A stretch of 64,000 nucleotides of DNA, taken from NCBI RefSeq assembly GCF_009917525.1, contig NZ_QZDU01000003.1:186001-250000 (forward strand), written 5' to 3'. Source of the stretch: Acutalibacter sp. 1XD8-36. GTDB lineage: Bacteria; Bacillota; Clostridia; Oscillospirales; Acutalibacteraceae. The notes under the pieces were generated by a model. It was not told the origin of the DNA, ran no database searches, and worked only from the letters and a program-made list of their open reading frames with translations. Every line of letters begins with the position of its first letter. The first letter of the stretch is position 1. The translations under genes were made by a program, and so were the position numbers. Shown in pieces: positions 1-64,000 of this stretch.

Positions 1-507
1 GAGATACCCCTGCCAGAGTACACAAAGGAGGAGCGGGACTTTGCCGCGGCTTTAGACGCCACCTGCCCGAATGACGGCGAGCTGCCGGGAATCGGGGCGA
101 AGTACGACCCTGAAATCCGCAGGAGGGTGTCGGAGCTGTCGGACAACGGAAAGGCCCCGCTGAACGACTTCCTGTGCCCCTTCTTCCACAGCACCAACCA
201 GGAGCCGGGCTCCACCGACGTGGGGGACGTGAGCTGGCAGACCCCAACAGCCCAGATAAGCACCGCCACCTGGACCGCCCATTCCCCAGGGCATAGCTGG
301 CAGAATGTGAGCGGCGGGAAGACCGGCATAGCCCATAAGGGGCTGATGTACGCGGCGAAGGTGCTGGCGGGGACAGCCATAGACCTGCTGACAGACCCGA
401 AGCTGCTGGAGGCTGCCCAGGCTGAGTTTAAAGTGGCTGCTGCAAAGGGCTACGACTGCCCGATAGAGCCGGACGCAGTGCCGGTGCCCGTGGAAGAAAT
501 GCTATAG
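1..507 (+). CDS. M20-family amidohydrolase, AbgB-like (3' end only)
   Basis: The reading frame is open from base 1 and ends at TAG 505-507, so only the last 168 residues are visible. The stretch GSTDVGDVSWQTPTAQ followed by WTAHSPGHSWQNV and GKTGIAHKGLMYAAK is typical of the C-terminal metal-binding/catalytic half of aminobenzoyl-glutamate utilization protein B and related M20 zinc peptidases. These hydrolyse amide bonds of acylated amino acids in the cytoplasm. The start and most of the metal ligands lie outside the window, so the substrate cannot be judged. No neighbouring AbgA or AbgT gene is seen. Confidence 0.85.
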   Translation, partial: EIPLPEYTKEERDFAAALDATCPNDGELPGIGAKYDPEIRRRVSELSDNGKAPLNDFLCPFFHSTNQEPGSTDVGDVSWQTPTAQISTATWTAHSPGHSWQNVSGGKTGIAHKGLMYAAKVLAGTAIDLLTDPKLLEAAQAEFKVAAAKGYDCPIEPDAVPVPVEEML

Positions 508-545
508 CAGAATGCTATGGGAGAGCGCGCGAAGCGAAACGCGGT

Positions 546-614
546 CCAGGTGCGCCCGGCACCTGGCGGGGTTTGGGGCAGCGCCCCAAGCCCTTAACTC
601 AGAGCGAAGCTCTG
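546..614. repeat. Intergenic multi-hairpin repeat (GGGGC-AGC-GCCCC family)
   Basis: Three adjacent hairpins: CCAGGTGC (546-553) with GCACCTGG (559-566); TTGGGGC (573-579) with GCCCCAA (583-589), loop AGC; CAGAGC (600-605) with GCTCTG (609-614). The middle hairpin recurs at 14604-14627, and as GGGGC-AAA-GCCCC at 10832-10844. It may also terminate the upstream gene, but there is no T tract. Confidence 0.6.
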
Positions 615-629
615 AAAAAAGGTAACCAC

Positions 630-1532
630 ATGAAAATCGACAGACTAATAGGAATACTATCCATAATGCTGCAGCGGGAAAAGGTCACAGCGCCTTTTCT
701 CGCTGCGACTTTCGAGGTCTCCCGCCGCACCATTAACCGGGACATCGAAGCCCTCTGCCGCGCCGGAATCCCAATCTCCACCAGCCAGGGCGCGGGGGGC
801 GGGCTGGCTATCATGAGCGGCTACAGGGTTGACAAGGCCCTGCTCACCTCCGGAGACATGCAGGCGATTCTAGCCGGGCTCCGGAGCCTTGACAGCGTCA
901 GCGGCACCAACAGGTACTCCCAGCTAATGGAGAAGCTGGCGGGCCCGAAGCTCATGGCCCAGGAGGGCTCCCTGCTCATAGACCTGGCCTCCTGGTACAA
1001 GGGGCCCTTGTCTGAAAAGCTGGGCCTTTTGCAGGAGGCCATCAGCGGCTGCAGGCTGGCGGGCTTCAGGTACTACGGCCCGGGCGGGGAGTCCCGGCGG
1101 ACTGTTGAGCCCTACTATATCGTGTTCAGATGGGGCAGCTGGTACGTGTGGGGCTTCTGCCTGAAACGAAATGACTACAGGCTCTTTAAGCTGAACCGCA
1201 TGGCGGGCCTCACACTGCTGGAGGGCTTTGAGCCCCGGGAGATACCCTACCCGGATTTGAGCGACGAGCGGGTATTCCCCGGGAATTACCGGGTGGAGGC
1301 CATTGTGCCGCCAAAATACAAGTGGCGGCTGGTGGAGGAGTACGGCGAGGGGTGCTTTACTGTGGAGCCGGACGGGCGGTGCAGGTTTCAGATAGACTTC
1401 ACGAACCTTGACAGCGCCGTTGACTGGCTGCTGGAGTTCAGGGGCGATGCCGAGCTTATAGACCCACCTGAAGTCCGGGAGGAGCTTTTGAAGATGGGGA
1501 GAAAAATTATTGAGCGGTACGGGGAAACATGA
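630..1532 (+). CDS. WYL-domain HTH transcriptional regulator (YafY/DeoR-like)
   Basis: 300 residues. The N-terminal winged helix-turn-helix (about 1-60) has the typical pattern SRRTINRDIEALCRAGIPI. The C-terminal half carries the WYL domain, here with WYV at 171-173. Family members are ligand-sensing repressors or activators, often of nearby genes. The ATG at 630 is chosen because the protein then begins MKIDRL, as in relatives; an upstream in-frame start at 573 would lie in a hairpin repeat. Only a weak ribosome binding site is visible. The stop codon lies inside a perfect 10-bp dyad in front of the next gene, which suggests it controls the following two-gene unit. Ligand unknown. Confidence 0.85.
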   Translation: MKIDRLIGILSIMLQREKVTAPFLAATFEVSRRTINRDIEALCRAGIPISTSQGAGGGLAIMSGYRVDKALLTSGDMQAILAGLRSLDSVSGTNRYSQLMEKLAGPKLMAQEGSLLIDLASWYKGPLSEKLGLLQEAISGCRLAGFRYYGPGGESRRTVEPYYIVFRWGSWYVWGFCLKRNDYRLFKLNRMAGLTLLEGFEPREIPYPDLSDERVFPGNYRVEAIVPPKYKWRLVEEYGEGCFTVEPDGRCRFQIDFTNLDSAVDWLLEFRGDAELIDPPEVREELLKMGRKIIERYGET

Positions 1533-1563
1533 CATACTGTTGTCATGTTTATGGGGGTATAAT
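1525..1563 (+). promoter_or_regulatory. Perfect 10-bp dyad with overlapping -10 element, likely regulator operator
   Basis: AAACATGACA (1525-1534) and TGTCATGTTT (1541-1550) are exact reverse complements separated by 6 nt. A TATAAT (1558-1563) follows 7 bp downstream, and the start codon of the next gene is at 1595. There is no T tract, so a terminator is unlikely. Position and symmetry fit an operator for the dimeric WYL regulator encoded just upstream. Confidence 0.6.
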
Positions 1564-1594
1564 GGGATAAAATTATCCCTATGGAGGTAAACTG

Positions 1595-2497
1595 ATGGAC
1601 GTCAATAAAGCTAAAAGGTTCATCACCGATACCGCCCGGCCCCTGGAGCTGGCGGAGTACAGGTGTATATTCGAGGGCGGGCCGAGGCGGGCGGTGGCTG
1701 AGGAGCTTAAAAGGTTCCAGAACCCGGACGGCGGTTTCGGAAATGCCCTGGAGCCGGACAACTGGAACCCCGGCTCCACCCCCATCACCACCAACGACGC
1801 CATAATCCGCCTGCACCACTGCGGCGCCCTGGGAGAGGCCGGGGACATGGCGGAGGGCATTGCCCGGTGGCTGAGAAGCGGCGAGGGCTTCCTGCCGGAG
1901 AAACGGCGCTGGGCAGGGTCTGTCGCCTCAAACCTTCTATATCCCCACGCTGTCTGGTGGGAGCCCGGGGACCATGAGGGCGAGGGCTGGAACCCCACGG
2001 TCTCCCTGGCGGCGTTCATGGCCTGCGTGGACGGCGAAGAAAAGTGGAAGGAGCTGGTGGGGGAGGCCTTCCGGTGGCTTGAGTCGGCGGAGAAGATAGG
2101 CAGCGACGAGGCGAAGTGCTTTATCCTGGCCCACGGGCTTTTGGAGCTGTACGGTGTTACGGATGTGATAGACCTTGAAAAGGGCCGGGATGCGGTGAGA
2201 AGGGCCGTGGGCCTGTCCCTCTGCCGGGATGTGGAGAAGTACGGCGTAGACTATGCGGCGGGGCCATCGGCCTTCTTCTGCTGCGAAGGGTATCTTCCGG
2301 CGGGGATAGACGGGCTCATTAAGGCCGATTTAGGGGCCGTGGACAGGCTCCAGATGGAGGACGGCGGGTATGACATAACCTGGCAGTGGAACACCCCCTA
2401 TGAGGAGGAGTTCAGACAGGCCCGGGAGTGGTGGAGGCCAAAGGTCACTATGGAGAAGCTGGGGTTCTACCTGGCATTTAAGGGAGGGGAATTATAA
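1595..2497 (+). CDS. Terpenoid cyclase/prenyltransferase alpha-alpha toroid-like protein
   Basis: 300 residues, ribosome binding site GGAGG ahead of ATG 1595. It contains repeats of the type seen in squalene/prenyltransferase toroids: FQNPDGGFGNALEPD near residue 40 and LQMEDGGYDITWQW near residue 250. No catalytic DXDD motif was seen, so enzymatic activity is not implied. The gene ends in TAATG, overlapping the next start by one base, so the two are co-translated. The dyad upstream and the WYL regulator suggest regulated expression. Function unknown. Confidence 0.7.
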   Translation: MDVNKAKRFITDTARPLELAEYRCIFEGGPRRAVAEELKRFQNPDGGFGNALEPDNWNPGSTPITTNDAIIRLHHCGALGEAGDMAEGIARWLRSGEGFLPEKRRWAGSVASNLLYPHAVWWEPGDHEGEGWNPTVSLAAFMACVDGEEKWKELVGEAFRWLESAEKIGSDEAKCFILAHGLLELYGVTDVIDLEKGRDAVRRAVGLSLCRDVEKYGVDYAAGPSAFFCCEGYLPAGIDGLIKADLGAVDRLQMEDGGYDITWQWNTPYEEEFRQAREWWRPKVTMEKLGFYLAFKGGEL

Positions 2498-2919
2498 TGA
2501 AGCTTGTGCCCACAATAAATTTCGGCGGGAACTGCCGGGAGGCCATATATACCTATGAAAGGGCCTTCGGCGGCAGGATAAACTGCCTGATAACATACGG
2601 CGAGGCGGACGACCCGGCGTATAACCCCCTGCTTAAAGAAGGCCAGGGGGAGTATATATACCACTCCGAGCTGCTGCTGGGCGGGGAGAGGATTATCATG
2701 GCGGACCATATCGACATAGAGTTTGAGACCTGCTACTCCAATTTCCTGACTGTGATGATGGACACAAAGGAGGAGGTACAGCGGGCGTATGAGGCGATGA
2801 AGGAGGGGAGTAAGACCATATACCCCATGGAGGCCACGCCATACAGCTCCTGCCGGGTAGTCTTCGTGGACAGGTTCGGCATACGCTGGGGGATTATGAC
2901 CGAGCAGACAGAGAGATAA
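2497..2919 (+). CDS. PhnB-like VOC-superfamily protein
   Basis: 140 residues. It starts MKLVPTINFGGNCREAIYTY, with ERAFGG and a C-terminal DRFGIRWGI, the pattern of the PhnB/3-demethylubiquinone methyltransferase-like branch of the vicinal oxygen chelate (glyoxalase) fold. These are small dimeric cytosolic proteins, mostly of unknown substrate. Its start overlaps the stop of the upstream gene (TAATG). A strong terminator follows at once, so the unit is two genes. Genes of this family are frequently found beside YafY/WYL regulators, as here. Confidence 0.85.
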   Translation: MKLVPTINFGGNCREAIYTYERAFGGRINCLITYGEADDPAYNPLLKEGQGEYIYHSELLLGGERIIMADHIDIEFETCYSNFLTVMMDTKEEVQRAYEAMKEGSKTIYPMEATPYSSCRVVFVDRFGIRWGIMTEQTER

Positions 2920-2923
2920 ATCC

Positions 2924-2960
2924 AAAGGGCGCTGTCCGGCTTGACCGGGTGGCGCTCTTT
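2924..2960 (+). terminator. Rho-independent terminator of the PhnB-like gene
   Basis: Sixteen-pair stem: 2924-2939 pairs with 2945-2960 (several G-U pairs), loop of 5 nt, T-rich 3' side. Its loop and 3' arm contain the -35 box of the next promoter. Confidence 0.8.
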
Positions 2961-2969
2961 TGCTATAAT
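2941..2969 (+). promoter_or_regulatory. SigA promoter of pyrK-pyrD, embedded in a terminator
   Basis: TTGACC (2941-2946), 17-bp spacer, TATAAT (2964-2969). The -35 box sits in the loop and 3' arm of the upstream terminator. The ribosome binding site AAAGGAG and ATG 2996 follow. Confidence 0.85.
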
Positions 2970-2995
2970 TAAAGAAAAACGTAAAGGAGCACCCA

Positions 2996-3754
2996 ATGAA
3001 ACCCTTCGATTCACGTCAGTGCAAGCTTCTTGCCGCCCGGGAGCTGTCCCCCGGCATATTCGACTTCACAGTGTCCTGCCCGGAGCTTGCCGCCTTAGCC
3101 GCCCCCGGGCAGTTCGCCCAGATTCTCGTCCCCGGGCACACCCTGCGGCGGCCCATCTCCATATGCTCCATAGGCAGGGAGACCCTGCGCTTTGTGTTCC
3201 AGGTGCGGGGGGAGGGCACCGAAAAGCTCTCCCGGTATAGGCCCGGGGACGATATCGACATCCTTGCCCCTCTGGGAAAGGGATTCCCCATAGACCCAAA
3301 TAAGCGCACGCTTTTAGTGGGCGGCGGCATAGGCGTGCCCCCATTATTGGGAGTGGCTGAGGCCCTGGGGGGGAACGCTGTAGCTGTCCTGGGCTTCAGA
3401 AACCGGGACCTTGTGATTCTGGAGGAGGACTTTAAAAATACCGGGGCGAAGGTGCTCATAGCCACGGACGACGGCTCCTATGGGCATAAGGGCCTTGTGA
3501 CAGACCTTGCCACCGGGGAGGACTTCCAGGTGCTCATGGCCTGCGGGCCCGGGCCCATGCTCAGAGGGGCGGGGGCCCTTGCAGGAGAGCGGGGCGTGCC
3601 GGGGTACCTCTCCCTTGAGCAGCGGATGGCCTGCGGTGTGGGAGCCTGCCTTGGGTGCGCGGTGGCCCTTACAGACGGCGAGGGCCGGGAGTATTTCGGA
3701 CATGTGTGCAAGGACGGCCCGGTGTTCCCTATGGACAGGCTGAAGGAGGTATAG
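2996..3754 (+). CDS. pyrK: Dihydroorotate dehydrogenase B, electron-transfer subunit
   Basis: 252 residues. FAD/NAD-binding ferredoxin-reductase fold with a C-terminal [2Fe-2S] site: Cys213, Cys218, Cys221 and Cys238 in the CGVGACLGC...HVCKDG pattern. PyrK passes electrons from the PyrD flavin to NAD+ in the fourth step of pyrimidine synthesis. RPISICS (FAD binding) and GGGIGVPPL (NAD binding) are visible. It has its own promoter, and pyrD follows 5 bp downstream, the usual pyrKD order. No PyrR binding leader is visible in the short 5' region. Confidence 0.97.
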   Translation: MKPFDSRQCKLLAARELSPGIFDFTVSCPELAALAAPGQFAQILVPGHTLRRPISICSIGRETLRFVFQVRGEGTEKLSRYRPGDDIDILAPLGKGFPIDPNKRTLLVGGGIGVPPLLGVAEALGGNAVAVLGFRNRDLVILEEDFKNTGAKVLIATDDGSYGHKGLVTDLATGEDFQVLMACGPGPMLRGAGALAGERGVPGYLSLEQRMACGVGACLGCAVALTDGEGREYFGHVCKDGPVFPMDRLKEV

Positions 3755-3759
3755 GTATT

Positions 3760-4680
3760 ATGGAAAAAAATAATAAGCTTTCTGTGAACATAGCCGGCGT
3801 GGAGTTCAATAACCCCATAATCGCCGCCTCGGGCACCTTTGGCTTCGGAAGGGAGTACGGCGAGCTGTACCCCCTAAGCGAGCTGGGGGGGATAAGCTGC
3901 AAGGGCACTACCCTGAAGGAGCGCCCGGGCAACCCGCCCCCAAGGGTCACAGAGACCCCCGGGGGTATGCTCAACGCCGTGGGCCTGCAGAACCCGGGGG
4001 TGGAGCACTTTATAAACGAGGACTTACCATGGCTCTCAAAGCAGGGCACGAGGATAATTGCAAATATTGCCGGGAGCACCGTGGAGGACTACTGCCGGAC
4101 GGCTGAGCTTCTCAACGGCACGGCTGTAGATATGGTGGAGCTGAACATATCCTGCCCCAACGTGAAGGAGGGCGGGGTGCAGTTCGGGGTCACGGCAGAG
4201 GGGGTGGAGGGTATTACCCGGGCGGTGCGGGAGCGCTGCAAAAAGCCCCTGATGGTGAAGCTCTCCCCCAATGTTACCGACATCACCGAGATGGCTATAG
4301 CCGCCGAGAGCGGCGGGGCCGACGCTTTGTCCCTTATAAATACCCTCACAGGTATGCGCATTGACATCAACTCACGCCGCCCTATAATCAGGAACAATAC
4401 CGGGGGGCTCTCGGGCCCGGCAGTGCTGCCGGTGGCAATACGCATGGTCTGGCAGGTATGTAATAAGGTGAAGCTGCCTGTTGTGGGCCTTGGGGGGATA
4501 TCCACCTGGCAGGACGCGGTTGAAATGCTCCTGGCCGGGGCGGTTGCCATACAGGTGGGCACGGCTATCTTCACCGACCCATACGCGCCCATAAAAATCC
4601 GGGACGGGCTTCTTGAGTTCATGGATAAAAAGGGCGTGAAGTCTGTATCAGAGCTTACAGGGGGGGTGAGGCCGTGGTGA
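3760..4680 (+). CDS. pyrD: Dihydroorotate dehydrogenase, class 1B catalytic subunit
   Basis: 306 residues from ATG 3760, preceded by AAGGAGGT. FMN-dependent TIM barrel. Cys132 in NISCPNVKEGG is the class 1 catalytic base, and GGISTWQDAVEMLLAGA is the phosphate-binding end. It oxidises dihydroorotate to orotate as part of the PyrD2-PyrK2 complex. An upstream in-frame start (3655) is rejected because it lies inside pyrK. The stop overlaps the next gene by 7 bases. Confidence 0.97.
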   Translation: MEKNNKLSVNIAGVEFNNPIIAASGTFGFGREYGELYPLSELGGISCKGTTLKERPGNPPPRVTETPGGMLNAVGLQNPGVEHFINEDLPWLSKQGTRIIANIAGSTVEDYCRTAELLNGTAVDMVELNISCPNVKEGGVQFGVTAEGVEGITRAVRERCKKPLMVKLSPNVTDITEMAIAAESGGADALSLINTLTGMRIDINSRRPIIRNNTGGLSGPAVLPVAIRMVWQVCNKVKLPVVGLGGISTWQDAVEMLLAGAVAIQVGTAIFTDPYAPIKIRDGLLEFMDKKGVKSVSELTGGVRPW

Positions 4681-5351
4681 CAAGGATTTATCTTATCAGG
4701 CATTGTCAGTCCATGGGGAATATCGAGCACAAGTTCCAGGGGCAGTATGACGCGGACATAAGCCCCGCCGGTGAGAAGCAGCTGGAATTATTGGGCCTGC
4801 GATTTCGGAACGAGCCCATTGACGTGATATACACAAGCCCCCTAAAACGTGCCCGGTTGACCGCGCAGGCCATCGCCAAGTACCATAATGATATAGAGGT
4901 GATAGACGAGCCGGGCTTTATTGAGATGAACGTGGGTGAGCTTGAGAACCGCTCCCTGAAAGAGCTGGCGCTGAACTACCCGGAGACCGCCGAAAAATGG
5001 GACCGGTACCCGGACCTTTGTGAGTTCCCCGGGGGAGAGACTATGGCGGAGGTATACGAGCGGGTGAACAGGGCCCTTGACAGGGTGATAGCTGAGAATC
5101 CGGGGAGGACTGTGGTAATAACTACCCATGGCGGGGTGCTCAGGAATCTCTACGCCCGGATACAGTTCGGGGAACCGGCGGGCATAAGAAAGAGCGAGGT
5201 CTTCGGCAATACCGGGGTGAGCACGGTAATAGCCGAAGGGGACAGGCTGTGCTTTGAGAGTACAAACGACCTTTCGCACCTGCCAGAGGACATGCGCAGG
5301 CCGCCCACAAAATTCTCCTTTGAGGCCTTTAGGGGGAGTGAGCCGGTATGA
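4674..5351 (+). CDS. Histidine phosphatase family protein (phosphoglycerate mutase-like)
   Basis: 225 residues, starting GTG at 4674 (GTG at 4677 is equally possible). The catalytic motif is LIRHCQSMGN (RHG type, with Cys for Gly), and the second catalytic His is in VVITTHGGVLRNL. Such cytosolic enzymes dephosphorylate small metabolites or act as cobalamin-pathway phosphatases. No cobalamin genes are near, so the substrate is open. It overlaps pyrD upstream and ruvX downstream (ATGA), so it belongs to one transcription unit with them. Confidence 0.85.
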   Translation: MVTRIYLIRHCQSMGNIEHKFQGQYDADISPAGEKQLELLGLRFRNEPIDVIYTSPLKRARLTAQAIAKYHNDIEVIDEPGFIEMNVGELENRSLKELALNYPETAEKWDRYPDLCEFPGGETMAEVYERVNRALDRVIAENPGRTVVITTHGGVLRNLYARIQFGEPAGIRKSEVFGNTGVSTVIAEGDRLCFESTNDLSHLPEDMRRPPTKFSFEAFRGSEPV

Positions 5352-5776
5352 TAATCATGGGCGTCGACCTGGGCCATGCCCGGACAGGGCTCTCGGTCTG
5401 TGACAAAAATGAGCTGCTGGCAAGCCCCCTTAAGGTGATATGCCAACGGGACCCGGAGAAGCTCTGCCGTGAGATAGCGCAGGCGGCGGGAGAGGCAGAA
5501 GCCGGGCTCATAGCCCTGGGGCTCCCCCGGAACATGGACGGCTCCGAGGGGGAGAGCGCCCGCTTTGCCCGGGAAATGGGGGCGAAGATAGGGGAGCTCA
5601 CCTCCCTGCCGGTGCGTTTTGTGGACGAGCGGGGCACTACCCTTACCGCCCACGGGTATTTAAACGAGACCAATACCCGGGGCAAAAAGAGGAAGGCCGT
5701 GGTGGACGCGGTGGCGGCGGTGGTGATACTTGAGGACTTTTTGCAGTACAGGAGGAACCACAGGGAAGAAAGCTGA
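5348..5776 (+). CDS. ruvX: Putative pre-16S rRNA nuclease / Holliday junction resolvase-like YqgF
   Basis: 142 residues, RNase H fold. The first acidic residue is in MGVDLGHARTGLSV, and the family motifs GLPRNMDGSEGESA and VRFVDERGTTLTA are intact. YqgF matures the 5' end of 16S rRNA; a Holliday junction role was proposed earlier. It overlaps the phosphatase gene by 4 bases. An internal ATG at 5357 is an alternative start. Confidence 0.92.
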   Translation: MIIMGVDLGHARTGLSVCDKNELLASPLKVICQRDPEKLCREIAQAAGEAEAGLIALGLPRNMDGSEGESARFAREMGAKIGELTSLPVRFVDERGTTLTAHGYLNETNTRGKKRKAVVDAVAAVVILEDFLQYRRNHREES

Positions 5777-5796
5777 TTTCCGGGCCATACTATATT

Positions 5797-5831
5797 AAAT
5801 TATAATTATATTATAATTTAAAAACTATAAT
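5797..5831 (+). promoter_or_regulatory. AT-rich inverted repeat and -10 element upstream of ldh
   Basis: AAATTATAAT (5797-5806) and ATTATAATTT (5810-5819) are exact inverted repeats 3 nt apart, in a GC-rich chromosome. TATAAT at 5826-5831 is a plausible -10. No good -35 is visible, so the promoter may need an activator bound at the repeat. It does not match the Rex consensus. Confidence 0.45.
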
Positions 5832-5858
5832 AAACAGCAGACGGAAAGGTGTGGTAAT

Positions 5859-6809
5859 ATGTGCGGCAACAAACGTAAGATAGTCCTGGTGGGCACAGGG
5901 ATGGTGGGCATGAGCTTTGCCTATTCAGCCCTCAACCGGGGGCTCTGCGACACGCTGGTGCTGGTGGACGTGGACAAGAAGCGGGCCATGGGCGAGGCCA
6001 TGGATTTAAACCATGGGCTGGCCTTTGCCGGGAGCAGCATGAAGATTTACGCCGGGGAATACTCGGACTGCTCGGACGCGGACATGGTGGTGATATCGGC
6101 GGGGGTGGGGCAGAAGCCCGGGGAGTCCAGGCTGGAGCTGCTAAAGCGCAATACCGAGGTGTTTCAGTCTATTATAGAGCCGGTGGTGCGCTCGGGCTTC
6201 GGCGGGGTCTTCCTGGTGGCCACAAACCCGGTGGACATTATGACCCGGGTGACCTTCGAGCTCTCGGGCTTTAACCCAAAGAGGGTCTTCGGCACCGGGA
6301 CCACCCTTGACACCGCAAGGCTCAGGTACCTTTTGGGGGAATATTTCGCCGTTGACCCCAGGAACATGCACGCCTATGTTATCGGCGAGCACGGGGACAG
6401 CGAGTTCGTCCCCTGGAGCCAGGCCATGATAGCCACAAAGCCTGTGATAGACGTGTGCGGACAGTCGGGGGGCAGGTACCAGCTTTCAGAGGTGCAGAGG
6501 CTGAGCCTTGAGGTGAGGGACGCGGCCCAGCGCATAATCGAGGCGAAGAAGGCCACCTATTACGGCATAGGCATGGCGATGGTGCGCATAGCCCGGGCGG
6601 TGCTCTCAGACGAGAACTCGGTGCTGACCGTGTCCGCAAGGCTCTGGGGGGAGTACGGCCAGAGGGGGGTCTATGCAGGGGTGCCCTGTATTGTGAACCG
6701 AAACGGCGTGGACCGGGTGCTTGAGCTGGGGCTCACCGAAGAGGAGCAGGAGAAGTTTAACGAGTCCTGCGGCATACTGGAGGAGAACTACCAGGGGCTG
6801 GAGCTATAG
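5859..6809 (+). CDS. ldh: L-lactate dehydrogenase
   Basis: 316 residues. NAD-binding GTGMVGMSFAYS near the N-terminus. GQKPGESRLELL has Gln where malate dehydrogenases have Arg, favouring lactate. LDTARLR carries the catalytic Asp, and His178 in IGEHGDSE is the proton donor. It reduces pyruvate to lactate to regenerate NAD+ in fermentation. It is transcribed alone from an AT-rich promoter region. ATG 5859 follows GGAAAGGTGTGGTAAT; an allosteric (fructose-1,6-bisphosphate) type is typical in Firmicutes but was not tested here. Confidence 0.95.
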   Translation: MCGNKRKIVLVGTGMVGMSFAYSALNRGLCDTLVLVDVDKKRAMGEAMDLNHGLAFAGSSMKIYAGEYSDCSDADMVVISAGVGQKPGESRLELLKRNTEVFQSIIEPVVRSGFGGVFLVATNPVDIMTRVTFELSGFNPKRVFGTGTTLDTARLRYLLGEYFAVDPRNMHAYVIGEHGDSEFVPWSQAMIATKPVIDVCGQSGGRYQLSEVQRLSLEVRDAAQRIIEAKKATYYGIGMAMVRIARAVLSDENSVLTVSARLWGEYGQRGVYAGVPCIVNRNGVDRVLELGLTEEEQEKFNESCGILEENYQGLEL

Positions 6810-6872
6810 AGCCTGTTTTAAAACAGGCTCTGGTGAGCGGGGCGGTAAACCCTTGTGGTGCTGCCCCGCCCC
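6808..6872. repeat. Perfect 24-bp palindrome and GC hairpin after ldh
   Basis: 6808-6819 is the exact reverse complement of 6820-6831 and begins inside the ldh stop codon. A second hairpin, GGGGCGG (6839-6845) with CCGCCCC (6866-6872), follows. Neither has a downstream T tract. Together they probably end ldh transcription or protect its 3' end. Confidence 0.5.
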
Positions 6873-6927
6873 ATATACATCCGGCTGGGAATTTTGCAAA
6901 GACGTTTCCAAAGGCCGCGATTTTATG

Positions 6928-6956
6928 TTGACAAACGGCGTAAAATAGTGTATAAT
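6928..6956 (+). promoter_or_regulatory. SigA promoter of ylxM-ffh
   Basis: TTGACA (6928-6933), 17-bp spacer, TATAAT (6951-6956): a consensus promoter about 85 bp before the ylxM start. Confidence 0.9.
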
Positions 6957-7039
6957 TCCTAAGGTGTAAAGAGAATCCCTTTACAGAGATACAGAGGGGC
7001 CGCCTGAGGGGGCGGGAGGAGAAAGGAAGGATAGCCCGG

Positions 7040-7402
7040 ATGCCCAAGGACCTGAGGATATCGGTGCTGCTGGACTTTTACGGAGAGATGCTCACCGATA
7101 CCCAGCGTGAGACCCTTGACGAGTACTATAACCAGGACATGTCCCTGGCGGAGATAGGCGAGGAGCGGGGTATAAGCAGGCAGGGCGTGAGGGACTCCAT
7201 AAAGAGGTCCAAGGAGCAGCTTGTTGAGATGGAGGAGAAGCTGGGGCTTGCAAAGAGGTTCCAGGAGGTACAGGGGGCGCTTGCCGAGATATGCGACTGC
7301 GCCCTTGAGATACAGGAGCTGAACGCCGGGGATATAGAGGGGATTGACAGGAGCGCCCAGGAGATAATCGGCCTGGCGCAGAAAATCTCGGACGAGGAGT
7401 AG
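7040..7402 (+). CDS. ylxM: YlxM family DNA-binding protein (UPF0122)
   Basis: 120 residues. Sigma-70 region 4-like helix-turn-helix: LAEIGEERGISRQGVRDSIKR around residues 35-55, then a coiled tail. YlxM is encoded beside ffh in Firmicutes and associates with the signal recognition particle, modulating Ffh GTPase activity in the species tested. Gap to ffh is 8 bp, so they are co-transcribed. Confidence 0.93.
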   Translation: MPKDLRISVLLDFYGEMLTDTQRETLDEYYNQDMSLAEIGEERGISRQGVRDSIKRSKEQLVEMEEKLGLAKRFQEVQGALAEICDCALEIQELNAGDIEGIDRSAQEIIGLAQKISDEE

Positions 7403-7410
7403 TCGTAGCA

Positions 7411-8754
7411 ATGGCATTTGAGGGCTTAGCGGAAAAATTAAGCAGCTCCTTTAAAAAGCTGAGGAGCAAGGGAAGGCTCACCGAGGGGGACGTTAAGGAC
7501 GCCATGCGCGAGGTGCGCCTGGCCCTTTTAGAGGCCGACGTGAACTATAAGGTGGCAAAGGAGCTCACCGGGAAGATAACGGAGCGTGCCATAGGCGAGG
7601 AGGTCATGGAGAGCCTGACCCCGGCCCAGATGGTGATAAAAATAGTCAACGAGGAGCTGACCTCCCTTATGGGCGGCAGCGAGGAGCGGCTCAAAAGCCC
7701 GGCCCATCCCCCGGCGGTGATAATGCTGTGCGGACTGCAGGGCGCGGGCAAGACAACCCACGCGGCGAAGCTTGCCTATATGCTGAAAAGCCAGGGGCAT
7801 AGGCCCCTGCTTGCGGCCTGCGACGTGTACAGGCCGGCGGCTATAAAGCAGCTCCAGGTGATGGGCGAGAAGGCCGGGGCCCCTGTGTTCGAGCGGGGCA
7901 CCGGGGACCCGGTGGAAACGGCGAAGGAGGCCGTGAGGCACGCCAGGGACTACGGCCACGACTACCTTCTGATAGACACCGCCGGGCGCCTGCAGATAGA
8001 CGAGGAGCTTATGGACGAGCTTAAGCGCATGAAGGAGGCCGTGAGCCCCACGGATATCCTGCTGACGGTGGACGCCATGATAGGCCAGGAGTCTGTAAAC
8101 GTGGCGAAGGCCTTTGACGAGCTTCTTGACATAACCGGCGTGATACTCACAAAGCTGGACGGCGACACCAGGGGCGGCGCGGCGCTCTCCATAAAGGCGG
8201 TCACAGGAAAGCCCATTAAGTTTGCGGGCTCCGGGGAGAAGCTGGAGGGCCTTGAGGTGTTCCACCCGGACAGGATGGCCAGCCGGATACTGGGTATGGG
8301 AGACGTGCTGAGCCTTATCGAGGAGGCCGAGCTAAGGCTTGACGAGAAGGCCGCTGCGAAGACCGCCCAGCGGATGATGAGCAATAAGCTGGATTTAAAC
8401 GATATGCTGGAGCAGTTCCAGCAGGTGAAGAAGATGGGGCCCATAAAGGGCATTTTGCAGAAGCTGCCCGGGGTGGGCAATAAGCTGGACGATGTGGACA
8501 TTGACGACAGGATAATGGACCGCACGGCGGCTATAATACTCTCCATGACCCCCTACGAGCGCTCACACCCGGACGAGCTGAACGCCTCGAGAAAAAGGCG
8601 GATAGCGGCGGGCTGCGGGCAGAGGGTGGAGGACGTGAACAGGCTCCTCCAGCAGTTCAGGCAGACCCAGAAGCTTGTGAAGCAGTTCGGCGGCAAGAAG
8701 GGCAAAAAGAAGCTGAAGGGGATGGGCGGTATGCCGCCGGGTATGCCCTTCTAG
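7411..8754 (+). CDS. ffh: Signal recognition particle protein Ffh (SRP54)
   Basis: 447 residues. N domain 1-90; GTPase domain with GLQGAGKTTHAAKLA (from about 108), DTAGRLQID and TKLDGDTRGGAALS; Met-rich M domain in the last 150 residues with NASRKRRIAAGCG, which binds 4.5S RNA. It delivers nascent membrane proteins to FtsY and SecYEG. The C-terminus is a short Gly/Met-rich tail. FtsY and the SRP RNA gene are not in this window. Confidence 0.97.
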   Translation: MAFEGLAEKLSSSFKKLRSKGRLTEGDVKDAMREVRLALLEADVNYKVAKELTGKITERAIGEEVMESLTPAQMVIKIVNEELTSLMGGSEERLKSPAHPPAVIMLCGLQGAGKTTHAAKLAYMLKSQGHRPLLAACDVYRPAAIKQLQVMGEKAGAPVFERGTGDPVETAKEAVRHARDYGHDYLLIDTAGRLQIDEELMDELKRMKEAVSPTDILLTVDAMIGQESVNVAKAFDELLDITGVILTKLDGDTRGGAALSIKAVTGKPIKFAGSGEKLEGLEVFHPDRMASRILGMGDVLSLIEEAELRLDEKAAAKTAQRMMSNKLDLNDMLEQFQQVKKMGPIKGILQKLPGVGNKLDDVDIDDRIMDRTAAIILSMTPYERSHPDELNASRKRRIAAGCGQRVEDVNRLLQQFRQTQKLVKQFGGKKGKKKLKGMGGMPPGMPF

Positions 8755-8765
8755 GAGGTCAGCGG

Positions 8766-9512
8766 ATGACGAAAGAAGAGATAGCCGGGTATATCGACCG
8801 GGGCGCCTGCTTCTATGTGGACCTGTTCGGCAGAGCGGAGCATATGGAGAAGGTGGAGCGGGAGCATTACTCCTTCGTGAGGCCCCGGGGCGGGGTGTAC
8901 GGGATAAGCTTCGTGTACGACCTAAAGCTGGACAGACTTCCCGCCGGGGAGCTTTTGGAGCAGGCCCGGGAGATAAGGGCGCTGGGGATGCCGGTATGGG
9001 TCGGGCTTACCGACTCGGACCGGGTGTTCCAGGCCTGTACCGGCAGGGAGCGTCCGGAACCCGGCCGGGAGCCCGGCATGGACGACGAGGTCTATATGTA
9101 TACGCTGGCAGGACCGGAGGAGATGGCCGGGCCGCAGGTTACAGAGGCCGGGAGCCAGGCCGAGTTTGCGGAGTGGGCAGGGGTCGTGAACGGCGTCCTG
9201 TCCGGCGGCAGGGAGGACCTGCACCCGGTTTACCACTACCCGCTGTGCAGGGACGGGCTGCTCAGATGCTACTTCCTGCGGGATACAGAGGGCAGGGCGG
9301 TGTCGGCGGCGGCTCTGGCGGTGGACGGCGGGTCCGTGTCCCTGGAGTTTGTGGCCACATTGCCGGAGCACAGGAGGAAGGGATATTCCGGAGCCCTGTG
9401 CAGGAGGGCCGTCCGGGACGCCTTTGGGGGCGGCGCTGATATCGTCACTGTCCGGGCCGTCGACGGCATAGCGGCGAAGCTCTATGAGAGCGTGGGATTT
9501 GAGAGGTATTGA
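8766..9512 (+). CDS. GNAT-family N-acetyltransferase
   Basis: 248 residues. A C-terminal acetyltransferase fold is recognisable: VSLEFVATLPEHRRKGYSGA is motif A with the acetyl-CoA loop (RRKGYSG), and KLYESVGFERY is motif B. The N-terminal 130 residues are not recognised. ATG 8766 follows GGAGG after the ffh stop, so it probably rides on the ylxM-ffh transcript. Substrate unknown. Confidence 0.8.
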   Translation: MTKEEIAGYIDRGACFYVDLFGRAEHMEKVEREHYSFVRPRGGVYGISFVYDLKLDRLPAGELLEQAREIRALGMPVWVGLTDSDRVFQACTGRERPEPGREPGMDDEVYMYTLAGPEEMAGPQVTEAGSQAEFAEWAGVVNGVLSGGREDLHPVYHYPLCRDGLLRCYFLRDTEGRAVSAAALAVDGGSVSLEFVATLPEHRRKGYSGALCRRAVRDAFGGGADIVTVRAVDGIAAKLYESVGFERY

Positions 9513-9523
9513 GCAAAAGGACT

Positions 9524-10141
9524 ATGAAACAGGATTTCAAGGAGTGCCCCGGCACTATAGACGAGGGCAGGCTGTTCGGGTTCAAGTCCTGGCAGGAGCA
9601 CGTGGCGGCGGTAGCTTCGCCGCTGGCGGCTGTGAGCGGGTACAAGAGCAACGGCAGGAGCAATCTTACAATGCAGTCCTGGCTGGGGGTACACGGAGAC
9701 AGGCTGGTGCTCATGAGCGTTGAGCGCGGGAGCCATCTGTACGGCATACTCAAAGAGCGGGGCGAGGCGGTGGTGAACTTTCCCACAGCCGGGAGCTTTA
9801 ACCGGTGCATGAGGAGCATCGGGGGCAACGGCTGGGAGGAGGACGAGATAGAGTCGGCGGGGCTTACGGCTGAGAGGGCGCGGGAGATAGACGCACCCAG
9901 GGTGGCTGAGTGCCCGCTGAGCCTGGAGTGCAGGGTGCTCTGGGAGCACGAGGCCGCGCCCGGGAGCAGCGATGTGACTGTGTGCATGAAGATAGTGAGC
10001 GTAGCCGTGGACCAGGAGCTGTGCCGGGAGGGGCTGCTGTATAATATCCGTTCCCGGAGCGATATAGAGACAGGCGCAAAAACAGGTCCGGAGGCTGGGG
10101 TAATCACCAGCTTGGGGCCCTATGAAAATTTACCTGAGTGA
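9524..10141 (+). CDS. Flavin reductase-like protein (FMN-binding split barrel)
   Basis: 205 residues from ATG 9524. TTG 9509, overlapping the previous stop, is an alternative start. The segment PLAAVSGYKSNGRSNLTMQS followed by SHLYGILKERGEAVVNFPTA is typical of flavin reductase-domain proteins that bind FMN in a split beta barrel. Relatives reduce flavin or act as flavoprotein oxidoreductases of unknown substrate. It is coupled to the acetyltransferase gene upstream. Confidence 0.75.
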   Translation: MKQDFKECPGTIDEGRLFGFKSWQEHVAAVASPLAAVSGYKSNGRSNLTMQSWLGVHGDRLVLMSVERGSHLYGILKERGEAVVNFPTAGSFNRCMRSIGGNGWEEDEIESAGLTAERAREIDAPRVAECPLSLECRVLWEHEAAPGSSDVTVCMKIVSVAVDQELCREGLLYNIRSRSDIETGAKTGPEAGVITSLGPYENLPE

Positions 10142-10205
10142 ATAAACGCACAAAATGTGCTTTATTATAAATATTAACATAAATCATCATTTGGAGGTAG
10201 TTAAA

Positions 10206-10448
10206 ATGGCAGTAAAAATCAGGCTGCGCCGCATGGGCGCTAAGAAGAATCCCTTTTACCGTATCGTGGTAGCGGACTCCCGCTTCCCCAGGGACGGGCG
10301 TTTTATTGAGGAGATTGGGTACTATAACCCCATGGAGGAGCCCAGCGTTGTGAAGGTTGACCCGGAGAAGGCCAAGAAGTGGATTGAGGACGGGGCACAG
10401 CCCACAGACACTGTGAGGGAGCTTTTCAAGAAGCACGGCGTTATCTGA
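10206..10448 (+). CDS. rpsP: 30S ribosomal protein bS16
   Basis: 80 residues, beginning [20 protein letters not shown], the invariant N-terminus of bS16, a 30S body assembly protein. ATG 10206 follows GGAGGT; in-frame codons upstream to 10155 are untranslated leader. It heads the usual rpsP-khpA-rimM-trmD cluster. It uses CGC/CGT Arg codons, as expected for a highly expressed gene, unlike most of the window. Confidence 0.97.
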
Positions 10449-10496
10449 GAAACCAGGGTTTAGGGCAGATATAGAAATGAGAGGAGGGAGAAGGAA

Positions 10497-10727
10497 TTGC
10501 AGGAGCTTTTGAAGGCTATAGCCTCGGGGCTGGTGGAGCGGCCGGAGGAGGTCAGCGTGACCGCCGAGGAGAATGAGAATGGTGTGACTGTGTACCATCT
10601 GCATGTAGCGGAGGAGGACATGGGAAGGGTCATAGGGAAGCAGGGGCGTATTGCCAAGGCCATAAGAGTGGTCATGCGCGCGGCTGCTACCCGGAATGAT
10701 ATGAAGGTAATGGTCGAAATCGAGTGA
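10497..10727 (+). CDS. khpA: KH-domain RNA-binding protein KhpA
   Basis: 76 residues. A single KH domain with the GxxG loop as GRVIGKQGRIAKAIR. KhpA, with KhpB, binds many RNAs and affects cell division and elongation in Firmicutes. The start is TTG 10497, preceded by GAGGAGGGAG; no ATG fits. Position between rpsP and rimM is conserved. A strong terminator follows at 10736, separating it from rimM. Confidence 0.93.
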   Translation: MQELLKAIASGLVERPEEVSVTAEENENGVTVYHLHVAEEDMGRVIGKQGRIAKAIRVVMRAAATRNDMKVMVEIE

Positions 10728-10735
10728 TAGCATGA

Positions 10736-10757
10736 GGGCGCAGGAGCGCCCTTTTTT
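10736..10757 (+). terminator. Rho-independent terminator after khpA
   Basis: GGGCGC (10736-10741), loop AGGA, GCGCCC (10746-10751), then six T. It splits the usual rpsP-trmD operon. Confidence 0.9.
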
Positions 10758-10778
10758 GTTGCAGGGCGCGAAGCGAAA

Positions 10779-10846
10779 AAAGTTTTTGAGGAGTCAAGAG
10801 GAACTTTTTATAAAAAGTTCCTCTTGGGAGAGGGGCAAAGCCCCGA
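10779..10846. repeat. Intergenic repeat with a perfect 32-bp palindrome and GGGGC hairpin
   Basis: An AAAGTTTTTGAG lead is followed by a palindrome in which 10795-10810 is the exact reverse complement of 10811-10826. Then GGGGC (10832-10836), AAA, GCCCC (10840-10844). The same order of parts recurs at 14566-14632 and partly at 546-614 and 26719-26766. It lies between the khpA terminator and rimM. Confidence 0.65.
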
Positions 10847-10878
10847 TAAGAAAAAGCACGACAGCAGAGGAACAAAAA

Positions 10879-11400
10879 ATGAAACAATACCTAGAAGCAG
10901 GCAAAATAACCCGCACCCACGGAGTCCGGGGAGAGCTGGTAATGGAAATCTGGGCCGACTCCCCTTCCATAATATCAAGCCTCAGCGAGCTATACTACGA
11001 CCCCGACGGCACCCGGCCCATAGGCCTGATAAGCAGCCGCGAACACAAGGGCCGCCTATTATTAACCCTAAAATCAATCAATACCGTAGAGCAGGCCGAC
11101 AGGCTCCGGGGCAAAATTCTATATTTAAACCGTGACGACATAACCCTCCCCGAAGGCCGCTACTTCCTGGAGGACCTAATAGGCCTTCGGGCCATAGACG
11201 GCGAAACCGGGCAGGCCTACGGCACCATCACAGAGGTAATCCCCGCCCCGGCAAACAATGTCTACAGAATCACAGACGGCGGCAGGGAGTACCTGTTCCC
11301 GGCGGTGGAGCATATGATAAAGAGCACGGATATCCAGTCCGGCATAATCGAGCTGCTGCCAATCCCGGGCATTTTCGATGGGGACGGTGAGGAGGCCTAA
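10879..11400 (+). CDS. rimM: 16S rRNA processing protein RimM
   Basis: 173 residues from ATG 10879. N-terminal RimM domain ([19 protein letters not shown]) and C-terminal PRC barrel ([21 protein letters not shown] ... [17 protein letters not shown]). It assists 30S head maturation and binds uS19. In-frame codons back to 10732 are excluded because they run through a terminator and a palindrome. Stop and the trmD start overlap (TAATG). Confidence 0.95.
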
Positions 11401-12098
11401 TGCGCATAGATATCTTCACTCTGTTCCCCGAGATGTTCCCGATGGTGCTGGAAAACAGCATTGTGGGCCGGGCCAGGCGGCGGGGCTTTTTACAGGTCTG
11501 CTGCCACCAGCTCAGGGACTTCTCCCCGGACAGAAGGGGCCGGGTGGACGACACTGTGTTCGGCGGGGGAAAGGGTATGCTCCTCACCGCCGAGCCCTTT
11601 GCCCGGGGCCTGGATGCCCTCTGTGAGCACCTGGGCTATATGCCATATATAGTGTATTTGTCCCCGAGGGGCCGGGTGCTGGACCAGCAGAAGGCAAGGG
11701 AGCTCTCGGCTCTGCCGGGGCTGGCGCTCCTGTGCGGGCACTATGAGGGGGTGGACCAGCGGGTGCTGGAGGAGTACGGAGTGGAAGAAATTTCCATCGG
11801 GGATTATGTGCTCACCGGTGGGGAGCTGCCCGCAATGATTCTCACAGACGCGGTGAGCCGTATGCTGCCGGGGGTGCTCTCTGAGGAGGCCTGTTTTGAG
11901 GAGGAAAGCCACTATAAGGGGCTTTTAGAGTACCCTCAATACACAAGGCCTGTGGTCTGGAGGGGCCGGGAGGTTCCGCCGGTGCTGCTCTCGGGGCACC
12001 ATGGGAACATTGAAAAATGGCGCAGAGAGCAGTCAATACTTGTCACACAGCAAAACCGTCCGGACTTATACGAGGCCTATTCAAAAAATTTACACTGA
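11400..12098 (+). CDS. trmD: tRNA (guanine37-N1)-methyltransferase
   Basis: 232 residues. SPOUT trefoil-knot methylase: [14 protein letters not shown] start, [12 protein letters not shown] and [15 protein letters not shown] form the S-adenosylmethionine knot. It methylates G37 of tRNAs reading CNN codons and prevents frameshifting. The start overlaps the rimM stop. rplS, often next, is absent. Confidence 0.97.
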
Positions 12099-12190
12099 AA
12101 AAAAGTTTCAAAATATTTGTTTAAACTGTACAGTCAGAGATTGAATATAAATTTTTCCTTGTTCATCTGCCCAAAAATGCGCTAAACTTG

Positions 12191-12219
12191 TTGACGGCGG
12201 GAAAAAATGTGGGTATAAT
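12191..12219 (+). promoter_or_regulatory. SigA promoter of the HPr gene
   Basis: TTGACG (12191-12196), 17-bp spacer, TATAAT (12214-12219). It starts a leader of about 130 nt. Confidence 0.85.
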
Positions 12220-12234
12220 TAGCATAGTTTGTGA

Positions 12235-12277
12235 GGACTTCACGGACCGGCCCATATGATGCGGTTTGTGAACGTCC
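12235..12277 (+). promoter_or_regulatory. Long 5'-UTR stem-loop before the HPr gene
   Basis: 12235-12249 pairs with 12262-12277 through 15 pairs with a single bulged base (C12273) and a 12-nt loop. It begins close to the predicted transcription start and is about 75 nt before the ATG. No T tract follows, so it is not a simple terminator; it may act as an mRNA stabiliser or a regulatory structure. Confidence 0.55.
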
Positions 12278-12352
12278 AAGGGCTCTGGAAGCCACGAAAG
12301 CAGTAAAACAAAAGTCTTTGGGGTCCAATTTCAAAATTCTGTAGGAGAGTGA

Positions 12353-12622
12353 ATGTACATGTGCGCAAAGGAAGTTCTGGTTCAGAATCAGGTAGGTCTT
12401 CATGCCCGCCCCGCCACTTTCTTTATCCAGAAGGCTAATGAGTTCAAGTCTTCTATCTGGGTAGAGAAAGAGGAGCGGAGGGTAAACGCCAAATCCCTGC
12501 TGGGTGTGTTGAGCTTAGGGATAGTTGGCGGCGTGAGCATCCGTATCATCGCCGACGGCACCGACGAACAGGAAGCCGTAGACGCCCTGGTGGCCCTGGT
12601 AAATTCCGGGTTCGCCGAGTAA
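12353..12622 (+). CDS. HPr family phosphocarrier protein
   Basis: 89 residues. His17 in GLHARPA is the phosphoenolpyruvate-dependent site, and Ser48 in NAKSLLGVLSLG matches the regulatory Ser46 phosphorylated by HprK. Both sites are present, so this is a true HPr rather than Crh. It serves sugar phosphotransferase systems and carbon catabolite control. No EI gene is adjacent. ATG 12353 follows GGAGAG; ATG 12359 is an alternative. Confidence 0.92.
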   Translation: MYMCAKEVLVQNQVGLHARPATFFIQKANEFKSSIWVEKEERRVNAKSLLGVLSLGIVGGVSIRIIADGTDEQEAVDALVALVNSGFAE

Positions 12623-12638
12623 GGCTCTGAGAAATTGG

Positions 12639-12665
12639 GCACCGCAGGTATTGCGGTGCTTTTTC
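12639..12665 (+). terminator. Rho-independent terminator after the HPr gene
   Basis: GCACCGCA (12639-12646), loop of 5, TGCGGTGC (12652-12659), then TTTTTCTT. Confidence 0.92.
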
Positions 12666-12688
12666 TTTAGTGTGGAGAGGTGACAGCC

Positions 12689-14539
12689 ATGGACGAGAGA
12701 GAGGAAAAACGGCGGGAGCTCAGGGCTAAGGCCATGCAGCTGCCCTTGACCCCGGGGGTGTATATTATGCACGATAAGTCCGGGGAGATAATATATATAG
12801 GGAAGGCAAAGGCCTTGAAGAACAGGGTCAGCCAGTATTTCGGGTCGGAGAGGAATCATGACGCCAAGGTGCGCAAGATGGTGTCCAATGTAGACTATTT
12901 TGAGTATATACTCACCGACAGCGAGTTTGAGGCGCTGGTGCTGGAGAGCAGCCTTATTAAGCAGAACCAGCCCAAGTATAATATTTTGCTGAAGGACGAC
13001 AAGGGGTACTGCTATATAAAGATAAGCGGCGGGGATTGGCCCAGGCTCTCGGCGGTGCTCCAGAAGGATGATGATGAGGCGAAGTATATAGGGCCCTATC
13101 TCAGCTTCTGGTCAATCAGGGAGACGGTGGACGCTGCCAGGAAGATATTCAGGCTGCCGGACTGCAACAGGAAGTTCCCAAGGGACATTGGGAAGGACAG
13201 GCCCTGCCTTAACTTTTATATTGACCAGTGCTGCGCTCCCTGCCGGGGGAAGGTGAGCAATGAGGACTATAACGAGGCGTTTTTGCAGGCCCTGGACTTT
13301 GTGAAGGGGGGCAGCAGCACCTCTGTGCGGGAGCTCACAAGGAGGATGGAGCAGGCGGCTGAGGAGCTGGACTTTGAGCTGGCGGCAAGGCTTCGGGACA
13401 GGATAAACGCCATAAATAAGCTTCGGGACAGGCAGAAGGTGGTGGAGAGCTCCGTGCCTGAGCAGGACGTTTTCGCCCTGGCCCAGGGGGAGAGCCAGAC
13501 GGCCTTTGAGGTGTTCAGGTTCACAGGGGGAAAGCTCACCGACAGGGAGAGCTTTCTCACCGAGGGCACCGAGCCGGACCCTGAGGCGCGCTCCGGGTTC
13601 CTTCGCCAGTATTACGCCATGAGGGACAGGATACCCCCGGTGGTGACCTTAGACGGCGAGTGCGACGAGCAGGAGCTTGTGGCAAGGTGGCTGACGGACA
13701 GGCGGGGGAAGACGGTGAAAATAAACGTGCCCCAAAAGGGGAGCCAGAAGCACCTGTGTGATATGTGCCACAATAACGCCGCCGAGTATCTGGCCCAGAG
13801 GTCGGGGCTCCAGGGGCGGGACGCCTCGGCCCTGGACGAGCTGCGCAGGCTCCTGGGCCTTGAGAAGTCCCCGGCCTATATCGAGTGCTATGACATCTCG
13901 AACCTCCAGGGGGACGAGAACGTGGCGGGCATGGTGGTCTTTGAAAACGGCAGGCCCTTAAAGGCCGCATACAGGCGCTTCAAGATAAAGACCGTGGAGG
14001 GCCAGGATGACTACGGCTCCATGCGGGAGGTCATAGGCAGGCGCTTCGGAGAGTATAAAACGAAGCAGGCAGAGGGGGACAATACCGGCTTCGGGCGGCT
14101 GCCGGACCTTATCCTGCTGGACGGAGGCCGGGGGCATGTGAACGCGGTGCAGCCGGTCCTGGAGGAGATGGGCATAGAGGTGCCCCTATACGGCCTTGTG
14201 AAGGACGACAAGCACAGGACCCGGGCCATAGCCCAAAGCGGCGGGGAAATATCAATCACCTCCACCAGGAAGGCCTTTACCCTGCTCTCCACCATACAGG
14301 ACGAGGTGCACAGGTTCGCCATCGGCTACCACAGGCAGCAGCGGAAGAAGTCCGCCATATCCAGCACCCTGCTCTCAATAGAGGGCGTGGGCCCCCAAAG
14401 GGCAAAGTCTCTTTTAAAGCATTTCAAGACAGTCACGGCAGTGGGCGAGGCAGAACTTTCAGAGCTTGAGAGGGCCCCCGGCATGAACAAGCCCTCAGCC
14501 AAGAGGGTTTACGACTATTTTCATGGGGAAAACAGTTGA
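12689..14539 (+). CDS. uvrC: Excinuclease ABC subunit C
   Basis: 616 residues from ATG 12689; GGAGAGG lies 8 nt upstream. GIY-YIG nuclease domain (PGVYIMHDKSGEIIYIGKA) for the 3' incision, a UVR motif around 200-240 for UvrB contact, an RNase H-like domain (ECYDISNLQGDENVAGMVVF) for the 5' incision, and C-terminal helix-hairpin-helix (LLSIEGVGPQRAKSLLKHF). It makes both cuts in nucleotide excision repair. The stop codon lies inside the -35 box of the next promoter. Confidence 0.97.
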   Translation: MDEREEKRRELRAKAMQLPLTPGVYIMHDKSGEIIYIGKAKALKNRVSQYFGSERNHDAKVRKMVSNVDYFEYILTDSEFEALVLESSLIKQNQPKYNILLKDDKGYCYIKISGGDWPRLSAVLQKDDDEAKYIGPYLSFWSIRETVDAARKIFRLPDCNRKFPRDIGKDRPCLNFYIDQCCAPCRGKVSNEDYNEAFLQALDFVKGGSSTSVRELTRRMEQAAEELDFELAARLRDRINAINKLRDRQKVVESSVPEQDVFALAQGESQTAFEVFRFTGGKLTDRESFLTEGTEPDPEARSGFLRQYYAMRDRIPPVVTLDGECDEQELVARWLTDRRGKTVKINVPQKGSQKHLCDMCHNNAAEYLAQRSGLQGRDASALDELRRLLGLEKSPAYIECYDISNLQGDENVAGMVVFENGRPLKAAYRRFKIKTVEGQDDYGSMREVIGRRFGEYKTKQAEGDNTGFGRLPDLILLDGGRGHVNAVQPVLEEMGIEVPLYGLVKDDKHRTRAIAQSGGEISITSTRKAFTLLSTIQDEVHRFAIGYHRQQRKKSAISSTLLSIEGVGPQRAKSLLKHFKTVTAVGEAELSELERAPGMNKPSAKRVYDYFHGENS

Positions 14540-14564
14540 CATTTGCAGTAAAAAATGGCATAAT
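14536..14564 (+). promoter_or_regulatory. SigA promoter of rsmD-coaD
   Basis: TTGACA (14536-14541), 17-bp spacer, CATAAT (14559-14564). The TGA of uvrC is part of the -35 box. Confidence 0.75.
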
Positions 14565-14565
14565 A

Positions 14566-14632
14566 ACGTGAGAAAGTTTCGTCCACCTTTTCAAAGGTGG
14601 CAGGGTCTGGGGCAGCGCCCCGGGACCTTACA
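14566..14632. repeat. Intergenic hairpin repeat before rsmD
   Basis: GAGAAAGTTTC lead, CCACCTTT (14583-14590) with AAAGGTGG (14593-14600), then GGTCTGGGGC (14604-14613), AGC, GCCCCGGGACC (to 14627). Same plan as 10779-10846 and 546-614. It lies in the 5' leader of rsmD. Confidence 0.6.
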
Positions 14633-14644
14633 AGGGAGCAGAAC

Positions 14645-15208
14645 ATGCGAATTATAGCAGGAGAACGCCGGGGCAGGAAGCTCCTGTCCCCGGAGGGGAC
14701 CGAGGTGCGGCCCACCACCAATATGGTAAAGGAATCCGTCTTCAATATATTGCAGTTCGGCATAGAGGGCCGCAGGTTCCTGGACCTGTTCGCAGGCTCA
14801 GGCCAGATGGGCCTGGAGGCCTTGAGCCGTGGGGCCAGAGAAGCCGTATTTGTAGACAGCAGCCGTGAGTCCCTAAGAGTGATAGAAAAAAACATCGCGT
14901 CGGCAGGCTTCGGCGACAGGGCAAAGGTAGCGGCGTCGGACTTCGCGGGCTTTTTAAAGGCCGGGCGGGACTCCTTCGACGTGGCCTTTATAGACCCGCC
15001 CTACAGGGAGGGCCTTATGGAGCGGGCCCTGGAGCTCACGGCCCTTCGGATGTCCCCGGGGGGAGTGATACTCTGCGAGCACGGCAGCCGGGAGGAGCTG
15101 CCGGAGAGGGCGGGGGAGTTTTTTAAGGCCAAGGTGTATAAGTACGGCAAGACGTCGGTGACGGCGTACAGGGCCGGTGAGAAACAGCAGAGGAGCGGGG
15201 AGACATGA
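14645..15208 (+). CDS. rsmD: 16S rRNA (guanine966-N2)-methyltransferase
   Basis: 187 residues from ATG 14645. RPTTNMVKESVFNIL start motif, FLDLFAGSGQMGLEA (S-adenosylmethionine binding) and the catalytic DPPY in VAFIDPPYREG. It methylates G966 of 16S rRNA. The stop overlaps the coaD start by 4 bases; rsmD-coaD is a conserved pair. Confidence 0.95.
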   Translation: MRIIAGERRGRKLLSPEGTEVRPTTNMVKESVFNILQFGIEGRRFLDLFAGSGQMGLEALSRGAREAVFVDSSRESLRVIEKNIASAGFGDRAKVAASDFAGFLKAGRDSFDVAFIDPPYREGLMERALELTALRMSPGGVILCEHGSREELPERAGEFFKAKVYKYGKTSVTAYRAGEKQQRSGET

Positions 15209-15708
15209 GCTGCCATATTACCACAGCCATCTGTCCGGGCAGCTTTGACCCGGTGACCCTTGGGCACCTGGATATTATAAGCCGGGCAAGCAAAATTTTC
15301 AGTCGGATAATAGTGGCTGTGCCGGTAAACCCGGACAAGCGCTACAGCTTCACCGTGGAGGAGCGCATTGACATGCTCTCCAAGGTCACGAAGGCCGCGG
15401 GGCTCTCCAATGTGGAGTGCGACCGGGTGGAGGGCCTGCTTGCGGACTACGCCAGGGAAAAGGGCGCGGCAGTGGTGGTGAAGGGCCTGAGGGCCCTGAC
15501 GGACTTTGAGTATGAATTCCAGCAGGCCCTGACCAACAAGAAGCTGAACCCCTCTTTGGAGACCATATTTCTCTCCACCAGCGCGGAGCACATGTTTTTA
15601 AGCTCCTCAATGGTGAAGCAGGTGGCGGGGTTCGGGGGGGATATCTCCCATTTTGTGCCGGGGTGCATACTGGACACTATAAGCGAGAGGCTCTGCTCAA
15701 GGCGGTAA
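15205..15708 (+). CDS. coaD: Phosphopantetheine adenylyltransferase
   Basis: 167 residues. Nucleotidyltransferase motif CPGSFDPVTLGHLDII with the HxGH-like site (GHLD), GLRALTDFEYEFQ and the C-terminal FLSSSMVKQVA. It converts 4'-phosphopantetheine to dephospho-CoA. Translationally coupled to rsmD (ATGA). Confidence 0.97.
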   Translation: MSCHITTAICPGSFDPVTLGHLDIISRASKIFSRIIVAVPVNPDKRYSFTVEERIDMLSKVTKAAGLSNVECDRVEGLLADYAREKGAAVVVKGLRALTDFEYEFQQALTNKKLNPSLETIFLSTSAEHMFLSSSMVKQVAGFGGDISHFVPGCILDTISERLCSRR

Positions 15709-15748
15709 GGGCCTTGATTTAGAATGCCGGGAAAGGAAACGGAGCAGA

Positions 15749-16228
15749 ATGAGCAATAATCAAGCGACCATCGAAGACCTGATAGACGAAATGTACGACG
15801 CCCTTGAAAAGGGCTGGAAAATGCCCCTATCCTCCGGGAAGGTGCTGGTGGACAGCGAGGAGATACGGGATATCCTTGACGATATCAGAGACGTGTTCCC
15901 CCAGGAGATAAGCGAGGCAAAGCGCATAGTCGCCGACCACGGGCAGATTATAAACGAGGCCAGGCGCCAGGCGGACAGCATTATCCAGGCCGCGGAGGAG
16001 CGGGCAAAGTCCCTTGTGAGCCAGGAAGAGGTCGTACTGAAAGCCCAGCAGCGGGCAAACGAGGTGCTTGCCCAGGCCCAGACCCAGTCCAGGGAGACCA
16101 GGAAGGCCTGCAACGAGTATGTGGAGGAGATAATGCGCCGCACGGACGAGTCCATATCCGAAAGCCTCACCGAGCTCCGCAAAACCAGGCAGAATATCAA
16201 GAACTCTCAGAGAAATTCACAAATGTAG
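15749..16228 (+). CDS. Coiled-coil hypothetical protein
   Basis: 159 residues, rich in Glu, Gln, Arg and Ala. Residues about 55-155 form one long predicted coiled coil (RQADSIIQAAEERAKSLVSQ and following), resembling V-ATPase subunit E/H or DivIVA-type coils. No catalytic motif or membrane segment. It follows coaD by 40 bp and ends in a strong terminator. Often found next to coaD in Clostridia; function unknown. Confidence 0.75.
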   Translation: MSNNQATIEDLIDEMYDALEKGWKMPLSSGKVLVDSEEIRDILDDIRDVFPQEISEAKRIVADHGQIINEARRQADSIIQAAEERAKSLVSQEEVVLKAQQRANEVLAQAQTQSRETRKACNEYVEEIMRRTDESISESLTELRKTRQNIKNSQRNSQM

Positions 16229-16274
16229 GCAGGATATTTTGTGCAGAACAGCCAGATTGCTAATAGTGATAATT

Positions 16275-16307
16275 TTCCCCTTGCTAAATGGAGCAAGGGG
16301 AATTTTT
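16275..16307 (+). terminator. Rho-independent terminator of the rsmD-coaD unit
   Basis: TTCCCCTTGCT (16275-16285), loop of 6, AGCAAGGGGAA (16292-16302), then TTTTT. Confidence 0.93.
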
Positions 16308-16375
16308 GTTCCCACAAAATAAGGTCGAAGGCACGTTCGAGCTTTCCCGGGCCCCAGGGGAACAAGATTTTGCGG

Positions 16376-16404
16376 TTGCAATCAGGTGGGGGATAAGGTA
16401 TAAT
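16376..16404 (+). promoter_or_regulatory. SigA promoter of the mraZ division cluster
   Basis: TTGCAA (16376-16381), 17-bp spacer, TATAAT (16399-16404). The MraZ boxes lie just downstream. Confidence 0.85.
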
Positions 16405-16413
16405 AATAACACC

Positions 16414-16443
16414 CAAGTGGGGTAAAGTGGGGTAAAGTGGGGG
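16414..16443 (+). promoter_or_regulatory. MraZ operator: three direct repeats
   Basis: AAGTGGGGT occurs at 16415 and 16425, and AAGTGGGGG at 16435: an exact 10-bp period, one helical turn. This matches known MraZ sites (TGGG or AAAGTG repeats at 10-bp steps) that lie between the mraZ promoter and gene. It predicts autorepression of the division cluster by MraZ. Confidence 0.88.
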
Positions 16444-16455
16444 AGGTGAGGAGCC

Positions 16456-16875
16456 ATGCTGACAGGTGAATATCAGCACAGCATGGACCCAAAGGGCCGG
16501 GTAACGGTCCCCTCCCGCTTCCGCGAGGAGCTGGGCGAGCGCTTCTATGTGATGATTGGCACGGACGGCTGCCTGAACCTCCTCTCCGAGGAGCAGATAC
16601 AGATAGCCACGGAGAAGATAAAGGCCCTGCCGCCCCAGCAGGCAAAGCTCCTTCTCCGGAAGACCTTCGGCCAGGCGGCCGAGGTGGAGCCGGACAAGCA
16701 GGGGAGGATACTTATCCCCGAGCAGCTGAGGAACTACGCGGGGCTCACTAAGGATGTGACGCTGGTGGGGGAGTCCACCAGGGCAGAGCTCTGGGACACC
16801 GGGCGCTGGAAGGCCTATAACGACGCCCAGGACCCGGCGGATATTGAGGAGCTGATGAACCTGCTGACGCTGTAA
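16456..16875 (+). CDS. mraZ: Transcriptional regulator MraZ
   Basis: 139 residues. Two SpoVT/AbrB-like swapped barrels: MLTGEYQHSMDPKGRVTVPS and EVEPDKQGRILIPEQLRNYA. MraZ forms rings that bind direct repeats before its own gene and repress the division cluster. The operator is visible at 16414-16443. First gene of the cluster. Confidence 0.97.
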   Translation: MLTGEYQHSMDPKGRVTVPSRFREELGERFYVMIGTDGCLNLLSEEQIQIATEKIKALPPQQAKLLLRKTFGQAAEVEPDKQGRILIPEQLRNYAGLTKDVTLVGESTRAELWDTGRWKAYNDAQDPADIEELMNLLTL

Positions 16876-16956
16876 GGTCCCGGAAGGCCGGGAGCTTTCA
16901 AACTTCAGCATATTCAGCATATAAACTTATTTTAGCACAAAGGGGGGCGGCCTGCA

Positions 16957-17886
16957 ATGGATTTTGAGCATAAGCCCGTCCTCTTCAGGGAGACGATAGA
17001 GTCGCTGAACATAGTGCCGGGGGGGACCTATATAGACGGCACGCTGGGTGGCGGCGGGCACTCCCGGGCCATACTGGAGGCCCTGAAGGGCTCCGGCAGG
17101 CTTGTGGGCATAGACCAGGACCCTGACGCCATAGAGGCCGCCGGGGAGCGGCTGGGGGGCTTCCCGAACTTCACGGCTGTGAGGGGGAATTTCTCCCGGA
17201 TGGGGGAGCTCCTCTTGGAGCTGGGGATAACTGAGGCCGACGGGGTGCTCCTTGACATAGGGGTGTCCTCCCACCAGCTGGACACGCCGGAGCGGGGGTT
17301 TTCCTACCACCACGACGCCCCTTTAGATATGCGCATGAGCCAGGAAGGGCAGAGCGCCTTTGACCTTGTGAACGGCCTTGGGAGCCGGGAGCTGGGGGAG
17401 CTAATATTTAAGTTCGGAGAGGACAGGAGTGCAAGGAGGATAGCCGAGGGTATCGTCAGGGCCCGGGGGGAGGGCCCTATAGAGACCACCGGACAGCTTG
17501 CAGAGATAATAAAGGAGTCGGTGCCCGCAGCGGTAAGGCGCGGCGAGGGGCACCCGGCGAGGAGGACCTTCCAGGCGCTGAGGATAGCGGTGAACGGCGA
17601 GCTTGAGGCCCTGGAGCAGGGGCTGGACAGCGCCCTAAAGCTCCTTCGGCCCGGGGGAAGGCTTGCGGTGATAACCTTCCACTCCCTGGAGGACAGGATA
17701 GTAAAGCGCAGGATGGCGGAGTATTGCAGGGGCTGCACCTGCCCGCCGGACTTCCCGGTGTGCGTATGCGGGAAGAAGCCGGGGGGGAGGCTCGTGCACC
17801 GCAGGGGGGTAGCTCCGTCAGAGGAGGAGCTGAGGGAAAACCCCAGGGCCCGGAGCGCAAGGCTCAGGGTTTTGGAAAAGCTGTAA
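16957..17886 (+). CDS. rsmH: 16S rRNA (cytosine1402-N4)-methyltransferase
   Basis: 309 residues. HKPVLFRETIESLNIVPGG start, YIDGTLGGGGHS for cofactor binding, and the C-terminal RSARLRVLEKL. It methylates C1402 in the decoding centre. ATG 16957 follows AAGGGGGGCGG. It occupies the classic second place in the division cluster. Confidence 0.97.
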   Translation: MDFEHKPVLFRETIESLNIVPGGTYIDGTLGGGGHSRAILEALKGSGRLVGIDQDPDAIEAAGERLGGFPNFTAVRGNFSRMGELLLELGITEADGVLLDIGVSSHQLDTPERGFSYHHDAPLDMRMSQEGQSAFDLVNGLGSRELGELIFKFGEDRSARRIAEGIVRARGEGPIETTGQLAEIIKESVPAAVRRGEGHPARRTFQALRIAVNGELEALEQGLDSALKLLRPGGRLAVITFHSLEDRIVKRRMAEYCRGCTCPPDFPVCVCGKKPGGRLVHRRGVAPSEEELRENPRARSARLRVLEKL

Positions 17887-17943
17887 CTTTTGGGAGAGAA
17901 AAAATCAGGCAGGCCAAAGGGGCCGGCCGGGGAGGACGAGTAA

Positions 17944-18522
17944 ATGGCGAACAGGGCTGAGGCATACGATTTTTCGTATTTTGAGGACAGGAACAAAGCA
18001 GAGGGGTACGGCACGAATGACTACGGCGTGGTTGACTACGGCATAGACGGCAGCCACGCGTACCAGCCCATGGAGCTGCCCCAGGCTGAGCCGGAGCCGA
18101 AAATTGTCGAGCTGCCAAAGCAGGAGCCTGAGGGCGAGCCGGAGCAGAGGCGCAGGCCAAAGCGGAACCTTATGCGCATGGCGGCGTGGCTGTGCTTCGG
18201 GCTGATATTCTCGGCGGTGATGACGGCGGTGTACAGCGAGGTGCAGCTGACTGAGCTGACCGAGAAGATAAACGAGGCCAAGAAGGACCTGGAGGAGGCA
18301 AAGAGCCTGGAGGTGCAGCTTACCATGCAGGCGGCCCAGAAGATGTCCGACGCGGAGGTTGAGCGCTACGCCACGGAGCAGATGGGCATGGGGAAGGTCA
18401 CAGGGTCCCAAGTGGTGTACCTGCACGTGGCCCAGCAGGACCGGGGCACGGTGGTGCAGGAGCTTGGCGAGGGCTCCTGGCTTGACAGGGCCATAGCGGC
18501 GGTGAGGGGCTGGTTTGCCTGA
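17944..18522 (+). CDS. ftsL: FtsL-like division protein
   Basis: 192 residues. A long acidic/polar cytoplasmic region (1-75), one membrane segment at about 78-97 (MRMAAWLCFGLIFSAVMTAV), then a coiled coil 99-135 outside the cell. This topology and its position between rsmH and the division PBP identify FtsL, which with FtsQ/DivIB and DivIC activates FtsW-PBP. The N-terminal extension is longer than in Bacillus (total there is about 117). Confidence 0.85.
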   Translation: MANRAEAYDFSYFEDRNKAEGYGTNDYGVVDYGIDGSHAYQPMELPQAEPEPKIVELPKQEPEGEPEQRRRPKRNLMRMAAWLCFGLIFSAVMTAVYSEVQLTELTEKINEAKKDLEEAKSLEVQLTMQAAQKMSDAEVERYATEQMGMGKVTGSQVVYLHVAQQDRGTVVQELGEGSWLDRAIAAVRGWFA

Positions 18523-18532
18523 TTGGGAAGAA

Positions 18533-18650
18533 GGGTTCCGGGGAACCCCAGGGCTTCCCCAGAACCCCTGGCAGTAATAACCCCGCCCCGTAGAGAATAA
18601 AAATGAAACATCGAGGGCCAATCCCGATTTTGGCTCTCATTTTTATAAAA
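18533..18650 (+). other. Structured intergenic stretch between ftsL and the PBP gene
   Basis: The 147-bp gap holds GGGTTCC (18533-18539) pairing with GGAACCC (18542-18548), overlapping alternative pairings with GGGGTT-type segments downstream, and a weaker stem GAGGGCCAA with TTGGCTCTC further on. No clear promoter was found; the ribosome binding site GGAGGAG is next to the PBP start. Confidence 0.4.
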
Positions 18651-18669
18651 AGCTTTCGGAGGAGAGTGT

Positions 18670-20979
18670 ATGGCAAAGGGCACAGCTGAAAAAATAAGAA
18701 AGAAGGCAATAGGCCTTATGTGCGGGCTGCTGATAGTGGGCTTCGGCGCGGCGGCAATGAGCCTTGTGCACTGGCAGCTTATAAACGGCGAGGAGCTCAG
18801 CGCCAAGGCCATGGAGCAGAGCCTGAGGAGCACTGGCCTGCCCGCCATGCGGGGCACCATTTACGACGCCACAGGCACAAAGGTCCTGGCCCAGAGCGCT
18901 TCGGTGTGGACGGTGGTGCTGGAGCCTCACTACCTTGCAGAGGACGACAACCTGAGAAGGAAGGTGGCAAACGGCCTTTCGGAAATCCTGGGCCTTGACG
19001 CCGCCGAGCTCTATGAGCGCACCGGGGAGGTGGGCTCATACTACGACGTTATAGCCCGCAAGGTGGAGACAGAGGTCAGGGACAGGATAACCCAGTTTAT
19101 GAACGACAACAAGATAGGCAACGGCATAAGGCTTATAGCCGACTATAAAAGGTACTACCCCTACGGCACCGTCGCCTCCAATATCCTGGGCTTCACCGGG
19201 GACGACAGCCAGGGGCTGGAGGGCCTGGAGCTCTACTACGAGGAGGAGCTCTCGGGGAGCGCTGGCAGGCTGATAGCCGCGAAAAACGCCTTCGGCACGG
19301 ATATGCCCTTTGAGTATGAGCAGATAGTGGAGGCCGAGAACGGCTATAACCTGGTGCTCACCATTGACGAGACAGTGCAGAGCGTCCTTGAGAAGTACCT
19401 TAAGGAGGGCATAGAGAAGTTCTGGATAAAAAATGGCGCCGTGGCGGTTATGATGGACGTGGACACCGGGGGTATCCTGGGCCTTGCAACATACCCCTAC
19501 TACGACCCCAACGACCCCTTTACCATACTTGACCAGAACCTGCTGGAGCAGGTGGAGTCGGTACCCGAGGGGGACGAGCGGATAGAGGTCAAGAGGGAGG
19601 CCATGAGTGTCCAGTGGAGGAACAAGGCGGTCTCGGACCTCTACTACCCGGGCTCGGTGTACAAGATGTGCGTGGGCTCAATGGGCATAGAGGAGGGGCT
19701 GATAACAGAGGATAGCCAGTATACCTGCACTGGCGGCGAGAAGCTCCAGGGGGTGAAGGACCCCATACACTGCTGGAACCATGACGGCCACGGCACCACC
19801 ACCTTCAGGGAGGGGCTCTGCAACTCCTGCAACCCCTGGTTCATGCACATAGGCAGGGAGCTGGGCCCGGACCTTTTCTGCCGCTATAGGGAGGCCTTCG
19901 GCCTGGCGGATAAGACCGGCATAGACCTGCCCGGGGAGGGAAGGAGCATATTGCACAGCGTGGACAATATGGGCGAGGTGGAGCTGGTGGTTGAGGCCTT
20001 CGGGCAGAACTTCTCCATAACCCCCATACAGATGATAACCGCCAGCGCCGCCGTGGCAAACGGCGGGTACCTGGTAAGGCCCCATGTGGTGGACAGGATA
20101 GTGGACGAGGACGGCAATATCGTAAGGAACGCCGACTGCAGCTACAGGCGGCAGGTGATATCCGAGGACACCAGCGCCACGATATGCGATATTTTAAGGC
20201 AGAACGTGGCCTCGGGCACTGCCAGGGGCGGCTATGTGTCCGGCTACAGGATATGCGGCAAGACAGGCACCTCGGAGAAGGTGGATAAGCATAATGAGGA
20301 CCTGCTGGAGGACCCCAACGCGAAGATGACCTATATTGCCTCATACTGCGGCTTCGCCCCGGCTGAGGACCCGAGGTACGCCCTGCTTGTGTTCTTCGAC
20401 GAGCCGGACGCCAGCTCCAACGGCGGCTATACCGCCGGAAACGCCATAGCCGGGCCCATCTTCTCGGCTATCATGCAGGAGCTGCTGCCCTATCTGGGGG
20501 TTGAAGTCATGTATGACGAGGACGAGTACAACGAGCACAGGGACACCGCCGCGCCCAACGTGGTGGGCATGACCATAAGGGAGGCTGTTGCCGCCATAAG
20601 GGAGGCCGGCCTTGAGTACGACATAGAGGGCAACGGCGACGACGAAGAGGGCTGGGACGAGTATAAGATAACCGAGCAGATACCCGAGGGCGGCGCTACA
20701 GTGCCCCAGGAGGGCAAGGTGGTGATGTTTACCACCGGCTATAATGTGAACGAGGTTATGGTGGAGGTGCCGGACTTCTTCCAGATGGATTTGATAAACG
20801 CCAGCTATGAGGCCCATATAAACGACCTGCAGATAACTGTAAACGGCAACCGGGACGGGGACACCAGGGTAATGATGCAGGGCATACCCGCCGGGGAGAA
20901 GGTGAAGAAGGGCACGGTGATAACCCTGACCTTTGCAAGCAACCTTAGCACGGACACATCCGTTACCATAGCAGAATAA
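18670..20979 (+). CDS. ftsI: Class B penicillin-binding protein with PASTA domains (FtsI/SpoVD-like)
   Basis: 769 residues. Short cytoplasmic tail, membrane anchor about 17-37, dimerisation domain, then transpeptidase: Ser329-Val-Tyr-Lys332 (active site), SCN in LCNSCNPW, and KTGTS at 531-535. Two C-terminal PASTA domains (about 628-692 and 698-761; the second is degenerate). It cross-links septal peptidoglycan with FtsW. SpoVD has one PASTA domain and the vegetative PBP2B two, so a division role is likelier, but one gene may serve both division and spore cortex. Confidence 0.93.
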   Translation: MAKGTAEKIRKKAIGLMCGLLIVGFGAAAMSLVHWQLINGEELSAKAMEQSLRSTGLPAMRGTIYDATGTKVLAQSASVWTVVLEPHYLAEDDNLRRKVANGLSEILGLDAAELYERTGEVGSYYDVIARKVETEVRDRITQFMNDNKIGNGIRLIADYKRYYPYGTVASNILGFTGDDSQGLEGLELYYEEELSGSAGRLIAAKNAFGTDMPFEYEQIVEAENGYNLVLTIDETVQSVLEKYLKEGIEKFWIKNGAVAVMMDVDTGGILGLATYPYYDPNDPFTILDQNLLEQVESVPEGDERIEVKREAMSVQWRNKAVSDLYYPGSVYKMCVGSMGIEEGLITEDSQYTCTGGEKLQGVKDPIHCWNHDGHGTTTFREGLCNSCNPWFMHIGRELGPDLFCRYREAFGLADKTGIDLPGEGRSILHSVDNMGEVELVVEAFGQNFSITPIQMITASAAVANGGYLVRPHVVDRIVDEDGNIVRNADCSYRRQVISEDTSATICDILRQNVASGTARGGYVSGYRICGKTGTSEKVDKHNEDLLEDPNAKMTYIASYCGFAPAEDPRYALLVFFDEPDASSNGGYTAGNAIAGPIFSAIMQELLPYLGVEVMYDEDEYNEHRDTAAPNVVGMTIREAVAAIREAGLEYDIEGNGDDEEGWDEYKITEQIPEGGATVPQEGKVVMFTTGYNVNEVMVEVPDFFQMDLINASYEAHINDLQITVNGNRDGDTRVMMQGIPAGEKVKKGTVITLTFASNLSTDTSVTIAE

Positions 20980-21008
20980 AAAAGGGGAAACTGAGGAGGA
21001 AGCGCAAA

Positions 21009-22010
21009 ATGAACAGTACATGGTTCCTGATAACGGCGGCGGCAGGCTTCGGGGTCACAGCGGTGCTGGGCTGGTGGGTGATACCGCTGCTCCACAGGCT
21101 GAAGTTCGGGCAGACTATCCGGGAGATAGGCCCGAAATGGCACAAGAAAAAGCAGGGCACCCCCACAATGGGGGGGATAATGTTCATCGCCGGCACTACG
21201 GCGGCGGTGCTCATATGCGTGCCCCTATGGTATATCCAGCAGGGCTTTGAGACCCCCCTAATGCTCACGAGGGTCTTCGGGGGCCTGGGGATGGCGCTGG
21301 GCTACGGGGCCATTGGCTTTATGGACGACTATATCGGCATAGTAAAAAAGCGCAACCTGGGGCTTACGGAAAAGCAGAAGCTGGTCCTGCAGTTTCTGGT
21401 GGCAGGGGCATACCTGCTGTCTATGAAGCTCGCCGGGGAGGACACGACCACTATAATCCCCTTTATAGGCCCTGTGGACCTGGGGCTGATGTACTACCCC
21501 CTGGCGGCAATACTGATAGTGGGCCTTACAAACGCCGTGAACTTCACCGACGGCATTGACGGCCTGAACGCCTCCGTGACAATGGTGGTCTTTGTGGCAT
21601 TCACCGTATGCGCGGCACACCTGTCCATGGCGGGAATGACTGCCCTGGGGACGGCTTCGGCGGCGGCCTGCCTTGGGTTTCTTCTGTGGAACTTCCACCC
21701 GGCAAAGGTGTTCATGGGCGACACCGGCTCCCTGTTCCTGGGGGGCATGGCAGGGGCCCTGGCCTTCGGCCTGGATATGCCAATACTGCTTTTGCCGGCG
21801 GGGCTTATATACTGGGGGGAGATACTCTCAGTTGTGATACAGGTCACGTATTTCAAGCGCACAGGGGGCAAGCGGCTCTTCAAGATGTCCCCCATACACC
21901 ACCACTTTGAGATGTGCGGCTGGAGCGAATATAAGATATGCGGGGTCTTCGGCGGCATTACCGTTATCGGCGGGATTCTGGCGGTGCTGGCTGTATTGTA
22001 CGGCGTCTGA
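21009..22010 (+). CDS. mraY: Phospho-N-acetylmuramoyl-pentapeptide transferase
   Basis: 333 residues, about ten membrane helices. Catalytic motifs: GTPTMGGIMF, MDDY in GFMDDYIGIVKKR, NFTDGIDGL, and PIHHHFEMCGWSE near the C-terminus. It makes lipid I from UDP-MurNAc-pentapeptide at the inner membrane face. The murD gene that usually follows is missing here. Confidence 0.97.
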   Translation: MNSTWFLITAAAGFGVTAVLGWWVIPLLHRLKFGQTIREIGPKWHKKKQGTPTMGGIMFIAGTTAAVLICVPLWYIQQGFETPLMLTRVFGGLGMALGYGAIGFMDDYIGIVKKRNLGLTEKQKLVLQFLVAGAYLLSMKLAGEDTTTIIPFIGPVDLGLMYYPLAAILIVGLTNAVNFTDGIDGLNASVTMVVFVAFTVCAAHLSMAGMTALGTASAAACLGFLLWNFHPAKVFMGDTGSLFLGGMAGALAFGLDMPILLLPAGLIYWGEILSVVIQVTYFKRTGGKRLFKMSPIHHHFEMCGWSEYKICGVFGGITVIGGILAVLAVLYGV

Positions 22011-22064
22011 CTGGACAGAATAGGTATTATGGGTACATTACTTTAAAAGGAAAGGGGGGCTTTC

Positions 22065-23351
22065 ATGCCCGCAGGAGCGGTACGAGGGAGAGCGGCTCAG
22101 AGAGCCGGCGGAGTAACTCGTAGAGTTGACTCCACAGCCAGGGGCCTGCGCCGGGTGCCGGGGAACAGGCCTCCGGAGGAGCGGCGGGAGCCGGAGAGAC
22201 GCAGGCGCAGGCGCAAAAAGCACTATAAGCTCATCTCCCTGGGGGAGGGGCTTGACATGCCGCTGCTGGTGTTCATTATGGTGCTCCTGGCAATCGGCCT
22301 TGTAATGCTGTTCTCCGCAAGCTACGCCGAAAGCTATTACAGGGAGGACAACAGCTACTTTTATATAGTGCGCCAGGGGGAGTTCGCCCTGTTCGGCGTT
22401 GCTGCCATGCTGTTTATCTCCACCATCGACTACCACTACTACCATAGGGGCAGGACCACCCTGTGGGTGGCGGTGGGCACGGTGCTGCTGCTGGTGCTGA
22501 CGCTTTTGATTGGCTCCTCGGAGGGTGAGGCGACCCGCTGGCTTGAGCTGGGGCCTGTGAGGCTCCAGCCCTCGGAGGTGGCGAAATTTGCCATAATACT
22601 GCTCTTTGCAGACTTTGTCTCCCGCTGGGAGAAGGAGATGGACACATTCAGAAGGGGGGTAATGCCCTTCGCCCTGGTGCTGGTGCTCTTTGCCGGGCTC
22701 GTCATGGCCGAGCACCACCTGTCCGGCACCCTTATCATCGGCCTGCTGGGCTTCATGATGATGTTTGTGGGGGGCACCAAATTCCGCTGGCTTGCAATGG
22801 GGGCCCTGGGGGCGGCGCTGGTAGTGTACCTCTATATGAACAGGGGCGGCGAGGGCTCTGAAGCCTACCAGATGGGCCGCATAGAGGTGTGGCTGAACCC
22901 CTTCGAGGAGAACGACGCCACCTGGCAGACCCGCCAGTCCCTCTACGCCATAGGCTCGGGGGGGCTCTTCGGGGTGGGCCTGGGGCAGTCCAGGCAGAAG
23001 TATATGTACCTTCCAAAGCCCCAGAACGACTTCATATTCGCCATAGTCTGCGAGGAGCTGGGGCTGGTGGGGGCGCTGGTGATAATGATACTCTTTGCCC
23101 TTCTGGTGTGGCGGGGGGTGCATATCTCCCTTAACGCCAAGGACACCTTTGGCAAAATGCTGGGCCTGGGGCTCACCTTCCAGATAGGCCTGCAGGCGGC
23201 GCTGAATATATGCGTGGTGACAAATACCGTGCCGAACACGGGCATTAGCCTGCCCTTTTTCAGCTACGGCGGCACGGCGCTCTTAATGCTGCTGGGCGAG
23301 ATGGGCATACTGCTGAATATATCGCGCTCGGCTAATGTTGAAAAAACCTGA
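22065..23351 (+). CDS. ftsW: SEDS peptidoglycan polymerase FtsW
   Basis: 428 residues. The first 58 are unusually basic (many Arg, including a run of RRRRRRKK) and then about ten membrane helices of the SEDS fold begin. Family motifs: LQPSEVAKFA, PEPQNDFIF-type loop as LPKPQNDFIFAIVCEE, and GISLPFFSYGG. It polymerises septal glycan with the class B PBP encoded two genes upstream. The basic tail is probably cytoplasmic; its role is unknown. Confidence 0.93.
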   Translation: MPAGAVRGRAAQRAGGVTRRVDSTARGLRRVPGNRPPEERREPERRRRRRKKHYKLISLGEGLDMPLLVFIMVLLAIGLVMLFSASYAESYYREDNSYFYIVRQGEFALFGVAAMLFISTIDYHYYHRGRTTLWVAVGTVLLLVLTLLIGSSEGEATRWLELGPVRLQPSEVAKFAIILLFADFVSRWEKEMDTFRRGVMPFALVLVLFAGLVMAEHHLSGTLIIGLLGFMMMFVGGTKFRWLAMGALGAALVVYLYMNRGGEGSEAYQMGRIEVWLNPFEENDATWQTRQSLYAIGSGGLFGVGLGQSRQKYMYLPKPQNDFIFAIVCEELGLVGALVIMILFALLVWRGVHISLNAKDTFGKMLGLGLTFQIGLQAALNICVVTNTVPNTGISLPFFSYGGTALLMLLGEMGILLNISRSANVEKT

Positions 23352-23365
23352 GGGGAGCAACGGGA

Positions 23366-24499
23366 ATGCGGATACTTTTCACCGGCGGGGGCACCGCCGG
23401 GCACATAAACCCAGCACTGGCTGTGGCAGGCTACCTGAAAGAGCAGGAGCCCGGCACGGAGATACTGTACGTGGGCAATAGGGGGGGCATGGAGGAGAGG
23501 CTGGTGCCCAAGGCCGGATATAATATGGCCTTTATCACCATCTCCGGCTTCCAGCGGAAGCTGAGCTTTAAAAACGTCATGAAGAACGTGAAGACCATAA
23601 AGCGGATATTCACCGCCTCCATAGAGACCAGGAAGATAATAAAGGACTTCGCCCCGGACGTGTGCGTTGGCACCGGGGGATATGTGAGCGGGCCGGTGAT
23701 ACGGGAGGCGGCTAAGCTGGGGGTGCCCTGCGTGATACACGAGTCCAACGCCTACCCGGGGGTCACCACAAAGCTGCTGTCAAAGCATGTGCACACAGTC
23801 ATGCTGGCTGTGCCGGACGCGAAGAAATACTTTGACAAGGGCGTGCGCACAGTGGTCACCGGCAACCCTGTAAGGGGCGAGGTGCTGAATATGGACAGGG
23901 AGCAGGCAAGGCGGGAGCTGGGCCTTGACAGCAGGCCCGTGGTGCTCTCCTTCGGGGGGAGCCTGGGGGCCGCCGCCCTGAACCGCGCCGCCGCGTATAT
24001 GCTCTCGAAAAGCGGGGAGAAGGGGGCGTATCAGCATATCCACGGATACGGCCAGAACGACCCAATGTTCCTGGAGGAGCTCACCGAATACGGCCTGGAC
24101 CTTTCGGAAAACCCCCAGATAAGGGTGCTGGAGTACATCGACAATATGCCCCTATGCCTTGCCGCCGCGGATTTGGTGATAAGCAGGGCCGGGGCCATGA
24201 CCCTCTCGGAGATAGAGGCAAAGGGCAAGGGCTCGATACTGATACCCTCTCCCAACGTGGCGGAGAACCACCAGTTCCACAACGCAATGGCCCTGGTGAA
24301 AAGGGGCGCGGGGGAGATAATCGAGGAGAAGGACCTTACAGGGGAGGCCCTGTGGAAGAAGACGGAAAAGCTCCTCTGCGACCCGGAGCGCCTTGAAAAG
24401 CTGGGGAAGAACGCCAGGAAAATGGAGATACTGGACGCAAACAGGAGGATATACCAGGTGATAAAGGACGCCTGTGAAAAGAGGGTCTGGTCCAGGTGA
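23366..24499 (+). CDS. murG: UDP-GlcNAc:lipid I N-acetylglucosaminyltransferase
   Basis: 377 residues. GT28 fold: FTGGGTAGHINPALAV at the N-terminus (glycine loop), HESNAYPGVTTKLL, and the donor site DLVISRAGAMTLSEI. It makes lipid II at the membrane. ATG 23366 follows GAGGGGAGC. The stop overlaps the next gene by 4 bases. Confidence 0.97.
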   Translation: MRILFTGGGTAGHINPALAVAGYLKEQEPGTEILYVGNRGGMEERLVPKAGYNMAFITISGFQRKLSFKNVMKNVKTIKRIFTASIETRKIIKDFAPDVCVGTGGYVSGPVIREAAKLGVPCVIHESNAYPGVTTKLLSKHVHTVMLAVPDAKKYFDKGVRTVVTGNPVRGEVLNMDREQARRELGLDSRPVVLSFGGSLGAAALNRAAAYMLSKSGEKGAYQHIHGYGQNDPMFLEELTEYGLDLSENPQIRVLEYIDNMPLCLAAADLVISRAGAMTLSEIEAKGKGSILIPSPNVAENHQFHNAMALVKRGAGEIIEEKDLTGEALWKKTEKLLCDPERLEKLGKNARKMEILDANRRIYQVIKDACEKRVWSR

Positions 24500-24981
24500 A
24501 ATACGAGATAGTAAAGCTCCGGGAGCGCCCGGAGCTTGTGCCAGAGGCCGCCCGCTGGTTTGAGCACACCTTCCAAATCCCCGAGAGCGTGTATCTTGAG
24601 AGCATGAAAGAAATGCTCTCAAACAGGGGCCCCGGGTCTTCCTGTAAAGCCGGGGCCCCTGTCCCCCAGTGGTACGCGGCTATGGACGGCGGGGTTATTT
24701 TAGGGGGCATGGGGGTCATTGAAAACGATTTCCATAACAGGCCCGACCTTGCCCCAAACGTCTGCGCCGTGTACACGGACGAGCCCTATAGGGGGCAGGG
24801 GATAGCAGGGGCCCTTCTTGAGGCCGTGTGCGGGGATATGGCCTCCCTGGGGATAGACACACTGTACCTTGTGACGAGCCATACCGGGCTCTATGAGCGG
24901 TACGGCTGGGAGTTCCTGTGCATAGTGGAGGGGGACGATGGGCCCGGGAGGATGTACATTCACAGGAGTGAGGAAAAATGA
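24496..24981 (+). CDS. GNAT-family N-acetyltransferase
   Basis: 161 residues, GTG start overlapping the murG stop. VCAVYTDEPYRGQGIAGALL is the acetyl-CoA loop (motif A), and GLYERYGWEFL is motif B. It is inserted in the division cluster and coupled to murG and to a second acetyltransferase gene (stop overlaps next ATG). No known link to wall synthesis; substrate unknown. Confidence 0.83.
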   Translation: MKYEIVKLRERPELVPEAARWFEHTFQIPESVYLESMKEMLSNRGPGSSCKAGAPVPQWYAAMDGGVILGGMGVIENDFHNRPDLAPNVCAVYTDEPYRGQGIAGALLEAVCGDMASLGIDTLYLVTSHTGLYERYGWEFLCIVEGDDGPGRMYIHRSEEK

Positions 24982-25424
24982 TGGAACTGAGAAAATGCAC
25001 GATAGCTGACCTGGACCGGCTGGCTCTCTGGTCCATGCAGGCCCAGGCGGACATGCGCCAGGGCAGCCCCTGGGGTGACGTGGAGGAGAGCCCCGAGCTG
25101 CTTGCCGGTGAGCGGGAGACTGTGGAGCGAAGGCTTCTTGGGGAAGACTTTGACTTGTATGAGTTCATAGAGAATGGCGAGGCCGTGGGCATGGTGACGG
25201 TGGAGCGGGCGAGGAAAAATCCCGGAGTGGGCCTTGAGAGCTTCTTTATATGCCGGGAGCACCGCCGCCGGGGCTGCGGCACCAGGGCCCTGAACGCTTT
25301 GATGGAGCACCTGGGGGAGAAGGAGCTGGATTTGGACGTGTTCTGCTGGAACAGCCGGGCCATAGCCTTCTATAGAAGCTTCGGCTTTAAGGAAATCTCT
25401 CTGCACATGAATTACGGCACCTGA
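24978..25424 (+). CDS. GNAT-family N-acetyltransferase
   Basis: 148 residues. GLESFFICREHRRRGCGTRA is motif A, and NSRAIAFYRSFGFKEI is motif B. Overlaps the preceding acetyltransferase by 4 bases. The two share little sequence and are not a recent duplication. Confidence 0.83.
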   Translation: MMELRKCTIADLDRLALWSMQAQADMRQGSPWGDVEESPELLAGERETVERRLLGEDFDLYEFIENGEAVGMVTVERARKNPGVGLESFFICREHRRRGCGTRALNALMEHLGEKELDLDVFCWNSRAIAFYRSFGFKEISLHMNYGT

Positions 25425-25484
25425 AATCACAAAATCTCCCCGGGTTCATAAGATATCATAGCTAACATAATCGAGGTGTTGTCT

Positions 25485-26729
25485 ATGATGTTGATTGACG
25501 GCCCGAGCCGCCTTATGGGGGAGCTGGAGGTACAGGGGGCGAAGAACAGCACGCTGCCCCTTTTGGCCGGGGCGCTCCTGTGCAGGGGACAGACGGTTTT
25601 GCACAACTGCCCGGAGCTCAGCGACGTGGACGCTGCGGTGAAGATTCTGGAGCACCTTGGGTGCCGCTGTAAGCGGGAGGGCCACGACCTCACTATAGAA
25701 AACGGCGTCACCTGCCACGAGATACCCGAGGAGCTTATGAGGCGTATGCGCTCGTCCATCGTGTTTTTAGGGGCTATAATCAGCCGCTGCGGCGAGGCGA
25801 GGCTCTGCTCGCCGGGGGGCTGCGAGCTGGGGCCACGGCCCATAGACCTGCATATCTCCTCCCTTAAAAAGCTAGGGGTGCAGGTGAAGGAGAGCGGGGG
25901 GTGGCTCCACTGCTCGGCCCCGGGGGGGATAAACGGCGCGTATGTGTCCCTCTCCTTCCCAAGCGTGGGGGCCACGGAGAACCTGATACTTGCGGCGGTC
26001 TGCGGGAGCGGCACCACTATAATCGCAAACGCCGCAAGGGAGCCGGAGATAAGCGACCTGTGCGAGTACCTGAACCGCTGCGGGGGGCGGATTTACGGCG
26101 CGGGGGAGAGCTGCATAATCATCGACGGCGTGAAGGAGCTGTACGGCGCGGAGCACAGGGTAATGCCGGACAGGATAGCCGCCGTGACCTATATGGCTGC
26201 GGCGGCGGTGACCGGGGGGAACGTGACCTTGAGGGACGTTGACAATACCCATATACTGCCCATGCTCACCCCCTTTGAGGAGAGCGGGTGCAGGGTGCGG
26301 CAGCTAGGGGGCTGCCTTGACATACTGGCCCCCAAGAGGCTTTCGGCGGTGAGGCATATACGCACAATGCCCTACCCCGGCTTTCCCACGGACGCCCAGC
26401 CGGTGGTGATGACAATGGCGGCGGTGGGGGACGGTACAAGTGTATTCGTTGAGAACATATTTGAGAACAGGTATAGACATGCGGAGGGGCTTAGCCGCAT
26501 GGGGGCCAGGGTGAAGGTAGAGGGAAAGGTAGCGGTAGTTGAGGGAGTGCCGGAGTTGACCGGCGCGACGGTGGAGGCAATGGATTTGAGAGGCGGGGCA
26601 GCGCTGATAGTGGCGGGGCTCTGCGCCCAGGGGAGCACGAAGGTGCGGGGGATGGAGTATGTTGAGAGGGGATACGAAAAAATCGGCGAGCACCTAAGTG
26701 AACTGGGGGCAAAAATCAAAAGTTTTTGA
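25485..26729 (+). CDS. murA: UDP-N-acetylglucosamine 1-carboxyvinyltransferase
   Basis: 414 residues from ATG 25485 (GAGG 8 nt before; GTG 25476 also in frame). EPSP synthase-like fold. Cys113 in SPGGCELGPRPIDLH is the catalytic residue attacked by fosfomycin. It commits UDP-GlcNAc to peptidoglycan. It begins a segment with ftsQ and ftsZ and ends at a repeat-derived terminator. Confidence 0.96.
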   Translation: MMLIDGPSRLMGELEVQGAKNSTLPLLAGALLCRGQTVLHNCPELSDVDAAVKILEHLGCRCKREGHDLTIENGVTCHEIPEELMRRMRSSIVFLGAIISRCGEARLCSPGGCELGPRPIDLHISSLKKLGVQVKESGGWLHCSAPGGINGAYVSLSFPSVGATENLILAAVCGSGTTIIANAAREPEISDLCEYLNRCGGRIYGAGESCIIIDGVKELYGAEHRVMPDRIAAVTYMAAAAVTGGNVTLRDVDNTHILPMLTPFEESGCRVRQLGGCLDILAPKRLSAVRHIRTMPYPGFPTDAQPVVMTMAAVGDGTSVFVENIFENRYRHAEGLSRMGARVKVEGKVAVVEGVPELTGATVEAMDLRGGAALIVAGLCAQGSTKVRGMEYVERGYEKIGEHLSELGAKIKSF

Positions 26730-26766
26730 AAGGTGTCGGAAAACTTTTTTCAAAAAGTTTTCTGAC
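26719..26766 (+). terminator. Terminator/repeat between murA and ftsQ
   Basis: TGTCGGAAAAC (26734-26744) pairs with GTTTTCTGACA (26756-26766), one G-U pair, extended by runs of T and A across the loop. The AAAGTTTTTGAAAG lead is shared with the repeat at 10779. Could work in both directions. Confidence 0.6.
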
Positions 26767-26786
26767 AAAGGGGGGGAAGCAAAAGC

Positions 26787-28025
26787 GTGAGCGAGCGAAA
26801 AAGGAGAAGGCCCGAGCGTGAGCGCCGGGGCTTCGAGGACATAAAATCAGACTCCACCGGCAGCCAGACAAAGCCCGAGTGGTTCGAGCAGCAAAAGCGC
26901 GAGCGCGAGCGTGAGCGGGGCCGCCAGCCCCGTGACAAATCCGGAAATAACTCAAGAGATAAATCAAAGAATAATTCAAAGGGCAATTCAAAGGATACCC
27001 CCCGGCGAAAATCCCAGCGGGGCCAGACCAGCGGTGCCCGGGACGCCCGCCCAAGAGGAGCCCCCTCCCGAGACGCCAGGGGCAGACAAAGCCCCCGCCC
27101 GCCCAGCCGCCGCGACGAGCCAAGGAAGCGCAAAAAACCAATGAGCCTGTTTAAACGCAGGCTGTTGATAGTCCTGGCCCTTCTTGGCATGATAGCCGTA
27201 ACGGTATTCCTTGCGGAGTCCCTGCTGCTGAGAGTAACGGAGATAAAGGTAACCGGGGACGAAATCTATGCCCAGGAGGACATACTAAAGCTCTGCGGCG
27301 TGAGGGAGGGCGACAACCTCCTGCTGATACCGGCCTCAGACAGGGAGCAGAAGCTTGAGAGCCAGCTCCCGTACATCTCAAAGGCAAAGATAACCCGGAA
27401 GATACCCGGCACCGTCATAATAGAAATAACCGCCTCCAGGGGCGTCTGCTCCATAGAGTCCGGTGGGGCCTGGTACGTGATAGCCGGGGACGGCAAGGTG
27501 CTGGAGACCTGCCCGGGGCCAAAGGAGGGGCTGATGCAGGTGCTGGGGGTGACGGTGCAGAGCGCCAAGGTGGGGGAGACCCTGGTGCTGGACAACGAGG
27601 AGGCCTCCACGGTATTCACCGAGATAGTGGGCATAATCGACCGCCTGGGCGAGAACGGCCAGAGCGCCGCCTCGGAGTTCACAAAGATGGACCTTACGAA
27701 CCTATATGATATGCGCCTGTGGTACCAGGACAGGATAGAGTGTATCTTAGGCAGCAATATCCAGCTTGACTATAAGCTCACATACGGCTACGGCATACTG
27801 ACGCACCCGGACCCGAAGAAGAGGGTAGGGGAGGATAAGAACGGCTCGCTGGACCTGAGCTATCTGCCCACAAAGCGGGCCGCATATTTCACCCCCAATG
27901 AGGGAAGCCCCGGGGCAAGGCCAACCGTGGCCCCGGACGGCACCGTGCCCGACGAACCCGCGGCAACGGCTACCCCGGAGCCCGGCAGGGGCGACGGCAT
28001 TCCGGACGGCCCCTTTACAGGCTGA
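26787..28025 (+). CDS. ftsQ: FtsQ/DivIB division protein
   Basis: 412 residues. The first 119 form a highly charged, disordered cytoplasmic region (Arg/Glu repeats such as RERERERGR, then Asn/Ser/Lys repeats). One membrane segment at about 125-144, a POTRA domain from about 150 (LRVTEIKVTGDEIYAQEDI), then beta domain, and a Pro/Glu/Thr-rich tail. It joins FtsL and DivIC at the septum. The start is GTG 26787 with a poor ribosome binding site. The N-terminal region is several times longer than in Bacillus DivIB. Confidence 0.88.
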   Translation: MSERKRRRPERERRGFEDIKSDSTGSQTKPEWFEQQKRERERERGRQPRDKSGNNSRDKSKNNSKGNSKDTPRRKSQRGQTSGARDARPRGAPSRDARGRQSPRPPSRRDEPRKRKKPMSLFKRRLLIVLALLGMIAVTVFLAESLLLRVTEIKVTGDEIYAQEDILKLCGVREGDNLLLIPASDREQKLESQLPYISKAKITRKIPGTVIIEITASRGVCSIESGGAWYVIAGDGKVLETCPGPKEGLMQVLGVTVQSAKVGETLVLDNEEASTVFTEIVGIIDRLGENGQSAASEFTKMDLTNLYDMRLWYQDRIECILGSNIQLDYKLTYGYGILTHPDPKKRVGEDKNGSLDLSYLPTKRAAYFTPNEGSPGARPTVAPDGTVPDEPAATATPEPGRGDGIPDGPFTG

Positions 28026-28139
28026 GGCCGCAGGGAGCAGAGGGGCTTTCCGGCGCTCTATATATAGTGCCCGCCTGTGGGAGCCAGCGTATTTTCAAGA
28101 AAAAAACAGGCTTTTCCAAGGTTTTTTAAAAGATTAACC

Positions 28140-28168
28140 TTGAAATTTCCCTGAAAAAGTGCTAAATT
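28140..28168 (+). promoter_or_regulatory. Probable ftsZ promoter
   Basis: TTGAAA (28140-28145), 17-bp spacer, TAAATT (28163-28168). The surrounding 90 bp are AT-rich for this genome, and the leader to ATG 28276 is about 100 nt. The -10 is not ideal. Confidence 0.5.
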
Positions 28169-28275
28169 ATACTGTGTAACACTAGGTTGACGTAATCCGG
28201 CAGAGGAGGAGTCGCCGGATTTTGGAAAGTATTTGAAAGTATAGAAATAGAGAAATGAAGGGTGGAAGTAAAAAA

Positions 28276-29475
28276 ATGCCATTTGAAGTTGATAATCTCA
28301 TGGACGAAACCCCACAGACCATAAAAGTCGTAGGCGTGGGCGGCGGCGGCGGGAACGCCGTCAACCGCATTGCAAGCGCCGGAGTGCGCAGCGTGGAGCT
28401 GGTGTGCATGAACACCGACAAGCAGGCCCTCCAGCGCAGCCAGGCCACAGTAAAGGTGCAGCTGGGGGAGAAGCTCACCAGCGGCAGGGGCGCGGGCTCC
28501 AAGCCCGAGGTGGGCGAGAAGGCCGCCGAGGAGAGCCGGGAGGTCATACTCCAGACTTTGAAGGACGCCGATATGGTGTTCATCACCGCAGGCATGGGCG
28601 GCGGCACCGGCACCGGCGCCGCCCCGGCTGTGGCGAAGATAGCCAGGGAGCAGGGGGCGCTCACCGTGGGCATTGTCACCAAGCCCTTCGCCTTTGAGGG
28701 CCGGCGCAGGATGGAGCAGGCCGAGAAGGGCATAGCCGCCCTGAGGGAGCATGTGGACTCCCTGGTGGTGATACCCAACGAGCGCCTGAAGCTGGTGTCG
28801 GACGAGAGGATAACCCTTTCAAACGCCTTCCAGGTAGCCGACGACGTGCTCCGCCAGGGCGTGCAGAGCATTTCCGACCTTATCCAGCTCCCCGGCATAG
28901 TGAACCTGGACTTTGAGGACGTGAAGTCCGTTATGCAGGACGCCGGGTACGCCCATATGGGCGTGGGCCACGGCAAGGGTAAGGACAAGGCTGAGCAGGC
29001 GGCTATGGCGGCTATCTCAAGCCCCCTTCTTGAGACGAAGATAGCCGGGGCCAGGGGTGTTATAATCAACATAACCTCCAGCGCGGACATAGCCCTGGAC
29101 GAGATAGACACGGCCTCCCAGATAGTCACCGAGCGGGCCCATGAGAACGCAAACATAATCTGGGGCGCCACCTTCAACGAGGAGATGCAGGACGAGATGG
29201 TGGTTACTGTCATCGCCACCGGCTTTGAGGGCATGAACGGCGAGAAGAAGGCCCCTTTGGATATTGACCTGGACGACGACTACCTGGGCCCGGTGAGCGC
29301 CCAGAACGACACCGCCAACAATATCAACAGCCGCAGCTCCATGGGCGGCAGCGTGGGCAGCGCTTCCATACGCACCGCCTCCAGCTATAACAGGAACCCC
29401 GACAAGGTGGACCCTACGGTTATTGACGACGACGACACCTTCACGGATATAATGTCCATATTCAACAGGAAATAA
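28276..29475 (+). CDS. ftsZ: Cell division protein FtsZ
   Basis: 399 residues. Tubulin-like GTPase: [11 protein letters not shown]-type loop, [10 protein letters not shown] signature and the T7 loop with [11 protein letters not shown]. The C-terminal peptide [14 protein letters not shown] binds FtsA/SepF-type partners. ATG 28276 (MPFEVDN) is chosen because GGTGGAAG lies 8 nt before; ATG 28255 has no ribosome binding site. No ftsA precedes it. Confidence 0.97.
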
Positions 29476-29488
29476 GAGGTTAAAAAAC

Positions 29489-29878
29489 ATGACAAAGATA
29501 ACTGGCGTGCACCATATAGCCGTGTTCCCCACGGCTGACAAGTATAATGAGACGGTTGATTTTTACACGAAGCTTTTAGGCTTCCCTGTAACCCAGAGCT
29601 GGGGGGACGGGGAGCAGAAATGCCTGATGGTCTCCTGCGGGGACAATTCCTGCATGGAGATAATCCCCTCGGAGAAGGAGCACGGCAAGGACGGCCCGCT
29701 GGTGCACGTGGCTTTCTGGTGCGGGGACGGATTGGACGGGATAGTTGAGGACGTGCGCCGTGCGGGGTACACCGTGCGGGTTGAGCCCCAGGAGGTGGAG
29801 CTCTGCGGGAAGACTGTGCGCAATGCGTTCTTCTATGGGCCTCTGGGCGAGGAAATTGAGCTGTTCTGGGTGAAGTGA
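29489..29878 (+). CDS. VOC/glyoxalase family protein
   Basis: 129 residues. ITGVHHIAVFPTADKYNETV has the first metal-ligand His of the vicinal oxygen chelate fold; the C-terminal PLGEEIELFWVK carries the matching Glu. Related to lactoylglutathione lyase-like and methylmalonyl-CoA epimerase-like proteins. Follows ftsZ by 13 bp, so it is read with it. Substrate unknown. Confidence 0.82.
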   Translation: MTKITGVHHIAVFPTADKYNETVDFYTKLLGFPVTQSWGDGEQKCLMVSCGDNSCMEIIPSEKEHGKDGPLVHVAFWCGDGLDGIVEDVRRAGYTVRVEPQEVELCGKTVRNAFFYGPLGEEIELFWVK

Positions 29879-29880
29879 AG

Positions 29881-29957
29881 AAGTATTTTTGAGGCCTTCG
29901 GCGACCTGCAAATACTCAAAAAAATCAAGCGGTTCCGGCGCAATGCCGGGACCGCTT
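29881..29957. other. Two hairpins between the VOC and acetyltransferase genes
   Basis: AGTATTT and AAATACT (29882-29918) enclose a GC stem. Then 29927-29939 pairs with 29945-29957 over 13 bp. The T tract (seven A on the + strand) lies on the minus-strand exit side, so the second hairpin would terminate minus-strand transcripts, yet no minus-strand gene is nearby. Confidence 0.5.
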
Positions 29958-29981
29958 ACTACACCAAAGGAGGTCCGCCCC

Positions 29982-30482
29982 ATGCCCATCCAAGGAATAA
30001 ACCAGCCGGAAACCATACAGCTCCCCGGCCCATACCGCCTGAGACGGTACGACGGACACTGCGAGCTGGCACTGCCCGGCTACCGGGACCCGATGGTCTA
30101 TGAGAATTCCGAGGGCATATTTGATATAGATAAGATTCCCGATTTGGACTATGTGCAGAGCATGTGCCGGTATCTTGACGCAAACGGTGAGCTCTACTTT
30201 ATCGAGGCGCTGGAGGAGGGCGTGTACGTGCCCATCGGGGACGTGACCGTGAAGGACGAGAACCCGCCCATCGCAATCTGGCGGGGGGAGTACCGGGGGA
30301 AGGGCCTGGGAACATTAGTGATGACGGCAGTAATCAACAGGCTCAGGGAGCTGGGCTATGAGAGGATACATGGCTCTACCGTGTACAAATGGAACGAGAA
30401 CTCCCTAAAAATGCACCTGAAGCTGGGCTTTAAGGTGGTGCGGGAGACGGAGAAGGATTATTGCCTTGACCTGGAGCTTTGA
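29982..30482 (+). CDS. GNAT-family N-acetyltransferase
   Basis: 166 residues from ATG 29982, with AAAGGAGG upstream. IAIWRGEYRGKGLGTLVMTA is the acetyl-CoA loop, and NENSLKMHLKLGFKVV is motif B. Codons further upstream in frame are inside hairpins and are excluded. Substrate unknown. Confidence 0.82.
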   Translation: MPIQGINQPETIQLPGPYRLRRYDGHCELALPGYRDPMVYENSEGIFDIDKIPDLDYVQSMCRYLDANGELYFIEALEEGVYVPIGDVTVKDENPPIAIWRGEYRGKGLGTLVMTAVINRLRELGYERIHGSTVYKWNENSLKMHLKLGFKVVRETEKDYCLDLEL

Positions 30483-30498
30483 GGAAGGAGTGTCGGAA

Positions 30499-31026
30499 AT
30501 GGACGAGATAATACTTAACACCAGCGAGCTTGCGGAGCGTGCGCGTGACCTCCGGGCGGGGCAGAGGGTGCTGCTGTCGGGGACGGCCTACACCTCCCGG
30601 GACGCGGCCCATAAGCGCATAATAGAAATGCTGGACCGTGGTGAGGAGCCGCCCTACCCTTTAAAGGGCGCTGCAATATATTACGCCGGGCCCACCCCCG
30701 CCCCCGAGGGTATGCCCATAGGCTCATGCGGGCCCACCACCAGCGCACGCATGGACCCATACGCCCCAAGGCTTCTGGATTTGGGGCTCAAGTGCATGAT
30801 TGGCAAGGGCGGGCGCTCCCCCCAGGTGGTTGAGGCCATGAAGCAGAGTGGAGCCGTGTACCTCTGCGCCGTGGGCGGCGCGGGGGCGCTGGCGGCAAAG
30901 TGCATTACTGAGTGCCAGGTCATCGCCTTTGAGGATTTGGGCTGCGAGTCCGTAAAGCGGCTGACCCTGCGGGACTTCCCCCTTATTGTGGGCATAGACA
31001 GCCTTGGGGGGAGCATACTGGTATGA
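30499..31026 (+). CDS. Fumarate hydratase class I, beta (C-terminal) subunit
   Basis: 175 residues. GQRVLLSGTAYTSRDAAHKR and the PIGSCGPTTSARMD segment are typical of the beta subunit of the two-subunit [4Fe-4S] fumarase/tartrate dehydratase family. The alpha subunit holds the cluster and is normally encoded directly upstream; here the upstream gene is an acetyltransferase, so the partner must lie elsewhere or be lost. Its stop overlaps the CDF transporter start. Confidence 0.88.
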   Translation: MDEIILNTSELAERARDLRAGQRVLLSGTAYTSRDAAHKRIIEMLDRGEEPPYPLKGAAIYYAGPTPAPEGMPIGSCGPTTSARMDPYAPRLLDLGLKCMIGKGGRSPQVVEAMKQSGAVYLCAVGGAGALAAKCITECQVIAFEDLGCESVKRLTLRDFPLIVGIDSLGGSILV

Positions 31027-32150
31027 GCAATATGAGCCGGGAGAGGCAGGGGAGCCTTGCGGGGGCCGTGGGTATCGGCACCAATATACTGCTGTTTGTA
31101 ATAAAGCTCATAGCGGGCCTGCTGTCCGGGAGCGTGGCAATAATGGCGGACGCGGTGAACAACCTGACGGACTCCGGCTCCTCTATCATCATGCTGGTGG
31201 GCTTCAGGCTCTCGGGCAAGCCCGCCGACCGTGAGCACCCCTTCGGGCACGCGAGAATCGAGTACCTCTGCGGGGTGATAGTCTCCTTCATCGTGCTGAT
31301 ACTGGGGCTGGAGCTGGCGAAGACCTCAATAGGCAAGATATTCTCCCCGGAAAAGGCCAGCTTCGGGCCCATATCCCTTATAGTGCTGGGGGTGTCGGTC
31401 TTAATAAAAATCTGGCTCTGCCTTTTCTACACAAGGGTGGGCAGGAATATCAACAGCCAAAGCCTTATAGCAACTGCCAGCGACAGCAGGAACGACGTTA
31501 TCTCCACCTCGGTGGTGCTCCTTGGAGCCCTTCTGACCCGGCTGACAAGCCTTAACCTGGACGGCTGGCTGGGCCTCTGCGTGGCGGCCTTTATTATAGT
31601 ATCGGGGGTGAAGCTGACTATTGAGACCGCCGACCCCCTGCTGGGCCGTGCCCCGGAGCGGGAGCTGGTGCAGGGGATATATGACAGGATAAGGAGCTAT
31701 GAGGGGATTATCGGCATACACGATTTGACCGTGCACAGCTACGGCGAGGGCCGCACCTTCGCAAGCGTCCACTGTGAGGTACCCGCCGAGGACGATATTT
31801 TAGTCAGCCACGACCTTATCGACAATATCGAGCGGGACTTTCTCACAGAGGAGAATATCCACCTGGTGATACACCTGGACCCGGTGATTACCTGCGACCC
31901 CAAGGCCAACGAGCTGAAGGAGAGGGTGATATCCCGGGTGGAGGCCCTGTACCCCCAGGCGGCGATACACGACTTCCGGGTGGTCTGGGGCGTGACCCAC
32001 TCCAACGTGCTTTTTGACGTGGCGGTGCCCTTTTCAGTAAAGGACAGCGACGAGCAGGTGAAGGCAGAGGTCACGGCCCAAATCGAGGCTATGGACCCCA
32101 CTTACCGGGCTGTGCTTGCGGTAGACAGGACGTGCGTTGACCAGAGCTAG
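31023..32150 (+). CDS. Cation diffusion facilitator (CDF) transporter
   Basis: 375 residues. Six membrane helices in the first 210: SVAIMADAVNNLTDSGSSII gives the HxxxD-type metal site as D..N/D, and HPFGHARIEYLCG is the family signature. A cytoplasmic domain follows. It exports Zn2+, Mn2+, Fe2+ or similar in exchange for protons; the metal cannot be decided. The last codons and stop lie in a 21-bp inverted repeat (32127-32171), so the C-terminus VDRTCVDQS may have been rewritten by that element. Confidence 0.9.
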   Translation: MSNMSRERQGSLAGAVGIGTNILLFVIKLIAGLLSGSVAIMADAVNNLTDSGSSIIMLVGFRLSGKPADREHPFGHARIEYLCGVIVSFIVLILGLELAKTSIGKIFSPEKASFGPISLIVLGVSVLIKIWLCLFYTRVGRNINSQSLIATASDSRNDVISTSVVLLGALLTRLTSLNLDGWLGLCVAAFIIVSGVKLTIETADPLLGRAPERELVQGIYDRIRSYEGIIGIHDLTVHSYGEGRTFASVHCEVPAEDDILVSHDLIDNIERDFLTEENIHLVIHLDPVITCDPKANELKERVISRVEALYPQAAIHDFRVVWGVTHSNVLFDVAVPFSVKDSDEQVKAEVTAQIEAMDPTYRAVLAVDRTCVDQS

Positions 32151-32229
32151 GCTCTGGTCAACGCACGTCCTGGAGTTTTCCTCGACTCCGAAGGAGTCGC
32201 CCCCGCTTCGCGGGGTACCGGAAAACTCC
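32127..32229. repeat. Multi-hairpin element, copy A
   Basis: 21-bp inverted repeat (32127-32147 with 32151-32171, loop TAG, which is the CDF stop), then a three-way junction: outer stem GGAGTTTTCC (32172-32181) with GGAAAACTCC (32220-32229) enclosing CGACTCC-GAA-GGAGTCG (32183-32199) and CCCCGC-TTC-GCGGGG (32201-32215). Copies at 36691-36778 (inverted) and 54622-54710 keep the fold with paired base changes. Confidence 0.85.
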
Positions 32230-32299
32230 TGCTTTTGTGGAGGCCCTTTGGAGTGGGGTGCCGGGGAATATTTGATTTTGTGGGGAGGGTTTGGGTATG

Positions 32300-32453
32300 G
32301 GAAACCAGCCGCTCCGGGTTGGGGGGAGCGGCTGGTTAAAAGACAGTTGAAATTCGGGCTGGCTGTTTTGGCTTGTGTTCTGAGCCGGACAGTGCCCGTT
32401 TATTTTTTGCTCTGTTTTGATGGTGTTGTGATATTTTTCCGGGAATCTGTCAA
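32300..32453 (-). ncRNA. Antisense-type RNA remnant, module A (with degenerate promoter)
   Basis: Read on the minus strand this matches the RNA gene at 36437-36592: TTGACA (32453-32448), 17-bp spacer, but a poor -10 (CACAAC, 32430-32425), then GGGCACTGTCCGGCTC and a terminator AACCAGCCGCTCC/GGAGCGGCTGGTT (32337-32303). It faces copy A of the multi-hairpin element. No peptide ORF with a ribosome binding site remains opposite. Probably decayed. Confidence 0.5.
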
Positions 32454-32797
32454 GCCCCCGGGATTCTTGTGGGGGTGAGGACTTTTACCGGGACGCCCAT
32501 TTTGCGGCAGTTGTCTATGACGAATTTTGTGCCCCGGGACTGGCCGTCCCAGAAGGCCAGGACCAGGTCGGAGTGCTCTATTATGGTGATGTTCCGGCGC
32601 AGGGGGGCGCCCCTGCCGTACTTATCGTAATCGGGCAGGAACTCTGTAAGGGGGATATTGTGGGCCCGGGCATAGGCCCTGGCGCTCTGGTCCACGCCCC
32701 TGGCCCCGCCGGAGACTATCTCCGTGGTGCCCTCGGGCAGGTACCTTTCAAGGTCGGGCACGGTGAGCCCCCTTGAGCCTATGACCGCCACTTTCAT
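32450..32797 (-). CDS. SLOG-family (DprA/YspA-like) nucleotide-binding protein
   Basis: 115 residues from ATG 32797 (AGGGGGCAGGCAT upstream). Rossmann-like SLOG fold: MKVAVIGSRGLTVPDLERYL and IVSGGARGVDQSARAYA, the motifs of DUF2493/YspA-type proteins, which are predicted to bind or cleave nucleotide signals. The stop codon lies in a TTGACA box of the downstream minus-strand RNA promoter. Codons upstream of 32797 are excluded for lack of a ribosome binding site. Confidence 0.8.
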   Translation of the reverse strand: MKVAVIGSRGLTVPDLERYLPEGTTEIVSGGARGVDQSARAYARAHNIPLTEFLPDYDKYGRGAPLRRNITIIEHSDLVLAFWDGQSRGTKFVIDNCRKMGVPVKVLTPTRIPGA

Positions 32798-32866
32798 ATG
32801 CCTGCCCCCTAAGATATTTTTCATATTATAGCACATCTGTTCGGGAAAATAAAGGGGTTTTGCAAA

Positions 32867-33928
32867 TTATTTTTTTAGCTCTGTGCCGGGGTAGTAGTGG
32901 GCCAGAATTTCCTCATACCCCGCCCCGCGCTTTGCCATGAACACCGCCCCCGCCTGGCTCATGCCCACCCCGTGGCCCCAGCCCCGCACTGTGAAGCGCA
33001 GGCCGCCCTCTGAGGCCTCCCAGGTAAAGCAGGCGCTGCGCAGGCCTAGGGCGGCCCGGAGCTCCTGGCCTGTGAACTCCTTGTCTCCTGCCAAAAGGGA
33101 TTTCACTGTCCCCGAGGGGGTGTACTGCACATCGGTAAACAGGCTGGCTGGGTCAATACCGCTGAGCCCCAGGGCGCTTTCAAGCTCACCAGCGGTGAAC
33201 TCCGCAAAGCTCAGGTAGCCGTCGCTGAAAAGGTCCCCGGGGCTTGCCACGGCCTGGAGGTAGGGGTGCTGCACATTGGCGTCTTGGGCCCAGACATTCT
33301 CCACGCTCTCGGTACTGCCGGGGGATATTGCAAAATATGAGGCCAGAATCAGCTCCCCCTCATAGGTGAGGGCCTGGCCCTCTACAGAGTCCACCACCCG
33401 CTCAAGTATATTTCTGTACTCCTCATAGTCCTCCCCCCAGCGCTCCCGCATTCCCTCCTCGGTCACATACACCAGCCAGCTTTCGGTGTCGCAGGCAATC
33501 TCGCTGTCCCGCTGGCGGCTATAGAAGGTGTAGGCAGCCACGGCCTGGGCCTTCAGGGCCTCCTCCGGGGCGTGCAGGTCCATCTCGCAGGCCAGGTCCG
33601 CTATGAGGAACTCCCGCCGGTCCACGGTTATCAGCTCCCCTGTGGCAGCGTCCCGGAGCTTAAAATCCGTGCCGCCCTCTATGGGCGCCCTGTCCAGGGG
33701 GCCGGGGATTGGGGAGGGGGCAGGTTCACTGGAACTGCCAGTTTCCCTGGAGACGTCGTGCTCCTGAGACTCGGCAGGCCCCTGGGAGCTGCCAGGCTCC
33801 AAAGACGCTTCAGGCCCGGGTGAAGCCTCCGGGCCGGGGACGGTGGCGAAGAGTATCGGCGGCAGGAGGGTTATGGAGAGGTACAGGGTGAGAAAGCAGA
33901 TGAACAGGCGGGCGGCGGGCTTTTTCAT
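32867..33928 (-). CDS. SpoIID/LytB domain protein
   Basis: 353 residues from ATG 33928 (AAAGGAGC upstream). Signal anchor about 6-26, a Pro/Glu/Ser-rich linker, then the SpoIID domain: EEALKAQAVAAYTFYSR, ISPGSTESVENVW and the C-terminal GWGHGVGMSQAGA. SpoIID is a lytic transglycosylase active on denuded glycan during engulfment; the Pro-rich linker and lack of SpoIIQ/SpoIIR neighbours allow a SpoIID-like paralogue instead. Divergent from citrate synthase. Confidence 0.88.
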   Translation of the reverse strand: MKKPAARLFICFLTLYLSITLLPPILFATVPGPEASPGPEASLEPGSSQGPAESQEHDVSRETGSSSEPAPSPIPGPLDRAPIEGGTDFKLRDAATGELITVDRREFLIADLACEMDLHAPEEALKAQAVAAYTFYSRQRDSEIACDTESWLVYVTEEGMRERWGEDYEEYRNILERVVDSVEGQALTYEGELILASYFAISPGSTESVENVWAQDANVQHPYLQAVASPGDLFSDGYLSFAEFTAGELESALGLSGIDPASLFTDVQYTPSGTVKSLLAGDKEFTGQELRAALGLRSACFTWEASEGGLRFTVRGWGHGVGMSQAGAVFMAKRGAGYEEILAHYYPGTELKK

Positions 33929-34010
33929 TTTCAAGCGCTCCTTTTTCGTCCAGAATTTTTGTGGGTATATGGTGATTTGCATAACATATTGCCGAAACTT
34001 GCAAAATGGC

Positions 34011-34039
34011 TTGACTATAACCCTATAAAGGGGTAATAT
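34011..34039 (+). promoter_or_regulatory. Promoter of citrate synthase gene
   Basis: TTGACT (34011-34016), 17-bp spacer, TAATAT (34034-34039), followed by AAAGGGAGG and ATG 34072. Confidence 0.7.
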
Positions 34040-34071
34040 ATTAGAATAACTGAAAGGGAGGTAATTTGCTT

Positions 34072-35448
34072 ATGCAGCGACTGAATAAGGAGAGCCCCGA
34101 GAGCACCACTATCTCCGAGCTCTGTGAGGAATACAGGAGAAACAACTCCATAAGCCGCCGGGAGTTCGAGCGCTTCGACGTAAAGCGGGGACTGCGCAAC
34201 GCCGACGGCACCGGGGTCATGGCGGGGCTTACCCATGTTTGCAACGTCCACGGCTACCTTATCGACGACGGCGACAAGGTCCCGGACAGGGGGCGGCTCA
34301 CCTACCGTGGCATAGATATCGGGGACATAGTGGAGGGCTGTGCCGCCGAGGGGCGCTTCGGCTTTGAAGAGGTGGTATGGCTGCTTATCTTCGGGGAGCT
34401 CCCGGACCAGCGCCAGTATAAGCGCATGTGCGATTTGCTGTATGACAACAGGGAGCTGCCCGAATACTTCCCCGAGGACATGATTATAAAGGCCCCCAGC
34501 AGGAATGTGATGAACAAGCTCTCCCGCTCGGTGATGGCCCTCTACTCCTATGACGACGACCCGGAGGACACCTCCCTTGAGAACAATATGCGCCAGAGCA
34601 TATCCCTGATAGCAAGGCTTCCCTCTATAATGGCCTATGCCTACCAGGTGAAGCGCAGGCATTTTGACCGGGAGAGCATGTTCTTCCACCCCTACGAGCC
34701 GGGCCACTGCACCGCCGAGGCAATTTTAAACGCCCTGCGCCCGGACAGGCAGTTTACAAGGGCCGAGGCGGAGCTTTTGGATTTGTGCATGGTGCTCCAC
34801 GCGGAGCACGGCGGCGGCAATAACTCCACCTTTACCACAAGGGTGCTCACTTCCGCGGGCACGGACATATACTCGGCTATAGGCGCGGCGGTGGGCTCCC
34901 TTAAAGGCTACAGGCACGGCGGGGCAAACCACCGGGTCATGAGCATGATGAGGGAGATAATGGACAGTGTGCGGGACTGGAAGGACGAGGAGGAGGTTGA
35001 GGCCTACCTTGAAAAGATACTCCGGGGGGAGGCCCACGACGGCAGCGGGCTTATCTACGGCGTGGGCCACGCTATCTATACCCTCTCGGACCCCCGGGCG
35101 GTGATACTGAAGGGGAAGGCAAAATCCCTTGCAGAGGAAAAGGGCTATGGTGACAGGCTGGGGCTTTACGAGCTGGTGGAGCGCCTTGCACCCAGGGCCT
35201 TTTTGAAGGTGACAGGCAACGAGAAGGTCATAAGCGCCAATGTAGACTTTTACTCGGGGCTGGTGTATGAGATGCTGGGCATACCCGAGGATTTGTACAC
35301 CCCCATGTTCGCCGTCTCAAGGATAGCGGGCTGGTGCGCCCACAGGATAGAGGAGCTCACAACAGGGGGCAGGATAATGCGCCCGGCATACAGGGCCCTG
35401 CCGGTGAAGCAGAGGTATGTGCCCTTCCGGGAAAGAAAAGTACAGTAA
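34072..35448 (+). CDS. gltA: Citrate synthase
   Basis: 458 residues from ATG 34072 (TTG 34066 is too close to the ribosome binding site). Catalytic His motifs: LHAEHGGGNNSTFTTRV and GSLKGYRHGGANHRV; catalytic Asp in NVDFYSGLVYEMLGIP. It condenses oxaloacetate and acetyl-CoA. It is the longer anaerobe type with a helical N-terminus. No aconitase or isocitrate dehydrogenase is adjacent. Confidence 0.95.
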   Translation: MQRLNKESPESTTISELCEEYRRNNSISRREFERFDVKRGLRNADGTGVMAGLTHVCNVHGYLIDDGDKVPDRGRLTYRGIDIGDIVEGCAAEGRFGFEEVVWLLIFGELPDQRQYKRMCDLLYDNRELPEYFPEDMIIKAPSRNVMNKLSRSVMALYSYDDDPEDTSLENNMRQSISLIARLPSIMAYAYQVKRRHFDRESMFFHPYEPGHCTAEAILNALRPDRQFTRAEAELLDLCMVLHAEHGGGNNSTFTTRVLTSAGTDIYSAIGAAVGSLKGYRHGGANHRVMSMMREIMDSVRDWKDEEEVEAYLEKILRGEAHDGSGLIYGVGHAIYTLSDPRAVILKGKAKSLAEEKGYGDRLGLYELVERLAPRAFLKVTGNEKVISANVDFYSGLVYEMLGIPEDLYTPMFAVSRIAGWCAHRIEELTTGGRIMRPAYRALPVKQRYVPFRERKVQ

Positions 35449-35455
35449 ATTCTAT

Positions 35456-35483
35456 TTGAAAACTCCCGGAAATATGTTATAAT
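35456..35483 (+). promoter_or_regulatory. Promoter of the membrane protein gene
   Basis: TTGAAA (35456-35461), 16-bp spacer, TATAAT (35478-35483). Confidence 0.75.
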
Positions 35484-35516
35484 GGTCCCAAGACTTAAAT
35501 CGGGAGGGATTTATAT

Positions 35517-36422
35517 ATGGATAAAAAAAGGCCCACTATAAATCTGGGCTTAAAGCTGGTGGTCTGCGGGATACCCCTGGGGCTGACCCTCCGGCTCATA
35601 CAGATGAACGCCTTCTTCGACTTTGAAACAGGCTTTTATACCGGGATGGGGGAGGCCCTTGCCTGGCTGAGCCTGCTGCTGCCGGCGGCCATGGCTGTTG
35701 CTGCCGGGGTGTTCTTCTTTAGGAACTCCCAGGCCTTCACAGGGAGGGCCCAGGGGTTTTGCCAAACCCCCGGCCCTGCAAGGGGGCCAGCGGGCTTCGC
35801 GGGCTTTTCCGGCGGGGTGCTGCTGGTGACGGGGGCCTATATGCTAAAGGACTATATGAGCTATGTGAGCTTCGGCATAAACCAGTTCGACTCCACCCCC
35901 GGGGGCTGGATGCACCTGCTCATGGCGGTGCTGTCCGTTGCGGTCGGGCTTCTCCATATCCTCACGGCCCTCTGGATGGCCCTGGGCCGCGAGCCCTATA
36001 AAAAGGCCCCCCTGCTGTACCTGCCGGGGGTGCTGTGGGGGCTGAGCCTGCTGGTGGTGGTGTACGTGTTCCACGCAAGGTTTGCCTCCCTGGTGGAGAA
36101 CCTTTTCTCCGTGTTCTCCACAGTCTTCCTGCTGATGAGCCTTACGGCGCTGTGCCGGGTGCTGGCAGGGGCCGGGGAGCGGGAGGCCACCGGGAAGCTC
36201 TTTGTATACGGCGGCCTTGCGTCGGTGCTGGTGATACCCTACGACCTCTCAAACGTGGCCCTGGCCGTCACAGGCAGAGCCTACTACGGCGAGCTCCCCG
36301 CCATATACGCCCTCTCAAGGCTCTCGGTATGCCTCTTTGTGCTGTCCTTCATGCTGAGCTGCTACAGGACCGGCGTGGACAAATCCCTGGACGGCGCCCA
36401 GGCAAAGCATTTGGACGGCTGA
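35517..36422 (+). CDS. Multi-pass membrane protein of unknown function
   Basis: 301 residues with about seven hydrophobic segments, for example ALAWLSLLLPAAMAVAAGVF and WMHLLMAVLSVAVGLLHIL. I do not recognise the family and see no catalytic motif. It has its own promoter and a GGGAGGG ribosome binding site and stands alone between citrate synthase and an RNA locus. Confidence 0.75.
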   Translation: MDKKRPTINLGLKLVVCGIPLGLTLRLIQMNAFFDFETGFYTGMGEALAWLSLLLPAAMAVAAGVFFFRNSQAFTGRAQGFCQTPGPARGPAGFAGFSGGVLLVTGAYMLKDYMSYVSFGINQFDSTPGGWMHLLMAVLSVAVGLLHILTALWMALGREPYKKAPLLYLPGVLWGLSLLVVVYVFHARFASLVENLFSVFSTVFLLMSLTALCRVLAGAGEREATGKLFVYGGLASVLVIPYDLSNVALAVTGRAYYGELPAIYALSRLSVCLFVLSFMLSCYRTGVDKSLDGAQAKHLDG

Positions 36423-36436
36423 AGGGATTATCGGGC

Positions 36437-36592
36437 TTGACAGATCCCCGGGAAGATGGTACAATACCATTAGAGAAGAGCAAAAAATAACCGGGCACTG
36501 TCCGGCTCGAATGTGAGACGGAACGGCTGGCCCGGGTTTAAAACTACTTTACGAAAGTAGCCGCTGCCTTTGGACCGGAGCGGCTACTTTTT
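36437..36592 (+). ncRNA. Antisense-type small RNA gene, module B
   Basis: Promoter TTGACA (36437-36442), 17-bp spacer, TACAAT (36460-36465); predicted RNA about 36472-36592. It contains GGGCACTGTCCGGCTC and GAACGGCTGGCCCGGG, shared with the RNAs at 54.9 and 56.1 kb, and ends in terminator AAAGTAGCCGCT (36554-36565) with AGCGGCTACTTT (36579-36590) plus TTTT. On the opposite strand is copy B of the multi-hairpin element, but no peptide ORF is left there. Confidence 0.7.
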
Positions 36593-36690
36593 CGTATCAA
36601 AACTTCCCCACACCCTCAGCCCAAACCAAAGGGTCCCCACAAAACCAGAGCTTTCCCGGCACCCAACTCCAAAGGGTCTCCACAAAAGCA

Positions 36691-36778
36691 GGAGTTTCCC
36701 GGTACTCCGCTTCGCGGGGGCGACTCCTTCGGAGTCGAGGGAAACTCCGGGACTTGACCAGAGCATAGCTCTGGTCAA
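36691..36778. repeat. Multi-hairpin element, copy B (inverted)
   Basis: Outer stem GGAGTTTCCC (36691-36700) with GGGAAACTCC (36739-36748); inner CGACTCC-TTC-GGAGTCG (36721-36737) and a CCGC-TTC-GCGG stem; then TTGACCAGAGC-ATA-GCTCTGGTCAA (36754-36778). Relative to copies A and C it is on the other strand. One outer pair is changed from T-A to C-G on both sides. The flank 36600-36690 is also homologous to the sequence after copy A. Confidence 0.85.
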
Positions 36779-36793
36779 CGTCCGCAGAAGGGC

Positions 36794-36822
36794 TTGACAG
36801 ACAGCCCGGCATATGATATACT
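36794..36822 (+). promoter_or_regulatory. Distal promoter upstream of gap
   Basis: TTGACA (36794-36799), 17-bp spacer, TATACT (36817-36822). The transcript would run toward gap through a hairpin at 36909-36958 (12-bp outer stem). Confidence 0.65.
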
Positions 36823-36908
36823 GTAAATATAAATTCATCCTAAATGATTACATATGGCGTATGGCTTCAGTAGGGGCCAGAGCTTTTTCATATTGATAAT
36901 CTCCTTTC

Positions 36909-36958
36909 ACAGGCGGGCAGTCGTTATCTCCAGGTACCGGAGTCGGCTGCCTGTCTGT
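36909..36958 (+). promoter_or_regulatory. Leader hairpin upstream of gap
   Basis: ACAGGCGGGCAG (36909-36920) pairs with CTGCCTGTCTGT (36947-36958) including G-U pairs, with an inner CTCC/GGAG stem. No T tract follows. It lies between the two gap promoters. Confidence 0.45.
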
Positions 36959-37011
36959 GTTGGTTTAAGAGGCGGCGCGTATTTTTCCCGTATAAAAATA
37001 TTGGTAGGGAC

Positions 37012-37040
37012 TTGTAATTTTGGAAGAAATGTATTAAAAT
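37012..37040 (+). promoter_or_regulatory. Proximal promoter of gap
   Basis: TTGTAA (37012-37017), 17-bp spacer, TAAAAT (37035-37040); TTTTAGGAGG ribosome binding site before ATG 37084. Confidence 0.75.
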
Positions 37041-37083
37041 AGAGGAAAGCTCAGTATCCATAAACTTTTAGGAGGTTTTTCCA

Positions 37084-38097
37084 ATGTCTGTAAAAGTTGC
37101 AATCAATGGTTTTGGCCGTATCGGCCGTCTGGCCTTCCGTCAGATGTTCGGCGCTGAGGGCTATGAGGTGGTCGCCATCAACGACCTTACCAGCCCCAAG
37201 ATGCTTGCCCATCTTCTGAAGTATGACTCCGCCCAGGGCCGCTACGCCCTGTGCGACAAGGTGGAGGCCGGCGAGGACTCCATCACCGTAGACGGCAAGA
37301 CTATCAAGATTTATGCCGAGAAGAACGCCGCCGACCTGCCCTGGGGCGAGATTGGCGTTGACGTTGTGCTGGAGTGCACCGGCTTCTACTGCTCCAAGGA
37401 CAAGTCCCAGGCCCATATCGACGCGGGCGCCAAGAAGGTCGTCATCTCCGCCCCCGCCGGCAGCGACCTGAAGACCATCGTTTTCTCCGTCAACGAGAAG
37501 ACCCTTACCGCCGAGGACAAGATTATCAGCGCCGCCTCCTGCACCACCAACTGCCTGGCCCCCATGGCAGACACCCTGAATAAGTACGCTGAGATTCAGA
37601 GCGGCATTATGACCACCGTGCACGCCTTCACCGGCGACCAGATGGTTCTGGACGGCCCCCACCGCAAGGGTGACCTGCGCCGCGCCCGCGCCGCCGCAGT
37701 GAACATCGTCCCCAACTCCACCGGCGCTGCCAAGGCTATCGGCCTTGTAATCCCCGAGCTCAACGGCAAGCTCATCGGCTCCGCCCAGCGCGTGCCTGTG
37801 CCCACCGGCTCCACCACCCTGCTGGTAGCTGTTGTCAAGGGCGAGAATGTCACCGTTGACGGCATCAACGCCGCTATGAAGGCTGCCGCCTCCGACTCCT
37901 TCGGCTACACCGAGGAGCCCCTGGTGTCCTCCGACATCATCGGCATCACCTACGGCTCACTGTTCGATGCCACCCAGACCATGGTCACCGAGATAGGCGG
38001 CGGCCTCTATCAGGTCCAGGTGGTCTCCTGGTACGACAACGAGAACAGCTACACCAGCCAGATGGTGCGCACCATTAAGTACTTTGCCTCTATCTAA
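37084..38097 (+). CDS. gap: Glyceraldehyde-3-phosphate dehydrogenase, type I
   Basis: 337 residues. [13 protein letters not shown] (NAD binding), active-site Cys in [12 protein letters not shown], and catalytic His in TVHAFTGDQ. It oxidises G3P in glycolysis. Codon use differs sharply from its neighbours: Ile almost only ATC/ATT (one ATA), Arg mostly CGC/CGT, as expected for a very highly expressed gene. Stand-alone, with a terminator right after. Confidence 0.98.
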
Positions 38098-38129
38098 GCC
38101 CAAAGGCTTAGCCGGAGTGTAGAAAGAAA

Positions 38130-38159
38130 CCCCTGGGGACAGGCTCCCCGGGGGCTTTT
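38130..38159 (+). terminator. Terminator of gap
   Basis: CCCCTGGGGA (38130-38139), loop of 5, TCCCCGGGGG (38145-38154), then CTTTT. The first module promoter starts 3 bases later. Confidence 0.88.
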
Positions 38160-38161
38160 GT

Positions 38162-38190
38162 TTGACAAAGTATTTTATCTATGCTAGAAT
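38162..38190 (+). promoter_or_regulatory. Peptide promoter, unit 1
   Basis: TTGACA (38162-38167), 17-bp spacer, TAGAAT (38185-38190). Confidence 0.88.
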
Positions 38191-38250
38191 AGAAATAGAC
38201 GTTGTCGCATAATGGCGGTTTAGCAACTCCCCTGAAAGGGGGTGAGGCTG

Positions 38251-38331
38251 ATGGGAAAGGTATGGAAGTACATAATAGCCATTTTATTCTGGCTTATAGT
38301 ACTGATATACATAGCACCAAAAGCATGCTAG
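38251..38331 (+). CDS. Small hydrophobic peptide, putative type I toxin, unit 1
   Basis: 26 residues: MGKVWKYI start, one hydrophobic membrane helix (IIAILFWLIVLIYI), and the end IAPKAC. Ribosome binding site GGGGGTGAGG partly sequestered by CTCCCC-TGAAA-GGGGG. The TAG stop lies inside hairpin CTAGCCG (38328-38334)/CGGCTAG (38351-38357). The size, one membrane segment, basic N-terminus and the facing RNA fit type I toxins that depolarise the membrane. I do not recognise the family. Confidence 0.75.
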   Translation: MGKVWKYIIAILFWLIVLIYIAPKAC

Positions 38332-38415
38332 CCGCCCGGTGCGCCCCGGACGGCTAGTGTTGCAAACACTAATCGAATTTTAGGGCTAAACCGCCGTGCG
38401 GCAGCGTCCCTTTAT
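38319..38415 (-). ncRNA. Antisense RNA, putative antitoxin, unit 1
   Basis: Predicted from the minus-strand promoter to the hairpin over the peptide stop codon followed by TTTT on the minus strand. Its 5' segment (GACGCTGCCGCA, GGCGGTTTAGC; 38408-38385) is a near copy of the peptide mRNA leader (38198-38224), and its 3' part overlaps the peptide mRNA end. Confidence 0.72.
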
Positions 38416-38421
38416 GCTTAT

Positions 38422-38450
38422 ATTATACCCCGGGCCATGACCCTTGTCAA
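38422..38450 (-). promoter_or_regulatory. Antisense RNA promoter, unit 1
   Basis: On the minus strand TTGACA (38450-38445), 17-bp spacer, TATAAT (38427-38422). Confidence 0.9.
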
Positions 38451-38462
38451 GCCCGGTTTTGT

Positions 38463-38491
38463 TTGACAAAGAATTTTGTCTGTGTTAGAAT
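38463..38491 (+). promoter_or_regulatory. Peptide promoter, unit 2
   Basis: TTGACA (38463-38468), 17-bp spacer, TAGAAT (38486-38491). Confidence 0.88.
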
Positions 38492-38599
38492 AACAGCAGA
38501 CGTTGTCGCATAATAAGAGTTGGAGACCCAACTCGGGCGGTTAGCCCCCGGAAGGGGGTGGTCACATTTCCCTAAGTTTAACGAGGGGAGGTGACGCTT

Positions 38600-38698
38600 A
38601 TGGGAAAAGAACGCTGGATAAAGCTCCTGCGTTTCGTGCTGGTGTTGGCGGCTGCAGCAATGCTGCTGGCCTACATAGCGCCCATAAAAGCGTGTTAG
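38600..38698 (+). CDS. Small hydrophobic peptide, putative type I toxin, unit 2
   Basis: 32 residues: MGKERWIKLLRF start, hydrophobic core VLVLAAAAMLLAYI, end IAPIKAC. It shares MGK and the YIAP-(I)KAC end with units 1 and 3 but little else, so those parts are probably functional. Ribosome binding site GGGGAGGTGA. The leader has an extra hairpin GAGTTGG-AGA-CCCAACTC. The TAG stop is inside the terminator stem GTTAGC/GCTAAC (38694-38726). Confidence 0.75.
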   Translation: MGKERWIKLLRFVLVLAAAAMLLAYIAPIKAC

Positions 38699-38784
38699 CC
38701 GCCCGGTGTGCACCCGAGCAGCTAACATAAGATAGTCAGTTGTTAGTATCTTGGGCCGACCGCCGTGCGGCAGCGTCCCTTTAT
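38690..38784 (-). ncRNA. Antisense RNA, putative antitoxin, unit 2
   Basis: From the minus-strand promoter to the stop-codon hairpin. Its 5' end (GACGCTGCCGCACGGCGGT) is the same as in unit 1, while the part overlapping the peptide gene has diverged with it, as expected for a matched pair. Confidence 0.7.
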
Positions 38785-38790
38785 GCTTAC

Positions 38791-38819
38791 ATTATACCCC
38801 GGGCCATGGCGCTTGTCAA
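38791..38819 (-). promoter_or_regulatory. Antisense RNA promoter, unit 2
   Basis: Minus strand TTGACA (38819-38814), 17-bp spacer, TATAAT (38796-38791). Confidence 0.9.
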
Positions 38820-38831
38820 GCCCGGTTTTGT

Positions 38832-38860
38832 TTGACAAAGAATTTTGTCTGTGTTAGAAT
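38832..38860 (+). promoter_or_regulatory. Peptide promoter, unit 3
   Basis: TTGACA (38832-38837), 17-bp spacer, TAGAAT (38855-38860); identical in sequence to unit 2. Confidence 0.88.
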
Positions 38861-38920
38861 AACAGCAGACGTTGTCGCATAATGGCGGTTTAGCAACTCC
38901 CCTGAAAGGGGGTGAGGTTG

Positions 38921-39001
38921 ATGGGAAAGGTATGGAAGTACATAATAGCCATTTTATTCTGGCTTATAGTACTGATATACATAGCACCAAAAGCATGCTA
39001 G
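38921..39001 (+). CDS. Small hydrophobic peptide, putative type I toxin, unit 3
   Basis: 26 residues, identical at the nucleotide level to unit 1 (38251-38331); one base differs just before the start codon. The promoter region is like unit 2 instead, so unit 3 looks like a recombinant of the two. Stop codon in the hairpin CTAGCCG/CGGCTAG (38998-39027). Confidence 0.75.
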   Translation: MGKVWKYIIAILFWLIVLIYIAPKAC

Positions 39002-39098
39002 CCGCCCGGTCAGCCCCGGACGGCTAGTGTGATGAAATAAATAAGTCACACCAAAGTTCCAAAAGGGTTAAACCGCTAATGCGGCAGCGTCCCTTTAT
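38989..39098 (-). ncRNA. Antisense RNA, putative antitoxin, unit 3
   Basis: From the minus-strand promoter to the shared hairpin. Loop and 5' region differ somewhat from unit 1 (GCTAATGCGGCAGCG on the + strand), but the GGCAGCGTCCCTTTAT core is kept. Confidence 0.7.
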
Positions 39099-39104
39099 AC
39101 TTAT

Positions 39105-39133
39105 ATTATATCCCGGGCCATGGCGCTTGTCAA
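39105..39133 (-). promoter_or_regulatory. Antisense RNA promoter, unit 3
   Basis: Minus strand TTGACA (39133-39128), 17-bp spacer, TATAAT (39110-39105). Confidence 0.9.
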
Positions 39134-39187
39134 GCCCGGATTCTGGGCAGACAGTACAAAAAGTACAGCCTGCTCATAGCCTGGAGC

Positions 39188-39622
39188 TCAGAGGTGCTCA
39201 GGCAGGCGTAAGCCTGCAAGCGCCTCGATGTCTTTTAGGTCATAAGTTTTAATAGGGCTGGCATTTATAGTCTTGGTCTTATTATTGTTCTTATTCTTTA
39301 TATGTGTCGCGTTTGGAGCCGCATTTGTGGTCGCATATACTGTCGTTTTTTCAGACAGAAAATAGCTCGAGGGGTTGCCTTTGCCGCCCCTGTGGAAGCT
39401 GATAAACCCCGATTCCACCAGCCTGTCCCTGGCCCTGTAGGCCGCGTCCTTGCAGCAGCAGGTCAGCTGCATTAGCCGCGGCGTGTCCACCTGCACCGAC
39501 CGGGGCCATCCGGCGCGGTTGAATACGCCCAGGAGCTTAAAGTACATCAGCTGGGAATTCGCCGGCAGGGCGTTGCTCTCAAGCCAGCGGTTGAAGTTGT
39601 TCAAACGGTCAATGTATGTCAT
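39188..39622 (-). CDS. Winged-helix protein resembling the N-terminus of replication initiators
   Basis: 144 residues from ATG 39622, with AGGAGGTG upstream. YIDRLNNFNRWLESNALPANSQLMYFKLL followed by a winged helix (TPRLMQLTCCCKDAAYRARD) resembles the N-terminal domain of DnaD-like replisome organisers of phages and integrative elements; the tail is Asn/Lys/Thr-rich and short. The usual C-terminal DnaD/DnaB-type domain is absent. It may be a remnant of a mobile element next to the module array. Confidence 0.65.
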   Translation of the reverse strand: MTYIDRLNNFNRWLESNALPANSQLMYFKLLGVFNRAGWPRSVQVDTPRLMQLTCCCKDAAYRARDRLVESGFISFHRGGKGNPSSYFLSEKTTVYATTNAAPNATHIKNKNNNKTKTINASPIKTYDLKDIEALAGLRLPEHL

Positions 39623-39755
39623 GAACCTGCACCTCCTGTAAAATATTCCCTTCAACCTAAGGCCAAAAACAGTGCAAAGTTCGCCTTTTTCAGCGAACTT
39701 TTAAAAATTTCCCCAAACTTTCTCGGATTATTTACAGAATGTTCATATTTCCATC

Positions 39756-39786
39756 TTGACTTGTACACCGTGTCGCACCTTATACT
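39756..39786 (+). promoter_or_regulatory. MerR-type promoter with 19-bp spacer
   Basis: TTGACT (39756-39761), 19-bp spacer with ACAC-C-GTGT, TATACT (39781-39786). The stretched spacer is the hallmark of promoters twisted into shape by MerR activators. Confidence 0.78.
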
Positions 39787-39810
39787 TTCAAGCAGAGAGG
39801 AGTGAGCGCC

Positions 39811-40794
39811 ATGAGCGGGCTTTTAACCGTAACCGATGTATCCAGGGAGCTGGGGCTCTCCACCAGGATGCTGCGCTACTATGAGGAGCAGGGGCTTGTC
39901 AGGAGCAGCCGGGCAGAGGGGTACGCCTACCGCATGTACGACGGGGAGGCCGTAAGGCGGCTGCGGCAGGTCATTGTGCTCCGGCGCCTGCGCATACCCC
40001 TTAGGGAGGTGAAGCTTATCCTGGACGACCCCGGTGCCCAGTGGGCCATATTCGTGTTCCAGCAGAAGCTCGCCGAGTTTGACGCGGAGCTTGCGAATAT
40101 CGGGGCGGTGCGCGCGGTGACAGAGGAGCTGCTGAACACCCTGAAGAGCCGGTACTGGCTTCCCGCTGCCGACGTGCTGCTGGACGAGGATATAAGCGCG
40201 GTGCTCCCGACTCTGACAAACTCATATGAATTAGAAAAGGAGCGTGCAAAGAAGATGGAGAATCTAAACAGGGCCGAGGACAATATGAAGCTTACGGACG
40301 TGCGTATCGTCCACTTGCCGCCTGCCACAGTTGCCGCCGCCCGCTACTTCGGCCCAGACCCCGAGGACCATGCCGGGCGGATGATAGCGGACTTCGCCCG
40401 GGAAAAGAAGCTCTGGGAGACCGGCAGCAGCCTGAGGCTCTACGGCTTCAACTCCCCCAACCCTCCCCCCGAGGGCGGGGAATACGGCTACGAGTTCTGG
40501 GTGACGATACCTGACGATATGGACGTGCCGGAGCCCCTCACAAAGAAGCACTTTAGGGGGGGCACCTACGCCGCCCACGCCATCAAGATGGGGGATTTCC
40601 ACGAGTGGGCCTGGCTCGCCCAGTGGGTGGACGAGAGCGAGGAGTACGATGTGAACGGCTCCGGGAGCCCTGCGGACATGTTCGGGAGCCTCGAGGAGCA
40701 CCTGAACTACTACGACCACATCCAGGAGACCCCAGAGGGTGAGCCGGAGACTGCCCAGCTTGACCTGCTGATACCGGTGAGGAAAAAGGCTTGA
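39811..40794 (+). CDS. MerR-family regulator with GyrI-like effector domain
   Basis: 327 residues from ATG 39811 (AGGAG 8 nt before; GTG 39802 also in frame). Residues 1-70 are the MerR winged helix (LLTVTDVSRELGLSTRMLRYYEEQGL), followed by a coiled dimer helix. From about 160 a GyrI-like ligand-binding domain (VRIVHLPPATVAAARYFGP). Similar to BmrR/TipA-type multidrug sensors. Its own promoter has a 19-bp spacer, so it is probably autoregulated; no efflux gene is adjacent. The stop codon is in the TTGACA of the next RNA promoter. Confidence 0.88.
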   Translation: MSGLLTVTDVSRELGLSTRMLRYYEEQGLVRSSRAEGYAYRMYDGEAVRRLRQVIVLRRLRIPLREVKLILDDPGAQWAIFVFQQKLAEFDAELANIGAVRAVTEELLNTLKSRYWLPAADVLLDEDISAVLPTLTNSYELEKERAKKMENLNRAEDNMKLTDVRIVHLPPATVAAARYFGPDPEDHAGRMIADFAREKKLWETGSSLRLYGFNSPNPPPEGGEYGYEFWVTIPDDMDVPEPLTKKHFRGGTYAAHAIKMGDFHEWAWLAQWVDESEEYDVNGSGSPADMFGSLEEHLNYYDHIQETPEGEPETAQLDLLIPVRKKA

Positions 40795-40887
40795 CACAGG
40801 GCCGGGAGACGGGTATAACATAGACAGAAGGTCAACTAAAATGAAAAAGCAGCCGTTCCTCAGAACCGGAGCGGTTGCTTTTTTTGT
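40791..40887 (+). ncRNA. Short RNA gene, minimal module remnant
   Basis: TTGACA (40791-40796, containing the MerR stop codon), 17-bp spacer, TATAAC (40814-40819), then about 60 nt ending in AAGCAGCCGTTCC (40847-40859)/GGAGCGGTTGCTT (40868-40880) and seven T. The terminator resembles those of the 36.5, 54.9 and 56.1 kb RNAs. It could simply be the MerR terminator; the promoter argues for an RNA. Confidence 0.5.
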
Positions 40888-40960
40888 GTTATCGTTGTCT
40901 TTTATCAGTGCAATGGCAAGCTGAATAACTAAATCAGCACGAAATTATTCGTTTATCCCC

Positions 40961-40989
40961 TTGCATTTTTGGCGATAGTAGGTTATAAT
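40961..40989 (+). promoter_or_regulatory. Promoter of the small ORF-oxidoreductase unit
   Basis: TTGCAT (40961-40966), 17-bp spacer, TATAAT (40984-40989). Confidence 0.75.
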
Positions 40990-41033
40990 CACTCTTAATA
41001 TGGGGAGACCCAAAACCTAAAGGAGGACGTGGA

Positions 41034-41183
41034 ATGCCGACAGAGAAAGAACAGCTCATCATAACAAAGGCCGCGATATATGACCTGATGGAGATACTGG
41101 ATTCAAATAAGGAAAAGGAAAGCTATACGACAGAGGAAATAAAAACAATTTTTAGGGCATATCTTAAGGAGGTTTCAAAATGA
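41034..41183 (+). CDS. 49-residue hypothetical protein
   Basis: Starts ATG 41034 after AAAGGAGGACGTGGA and ends in AAAATGA, overlapping the oxidoreductase start at 41180. The product (MPTEKEQLIITKAAIYDLME ... FRAYLKEVSK) is acidic and helical with no membrane segment. The strong ribosome binding site and ATGA overlap show it is translated and coupled to the next gene. Family not recognised. Confidence 0.75.
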   Translation: MPTEKEQLIITKAAIYDLMEILDSNKEKESYTTEEIKTIFRAYLKEVSK

Positions 41184-42238
41184 AAGTAGCAGTAATCGGC
41201 TGCGGCACCATCGCGAACACAGCCCATATCCCGTCCTATATGAACAATCCCGAGGCAGAGATTGTCTATTTCTGTGACATTATCCCGGAGCGTGCCGCCG
41301 GGGCCGTGGCTAAGTATGGCTGCGGCAAGGCGGTTGAGGACTACCATGTGGTTTTAAATGACCCGGAGGTACAGGCCGTTTCCGTGTGCACGCCCAACAA
41401 TGTCCATGCGCAGATAGCCATTGACGCCCTGCGGGCTGGGAAGGACGTGCTCTGTGAGAAGCCTGCCGCCCGCACATATGCCGAGGCCCTGGAAATGCAG
41501 AAGGTCCAGCATGAGACCGGGCGGGTGCTGAATATCGGCGTTGTGAACCGCTTTAACGACAGCGTCAACCGCATAAAGGAGTACATCGACCAGGGGAAGC
41601 TGGGCAATGTGCACCATGTCTACGCCAGCTTCAGGGCACACCGCTCAATCCCGGGCCTTGGCGGGGCATTCACCACCAAGGCCATAGCAGGGGGCGGCGC
41701 CCTTATCGACTGGGGCGTGCACTACCTGGATATTGTGATGTACTGCTGCGGCGACCCCAAGGTAAAGACCGTCACCGGGGAGACCTTCTGCAAGCTGGGC
41801 CGCGACATGAAGAACTACGCCTATGTGAACATGTGGGCCGAGCAGAGCAGCGATAAGGAGAACGGCACATATGACGTGGACGACTCCGTTACCGGCATGA
41901 TACGCACCGAGGGGCCGGTCATCACCCTCAACGGCGCCTGGGCCCAAAACATCGGCGAGAGCGAGACCTACATCGACTTCATGGGTGACAAGGGGGGAAT
42001 CCGGCTCCATTACGGCTCGGACTTCACTGTGTACACCGTGGAAAACGGGGCGCCGGTGGAGTTCACCCCCAAGTTTAACATGCGCGACCACTTCCAGAAC
42101 GAGATTGACGCTTTTATAGGCTGCATAAAGTCCGGGGAGAAGCTGCCGTCACATATTGACACGGTTATTATCACCGCTGAGATGATGCAGGCGATTTACG
42201 ACTCTGCCGAGCAGCACCATGAGATTAGCCTGGGCTGA
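41180..42238 (+). CDS. Gfo/Idh/MocA-family oxidoreductase
   Basis: 352 residues. N-terminal Rossmann domain VAVIGCGTIANTAHIPSYM, then LCEKPAARTYAEALEM with the EKP motif, and a C-terminal alpha/beta domain (GGGALIDWGVHYLDIV has the Asp/His active-site pattern). It oxidises or reduces a sugar or inositol derivative with NAD(P). A TIM-barrel isomerase two genes on supports a role in sugar or inositol use. Confidence 0.9.
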   Translation: MKVAVIGCGTIANTAHIPSYMNNPEAEIVYFCDIIPERAAGAVAKYGCGKAVEDYHVVLNDPEVQAVSVCTPNNVHAQIAIDALRAGKDVLCEKPAARTYAEALEMQKVQHETGRVLNIGVVNRFNDSVNRIKEYIDQGKLGNVHHVYASFRAHRSIPGLGGAFTTKAIAGGGALIDWGVHYLDIVMYCCGDPKVKTVTGETFCKLGRDMKNYAYVNMWAEQSSDKENGTYDVDDSVTGMIRTEGPVITLNGAWAQNIGESETYIDFMGDKGGIRLHYGSDFTVYTVENGAPVEFTPKFNMRDHFQNEIDAFIGCIKSGEKLPSHIDTVIITAEMMQAIYDSAEQHHEISLG

Positions 42239-42246
42239 GATTAAAG

Positions 42247-42783
42247 ATGGCAAAGAATGACAATACCCACGCCCTGAAATTCTTCCACAGCCTGTCAGAG
42301 CTGGACGGAGGCGCGGCGGAGGAATTTGCCCGGGAGCACCCCCTCTCGAAGTCCGCGGACTACAAAAAGAAATTCGCCTGGGCCAAGGCACAGTGTGAGT
42401 TTCTGGAGGAGCGCTTCTCCCCGGAGGAGATAGGGGAGGTCCGTGCCCGCTGCCACTGTGAGGCTGGCGCGGCTATGGCGAAGCGTATGCGGGGATATCT
42501 GGAGAAGTCGGAGGACTTGTCGGAGTTTGCCCGGATATTTAACGAGCGGGAGAAATATGTGACCCTGGAGGCGGCAGACGGCGGACTGCTGTTTGTGTAC
42601 CCCGAGTGCTACTGCGCCTGCGTCAAGCGCACCCCGGAGCCAATCTCAAGGACCTGGTGCCTGTGCACCCTCGGGCACATCCGGGGGCTGATGTCCCAGG
42701 TGCTGGGCCGGGAGCCACAGGTGGAGCTGCTGGAAACTATCAAGTCCGGCGGCGAGAGATGTATAGTTAAAGTCTATATATAA
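42247..42783 (+). CDS. Cys-containing hypothetical protein
   Basis: 178 residues, following the oxidoreductase by 8 bp. It has a conserved-looking Cys cluster: RCHCEAGAAMAKRM in the middle and YPECYCACVKRTPEPISRTW, then WCLCTLGHIRGLM, which could bind a metal or thiol ligand. It resembles the DUF6144/L-2-amino-thiazoline hydrolase-like group, but I cannot assign a reaction. Part of the oxidoreductase operon. Confidence 0.65.
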   Translation: MAKNDNTHALKFFHSLSELDGGAAEEFAREHPLSKSADYKKKFAWAKAQCEFLEERFSPEEIGEVRARCHCEAGAAMAKRMRGYLEKSEDLSEFARIFNEREKYVTLEAADGGLLFVYPECYCACVKRTPEPISRTWCLCTLGHIRGLMSQVLGREPQVELLETIKSGGERCIVKVYI

Positions 42784-42801
42784 TAATTAAGGAGAGTAAA
42801 T

Positions 42802-43641
42802 ATGTATAAATTTCCTATAGGCGTACTGCTGGAGAGCTTTAAGCTCCCCATTATCGAGTCCCTGGACAAGGCCAAGGAGCTGGGCATGGACGGCGTGCAG
42901 ATACGCGTCACCGACGGCGAGCTGACCCCTGAAAACCTCACCCCCGAGAAGCGCCGGGAGCTCTTAAAGGCCGTGAAGGACAGGGGGCTGACGGTCTCAG
43001 CCCTCTGCGGGGATATCGGGCGGTTTGACGACCCGGAGATAAACCCCGGCAGGATTGAGCGCTCAAAGCGGATACTGGACCTTGCCATGGATTTGGAGAC
43101 TGATGTGGTGACTACCCACATAGGTGTTGTGCCTAAGCAGAGCTCACACCCCAGGTATGGTATAATGCAGGAGGCCTGCGGGGAGCTGGCCCGGTATGCG
43201 GACAGCCTTCGTGCCCACTTCGCCATCGAGACCGGCCCCGAGGAGGCCGTCACCCTGAAGGCCTTCCTGGACGGCCTGCACTCCACCGGCGTGGCTGTGA
43301 ACCTGGACCCCGCCAACTTCGTTATGGTGACAGGGGACGACCCGGTGCAGGCGGTCTACACCCTTAAGGACTACATCGTGCACACCCACGCCAAGGACGG
43401 CAAGCGCCTGCGCTATGTTGAGCCGGAGATTGTCTACCGGGTGGCTGAGGCCGAAATGCTGGGCAGCAGCTCCTTCATCGAGCTGCCCCTGGGCGAGGGC
43501 GTGGTGGACTTCCCGGCCTACCTCAAGGCCCTGGAGGACATCGGCTTCAAAGGCTTCCTCACCATCGAGCGCGAGGTTGGGGACGACCCGGGGAAGGATA
43601 TCGCCGCGGCGGTCGGGTTCCTGAAGGGGATTATTGGATAA
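42802..43641 (+). CDS. Sugar phosphate isomerase/epimerase family protein (TIM barrel)
   Basis: 279 residues, preceded by AAGGAGAG. Xylose isomerase-like TIM barrel (AP endonuclease 2 fold): AIETGPEEAVTLKAFLDGL, NLDPANFVMVTGDDP, and IVHTHAKDGKRLRY provide the metal ligands Glu, Asp and His. With the oxidoreductase and the Cys-rich protein it forms a small catabolic operon for a sugar or cyclitol. Confidence 0.88.
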   Translation: MYKFPIGVLLESFKLPIIESLDKAKELGMDGVQIRVTDGELTPENLTPEKRRELLKAVKDRGLTVSALCGDIGRFDDPEINPGRIERSKRILDLAMDLETDVVTTHIGVVPKQSSHPRYGIMQEACGELARYADSLRAHFAIETGPEEAVTLKAFLDGLHSTGVAVNLDPANFVMVTGDDPVQAVYTLKDYIVHTHAKDGKRLRYVEPEIVYRVAEAEMLGSSSFIELPLGEGVVDFPAYLKALEDIGFKGFLTIEREVGDDPGKDIAAAVGFLKGIIG

Positions 43642-43670
43642 GCTAAAGGAATAAAAAAGCGGCCCGACCC

Positions 43671-43699
43671 TTGACAAGCAGGGGGAGGGCCGCTATAAT
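43671..43699 (+). promoter_or_regulatory. Antisense RNA promoter, 43.7-kb module
   Basis: TTGACA (43671-43676), 17-bp spacer, TATAAT (43694-43699). Confidence 0.9.
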
Positions 43700-43705
43700 A
43701 TCAAT

Positions 43706-43820
43706 AGAGGGTGCCGCCGGCGGCTTCTGTGAAGCCCAGCGGTTTGGCTCCGATAGTTTATTGTTTTCTTATATTAAAGCAAGAAAACCGTCACTTGGCA
43801 GAGTGGCGGTTTTGCTTTTC
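43706..43820 (+). ncRNA. Antisense RNA, putative antitoxin, 43.7-kb module
   Basis: About 115 nt: palindrome GCCGCCGGCGGC, hairpin GGCTTC-TGT-GAAGCC, CGGTTTGGCTCCG, then terminator AAAACCGTCACT (43784-43795)/AGTGGCGGTTTT (43802-43813) with TTTT. The terminator contains, on the other strand, the stop codon of the facing peptide gene. Confidence 0.72.
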
Positions 43821-43904
43821 GGACTCTTTCTTCTGTGCCGCAGTCTGATACAGCTCAATCTTTACTGTAAAACCGAACACTGCAAAAGAAATCGTAATAG
43901 GCAT
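43791..43904 (-). CDS. Small amphipathic peptide, putative type I toxin, 43.7-kb module
   Basis: 37 residues on the minus strand: MPITISFAVFGFTVKIELYQ, then a basic tail ending NRHSAK. Ribosome binding site AAAGGGGGTGAT. Promoter at 44070-44042 and a long leader with several hairpins. The TGA stop is inside the shared terminator. Small peptides of this pattern (MPxTISFxxFG...NRHS.K) are recalled from Clostridia elements, but their function is not established to my knowledge. Confidence 0.72.
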   Translation of the reverse strand: MPITISFAVFGFTVKIELYQTAAQKKESEKQNRHSAK

Positions 43905-44041
43905 TTAGCTATCACCCCCTTTCTTGGCAAAAGCAGGGAAAGTGAAGCACCTCCTTTCGGAAGCGAAGCCGAAACCGCCTGCCGGTTGGCAGCACCCATC
44001 CCCTGGATGAAGCGGTATGTAGGGCAGAGGGGATTGTTGAC

Positions 44042-44070
44042 ATTATACTACCTGTACCGGGGTTTGTCAA
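44042..44070 (-). promoter_or_regulatory. Peptide promoter, 43.7-kb module
   Basis: Minus strand TTGACA (44070-44065), 17-bp spacer, TATAAT (44047-44042). It gives a leader of about 130 nt. Confidence 0.9.
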
Positions 44071-44099
44071 CACAATTCGGCGCGGTGCACACACGCAAG

Positions 44100-44130
44100 A
44101 AGCCGCCATTTTTTGTGCGGCGGCTTTTTT
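44100..44130 (+). terminator. Orphan terminator hairpin
   Basis: AAGCCGCC (44100-44107), 11-nt loop, GGCGGCTT (44119-44126), then TTTT. No plus-strand gene ends here; perhaps a barrier against read-through from the module or a relic. Confidence 0.6.
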
Positions 44131-44213
44131 ATACGCCGCCAAATACTTCCCGCTCCATCCTTGGGCGGGTGCCCTTTTTTGCGCAGAATCCCCCAAATTT
44201 CAAAAAATAAACC

Positions 44214-44242
44214 TTGTAATATCCCGGCGGATTTGGTAAAAT
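44214..44242 (+). promoter_or_regulatory. Promoter of the YitT gene
   Basis: TTGTAA (44214-44219), 17-bp spacer, TAAAAT (44237-44242): same box pair as the proximal gap promoter. Confidence 0.7.
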
Positions 44243-44276
44243 CTATGAGTAATATAAATTTTTGGAGGGATTAGAG

Positions 44277-45176
44277 ATGGACGGCGAGTCACCAAAGCAA
44301 GGGGCTGGGCCCAAGCTCCCCACAAGAGAAAACCTAAAGCAGTTCCTGATAGTCAACGGGGGAATATTCCTATTGTCCCTGGGGGTATACTTCTTCAAGT
44401 TCCCCAACAACTTCACCACCGGCGGGGTCAGCGGCCTTTCTATTATATTGGGGCGGCTGATACCAACCCCCTGGCTCTCCCCGGCGACTATGATGTGGAT
44501 AATAAACATGGCCCTTTTGGTGGTGGGCTTCATATTCCTGGGCCGGGGCTTCGGCTTCTGGACGGCCTACAGCAGCCTGATGTTCTCCGCGGAGACCTGG
44601 CTGATGGAGAAGTTTTTCCCCATGGAGACCCCCTTTACCGACCAGCCCCTTCTGGAGCTCTGCTTTGCAATAATGCTTCCGGCGGTGGGCTCGGCGCTGC
44701 TTTTCAACAATAACGCCTCCAGCGGTGGCACGGATATAGTGGCGATGATACTTAAAAAGTACACAAGCCTTGACGATATCGGCAAGGCCCTCTTTGTAAG
44801 CGACGGACTTATCGCCGTCTCTGCCTGCTGGATTTTCGGCATGAAGACCGGGCTTTTCTCCCTGCTGGGCCTGTTTATGAAGGCCTTCGTGGTGGACTCG
44901 GTGATTGAGAGCATTAACCTGTGCAAGTTCTTCGCCATTGTCACCTCTAAGCCCAAGGAGATATGCGACTATATTATAGAGGACCTGAACCGCAGCTCCA
45001 CGGTGATAGACGCCATGGGGGCCTACTCCCACGAGGGCCGCAAGGTGGTGCTTATCGCCTGCCGCCGGGGGGAGGCCGTGCACCTTCGCCAGCGCTGCAA
45101 GCAGGTGGACCCCCAGTGCTTCATGTTCATCACAAACACAAGCGAGATAATCGGCAAGGGCTTCCGCTCAGTATAA
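44277..45176 (+). CDS. YitT-family membrane protein (DUF161/DUF2179)
   Basis: 299 residues from ATG 44277 (TTGGAGGGA upstream; TTG 44262 rejected as part of the binding site). Five or six membrane helices beginning FLIVNGGIFLLSLGVYFF, with NNFTTGGVSGLS, and NNNASSGGTDIVAMIL. The soluble C-terminal DUF2179 domain begins near RSSTVIDAMGAYSHEG. Transport function is suspected for the family but unproven. Confidence 0.9.
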   Translation: MDGESPKQGAGPKLPTRENLKQFLIVNGGIFLLSLGVYFFKFPNNFTTGGVSGLSIILGRLIPTPWLSPATMMWIINMALLVVGFIFLGRGFGFWTAYSSLMFSAETWLMEKFFPMETPFTDQPLLELCFAIMLPAVGSALLFNNNASSGGTDIVAMILKKYTSLDDIGKALFVSDGLIAVSACWIFGMKTGLFSLLGLFMKAFVVDSVIESINLCKFFAIVTSKPKEICDYIIEDLNRSSTVIDAMGAYSHEGRKVVLIACRRGEAVHLRQRCKQVDPQCFMFITNTSEIIGKGFRSV

Positions 45177-45188
45177 AAGGAGACAAAT

Positions 45189-45773
45189 ATGGACAGTATA
45201 AACCCTTCGGAATATAAAGATGAATTTATTAAAATATATAACGCCCAAATAAAGCGGGAGGGCGCCGAGAAGCTTTTAAAGTGGCTCTCGGGCACGGACT
45301 TTTTCACCGCCCCGGCGAGCACCCGCTTCCACCTGGCCTGTGAGGGCGGGCTTGTGTGCCACAGCGTGAACGTGTACAGGGCCCTGCGGGAGCGCTACTT
45401 TGAGGAGGGGGACAGCGAGGAGAGCTTTGCCCTGTGCGGCCTGCTCCACGACATCTGCAAGGCCCAGTTCTACAAGGTGTCCTACCGCAACGCAAAAAAC
45501 CCCCGGACCGGGGAGTGGGAGCAGGTGCCCTACTACTCCGTGGAGGACGCCTTCCCCTATGGCCACGGGGAGAAATCCGTCTATCTGATTGAGCGCTTTC
45601 TAAGGCTGAAGCCCGCCGAGGCCGTGGCGGTGCGCTGGCATATGGGCGGCTTCGACGACTCCGCAAGGGGCGGGAGCTTCGCTGTGAGCGGGGCCTATGA
45701 GAAGTACCCCCTGGCGGTAAAGCTGCACCTTGCGGACATGGAGGCTACATACCTTCGGGAGAACCGGGGCTGA
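45189..45773 (+). CDS. HD-domain phosphohydrolase
   Basis: 194 residues. Metal ligands of an HD domain: His in CEGGLVCHSVNVYRAL, HD in CGLLHDICKAQFY, and later His and Asp in VRWHMGGFD and KLHLADMEATY. Related to proteins annotated as hydrolases or 3'-5' exoribonucleases. ATG 45189 follows AAAAGGAG, 12 bp after the YitT stop, so the genes are read together. Confidence 0.82.
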   Translation: MDSINPSEYKDEFIKIYNAQIKREGAEKLLKWLSGTDFFTAPASTRFHLACEGGLVCHSVNVYRALRERYFEEGDSEESFALCGLLHDICKAQFYKVSYRNAKNPRTGEWEQVPYYSVEDAFPYGHGEKSVYLIERFLRLKPAEAVAVRWHMGGFDDSARGGSFAVSGAYEKYPLAVKLHLADMEATYLRENRG

Positions 45774-45839
45774 TGGCCCATTTATATCACCTGATATATA
45801 TTATTTAAGATATATTATTTAACGGAAGGGGGCAGGGCC

Positions 45840-46847
45840 ATGGACGCTATCGGGGCCTATGACCTGACAAAAGTATACGGCCCGGGAGGGGGCAGGCCCG
45901 CCCTCCACGGTGTAAACCTGCTGGTGCCCGAGGGCCGCTCCATGGCCTGCGTGGGGCCGGAGTCCTCGGGGAAGACCACGCTTATCCGGCTCCTCTCCGG
46001 GCTCCTGCGGCCCAGCTCCGGGGAGTGCAGCGTGCTGGGGCTGTCCCCGGGCTATGAGGCCGCAAGGCTCCACAGCATGGTGGGCACGGTGCTGTACTCC
46101 TCAAAACTCTACGCCGATTTGAGCCTGTGGGACAACCTGCTGTTCTTTGCGGGCATACAGAAGCTGACAAAATCCGACGCTATAGAGCGGGCCTCCTTCC
46201 TGCTGCGCAGGCTGAACCTGTGGGAGGAGCGGGAGCACAGCCCCCGGCAGCTTTCCACCGGGATGTTCAAGCGGGCAAGCCTGGCCCGGGCCCTTATCCA
46301 CCGCCCCAGGGTGCTGCTGCTGGACAGCCAGGGGGCCGGGATGGACTTGGAGACGGCGGGGCTTGTGAGGGAGCTTTTGGAGTATGCCGGGAGCCAGGAG
46401 GGGGTCACCCTGCTCATGTGCACACAGGATATGGGCTTCGTCCAGGACTTCTGCCAGAGCTTCGGGCTGCTCCACGAGGGCACGCTTATGGCAAGGGGGG
46501 ACCTGGAGTCCCTGAGGCTGGCAGGCGGCGCAAAGCTTAGGGCCTCTTTAAGGCTGAAGGACGGTGACGAGGCCCCCGAGGGCTTCCGGCGGCAGCAGGA
46601 CGGGCTGTGGCAGAAGTCACTGGAATCCGAGGAGGAGATGCCCAGGCTTATAATGCAGGTGGTCTCGGGAGGCGGCAGCTTATATGAGGCGCGGGTCATC
46701 AGGCCCACCCTATGGGAGATATACCAGGCCCACCTTGACAGCGGGCGCAGAAGGGAGGCGGAGATACATGGGGAGACAAGAGACGAAGCACAGCTCCTCC
46801 CGGCAGAGGAGCCAGGCACAGAGAGTGCCGTCCCAGAGGGAAGCTGA
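45840..46847 (+). CDS. ABC transporter ATP-binding protein with altered Walker B
   Basis: 335 residues. Walker A GPESSGKTTLIRLL, signature region RQLSTGMFKRASLARAL. Walker B reads RVLLLDSQGAGMD where the usual form is LLLDEP..GLD: the catalytic Glu is Ser and the Pro is Gln. Such a protein should bind ATP but hydrolyse it slowly, unless another residue substitutes. It overlaps the permease gene by 80 bp, so the pair is intact and coupled. Confidence 0.88.
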   Translation: MDAIGAYDLTKVYGPGGGRPALHGVNLLVPEGRSMACVGPESSGKTTLIRLLSGLLRPSSGECSVLGLSPGYEAARLHSMVGTVLYSSKLYADLSLWDNLLFFAGIQKLTKSDAIERASFLLRRLNLWEEREHSPRQLSTGMFKRASLARALIHRPRVLLLDSQGAGMDLETAGLVRELLEYAGSQEGVTLLMCTQDMGFVQDFCQSFGLLHEGTLMARGDLESLRLAGGAKLRASLRLKDGDEAPEGFRRQQDGLWQKSLESEEEMPRLIMQVVSGGGSLYEARVIRPTLWEIYQAHLDSGRRREAEIHGETRDEAQLLPAEEPGTESAVPEGS

Positions 46848-47682
46848 GCCGGGGCAGGGCACAAAGCTTCTGAGCTCCGCGGAGCTGCAGCTGGTGAAGA
46901 AGGACATGAAGTCCATCTGGACCAGGAGCAGCCGCCGGGCGCTCTTGGTGCTGCTGCCGGTAATGCTGGTGGTAGTGATACCGGCGGTGTATTTTGTACT
47001 GATACTGCTAATGCCAGAGGCTCCCGGGGCAAGGCCCCCTGAGGCTCTTACGGCGCTGCTGCCGGAGTATGTGTCTGGGCTGGGGTACAAGCAGGGGTGG
47101 CTGGTGATTTTCACGGATTTGCTCTGCCCTATGCTTTTCCTCTGCGTGCCCATACTCACCGGCGCGGCCTCAGCCAGCTACGCCTTTGTAATGGAGCGGG
47201 AGAGCGGCACCCTGGAGACGCTGCTGCTTACCTCCATGGGCCCGAAGTCTGTGTTCAACGCCAAAACTACCAGCTGCACGGTGCTGTCGGTGCTGATTTC
47301 AGGGGCGGGCTTCCTGGCCTTCGCCCTCACGGTCACCGTAGCGGACGTGTTCGCAGAGGTGCGCCTGTTCTTCACCCTGGACTGGCTCATCCTGCTGGTG
47401 CTGGAAATGCCCACCCTGTCCCTTTTCTCAGTGGTCTTCGTGGCGCTCACCGTCACAAGGGTACACAGCACCGTGGAGTCCCTCCAGACCATGGGCTACC
47501 TGATACTGCCTGTGGCGGCAATCTACCTTATGCAGCTTACCGGAATCTTCCGGCTGAACATCATAGCCCTCATCCTAATCTCAGCAGCTTTAGCGGTGCT
47601 GGACGTGGTATTCTTCAACGCGGCCTCCAGAGGGTTTACCCCCGAAAAGCTCCTGGAGCGGGACGGAGTGGGGGAGGAATAG
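46768..47682 (+). CDS. ABC-2 type permease subunit
   Basis: 304 residues from ATG 46768 (GGGAGGCGG before it), read in another frame over the last 80 bp of the ATPase gene. Basic N-terminus, then six hydrophobic segments (first: ALLVLLPVMLVVVIPAVYFVL), with ERESGTLETLLLTS, the conserved coupling motif of ABC-2 exporters. Substrate unknown. Confidence 0.82.
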   Translation: MGRQETKHSSSRQRSQAQRVPSQREAEPGQGTKLLSSAELQLVKKDMKSIWTRSSRRALLVLLPVMLVVVIPAVYFVLILLMPEAPGARPPEALTALLPEYVSGLGYKQGWLVIFTDLLCPMLFLCVPILTGAASASYAFVMERESGTLETLLLTSMGPKSVFNAKTTSCTVLSVLISGAGFLAFALTVTVADVFAEVRLFFTLDWLILLVLEMPTLSLFSVVFVALTVTRVHSTVESLQTMGYLILPVAAIYLMQLTGIFRLNIIALILISAALAVLDVVFFNAASRGFTPEKLLERDGVGEE

Positions 47683-47693
47683 ATTTTTGGGGG

Positions 47694-47722
47694 TTGCAAT
47701 TTCGTGGAGGCTGTGTTATAAT
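47694..47722 (+). promoter_or_regulatory. Antisense RNA promoter, 47.7-kb module
   Basis: TTGCAA (47694-47699), 17-bp spacer, TATAAT (47717-47722). Confidence 0.85.
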
Positions 47723-47728
47723 ATACCT

Positions 47729-47795
47729 GAAAACGTAACGTCCATAGCGCTTTCACCAAAGTCGAACCCCCGGAGATACGGCTCCGGGGGTTCAT
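47729..47795 (+). ncRNA. Antisense RNA, putative antitoxin, 47.7-kb module
   Basis: About 67 nt. Its 5' half holds ACGTCCATAGCGCTTTCACC (47738-47757), nearly the same as 47918-47938, which is the complement of the facing peptide's ribosome binding site and start codon. It ends in the perfect hairpin GAACCCCCGGAG (47764-47775)/CTCCGGGGGTTC (47782-47793). Confidence 0.8.
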
Positions 47796-47808
47796 TCTAT
47801 GGAGGGCC

Positions 47809-47925
47809 TTACTTGCCCTTTTTGCCCTGCCGCAGACGGCGGAACAGGCTAGGAAGGATGGAGCCTATGTAGTTGGCAGCCAGCCCACCGAGGACGGAGA
47901 CAAAAAAGTCCCATAATACGTCCAT
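47809..47925 (-). CDS. Small membrane peptide, putative type I toxin, 47.7-kb module
   Basis: 38 residues on the minus strand: MDVLWDFFVSVLGGLAANYI, then GSILPSLF and a basic tail RRLRQGKKGK. One amphipathic or membrane helix with a positive C-terminus, as in many type I toxins. Ribosome binding site AAGGAGGTGACAAGCGCT before ATG 47925; this site and start codon are the target repeated in the facing RNA. Stop TAA 47809-47811, before the shared terminator. Confidence 0.78.
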   Translation of the reverse strand: MDVLWDFFVSVLGGLAANYIGSILPSLFRRLRQGKKGK

Positions 47926-47976
47926 AGCGCTTGTCACCTCCTTCTTGTTGCTCTGAAGGTTCGGGCAAGTGTATAT

Positions 47977-48005
47977 ATTATACCAACCATGTTGAATCCT
48001 GTCAA
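47977..48005 (-). promoter_or_regulatory. Peptide promoter, 47.7-kb module
   Basis: Minus strand TTGACA (48005-48000), 17-bp spacer, TATAAT (47982-47977). Confidence 0.9.
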
Positions 48006-48029
48006 TAAATACAGGGCATAATTGTATGC

Positions 48030-48058
48030 TTGACAGCCGGGGGAAAATCTGATACAGT
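48030..48058 (+). promoter_or_regulatory. Promoter of the TSCPD protein gene
   Basis: TTGACA (48030-48035), 17-bp spacer, TACAGT (48053-48058); AAGGAGGT precedes ATG 48089. Confidence 0.78.
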
Positions 48059-48088
48059 ATATATGTAAATAATTAAGGAGGTACCGCT

Positions 48089-48340
48089 ATGGAATTTCAC
48101 TATAACCCCACTGGGGTGTGCAGCAAGGGCATAGACATTGAGCTGGACGGGGATATCATCAAGTCCGTCAAGTTTACCGGCGGGTGCAACGGCAATACCC
48201 AGGGTGTTGCGGCACTGGCAAAGGGGATGACCGTGCAGGAGTATATCAGCCGCTGCAAGGATATTAAGTGCGGCCTGAAGAAGACCTCGTGCCCGGCCCA
48301 GCTTGCGCTGGCGCTGGAGGAGGCTGTGCTGGCAAAATAA
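48089..48340 (+). CDS. TSCPD domain-containing protein (four-Cys family)
   Basis: 83 residues. Cys residues in PTGVCSKGI, FTGGCNGNTQG, DIKCGLKKTSCPAQLA define the small TSCPD protein family, also found fused to class II ribonucleotide reductases. A metal or thiol role is likely; the function is not known. Single-gene unit with its own promoter and terminator. Confidence 0.9.
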   Translation: MEFHYNPTGVCSKGIDIELDGDIIKSVKFTGGCNGNTQGVAALAKGMTVQEYISRCKDIKCGLKKTSCPAQLALALEEAVLAK

Positions 48341-48357
48341 GAACCCCCCTATAAAGT

Positions 48358-48397
48358 GAGAGGACGCCGTCCCAAAGGACGACGCCCTCTCTGTTTT
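48358..48397 (+). terminator. Terminator of the TSCPD gene
   Basis: GAGAGGACGCCGTCC with GGACGACGCCCTCTC (48358-48391), stem with small mismatches, then TGTTTTTG. Confidence 0.8.
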
Positions 48398-48440
48398 TGA
48401 CCCGGGCAGGGCCCGAGGTCAGGTTTGGGCAGAGCCCAGG

Positions 48441-48593
48441 TTAGCAGCAACCATTGTTGCAGCCGCCGCAGCCACAGTCACCGCCGTTGCAGCCACCGCA
48501 ACCGCCGGACATGAAGTTGCTGCCGCAACCGCCGCCACAGCAGCAGAGCAGGAGAAGGATTATGATAATCCAAGAGCAACTGTTGTTACACAT
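48441..48593 (-). CDS. Cys/Gly-rich small membrane peptide
   Basis: 50 residues on the minus strand. Short N-terminus MCNNSCSW, one membrane helix (IIIILLLLCCC), then a Gly-rich tail with Cys at nearly every third place; 13 Cys and 14 Gly in all, ending NNGCC. ATG 48593 follows AAGGAGGCGTGCACAA. Such proteins appear in Clostridia annotations as high-cysteine or chorion-like proteins without a known role. Metal binding or a spore/surface role are guesses. A hairpin CCGGGCG-C-CGCCCGG lies upstream at about 48614-48628. Confidence 0.7.
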   Translation of the reverse strand: MCNNSCSWIIIILLLLCCCGGGCGSNFMSGGCGGCNGGDCGCGGCNNGCC

Positions 48594-48792
48594 TTGTGCA
48601 CGCCTCCTTTCGGACCCGGGCGCCGCCCGGTGTTTCAGACTCGGGTCTCGCCCGACGTCTTACACCACTATACTATTCCCGGGGGCAGAAAGGGTGACAG
48701 GGAGGAGAAGGTTTTTTTGAAAAAAGAGTATAGCGGAGCAAATAGGAGAATAGACGAGCTATAGGGAGCCTGACATATATTACACAGGCTAG

Positions 48793-48857
48793 TTTGACTT
48801 TAACTGACCTTGACATTGGGCGGGATAAGATGTAAACTAAGGTCAAAGAAAGTCAAA
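48793..48857 (+). promoter_or_regulatory. ctsR operon promoter flanked by two CtsR boxes
   Basis: TTGACA (48810-48815), 17-bp spacer, TAAACT (48833-48838). Downstream box GGTCAAA-GAA-AGTCAAA (48841-48857) matches the CtsR heptad direct repeat. An upstream box on the other strand, 48793-48809, reads GGTCAGT-TAA-AGTCAAA. Both positions would block RNA polymerase. Confidence 0.88.
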
Positions 48858-48876
48858 GGCAAACGGAGGCAATGGG

Positions 48877-49329
48877 ATGAGGATAAGCGACAGCGTTGCA
48901 AACTATATATTAGAACTCCTGAACCAGGCAGGGGGGATTGCGGAGATACAGCGCAACGAGCTGGCGGGATTTCTGGGCTGTGTGCCCAGCCAGATAAACT
49001 ACGTGCTCACCTCCCGGTTTACCCCGGAGCAGGGCTATCTGGTGGAGAGCCGCCGGGGAGGCGGCGGGTATATACGCATAACGCGGCTAAAGCTCAGCAA
49101 AGCGGACATGATAATGCACATAATAAACGGCGTGGGCGACTCCCTGGACGGGGCCTCGGCCCGGGTCATGCTGGAAAACATGGTGCAGAGCACGGTGCTG
49201 GACAGACAGTCGGCGGAGCTGATTGCCGCGGCCCTGTCGGAGAAGGCGCTGGCGGCGGTGCCCCGGGAGCTGAGGGACACGGTGCGGGCCATGATATGCA
49301 AGAACATGCTGCTGGTAACCAGGACATGA
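48877..49329 (+). CDS. ctsR: Heat-shock repressor CtsR
   Basis: 150 residues. Winged HTH with the Gly-rich wing RRGGGGYIRI that reads the heptad repeat; the C-terminal half is the dimer domain phosphorylated by McsB. It represses its own operon; both operators are visible upstream. First gene of a four-gene stress operon with one inserted lipoprotein gene. Confidence 0.96.
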   Translation: MRISDSVANYILELLNQAGGIAEIQRNELAGFLGCVPSQINYVLTSRFTPEQGYLVESRRGGGGYIRITRLKLSKADMIMHIINGVGDSLDGASARVMLENMVQSTVLDRQSAELIAAALSEKALAAVPRELRDTVRAMICKNMLLVTRT

Positions 49330-50018
49330 AAGGAAGGCTGGAGCTGGCTCGAACAGTTTTCGGAGTAATTTTGCTCATAACTTTACTGTCCGGCTGCCGG
49401 GGTGGAGTGCTGGTCTTCAATGGGACCCATGAGAGCCAGGACGCGGCAATGCTCTCAAAGCTCCGGGAGAGATACCCCAAAATGGGCTTTGAGTGCACCG
49501 GCAGGACCGGGGGAGGGGTACACTCAGTAGAGGCCTCCGACGGCACGGAGTTCCCGGCGTGGACTGCGGCAAAGTCAAAGGGCGAATTTCAGGTGCTGGA
49601 ATATTACCTGGAGGAGTGGCTGGCGGCGAGGGGATATTATGACAAAATCGAGGGCCTCCTTGAGGAGCAGGGCTGCGGCTACGAGTACGGCAGCTACAAC
49701 CACTATGAGCGGCATTTCCAGCTGGAGCTGGGGCCGCTGGACAGCGAGGAGCAGCTTGAAAAGGCGGCAAAGGCTGTCAGCCAAGTGAAGGCCGAGTTTG
49801 ACAGCTTACGTCAGGAGTTTGAGGAGAGCACCGGCTGCCGGGACCTGCTGCTGTACTTCCACGGCAGCTACACCCTGGGCGGGGAGGAGCACCACGGGAC
49901 CTTCCACCTCTCCATGAGGGAGGGGGACAGCTGGGGGAGAAACTACCCCTTTTACGACTACCGCTCCTATTTAGAGGAGTGCATAGAAAAGACAGGGGAT
50001 ATTCCAAATATAGACTAA
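49326..50018 (+). CDS. Lipoprotein inserted in the ctsR operon
   Basis: 230 residues; ATG 49326 overlaps the ctsR stop (ATGA). Signal peptide with lipobox LLSGC at about residues 19-23. The rest is acidic, Tyr/Glu-rich and not recognised (for example FECTGRTGGGVHSVEASDGT and YEYGSYNHYERHFQLEL). In other Firmicutes mcsA follows ctsR directly, so this gene is an unusual CtsR-controlled surface protein. Longer in-frame extension to 48810 is rejected because it overlaps ctsR. Confidence 0.75.
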   Translation: MKGRLELARTVFGVILLITLLSGCRGGVLVFNGTHESQDAAMLSKLRERYPKMGFECTGRTGGGVHSVEASDGTEFPAWTAAKSKGEFQVLEYYLEEWLAARGYYDKIEGLLEEQGCGYEYGSYNHYERHFQLELGPLDSEEQLEKAAKAVSQVKAEFDSLRQEFEESTGCRDLLLYFHGSYTLGGEEHHGTFHLSMREGDSWGRNYPFYDYRSYLEECIEKTGDIPNID

Positions 50019-50038
50019 TTTTTTAGGAGGTATACTGT

Positions 50039-50560
50039 ATGATGTGTCAGAGCTGCGGTCAGCGGACCGCCACCACCCATATTAAGACTGTCATAAACGG
50101 ACAGCTGACGGAGGCCCACCTGTGCTCACAGTGCGCGAAGAAACAGGGCTACGGCAATATGCTGGGCGACTGGAGCGGCTTCGGGAGCCTCCTGGGAGGG
50201 CTGCTCACCGGAACGGAAACCGCCGCCCAGGAGAAGCGCTGCCCGGGCTGTGGGGCCAGCTTCAGACAGATAAAGGGGAGCGGCAAAATTGGCTGCGGGG
50301 AGTGCTACAACACCTTCCGCACCCAGCTCATACCGGTTATCGAGCGAATCCACGGCACTGTCCAGCACAAGGGGAAAATCCCCGGGGGCTCGGCCCTTAT
50401 GGTGCAGGAGAAGAACGTGCAGCTTGCAAATACCGGGCAGAAAACTGTTTCTGAAGCCGACAGGAAGCGCCAGGAGCTGAAGGCCGCCATAGAAAGACAG
50501 GATTTCGAGCAGGCAGCCATACTGAGAGACCAGATAAAGGAGTTGGAGAGCCATGAGTGA
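50039..50560 (+). CDS. mcsA: McsA, activator of the protein arginine kinase
   Basis: 173 residues. Two zinc-binding CXXC pairs near the N-terminus (MCQSCGQ, LCSQCAK) and another pair CPGCG...CGEC in the middle, then a C-terminal UVR motif (LKAAIERQDFEQAAILRDQI). It activates McsB and links it to ClpC. AGGAGG precedes the start (ATG 50039 or 50042). It overlaps mcsB by 8 bases. Confidence 0.94.
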   Translation: MMCQSCGQRTATTHIKTVINGQLTEAHLCSQCAKKQGYGNMLGDWSGFGSLLGGLLTGTETAAQEKRCPGCGASFRQIKGSGKIGCGECYNTFRTQLIPVIERIHGTVQHKGKIPGGSALMVQEKNVQLANTGQKTVSEADRKRQELKAAIERQDFEQAAILRDQIKELESHE

Positions 50561-51593
50561 AGCTAAGTGGTACGGCAGAGGGGGAGAGTCCGGGGAGGTG
50601 GTATCCAGCACCCGGGTGCGCCTTGCCAGGAACTTAAAGCGCCTGCCCTTCCCGGACAGGGCCGGCCATGAGGAGCGGGAGCAGGTGGTGGAGAGGGTGC
50701 GGGACGCCTTGGAAAACGGCAACAGCGTGCTCTCAAAGGACGTCAGGTTTTTGGATTTGGAGGAGCTCTCCCGGGAGGAGGCGGTGTCCCTGGTGGAGCG
50801 GCACCTGGTGAGCCCGGAGTTTATCTCGGGGCGCCAGGGCCGGGCCCTGCTGCTCAGCGCCGACGAGAGCATTTCCATTATGATAAACGAGGAGGACCAT
50901 GTGCGGATACAGGTGCTCAGGGAGGGGCAGGCCCTCTCCGAGGCCATGGAGACCGCCGACAGGATAGACACCCTTTTAAGCGAGAGGCTGGAATATGCCT
51001 ACGACAGGGACTTTGGATACCTGACCCAGTGCCCCACCAATCTGGGCACCGGCATGAGGGCCTCCCTGACCCTGCACCTGCCGGGGCTGACCGAGTCCGG
51101 GAGCATGGGGCGCATAGGGGAAAACCTGTCAAAGCTGGGAATGGTGCTGAGGGGGGCCTTCGGCGAGGGCACTAAGGCCGTGGGTGAGATGTACCAGCTC
51201 TCAAACCAGATAACCCTGGGGCTAAGCGAACGGCAGGCCATAGAGAACCTAGCCTCTATCGCCGGGCAGCTTATAGAGCAGGAGCGCCGCCTGAGAAAGG
51301 AAATGCTGGGCACGGTCCAGTGGCAGGACCAGCTTTCAAGGGCTGCGGGGATACTGGGCACGGCCCGGCTGATGTCCGGGGAGGAGGCCACCCGCCTGCT
51401 GTCCCTGGTGCGGCTGGGGCTCTCGGAGGGCAGGCTCTCCGGGGTGGAGCTGGGGACTGTAAACGGCCTGGCGGTGGAGGTACAGCCCGCAACCCTCATG
51501 GCTGCGGGGGGCAGGCAGCTCTCCCCCGAGGACAGGGACCGGCTGCGGGCGGATATACTGAGGGATACATTCAAAGATATAAAAATATTATAA
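50553..51593 (+). CDS. mcsB: Protein arginine kinase McsB
   Basis: 346 residues. Phosphagen-kinase fold: SSTRVRLARNLKRLPFP at the N-terminus, TQCPTNLGTGMRASLTLHLP with the reactive Cys and nucleotide loop. It phosphorylates arginines to mark proteins for ClpCP and inactivates CtsR. Overlaps mcsA; clpC follows 45 bp on. Confidence 0.96.
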   Translation: MSEAKWYGRGGESGEVVSSTRVRLARNLKRLPFPDRAGHEEREQVVERVRDALENGNSVLSKDVRFLDLEELSREEAVSLVERHLVSPEFISGRQGRALLLSADESISIMINEEDHVRIQVLREGQALSEAMETADRIDTLLSERLEYAYDRDFGYLTQCPTNLGTGMRASLTLHLPGLTESGSMGRIGENLSKLGMVLRGAFGEGTKAVGEMYQLSNQITLGLSERQAIENLASIAGQLIEQERRLRKEMLGTVQWQDQLSRAAGILGTARLMSGEEATRLLSLVRLGLSEGRLSGVELGTVNGLAVEVQPATLMAAGGRQLSPEDRDRLRADILRDTFKDIKIL

Positions 51594-51638
51594 ATTATTA
51601 TAGTTAATATTGTAATTATTAAATGGAGGAGTGATTTT

Positions 51639-54068
<2,430 letters not shown>

Positions 54069-54081
54069 TAAGGCAAAAAAC

Positions 54082-54116
54082 AGAGAGGCAGGCCGGGAGC
54101 GGCTGCCTCTCTATTT
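54082..54116 (+). terminator. Terminator of the ctsR-clpC operon
   Basis: AGAGAGGCAG (54082-54091), 11-nt loop, CTGCCTCTCT (54103-54112), then ATTTT. Confidence 0.88.
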
Positions 54117-54134
54117 TCGTTCCTTGGGGGATGT

Positions 54135-54479
54135 TTACCTTCTCCCCGGACGCATCTGCCGGGCCTGCGGGTACTCCTCAAGGCAGAGCATATACAGCAG
54201 CTCCAGGTCCTCGCTATGGTCCTCGTCCCGCTCCTTATACTCCAGCTTCTTCAGCACGGACCACTGAAAGGACCCGGGGTCCTCAGTGAAGGCCTTCTGC
54301 ATTTCCCTGTTGGGCCAGGAGCCAAGCTGCAGCTGGAACAGGCTGCCGTTATAATCGGCGGCGGCGTCCCTGGATATGGCTATCCACCTGTTTTCGCCCT
54401 GCTGCCAGCAGACAATGCCCATATCGGGCTTCCGCTCGTCATACTGGGAGCGCAGCTCCTTTTTCCTGTTTTTGTCCAT
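54135..54479 (-). CDS. GIY-YIG superfamily-like small protein
   Basis: 114 residues. MDKNRKKELRSQYDERKPDM start, MGIVCWQQGENRWIAISRD, then FQLQLGSWPNREMQKAF and WSVLKKLEYKERDEDHSEDL: the pattern of small Firmicutes proteins placed in the GIY-YIG nuclease superfamily. The tyrosines of the catalytic motif are not clearly present, so activity is doubtful. Convergent with clpC. Confidence 0.65.
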   Translation of the reverse strand: MDKNRKKELRSQYDERKPDMGIVCWQQGENRWIAISRDAAADYNGSLFQLQLGSWPNREMQKAFTEDPGSFQWSVLKKLEYKERDEDHSEDLELLYMLCLEEYPQARQMRPGRR

Positions 54480-54547
54480 TTTATGTGCTCCTTTTCTTTT
54501 TGATGGGGTTTGTTTTCAGCAAGTCCGCTGCCAGGCAGGGGCCAGCG

Positions 54548-54576
54548 TTGACAATCGGGCATATGGATGATATAAT
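54548..54576 (+). promoter_or_regulatory. Toxin mRNA promoter, 54.5-kb module
   Basis: TTGACA (54548-54553), 17-bp spacer, TATAAT (54571-54576). It starts a structured leader of about 230 nt. Confidence 0.9.
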
Positions 54577-54621
54577 GTGCCCAAGGGCACTGTCATAATA
54601 ACGGTGAACGGTCGGCGGACG

Positions 54622-54710
54622 TTGACCATAGCTATGCTCTGGTCAAGTCCCGGAGTTTTCCTCGGCTCTGAAAGAGCCGCCCCCGCGTTCGCGGGGTACC
54701 GGAAAACTCC
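54622..54710. repeat. Multi-hairpin element, copy C
   Basis: TTGACCATAGC-TAT-GCTCTGGTCAA (54622-54646), then outer stem GGAGTTTTCC (54652-54661)/GGAAAACTCC (54701-54710) around CGGCTCT-GAA-AGAGCCG (54663-54679) and CCCCGCG-TT-CGCGGGG (54681-54696). Two base pairs of the first inner stem differ from copy A with both sides changed. Here the element is the leader of a putative toxin mRNA. Confidence 0.85.
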
Positions 54711-54812
54711 TGCTTCTGCGGAAGGCCTGAAACTTCCGATTACATAGAGACCCGCGCTGAAAGTTTTGCTGCTACATAAGCGGGATTCCTCCGTGGATAG
54801 GAGGTGATACTT

Positions 54813-54902
54813 TTGAGCGATTTCGAGCTGCTGTATCTGATGCTTACTACTATTCAGATTTTAATAGAGCTGACGAAAAGTGATAAGAATGCAAAAAAGT
54901 AG
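54813..54902 (+). CDS. Putative holin-like toxin (type I toxin-antitoxin)
   Basis: 29 residues from TTG 54813: LSDFELLYLMLTTIQILIEL then a charged tail TKSDKNAKK. The pattern F-E-x-L-x-L-M with one membrane helix and a Lys/Asp-rich end is that of the putative holin-like toxin (Hol-Tox) family. Ribosome binding site AGGAGGTGAT (54799-54808) is near-perfect. Stop TAG lies in the terminator stem AGCCGCT (54901-54907)/AGCGGCT (54920-54926) plus T6, shared with the facing RNA. Confidence 0.82.
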   Translation: MSDFELLYLMLTTIQILIELTKSDKNAKK

Positions 54903-54996
54903 CCGCTCCGGCCTAAGGTAGCGGCTGCTTTTTTATATAAGCGACTACTTAACTCGGGCCAGCCGTTCAAACTATGGCAGCGCCCGCTTTTCTTCT
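54896..54996 (-). ncRNA. Antisense RNA, putative antitoxin, 54.5-kb module
   Basis: From the minus-strand promoter through GCGGGCGCTGCCATAG and GAACGGCTGGCCCG to the shared terminator, ending in TTTTTT on the minus strand over the toxin's last codons. Its 5' part resembles the toxin leader (GGGCACTGTCATA at 54585, GAACGGTCGGC at 54606). Very similar RNAs are at 36472 and 56097. Confidence 0.75.
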
Positions 54997-55002
54997 ATCA
55001 AT

Positions 55003-55031
55003 ATTATACACTTCCCCGCCCTATTTGTCAA
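55003..55031 (-). promoter_or_regulatory. Antisense RNA promoter, 54.5-kb module
   Basis: Minus strand TTGACA (55031-55026), 17-bp spacer, TATAAT (55008-55003). Confidence 0.9.
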
Positions 55032-55108
55032 CCCCGCATATCGCAGCCTCCCCGCGCATATTATCTCTTGGGAAAACCAGAGATTTGTATAGAAAGGGAA
55101 GTGTAGAA

Positions 55109-56038
55109 ATGTTGGAGACCCAGTTTTACCCTGAAGGACACCGGCTGAACGCGCCGGAGAATCTGGCGGCGGCAGGCTCCCCTGCCGCCCTCAGCGAGGC
55201 CATGCGGGAGGGGCGGATACTGGAGGCCCGGGCCGTTATGTGCGACAGCGCCCACGACCTTATTGTGGACCTTGGCTGTATGAGGGGGATTATCCCAAGG
55301 GAGGAGGGGGCCCTGGGCATTAGGGAGGGGACTGTGCGGGATATCGCCATACTCTCCCGAGTGAACAGGCCTGTCTCATTTATCGTGCGTGACTTTATAA
55401 GGGACGGCGAAGGCCGGGTGACGGCCCTGCTGTCCCGGCGGGCGGCCCAGGAGCGCTGCCAGAGGGAGTACATAGAGAGGCTTGCCCCCGGGGACGTGAT
55501 ACCCGCCCGGGTCACCCACCTTGAGCCCTTCGGGGCCTTTGCGGACATCGGCTGCGGCATACCCGCCCTGCTGCCTATCGACAGCATTTCCGTCTCCCGG
55601 ATAGGCCACCCCAAGGAGCGCTTCCTGCCGGGGATGGACATAAGGGTGGTGGTGAGGAGCCGGGAGAACGGCAGGATAAACCTGACCCATAAGGAGCTAC
55701 TTGGCACCTGGGCCGAGAACGCCGGGCGCTTCCGGGCCGGGGAGACCGTGGGAGGGGTCATACGCAGTATAGAAAACTATGGCGTCTTCGTGGAGCTCTC
55801 CCCAAACCTGGCGGGCCTTGCGGAGACCCGGGAGAACATCTTCCCGGGCCAGCAGGCCAGCGTCTTCATAAAGAGCGTGCTGCCCCAGAGGATGAAGGTG
55901 AAGCTGATTATCATAGAGACCTTCGACAGCGAGCCCAGACGCCCCCAGCCCCCCGAATACTTCTTCAGCGGCGTGCACATGGAGGAATTTGTCTACTCCC
56001 CGCCTGAGAGCGAAAAGCTTATCCGCACGGTATTTTAA
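55109..56038 (+). CDS. S1 RNA-binding domain protein
   Basis: 309 residues from ATG 55109 (AAAGGGAAG upstream). Three S1-like OB folds: a degenerate one (about 28-110, DLIVDLGCMRGIIP), a clear one (about 129-197, GDVIPARVTHLEPFGAFADI) and a third (about 212-271, GGVIRSIENYGVFVELSP). This matches S1-like proteins of Firmicutes that lack the full six-repeat S1. In-frame codons back to 54974 are excluded: they lie over the antisense RNA promoter. Confidence 0.85.
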   Translation: MLETQFYPEGHRLNAPENLAAAGSPAALSEAMREGRILEARAVMCDSAHDLIVDLGCMRGIIPREEGALGIREGTVRDIAILSRVNRPVSFIVRDFIRDGEGRVTALLSRRAAQERCQREYIERLAPGDVIPARVTHLEPFGAFADIGCGIPALLPIDSISVSRIGHPKERFLPGMDIRVVVRSRENGRINLTHKELLGTWAENAGRFRAGETVGGVIRSIENYGVFVELSPNLAGLAETRENIFPGQQASVFIKSVLPQRMKVKLIIIETFDSEPRRPQPPEYFFSGVHMEEFVYSPPESEKLIRTVF

Positions 56039-56061
56039 AAAGGCCGCGGCAGGCTTTTGCC

Positions 56062-56206
56062 TTGACAAAGAAGGCCGGGGCGTGTATAATGTATAATAAA
56101 TATAGAAAAAGAAAAAAGCGGGCGCTGCCATAGTTTGAACGGCTGGCCTGGGTTATTGACTATCTTTAAAAATAGCCGTTCCCCTGACCCGGGAGCGGCT
56201 GCTTCT
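56062..56206 (+). ncRNA. Antisense-type small RNA gene, module D
   Basis: Promoter TTGACA (56062-56067), 17-bp spacer, TATAAT (56085-56090); predicted RNA 56097-56206 with GCGGGCGCTGCCATAGTTTG and GAACGGCTGGCCTGGG, almost the same as the 54.9-kb RNA, and terminator AGCCGTTCCC (56174-56183)/GGGAGCGGCT (56191-56200). No peptide gene faces it; it could act in trans on the 54.5-kb toxin mRNA. Confidence 0.7.
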
Positions 56207-56259
56207 TTGTACTATTTTCTAAGGCTATAAGCAGAAGAACGATTAAAGGGAGCATACCA

Positions 56260-56832
56260 ATGACAAAAAAAGCCATAGTTATATGCGGCTACCTGGCCTC
56301 GGGGAAGTCCACCTTCGCCCTGAGGCTTGCAAGGGAGTTGAACGTGCCGTACTTAATAAAGGACACCTTTAAGAGCGCCATCTGCCGGGACCTGCCCATT
56401 GAGGACAGGAGCGCCAGCAGCAGGTTTTCTGCGGCTACCTTTAACGCCATGCTCTATGTAGCGGAGAGGCTGATGGAGACCGGGGCGCCGGTTATCCTGG
56501 AGGGCAACTTTGTGCCCGCCGGGGTGAAGCCGGTGGACGAGGCGGGGGAGCTCAGGGGGCTTATGGAAAAATACGGCTATAGCTCCCTGACCTATAAATT
56601 TACCGGCGACACCGCCGTGCTCTACCGGCGCTTCATAGAGCGGGAGAACACCCCCGGGCGGGGGCGGGCAAACCGCATAGGCGGCGAGATATCCCAGGAG
56701 ACCTTCGACAGCTGGTGCCGGGCGATGGACGGCTTCGGGCTGGGGGGAGAGACGGTTGAGGTGGACGCCACGGATTTCGCCAGTGTTGATTATGACAGGC
56801 TAATCAGGGCGGCTATGCCGCCCCGCACATAA
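56260..56832 (+). CDS. P-loop kinase-like AAA protein
   Basis: 190 residues. Walker A GYLASGKSTFALRLAREL, then DTFKSAICRDLP and ILEGNFVPAG, as in small kinases of the shikimate/chloramphenicol phosphotransferase/zeta-toxin fold. It probably phosphorylates a small molecule. ATG 56260 follows AAAGGGAGC. Single gene between an RNA locus and a terminator; no antitoxin partner seen. Confidence 0.78.
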   Translation: MTKKAIVICGYLASGKSTFALRLARELNVPYLIKDTFKSAICRDLPIEDRSASSRFSAATFNAMLYVAERLMETGAPVILEGNFVPAGVKPVDEAGELRGLMEKYGYSSLTYKFTGDTAVLYRRFIERENTPGRGRANRIGGEISQETFDSWCRAMDGFGLGGETVEVDATDFASVDYDRLIRAAMPPRT

Positions 56833-56835
56833 ATA

Positions 56836-56862
56836 AACAGCCTCCGGTTTCAGGAGGCTGTT
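56836..56862. terminator. Bidirectional terminator
   Basis: AACAGCCTCC (56836-56845), 7-nt loop, GGAGGCTGTT (56853-56862), AT-rich on both sides; serves the kinase gene and the convergent binding-protein gene. Confidence 0.82.
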
Positions 56863-56901
56863 ATATATATAATATTATTATTTGATTTGTTTATATATAG
56901 T

Positions 56902-58212
56902 CTAGGACTCCTGCAGGCTCATAGCCAGCACCCGGCAGGTCTCGTCAATCAGCTGGTCGATGTCCCCCTCCTCAAAGCCGGTATGTATGTTCAGGCAGCG
57001 GCTCTCCAGCTCATACACCCCCACAGTTACAGTGTCGAAAAAGTTCACGGCGGTTATGGAGTCCTGTACAGCCCGGAGGCCGTCGAAATTTTCCTTTGAA
57101 AGGCTCCAGCTATCGGAGCCCCGGAGCTTTACAGGATACTCCTCGCTCATCAGCCGGGAGTCCATGGGGAACCCGCCGAAGGTGCCCCGGAAGGCGAGGT
57201 AGGAGTTGTAAAAGGTGCCGGACTGCTGGCTTTCCAGGCTCATAAGGTAGTCCAGCACCAGGAAGGCGTCGTCCTTATGCCTGCTGCCGGCGCTTATGAC
57301 GGCATAGGAGCGCACCGAGGCGGTCACGCCGCCGTCCCGGGAGTAGAGGGGGATGTAGGTCAGCGTGGCCGATTCATCAATACCGGACCCGCGGCCAATA
57401 AACCCTGCGCCGGACAAAGGCTGGGAATAGGCCGGGGTATCCCCGAAGGCCTCCGCGTCTGACTCGTCCAAGAGCTCGAAATTCCTATGTATCCGCTCCT
57501 TAAGCTGGTCGGCGGTAAACAGCAGCTCCTCCTTGTCAAAGTCGGCAAGCCTGCCCAGGGTATTGTGCACTGTCATATCGCCGGTGCCGTCTGTCTTCTG
57601 GGGGGAGCCGCCCCAATAGGCTGTGCAGGCCTTGTCGATAATGTCCCCGCCTGCGGCAGTCTCCTCCCAGGTTTTGCTCCTGTCGGGGGTATGGCTCACG
57701 TCCTCCTTGAGAAAACAGCTCATATTGAACTGGTATGATAGGGGTATAATAAACTGACCCTTTTCAGTCCTTCCGGCGTTTAAAACAGACTGTATCTGCT
57801 GGTCCCACTCTGTTATCTCAGACTTCTCCATATACTTGTCCAGGTTCAGGAAAAGGCCGTTTCCGGCGGACTTCTCAGGGTACGGGAACAGCAGGCCCTC
57901 CTTTGAGGCGTAGCAGGTCATAATAAGGTCCGGCCCGCTGCCGCCCATTATCTCGGCCTTCAGCCGGGTGAGCGCCCCCATGCGCTCCTCACCTTCGGGG
58001 GGCACGAGCTCCAGCTCGTACTCCTCGGGCCCGCCCATAGAGGCGACGGCCTTCATCAGAGACTTGAAGGCGCTCTCAGCCTTGTTGGAGTCAATCTCGT
58101 CAAGCCCCAGGTCCAGGCAGACCCGCAATGGGCCGGAGGGCTTGGGCCCGCAGGCCGAAAGGGGCAGCAGGAGTGTCAGTGCGCATAAGATCAGGGCGGC
58201 GAGCTTTTTCAT
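56902..58212 (-). CDS. Extracellular solute-binding lipoprotein (family 1-like)
   Basis: 436 residues from ATG 58212 (AAAGGATG upstream). Signal peptide with lipobox LLPLSAC at about 15-21. Family 1-type binding-protein fold: LKAEIMGGSGPDLIMTCYAS and LNLDKYMEKSEITEW. It should deliver a sugar or other solute to an ABC importer, but no permease or ATPase gene is adjacent; it is either an orphan or a sensor partner. A hybrid kinase with a sensing domain lies 0.9 kb away. Confidence 0.85.
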   Translation of the reverse strand: MKKLAALILCALTLLLPLSACGPKPSGPLRVCLDLGLDEIDSNKAESAFKSLMKAVASMGGPEEYELELVPPEGEERMGALTRLKAEIMGGSGPDLIMTCYASKEGLLFPYPEKSAGNGLFLNLDKYMEKSEITEWDQQIQSVLNAGRTEKGQFIIPLSYQFNMSCFLKEDVSHTPDRSKTWEETAAGGDIIDKACTAYWGGSPQKTDGTGDMTVHNTLGRLADFDKEELLFTADQLKERIHRNFELLDESDAEAFGDTPAYSQPLSGAGFIGRGSGIDESATLTYIPLYSRDGGVTASVRSYAVISAGSRHKDDAFLVLDYLMSLESQQSGTFYNSYLAFRGTFGGFPMDSRLMSEEYPVKLRGSDSWSLSKENFDGLRAVQDSITAVNFFDTVTVGVYELESRCLNIHTGFEEGDIDQLIDETCRVLAMSLQES

Positions 58213-58376
58213 TGTCAATCATCCTTTCATAGCGGGCTTCAGTATAAACAATTCACTATAATAATACTATACCACTATAAAACTCAGAAAGCAACAATTT
58301 TTTACAAATATTATAAACTATTTAAATATTGTGTGAATATGTATCGTGAATGTATATAGTATATATGCGGCAGCCC

Positions 58377-58646
58377 CTAATTCAGGGGCTTGCTTTTCTG
58401 TACCCGCCTGCCGGAATCCTCAGGGTCGGCGTAGAGCTCGGGGTAGAAGAAGTCCGCGGGCGGTATGCCGAAAAACTCCGCCAGCACCCTGAGGGAGTGC
58501 AGGTCGGGGGAGGTCTTGCCGGACTCGTAGTAGGAGTAGGCGGAGCGGGTCACCCCAAGGAGCTTTGACACGCTCTCCTGGGTGGCGTTTTTTGCCAGCC
58601 GCAGCGTGCGCAGCATGGCCCCAAGGTCTTTGTTAAAGGCTGTCAT
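58377..58646 (-). CDS. XRE-family HTH regulator
   Basis: 89 residues from ATG 58646 (ATG 58664 in frame, neither with a good ribosome binding site). Helix-turn-helix LGAMLRTLRLAKNATQESVSKLLGVTRSAYSYYE, then SPDLHSLRVLAEFFGIPPADFF, then a charged tail. A small Cro/CI-type DNA-binding protein. Target unknown; it is divergent from the ribbon-helix-helix gene. Confidence 0.85.
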   Translation of the reverse strand: MTAFNKDLGAMLRTLRLAKNATQESVSKLLGVTRSAYSYYESGKTSPDLHSLRVLAEFFGIPPADFFYPELYADPEDSGRRVQKSKPLN

Positions 58647-58808
58647 ATCACTTTCTATCCCCATTCATTTTAATGTAAACACGGCTCACTTAGTATTATA
58701 AATTGGTCTCCACCTAATGTCAATATGCTAATAAAATAACTTCTGGTTGGTATACTACTCCATACAGTCTGGTAAAGAAAAATACAGTAAAAGCTGAAGG
58801 AGGTTGTT

Positions 58809-59060
58809 ATGCCGTCTGGAAAGCACAGATACCCACAGTACACCCTGCGCACCTCGGAGGGGCTGATGGACAAGCTTAAGTACATCGCGGAGTATAACGG
58901 GCGCTCTGCAAACAGGGAGCTGGAGCAGCTTATCCGGGCCCATGTCAGCCGCTTCGAGCATAAGCACGGCCCTATTGAGCTCACCACGGAGGACTACCAG
59001 TTTATACGCAAGCGCACAGGGCGGGCCGGTGGAAAAACCGGCTCCTCCCCGGAAAGCTAA
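58809..59060 (+). CDS. Arc-like ribbon-helix-helix DNA-binding protein
   Basis: 83 residues; AAGGAGG upstream of ATG 58809. YPQYTLRTSEGLMDKLKYIAEYNGRSANRELEQLI is the Arc/MetJ strand-helix-helix, with NGRSANREL typical of Arc family proteins. The tail is Gly/Ser-rich. Probably a dimeric repressor; no toxin gene is adjacent. Confidence 0.85.
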   Translation: MPSGKHRYPQYTLRTSEGLMDKLKYIAEYNGRSANRELEQLIRAHVSRFEHKHGPIELTTEDYQFIRKRTGRAGGKTGSSPES

Positions 59061-59142
59061 AAGCGCAATACATCCCTTGCAAGCTCCCAGCTTATGTGTT
59101 ATAATAATCAGAATATAACTCTTAAAGAGGGGGAGAGGGATT

Positions 59143-62100
59143 ATGCAGCAGAGGAACAGGCCCATATGGCAGCCGGTATCCTACGCCTTTCTTTTCCTGG
59201 CGGTAGTGTCGGTGCTGTTTTTTATCTATACGGCCCAGAACCAGGGGAGGATACAGGAGCAGAACAGGGTCTACGCCGAGGACTGCGCCAGGCAGACGGC
59301 TGAGCGCATAGGCAGCGAGTTCGACAATGCCCTGCAGCGCATTGAAAACTGCGCGTACCTGGTGGGCACCAAGGGGGAGGCCCCGAAGATAGACCAGGAG
59401 ATGCTCATGGAGATGGAGCGCAATACCACCTTCGACGCCGTGCGCTTCACCGATGTGACAGGCAAAAACTACACCGCCGACGGCAAGACCAGCGACAGCT
59501 CCGACAGGGAGTATTTCAAAAGGGGCATGAGCGGCGAGAGCGGGATAGAGGTGGTGTCCACCTGCAGGATAACCGGCAAGCCAATGATGGTCTTCTTCTC
59601 CCCTGTGAAGGCAGGGGAGGAGGTGTACGGCGTATTTCTGGGGCTGTACTTTGCCGAGGACTATATGCGCGACATGCTCTCGACCACCTACTTCGGGGAG
59701 CAGGCCCAGGTGTACCTGTGCCATATGGACGGCAGCATAATAGCCAGCTCCGGCGGCGGGACCCATACAGGGAACCTTCTTGACAATATGTCGGGGGCGG
59801 GGGTCATAGACAGGGGTGTGGCGAGGACCATAAAGACCACGGCCTTTGAGGAGGGCGGCAGCGTGTCCGTCTTCTGCAATGAGGAGAGCGATATCGACAA
59901 CCTCTGCGCGGTGAGCCTGCCGGGGTACGACTACGTGCTTGTGCAGGCCTTCCCCAGGGACATAACAGAGAATATGCTAAGGCGGGCGAACAGCGCGGGT
60001 ATCTGGCTAGAGGTCTGCCTGATAATCCTGTTTGTACTGTATGTGGCCTTCCTTATAATAAGGGCCGGACGGCAGCGCAGGCAGCTTGAGAAGGAGAATA
60101 AGACCTTCAGCGACGTGCTCCGGGGCATAAACATACTTTTCTCCTCCGTATACCTTATAGTGGACCTGGAGCAGGACAGCTACTCATATATGGCGGGGGA
60201 AGGCCCCCTGAACTCCGCTTTGCCCATGGAGGGGAAATACACCGACAACGTGATACCCGCCCACGCCGCCGACCTGATAGGGGATGAGGGCAAGGCGGCA
60301 TACCGGCAGTTTGCAAAGCCCGAGAACCTTATGGAGGGCCTGAAGGACGCCGACTCCCTGGTGCACGAGTGCCATGTGCGCCGCAAGGGGAAGGAGGAGT
60401 GGGAGCACCTGATAGTGGTGTGCCTGGAGCGCCGGGAGAGCGTGCCGGTGAGGGCGCTCTATGTGCGCCAGAACGTGACGGAGCTAAAGCTCCGGGAGCT
60501 CAGGGAGCAGCGGGAGCGCTCCATACTGAACCGCAAGGCCAGGCAGTACAGGCTGGCGATAATGTCCAACGCCGTGAGCGCCTTTGAGTGCAACCTGACA
60601 AACGATATGATGGAGCAGGACGTGCTGAGGCTAAGGGACGGCAAGGCAACCTCCGCGCTGGAGGCCGTGGGGCTCAAAGCCCCCTGCAAAGCCTCGGAGT
60701 GCTTTAAGCGCTGGGTGCAGGAGGTGCTGCCGGAGTCCCGGGAGGCCTATGGTAAGTGTGCCGATGTGAATTACCTGAAGGCCCAGTTCGAGCGGGGGAA
60801 CATGGAGACGGACGTGGACTTCTGGGAGTCCTGGGAGGGAGAGGCCCACTGTATAAGGCAGTCCTTTTTACTGACCCGGGACGAGGACACCGGGGACCTT
60901 ATTGCCATGGTGGTCTCAAAGGATATCACAGAGCAGGAGCAGAAGCAGCGGGAGCAGACCCAGGCCCTGCAGGACGCCCTCATGCAGGCCCAGCACGCAA
61001 ACCAGGCAAAGACCACCTTCCTCTCAAATATGAGCCACGATATCCGCACGCCCATGAACGCCATAATTGGCTTTGCAACCATAGCCGCAAGCCATATGGA
61101 GCGCACGGACCAGGTGCGGGACTGCCTGCAGAAGATACTCTCCTCCAGCAACCACCTGCTGGGGCTGATAAACGACATACTGGACATGAGCCGCATAGAG
61201 AGCGGCAAGCTTCAGATTCACAACCAGGAGTGCAATATACCCGAGCTCATGCACAACCTGGTGAATATAATCCAGCCCCAGGTGAAGTCGAAGCAGCTTG
61301 AGATGTTTATAGACACCTTCGAGGTGGTAAACGAGGACGTTATAGCGGACCCCTTAAAGCTGAACCAGATATTCATAAACCTTATGGGCAACGCCGTAAA
61401 ATACACCCCCGCCGGCGGGACGGTAAGCTTCAGGATTATCCAGCGGCCCGCGTTTAAGCACGGCTGGGGGGAGTATGTGTTTATTGTAAAGGACAACGGA
61501 ATCGGCATGTCAAAGGAGTTTGTGGAGCATATCTTCGAGCCATTTGAGCGGGAGTCCACCGCCACCCGCAGCGGCATACAGGGCGCGGGCCTTGGCATGG
61601 CGATTACAAAGAGCATAGTTGACATGATGAGCGGCGAGATAACCGTTGAGAGCGAGGTGGGCAAGGGCAGCACCTTCTCGGTGAGGATACCCTTAAAGCT
61701 CCAGGACGTGGAGAGGAACGCCCAGGAGATTAAGGAGCTCCAGGGCCTGCGCTCCATGGTGGTGGACGACGACTTCAACGTCTGCGACAGCGTGAGCAAA
61801 ATGCTCAAGAGCATAGGCCTGCGCTCTGAGTGGACCACCTCGGGCCGGGAGGCGGCGTACAGGGCCAAGTCCGCCTATGAGGAGGGGGACCCCTACCATA
61901 CCTATATAATAGACTGGCAGATGCCCGAGACCAGCGGCATAGAGACCGCCAGGAAGATAAGGAGCGTGGTGGGCAACGACGCCCCCATAATCATCCTCAC
62001 GGCCTACGACTGGGCGGATATTGAGGACGAGGCCAAGGCCGCTGGGATTACCGCCTTCTGCGCAAAGCCCCTGTTTATGTCGGATTTAAGGTCGGCGCTG

Positions 62101-62547
62101 CTGGCTGCAAACAATATCGGCGGCACGGACCAGGCAGACGGCGTTATCTGGACCGAGGCCGACTTTGAGGGCAGGAGGCTCCTGCTGGTGGAGGACAACG
62201 AGCTCAACCGGGAGATAGCCACGGTCATCCTGGAGGAGGCAGGGTTCGTGATAGAGTCCGCCCCCGACGGCACGGACGCTGTGTCCATGATGGAGAAGGC
62301 CGAGGAGGGCTATTATGACGGTGTGCTCATGGACGTGCAGATGCCGGTCATGAACGGCTACGAGGCTACCAAGGCCATACGCGCCCTTGACCGCCGGGAC
62401 GTAAAGAACCTGCCTATTATAGCCATGACCGCCAACGCCATGGAGGACGACAAGGAGGCGGCGCTGAAAAGCGGCATGAACGCCCACATAGCAAAGCCCA
62501 TAGACATAGGCCTGCTGATGGATGTGCTCCAGCAGTTCCTGATGTGA
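59143..62547 (+). CDS. Hybrid sensor histidine kinase with two receiver domains
   Basis: 1134 residues. Membrane segment about 10-29, extracellular Cache-type sensor (30-284), second membrane segment about 285-303, PAS-like linker regions, HisKA with His632 (FLSNMSHDIRTPMNAIIGF), HATPase (NLMGNAVKYTPAGG, GIGMSKEF, GAGLGMAITKSI), then two receivers: Asp924 (YIIDWQMPETSG) and Asp1064 (GVLMDVQMPVMNG). Both keep acidic pairs and Lys. No output domain or partner regulator is adjacent, so phosphate is passed to another protein. ATG 59143 follows GGGGGAGAGGG. Confidence 0.93.
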   Translation: MQQRNRPIWQPVSYAFLFLAVVSVLFFIYTAQNQGRIQEQNRVYAEDCARQTAERIGSEFDNALQRIENCAYLVGTKGEAPKIDQEMLMEMERNTTFDAVRFTDVTGKNYTADGKTSDSSDREYFKRGMSGESGIEVVSTCRITGKPMMVFFSPVKAGEEVYGVFLGLYFAEDYMRDMLSTTYFGEQAQVYLCHMDGSIIASSGGGTHTGNLLDNMSGAGVIDRGVARTIKTTAFEEGGSVSVFCNEESDIDNLCAVSLPGYDYVLVQAFPRDITENMLRRANSAGIWLEVCLIILFVLYVAFLIIRAGRQRRQLEKENKTFSDVLRGINILFSSVYLIVDLEQDSYSYMAGEGPLNSALPMEGKYTDNVIPAHAADLIGDEGKAAYRQFAKPENLMEGLKDADSLVHECHVRRKGKEEWEHLIVVCLERRESVPVRALYVRQNVTELKLRELREQRERSILNRKARQYRLAIMSNAVSAFECNLTNDMMEQDVLRLRDGKATSALEAVGLKAPCKASECFKRWVQEVLPESREAYGKCADVNYLKAQFERGNMETDVDFWESWEGEAHCIRQSFLLTRDEDTGDLIAMVVSKDITEQEQKQREQTQALQDALMQAQHANQAKTTFLSNMSHDIRTPMNAIIGFATIAASHMERTDQVRDCLQKILSSSNHLLGLINDILDMSRIESGKLQIHNQECNIPELMHNLVNIIQPQVKSKQLEMFIDTFEVVNEDVIADPLKLNQIFINLMGNAVKYTPAGGTVSFRIIQRPAFKHGWGEYVFIVKDNGIGMSKEFVEHIFEPFERESTATRSGIQGAGLGMAITKSIVDMMSGEITVESEVGKGSTFSVRIPLKLQDVERNAQEIKELQGLRSMVVDDDFNVCDSVSKMLKSIGLRSEWTTSGREAAYRAKSAYEEGDPYHTYIIDWQMPETSGIETARKIRSVVGNDAPIIILTAYDWADIEDEAKAAGITAFCAKPLFMSDLRSALLAANNIGGTDQADGVIWTEADFEGRRLLLVEDNELNREIATVILEEAGFVIESAPDGTDAVSMMEKAEEGYYDGVLMDVQMPVMNGYEATKAIRALDRRDVKNLPIIAMTANAMEDDKEAALKSGMNAHIAKPIDIGLLMDVLQQFLM

Positions 62548-62558
62548 GCGGATATACC

Positions 62559-62589
62559 CTAAAGACAGGCTGCACCGGCCTGTCTTTAG
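62559..62589 (+). terminator. Terminator after the hybrid kinase
   Basis: CTAAAGACAGG (62559-62569), 9-nt loop, CCTGTCTTTAG (62579-62589), followed by TATG and AT-rich sequence. Confidence 0.75.
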
Positions 62590-62672
62590 TATGTTATTTG
62601 AGTTATTTAAGAGCTTAATATTTATTTAAAATAGTAAAAATTAAAGTAATAAGAGCGGTAAGGGGAAAAACG

Positions 62673-62837
62673 ATGGATACAGAATTTCAGTACCGGGAGG
62701 CCATAAGCCCCGGGGAGATGAACAGCCTGCGGACCTCCGTGGGCTTTAGGCAGATAGACCCGAGGCAGCTCGAGGCGGGGCTCCGGGACAGTGCGGGTAT
62801 GGGGGCGCATGATTTGCCGGATTTTACATTTCGATGA
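62673..62837 (+). pseudogene. Truncated GNAT acetyltransferase (N-terminal fragment)
   Basis: 54 codons from ATG 62673. YREAISPGEMNSLRTSVGFRQIDPRQLEAGL followed by RDS is the typical N-terminus of short GNAT acetyltransferases; after residue 41 the similarity stops and TGA follows at 62835. The acetyl-CoA loop is missing. Likely a relic. A weak AAGGGGAAAAA precedes the start. Confidence 0.6.
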
Positions 62838-62852
62838 TGTTTTCCTGAATAC

Positions 62853-62882
62853 TTGATTACCTCCCGGCTGGTATGATATGAT
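62853..62882 (+). promoter_or_regulatory. Possible promoter of the lipoprotein gene
   Basis: TTGATT (62853-62858), 18-bp spacer, TATGAT (62877-62882). Confidence 0.45.
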
Positions 62883-62910
62883 AAACCTAAGAGACAGGAG
62901 GACAAGTACC

Positions 62911-64000
62911 ATGGGAAAAATGACGGTGAAAAAGCTGGCGGCTCTTCTCTGCGCTGCCGTGCTCACAGCTTCACTTGCGGCCTGCCAGGAGGACCCCGAG
63001 GGCTCCATAGTGGCAAATAAGGACATGGATAAGCTCATAGAGGAGGGCGCGGCCTCGGACGGCAGCAGGGTGGACGCCGGGGAGCTCATTAAGGATGCCG
63101 GGAAGACTGAGGCCTATAAGACCACCATCGAGAGCCAGAACCTGGAGGTGAAGGCAGAGGTCGACGCCCAGGTGGAGCTGCCGGAAGCTGAGAAGCTGTC
63201 AATCTACAGGGTGAGGCAGAAGCCATTTACCCAGGAGTTTCTGGATAAGGCGAGGGCCGAGCTCTGCGGGGACGTGGAGCTGTACGACGGCGAGGCTACA
63301 AGGGTCCGCACGAAAAAGGACATTGAATGGGAGATACAGAGCTGGCGGCAGGCGGTGGCGGAGCATGAGGCCCATAGTGAGGAGATGAAGAACGACCCCA
63401 ACATTCCAGAGGGCGAGGGCTTTACCGCTGAGGAGATAGAAGAGCAGAATAAGGCGTACCGCGAGGAAGCCCAGAGAGAAATTGACAGGCTCCAGGAGGA
63501 ATACGAGGCGGCCCCCGCGGAGATAAACTATGCCGGCTATCCCACAGACGGCAAGCTTCGCTCCGTAATGGAGCTCAGCGGCAGCAAGCCCGACAGCGAA
63601 TACTACACCTGGATGAAAGACCTCAGCATAGACGGGGACCAGTGCTTCTACGGCATATCCGACGGCAGCGACGGATTTTACCGCACGCTCTACGTCCAGA
63701 ATAACGCCGACTACAGCAACCAGCTCATATACCGGAAGGATATGGAGGAGCACGCCTATTTCGGCATAATAGTGGAGGACACCATATTTGACACCCACAC
63801 ACTGAACCCAAGGCTTCCGGGGACAGGCACCTCCTATGAGGAGTTCTTTAGGGCCCACGGCGTGCCCGGGAACGTGCTGCCGGAAGGCACCATCTTTGAC
63901 AGTGAGGACATTGCCTTCACCCCACTGGGCAGCACCACAGTGGATATGCCCGAGGAGGAGGCAGAGTCCCTCGCTCAGGGGCTGCTTGACAAGCTTGACC
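62911..64000 (+). CDS. Lipoprotein of unknown function (3' end outside the window)
   Basis: Open from ATG 62911 (AGGAGG 9 nt before) to the window end, 363 residues visible. Signal peptide with lipobox LTASLAAC at about 18-25. An acidic coiled stretch around 130-190 (AEEIEEQNKAYREEAQREID), then a mixed domain. It resembles DUF6034-type lipoproteins of Clostridia, but the match is not firm. Start may also be ATG 62920. Confidence 0.7.
   Translation, partial: MGKMTVKKLAALLCAAVLTASLAACQEDPEGSIVANKDMDKLIEEGAASDGSRVDAGELIKDAGKTEAYKTTIESQNLEVKAEVDAQVELPEAEKLSIYRVRQKPFTQEFLDKARAELCGDVELYDGEATRVRTKKDIEWEIQSWRQAVAEHEAHSEEMKNDPNIPEGEGFTAEEIEEQNKAYREEAQREIDRLQEEYEAAPAEINYAGYPTDGKLRSVMELSGSKPDSEYYTWMKDLSIDGDQCFYGISDGSDGFYRTLYVQNNADYSNQLIYRKDMEEHAYFGIIVEDTIFDTHTLNPRLPGTGTSYEEFFRAHGVPGNVLPEGTIFDSEDIAFTPLGSTTVDMPEEEAESLAQGLLDKLD

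What the first reader, a model, noticed from the sequence alone, without database searches (positions are those of the whole stretch)
47694..48005. Antisense RNA carrying a copy of the complement of the facing peptide's ribosome binding site
Seen: ACGTCCATAGCGCTT plus TCACC occurs twice on the + strand, at 47738-47757 inside a short RNA gene and at 47918-47938 over the ribosome binding site and ATG of a 38-aa minus-strand membrane peptide. Both transcripts have consensus promoters and converge on a perfect 12-bp hairpin. Known: Fst/RNAII-type systems use direct repeats in exactly this way to block translation. Inferred: a type I toxin-antitoxin locus with a different peptide family from the 38-kb array.
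Basis: partly seen in the sequence, partly recalled or inferred. Interest (0 to 1): 0.8.

Follow-up and report, generated by a model that had tools for sequence, protein, structure and literature searches.

The report
Toxin peptide gene with antisense antitoxin
A small bacterial membrane-peptide gene, probably a self-poison, faces a short RNA that carries the complement of its translation start, and similar pairs, each with its own matching sequence, were found in related gut bacteria, small plasmids and phages.

Summary
A 15-nt perfect direct repeat plus TCACC lies in the 5' arm of a + strand RNA (47738-47757) and over the ribosome binding site and ATG of a convergent 38-aa peptide (47918-47938), with good promoters and a shared 12-bp hairpin. 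Best reading: a par/Fst-like type I toxin-antitoxin module. The strongest evidence is comparative: a same-genus genome keeps the locus in place with a repeat changed on both sides, and across 59 loci (window included) each mRNA start pairs with its own antitoxin (mean -36.1 kcal/mol) far better than with others (-17.3), strictly best in 50 of 59. Leader stem-loop and 5'-3' fold-back known from par are predicted, more weakly. Of seven Fst-like control loci six show the same repeat. The peptide fits neither the Fst nor the C. difficile toxin models; it is a diverged branch of a family ending in KWLD on chromosomes, small plasmids and phages. Toxicity and both RNAs are untested. New variant of a known kind.

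The parts
47694..47722 (+). antitoxin RNA promoter, TTGCAA-17-TATAAT with TG before the -10
   Evidence: 10 of 12 matches
47729..47793 (+). predicted antitoxin RNA, 65 nt to the end of the hairpin (start inferred 7 nt after the -10; not measured)
47738..47757 (+). repeat copy in the antitoxin 5' arm, ACGTCCATAGCGCTTTCACC
47764..47793 (.). perfect 12-bp hairpin shared by both convergent transcripts, probable bidirectional terminator (no T run)
47764..47970 (-). predicted toxin mRNA, 207 nt (ends inferred)
47812..47925 (-). 38-codon membrane-peptide ORF (stop codon 47811-47809)
47918..47938 (-). target copy of the repeat over the end of the Shine-Dalgarno sequence, the ATG and the next codons
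47940..47959 (-). predicted 5' stem-loop CCUUC/GAAGG overlapping the Shine-Dalgarno sequence
47963..47970 (-). 5' arm of the predicted 5'-3' fold-back helix, ACUUGCCC
47811..47818 (-). 3' arm of the fold-back helix, GGGCAAGU, which also encodes the last two codons (Gly-Lys) and the first base of the stop
47977..48005 (-). toxin promoter, consensus TTGACA-17-TATAAT with TG before the -10
   Evidence: 12 of 12

Best explanation
A chromosomal type I toxin-antitoxin module built like par of pAD1. The minus-strand mRNA encodes a 38-aa membrane peptide expected to be toxic (inferred). The plus-strand RNA, made convergently, shares the complementary terminator hairpin with the mRNA; loop-loop contact there probably starts pairing (inferred from par). 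Its 5' arm then pairs over about 20 bp with the ribosome binding site, ATG and first codons and blocks translation (pairing supported by sequence and covariation, blocking inferred). An mRNA 5' stem-loop and a 5'-3' fold-back (predicted) would keep free mRNA untranslated and stable. The one-base bulge here, and the small gaps in relatives, may limit RNase III cleavage (speculation). Cells that lose the locus or stop making the short RNA would translate the peptide.
For: Exact repeat at the functional places, two promoters and hairpin. G010 (same genus) has the locus between the same neighbours, peptide 53% identical, with target ATGTCCATACTGCTTAACACC and antitoxin ATGTCCATGCTGCTTTCACC: both copies differ from the window together, one position kept as a G-U pair. 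Duplex energies: window pair -37.7, G010 pair -33.8, G010 mRNA with the window-type antitoxin -22.5. The four modules of the own genome are predicted not to cross-talk (own pairs -31.0 to -37.7, others -12.9 to -20.4). Family: direct repeat at 2/200 shuffles or fewer in 30 of 40 first loci (window 0/200), 20 of 27 plasmid and viral loci (2 more too short) and 33 of 40 later loci (12 of 52 not analysed); cognate duplex strictly best in 50 of 59, 0 of 2000 permutations reach the mean. Hairpin stem mean 13.6 bp against 5.8 shuffled in 62 loci. Shine-Dalgarno at least 3/5 paired in 56 of 59 (no shuffled control for this count); fold-back -15.7 against -11.7 shuffled. Fst controls: repeat in 6 of 7.
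Against: No expression, toxicity or pairing data. The hairpin lacks a T run. The window peptide lacks the Trp-Leu-Asp junction found in 58 of 61 relatives, so it could be altered or decayed. Only one ortholog was found in 28 other same-genus genomes. The ATG is 11 nt from GGAGG, a long spacing. In the window alone the predicted leader fold (10 of 50 shuffles as good) and fold-back (4 of 100) are not striking. The G010 repeat itself does not stand out in the gapped shuffle test (20 of 200). In that test the cognate beat all other loci in 26 of 40. In 103 pooled toxin loci 9 have a repeat no better than 10/200, and control ORFs reach 10/200 in 20 of 103. One annotated Fst locus (L138) shows no repeat. 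Loci are not independent: some are near-identical.
Confidence: 0.87

Rival explanations
1. The antisense RNA controls a small membrane peptide that is not a toxin, for instance a modulator of the adjacent transporter.
For: The antitoxin promoter begins 12 nt after a permease-like ORF ends (permease by reading, no NCBIfam match); the window peptide lacks the WLD junction of its relatives.
Against: Relatives occur on small plasmids and in phage or viral contigs and in tandem arrays, as selfish toxin modules do; the same neighbours were seen only in G010.
Confidence: 0.1
2. A C. difficile-type module, where the antitoxin RNA acts through 3' overlap alone and the repeat is incidental.
For: Convergent overlap is shared; peptides of the family weakly match the N-terminal half of NF047374 (best 24.6 bits, cut-off 60).
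Against: Two phiC2 toxins that pass NF047374 (78.8 and 82.2 bits) have no start-site repeat (190 and 181 of 200 shuffles as good), while the KWLD loci have it with cognate specificity.
Confidence: 0.05
3. The repeat is a chance or recent local duplication without function.
For: Such scores arise by chance at times: 9 of 103 control small ORFs reach 2/200; by my reading four of the nine are further family members, one lies in a family array and four are neither.
Against: 1 of 2000 simulations reaches 15 nt anywhere; the repeat changed on both sides in G010 and recurs with other sequence in relatives.
Confidence: 0.02
4. A decaying module whose peptide has lost toxicity while the RNA is retained.
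For: The C-terminus differs from the family; G010 shows that such arrays decay, with an antitoxin left without its toxin.
Against: ORF, Shine-Dalgarno, 12/12 promoter and repeat are intact, and the closest relative keeps the same kind of long basic tail.
Confidence: 0.12

Closest known systems
par of pAD1 (Fst / RNA I / RNA II) and its chromosomal relatives
   Same: Convergent promoters, shared hairpin, direct repeats over the start site, predicted 5' stem-loop at the Shine-Dalgarno and 5'-end helix (features as described in PMC7472228, two sections and passages read); SxxxG (SVLGG) fits the P/D/S/TxxxG motif given there; same repeat pattern in 6 of 7 Fst-like loci under the same script.
   Different: Peptide not found by PF13955 or NF033608; the window peptide lacks the Trp before the tail; its tail is basic, unlike pAD1 Fst (the review calls the PepA1 tail arginine-rich); no YUNR in the mRNA loop CCGUAU (by reading; the review says not all homologs have it).
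Clostridioides difficile type I modules (CD0956.2-RCd10, CD0977.1-RCd11)
   Same: Clostridial, convergent, hydrophobic N-terminal half similar (weak NF047374 hits).
   Different: Long Lys-rich tail; no start-site repeat in the two phiC2 toxins tested.
KWLD small-peptide loci found here (own C43:28060, C43:204299, C21:538260; plasmids of Waltera, Mediterraneibacter, Mogibacterium; IMG/VR contigs)
   Same: Same anatomy; the window and G010 pair matches the KWLD profile in its N-terminal 23 residues (hhalign 95.8%, E 6.8e-9; many of those loci were found with a profile that included the pair, so this is partly circular, but the first three came from antitoxin DNA similarity).
   Different: End in KWLD plus a short charged tail. 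No listed feature under the match in the 20 plasmid records shown of 38 (that gene table is incomplete).

Membership tests
par/Fst type I toxin-antitoxin | convergent promoters for mRNA and antisense RNA | tested here: met
   in relatives (consensus matches only)
par/Fst type I toxin-antitoxin | bidirectional intrinsic terminator shared by both RNAs | tested here: inconclusive
   perfect 12-bp hairpin between the genes, no T run
par/Fst type I toxin-antitoxin | direct repeats pairing the antisense RNA with the toxin start site | tested here: met
   control
par/Fst type I toxin-antitoxin | mRNA 5' stem-loop sequestering the Shine-Dalgarno | tested here: inconclusive
   predicted in the window but 10 of 50 shuffles fold as well; family: mean -15.0 against -10.6, 27 of 59 at 2/50 or fewer, Shine-Dalgarno at least 3/5 paired in 56 of 59
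par/Fst type I toxin-antitoxin | upstream helix hiding the extreme 5' end of the mRNA | tested here: inconclusive
   8-bp ACUUGCCC/GGGCAAGU in the minimum-energy fold, 4 of 100 shuffles as good; family mean -15.7 vs -11.7, 23 of 59 at 5/100 or fewer
par/Fst type I toxin-antitoxin | toxin recognised by Fst models (PF13955, NF033608) | tested here: not met
   window and 13 relatives, no hit; one relative hits Ldr_toxin PF13940 at 12 bits, E 0.23, cut-off 27. PF13955 in 0 of 394 genomes of the order, but it also passes its cut-off in 0 of 14 control genomes. hhalign: window pair vs Fst 0.9%; KWLD vs Fst 90%, yet TM-shuffled columns with the WLD tail kept reach 94.7%
par/Fst type I toxin-antitoxin | Trp between membrane helix and charged tail | tested here: not met
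   absent in window and G010 peptides; W-[LMIF]-[DNE] in 58 of 61 KWLD relatives
par/Fst type I toxin-antitoxin | P/D/S/TxxxG motif in the membrane helix (majority of Fst toxins, per PMC7472228) | tested here: met
   SVLGG in the window, SVLSG in G010 (by reading); 22 of 61 KWLD relatives
par/Fst type I toxin-antitoxin | toxicity neutralised by the RNA, toxin mRNA more stable than the antitoxin | not testable with these tools
   needs experiment
C. difficile CD_typeI_toxin (NF047374) | passes the curated cut-off of 60 bits | tested here: not met
   window 13.4 bits; best family member 24.6 bits

The most novel reading that the evidence does not exclude
Clostridia hold a large, apparently little-annotated set of mutually orthogonal par-like modules in which each antitoxin-target repeat drifts as a private code. 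The toxin's last codons double as the RNA arm that folds back on the mRNA 5' end, which would explain the recurrent KGK tail in this genus. Antitoxins left behind when the toxin is lost, as antitoxin 1 in G010, whose 20-nt core is identical to that of the window, act as immunity to incoming elements carrying the matching toxin. The KWLD peptides would link Fst and C. difficile toxins under two different RNA controls.
Probability: 0.3. Interest if true: 0.7.

Novelty: new variant of a known kind. Interest (0 to 1): 0.58.

Why it matters
It suggests a function for a class of short hydrophobic peptides in gut Clostridia, small gut plasmids and phages (no listed gene under the match in the 20 plasmid records shown of 38), and supplies a sequence rule (start-site repeat downstream of a small ORF, before a convergent promoter) to find more. 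It offers many natural compensatory pairs for testing how antitoxin specificity evolves, and a case of an antitoxin outliving its toxin. Searches for the strings KWLDG with toxin and YYICKWLD found no held paper, and searches by topic (listings only, apart from the papers named) showed none on this family by title or abstract start; subscription papers are mostly not held, and reviews mention Fst-like peptides in Clostridia (PMC6563280, PMC7472228, passages).

Tried and rejected
Two other copies of the repeat in the own genome with 3 mismatches lie inside genes that look like dnaK and recG (my reading) and are taken as chance. A 2-row profile gave the window itself and otherwise weak hits: 58 of 398 genomes at E 0.1, best other 5e-5 (L017); I did not analyse these. 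A DNA pattern of the antitoxin-hairpin junction in genome contigs gave G010's contig and four other contigs that I did not examine. tblastn of the window peptide found nothing in phages or plasmids. Rfam: nothing above a gathering score; isrJ at 25 bits against 37 taken as chance. PADLOC: none for three peptides. Solved structures: none for one relative. PHROGs: phrog_738, unknown function, best E 1.4e-5. The own-genome NF047374 search gave one hit below the cut-off. No structure prediction was run: one short helix would not decide anything. The hairpin sequence AACCCCCGGAG..CTCCGGGGGTT is not diagnostic alone: G003 has a copy near 3211932 with no family peptide or repeat seen by eye (L049).

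Rows dropped and weak points of the counts. Before: L095 and L119 (no family peptide), L097 and L117 (duplicates). One search used 62 of 63 loci (L009 has no promoter in reach). Before the 59-locus statistics: L114, L110 and L107 (miscalled hairpin). With them the cognate was strictly best in 23 of 62 and among the best three in 57; I put this down to the over-long L114 piece. One search also leaves near-identical antitoxins out of each comparison; 12 of 52 loci not analysed (10 without a clear peptide at the expected place, 2 cut by the contig end); the upstream control region there averaged 15.6 against 21.5, and exceeded the repeat in L186, L188 and L192, which lie in tandem arrays. In one search the L079 match lies in the next leader of an array, not in an antitoxin. 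One search used dinucleotide shuffles, single-base shuffles.

Full report
What is there. On the minus strand a consensus promoter (48005-47977) drives a short leader and a 38-codon ORF (47925-47812) with a hydrophobic stretch FFVSVLGGLAANYIGSILP (best 19-aa hydropathy 1.52) and a basic tail. On the plus strand a second promoter (47694-47722) points toward it. Between them lies a perfect 12-bp hairpin at 47764-47793. The plus-strand RNA would begin GAAAACGTAACGTCCATAGCGCTTTCACC; the same 15 nt plus TCACC lie over the end of the Shine-Dalgarno sequence and the ATG of the peptide gene. The two RNAs can therefore pair twice: through the complementary hairpins and through this repeat. The repeat is unlikely by chance: 1 of 2000 Markov copies has any exact 15-nt direct repeat in the 701-base region.

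Comparison inside the genus. Of 29 same-genus genomes, the own one included, one other (G010) holds a peptide with 53% identity. Its contig has the length of JAETSR010000001.1, a Clostridiaceae MAG. The place is the same, after the end of a permease-like ORF (by reading; no NCBIfam match) and before a TIGR03905 TSCPD gene. Its target repeat reads ATGTCCATACTGCTTAACACC and its antitoxin ATGTCCATGCTGCTTTCACC. Relative to the window both copies changed, and the position where they differ inside the 15 nt keeps a G-U pair. This locus alone does not stand out in the gapped shuffle test (20 of 200). G010 also carries, just before it, a second antitoxin unit with promoter and hairpin whose 20-nt core ACGTCCATAGCGCTTTCACC is identical to the window's, followed only by what I read as the last codons of a lost toxin (IRQSKKGK). 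No exact target for it was seen in G010 (93% complete, exact pattern only). Duplex energies agree: window pair -37.7, G010 pair -33.8, G010 toxin with the orphan antitoxin -22.5 kcal/mol.

The wider family. DNA similarity to the antitoxin led to diverged loci in G003, G007 and G002 with peptides such as VQWVIDFILSAAASVAASYICKWLDGRRKGKR. A five-row profile found more: 13 of 29 same-genus genomes at E 0.1 (11 at 1e-5) and 15 of 398 drawn from the family at E 0.001 (one, L095, is not a module), the own genome counted in both with three further copies. A 40-row profile gave 18 of 335 genomes of the order and 12 of 338 of the phylum at E 1e-4, own included, some with tandem arrays about 400 nt apart. 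The family is also on small plasmids of Waltera, Mediterraneibacter, Mogibacterium and Butyricicoccus, on Ligilactobacillus plasmids, in inovirus-like phages, and in 18 IMG/VR stretches found by pattern, one of which (L119) is not the family. In the 20 plasmid records listed of 38 no feature stood under the match, but that gene table is incomplete.

The repeat in the family. I aligned each start region with the 230 nt after its stop codon. The repeat scored at 2 of 200 shuffles or fewer in 30 of 40 loci, 20 of 27 plasmid and viral loci and 33 of 40 loci found later and analysed (12 of 52 not analysed). Against other loci's downstream regions the cognate was strictly best in 26 of 40 and 30 of 40. 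Pooled, 75 of 103 toxin loci reach 2/200 and 94 reach 10/200, against 9 and 20 of 103 control small ORFs with a Shine-Dalgarno; of the nine, four are further family members and one lies in a family array by my reading. Many alignments show a gap of 2-5 nt near or after the start codon, so the pairing is two blocks with an mRNA bulge. With predicted transcripts, cognate duplexes average -36.1 and non-cognate -17.3 kcal/mol; the cognate is strictly best in 50 of 59, and none of 2000 permutations reaches the mean. Before three loci with miscalled hairpins were removed the count was 23 of 62, with 57 in the best three. The four own modules are predicted to be mutually orthogonal.

Other parts. Promoter matches exceed shuffles for both transcripts (antitoxin 9 of 12 or better in 62 of 63, against 58 of 315 shuffled; toxin 8 or better in 58 of 62, against 121 of 315). 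Hairpin stems average 13.6 bp against 5.8 (62 loci). The Shine-Dalgarno is predicted at least 3/5 paired within the leader in 56 of 59, a count without its own control; leader folds average -15.0 against -10.6 for shuffles, and 27 of 59 are at 2 of 50 or fewer. The mRNA 5' end pairs with the region around the stop codon more stably than with shuffled sequence (-15.7 against -11.7; 23 of 59 at 5 of 100 or fewer). In the window the minimum-energy fold of the 207-nt mRNA pairs ACUUGCCC at the 5' end with GGGCAAGU, which encodes the end of the KGK tail and the first base of the stop. For the window alone these two structures are weak evidence (10 of 50 and 4 of 100 shuffles as good).

Against what is known. 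The review by Weaver (PMC7472228; sections 2 and 4 read, other passages by search) describes par of pAD1 as convergent promoters, bidirectional terminator, direct repeats hiding the initiation codon and Shine-Dalgarno, a 5' stem-loop, an upstream helix hiding the 5' end, and a toxin signature of a Trp between helix and charged tail, mostly with a P/D/S/TxxxG motif. [quoted passage not shown] As a control I fetched seven Fst-like plasmid loci of 389 matching records, six of them annotated as Fst: the same script finds the repeat, with a gap of 1-3 nt near the start, in six; the annotated L138 shows none. So the layout is that of par. The toxin is not an Fst by model: none of 14 peptides tested hits PF13955 or NF033608, although three Fst peptides hit NF033608; one relative touches Ldr_toxin at E 0.23. 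PF13955 finds 0 of 394 genomes of the order, with little power shown by its controls. A profile comparison of 61 KWLD peptides with 7 Fst peptides gives 90%, full column shuffles at most 24.6%, but shuffles that keep the WLD tail reach 94.7%, so the likeness rests mainly on that junction. The window pair matches the KWLD profile in its N-terminal 23 residues (95.8%), partly by selection, and the Fst profile not at all (0.9%). The N-terminal halves also resemble C. difficile type I toxins (best 24.6 bits, cut-off 60); two such toxins in phage phiC2 pass that model but have no start-site repeat. For C. difficile I read sections 2 and 3 of PMC6563280 and the outline, abstract and two passages of PMC7699646: convergent overlapping pairs are described.

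Judgement. Shown by sequence: repeat, promoters, hairpin, joint change in G010, cognate pairing across the family. Predicted: transcript ends, leader and fold-back structures. Inferred: toxicity, translational block, order of pairing, role. Why a chromosome keeps it is open; plasmid and phage relatives suggest selfish maintenance. I rate it a new variant of a known kind: par-like control of a peptide outside the known toxin models.

Noticed in passing
L002 1215-1350 (G010): Antitoxin unit with promoter and hairpin but, by reading, only the last codons of its toxin left; its 20-nt core is identical to the window antitoxin. A possible orphan antitoxin giving immunity.
   Followed up: partly
window 38156-39142: Three tandem units with 26-32 aa peptides ending in AC (MGKVWKYIIAILFWLIVLIYIAPKAC twice). 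No start-site direct repeat, but in two of three the leader is complementary to the region after the stop (0 and 1 of 200 shuffles; the third 42): a fold-back rather than the par layout.
   Followed up: partly
window 48593-48441, minus strand: 50-aa Cys/Gly-rich peptide with a hydrophobic start (MCNNSCSWIIIILLLLCCCGGGCG...); no NCBIfam match.
   Followed up: no
L050 1414-1512 (G002): A family toxin whose frame seems to start at ATT after GGGGTGAG; no ATG, GTG or TTG was seen in frame at the expected place (by reading).
   Followed up: no
G1106:C28 about 40504-42912; G1096:C4 36246-37062; G967:C23 95580-96846: Tandem arrays of three to five family members, mostly about 400 nt apart.
   Followed up: no
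L049 1500-1535 (G003): A very similar hairpin between genes with no family peptide or repeat seen by eye, so the hairpin alone may be a common terminator in this genus.
   Followed up: no
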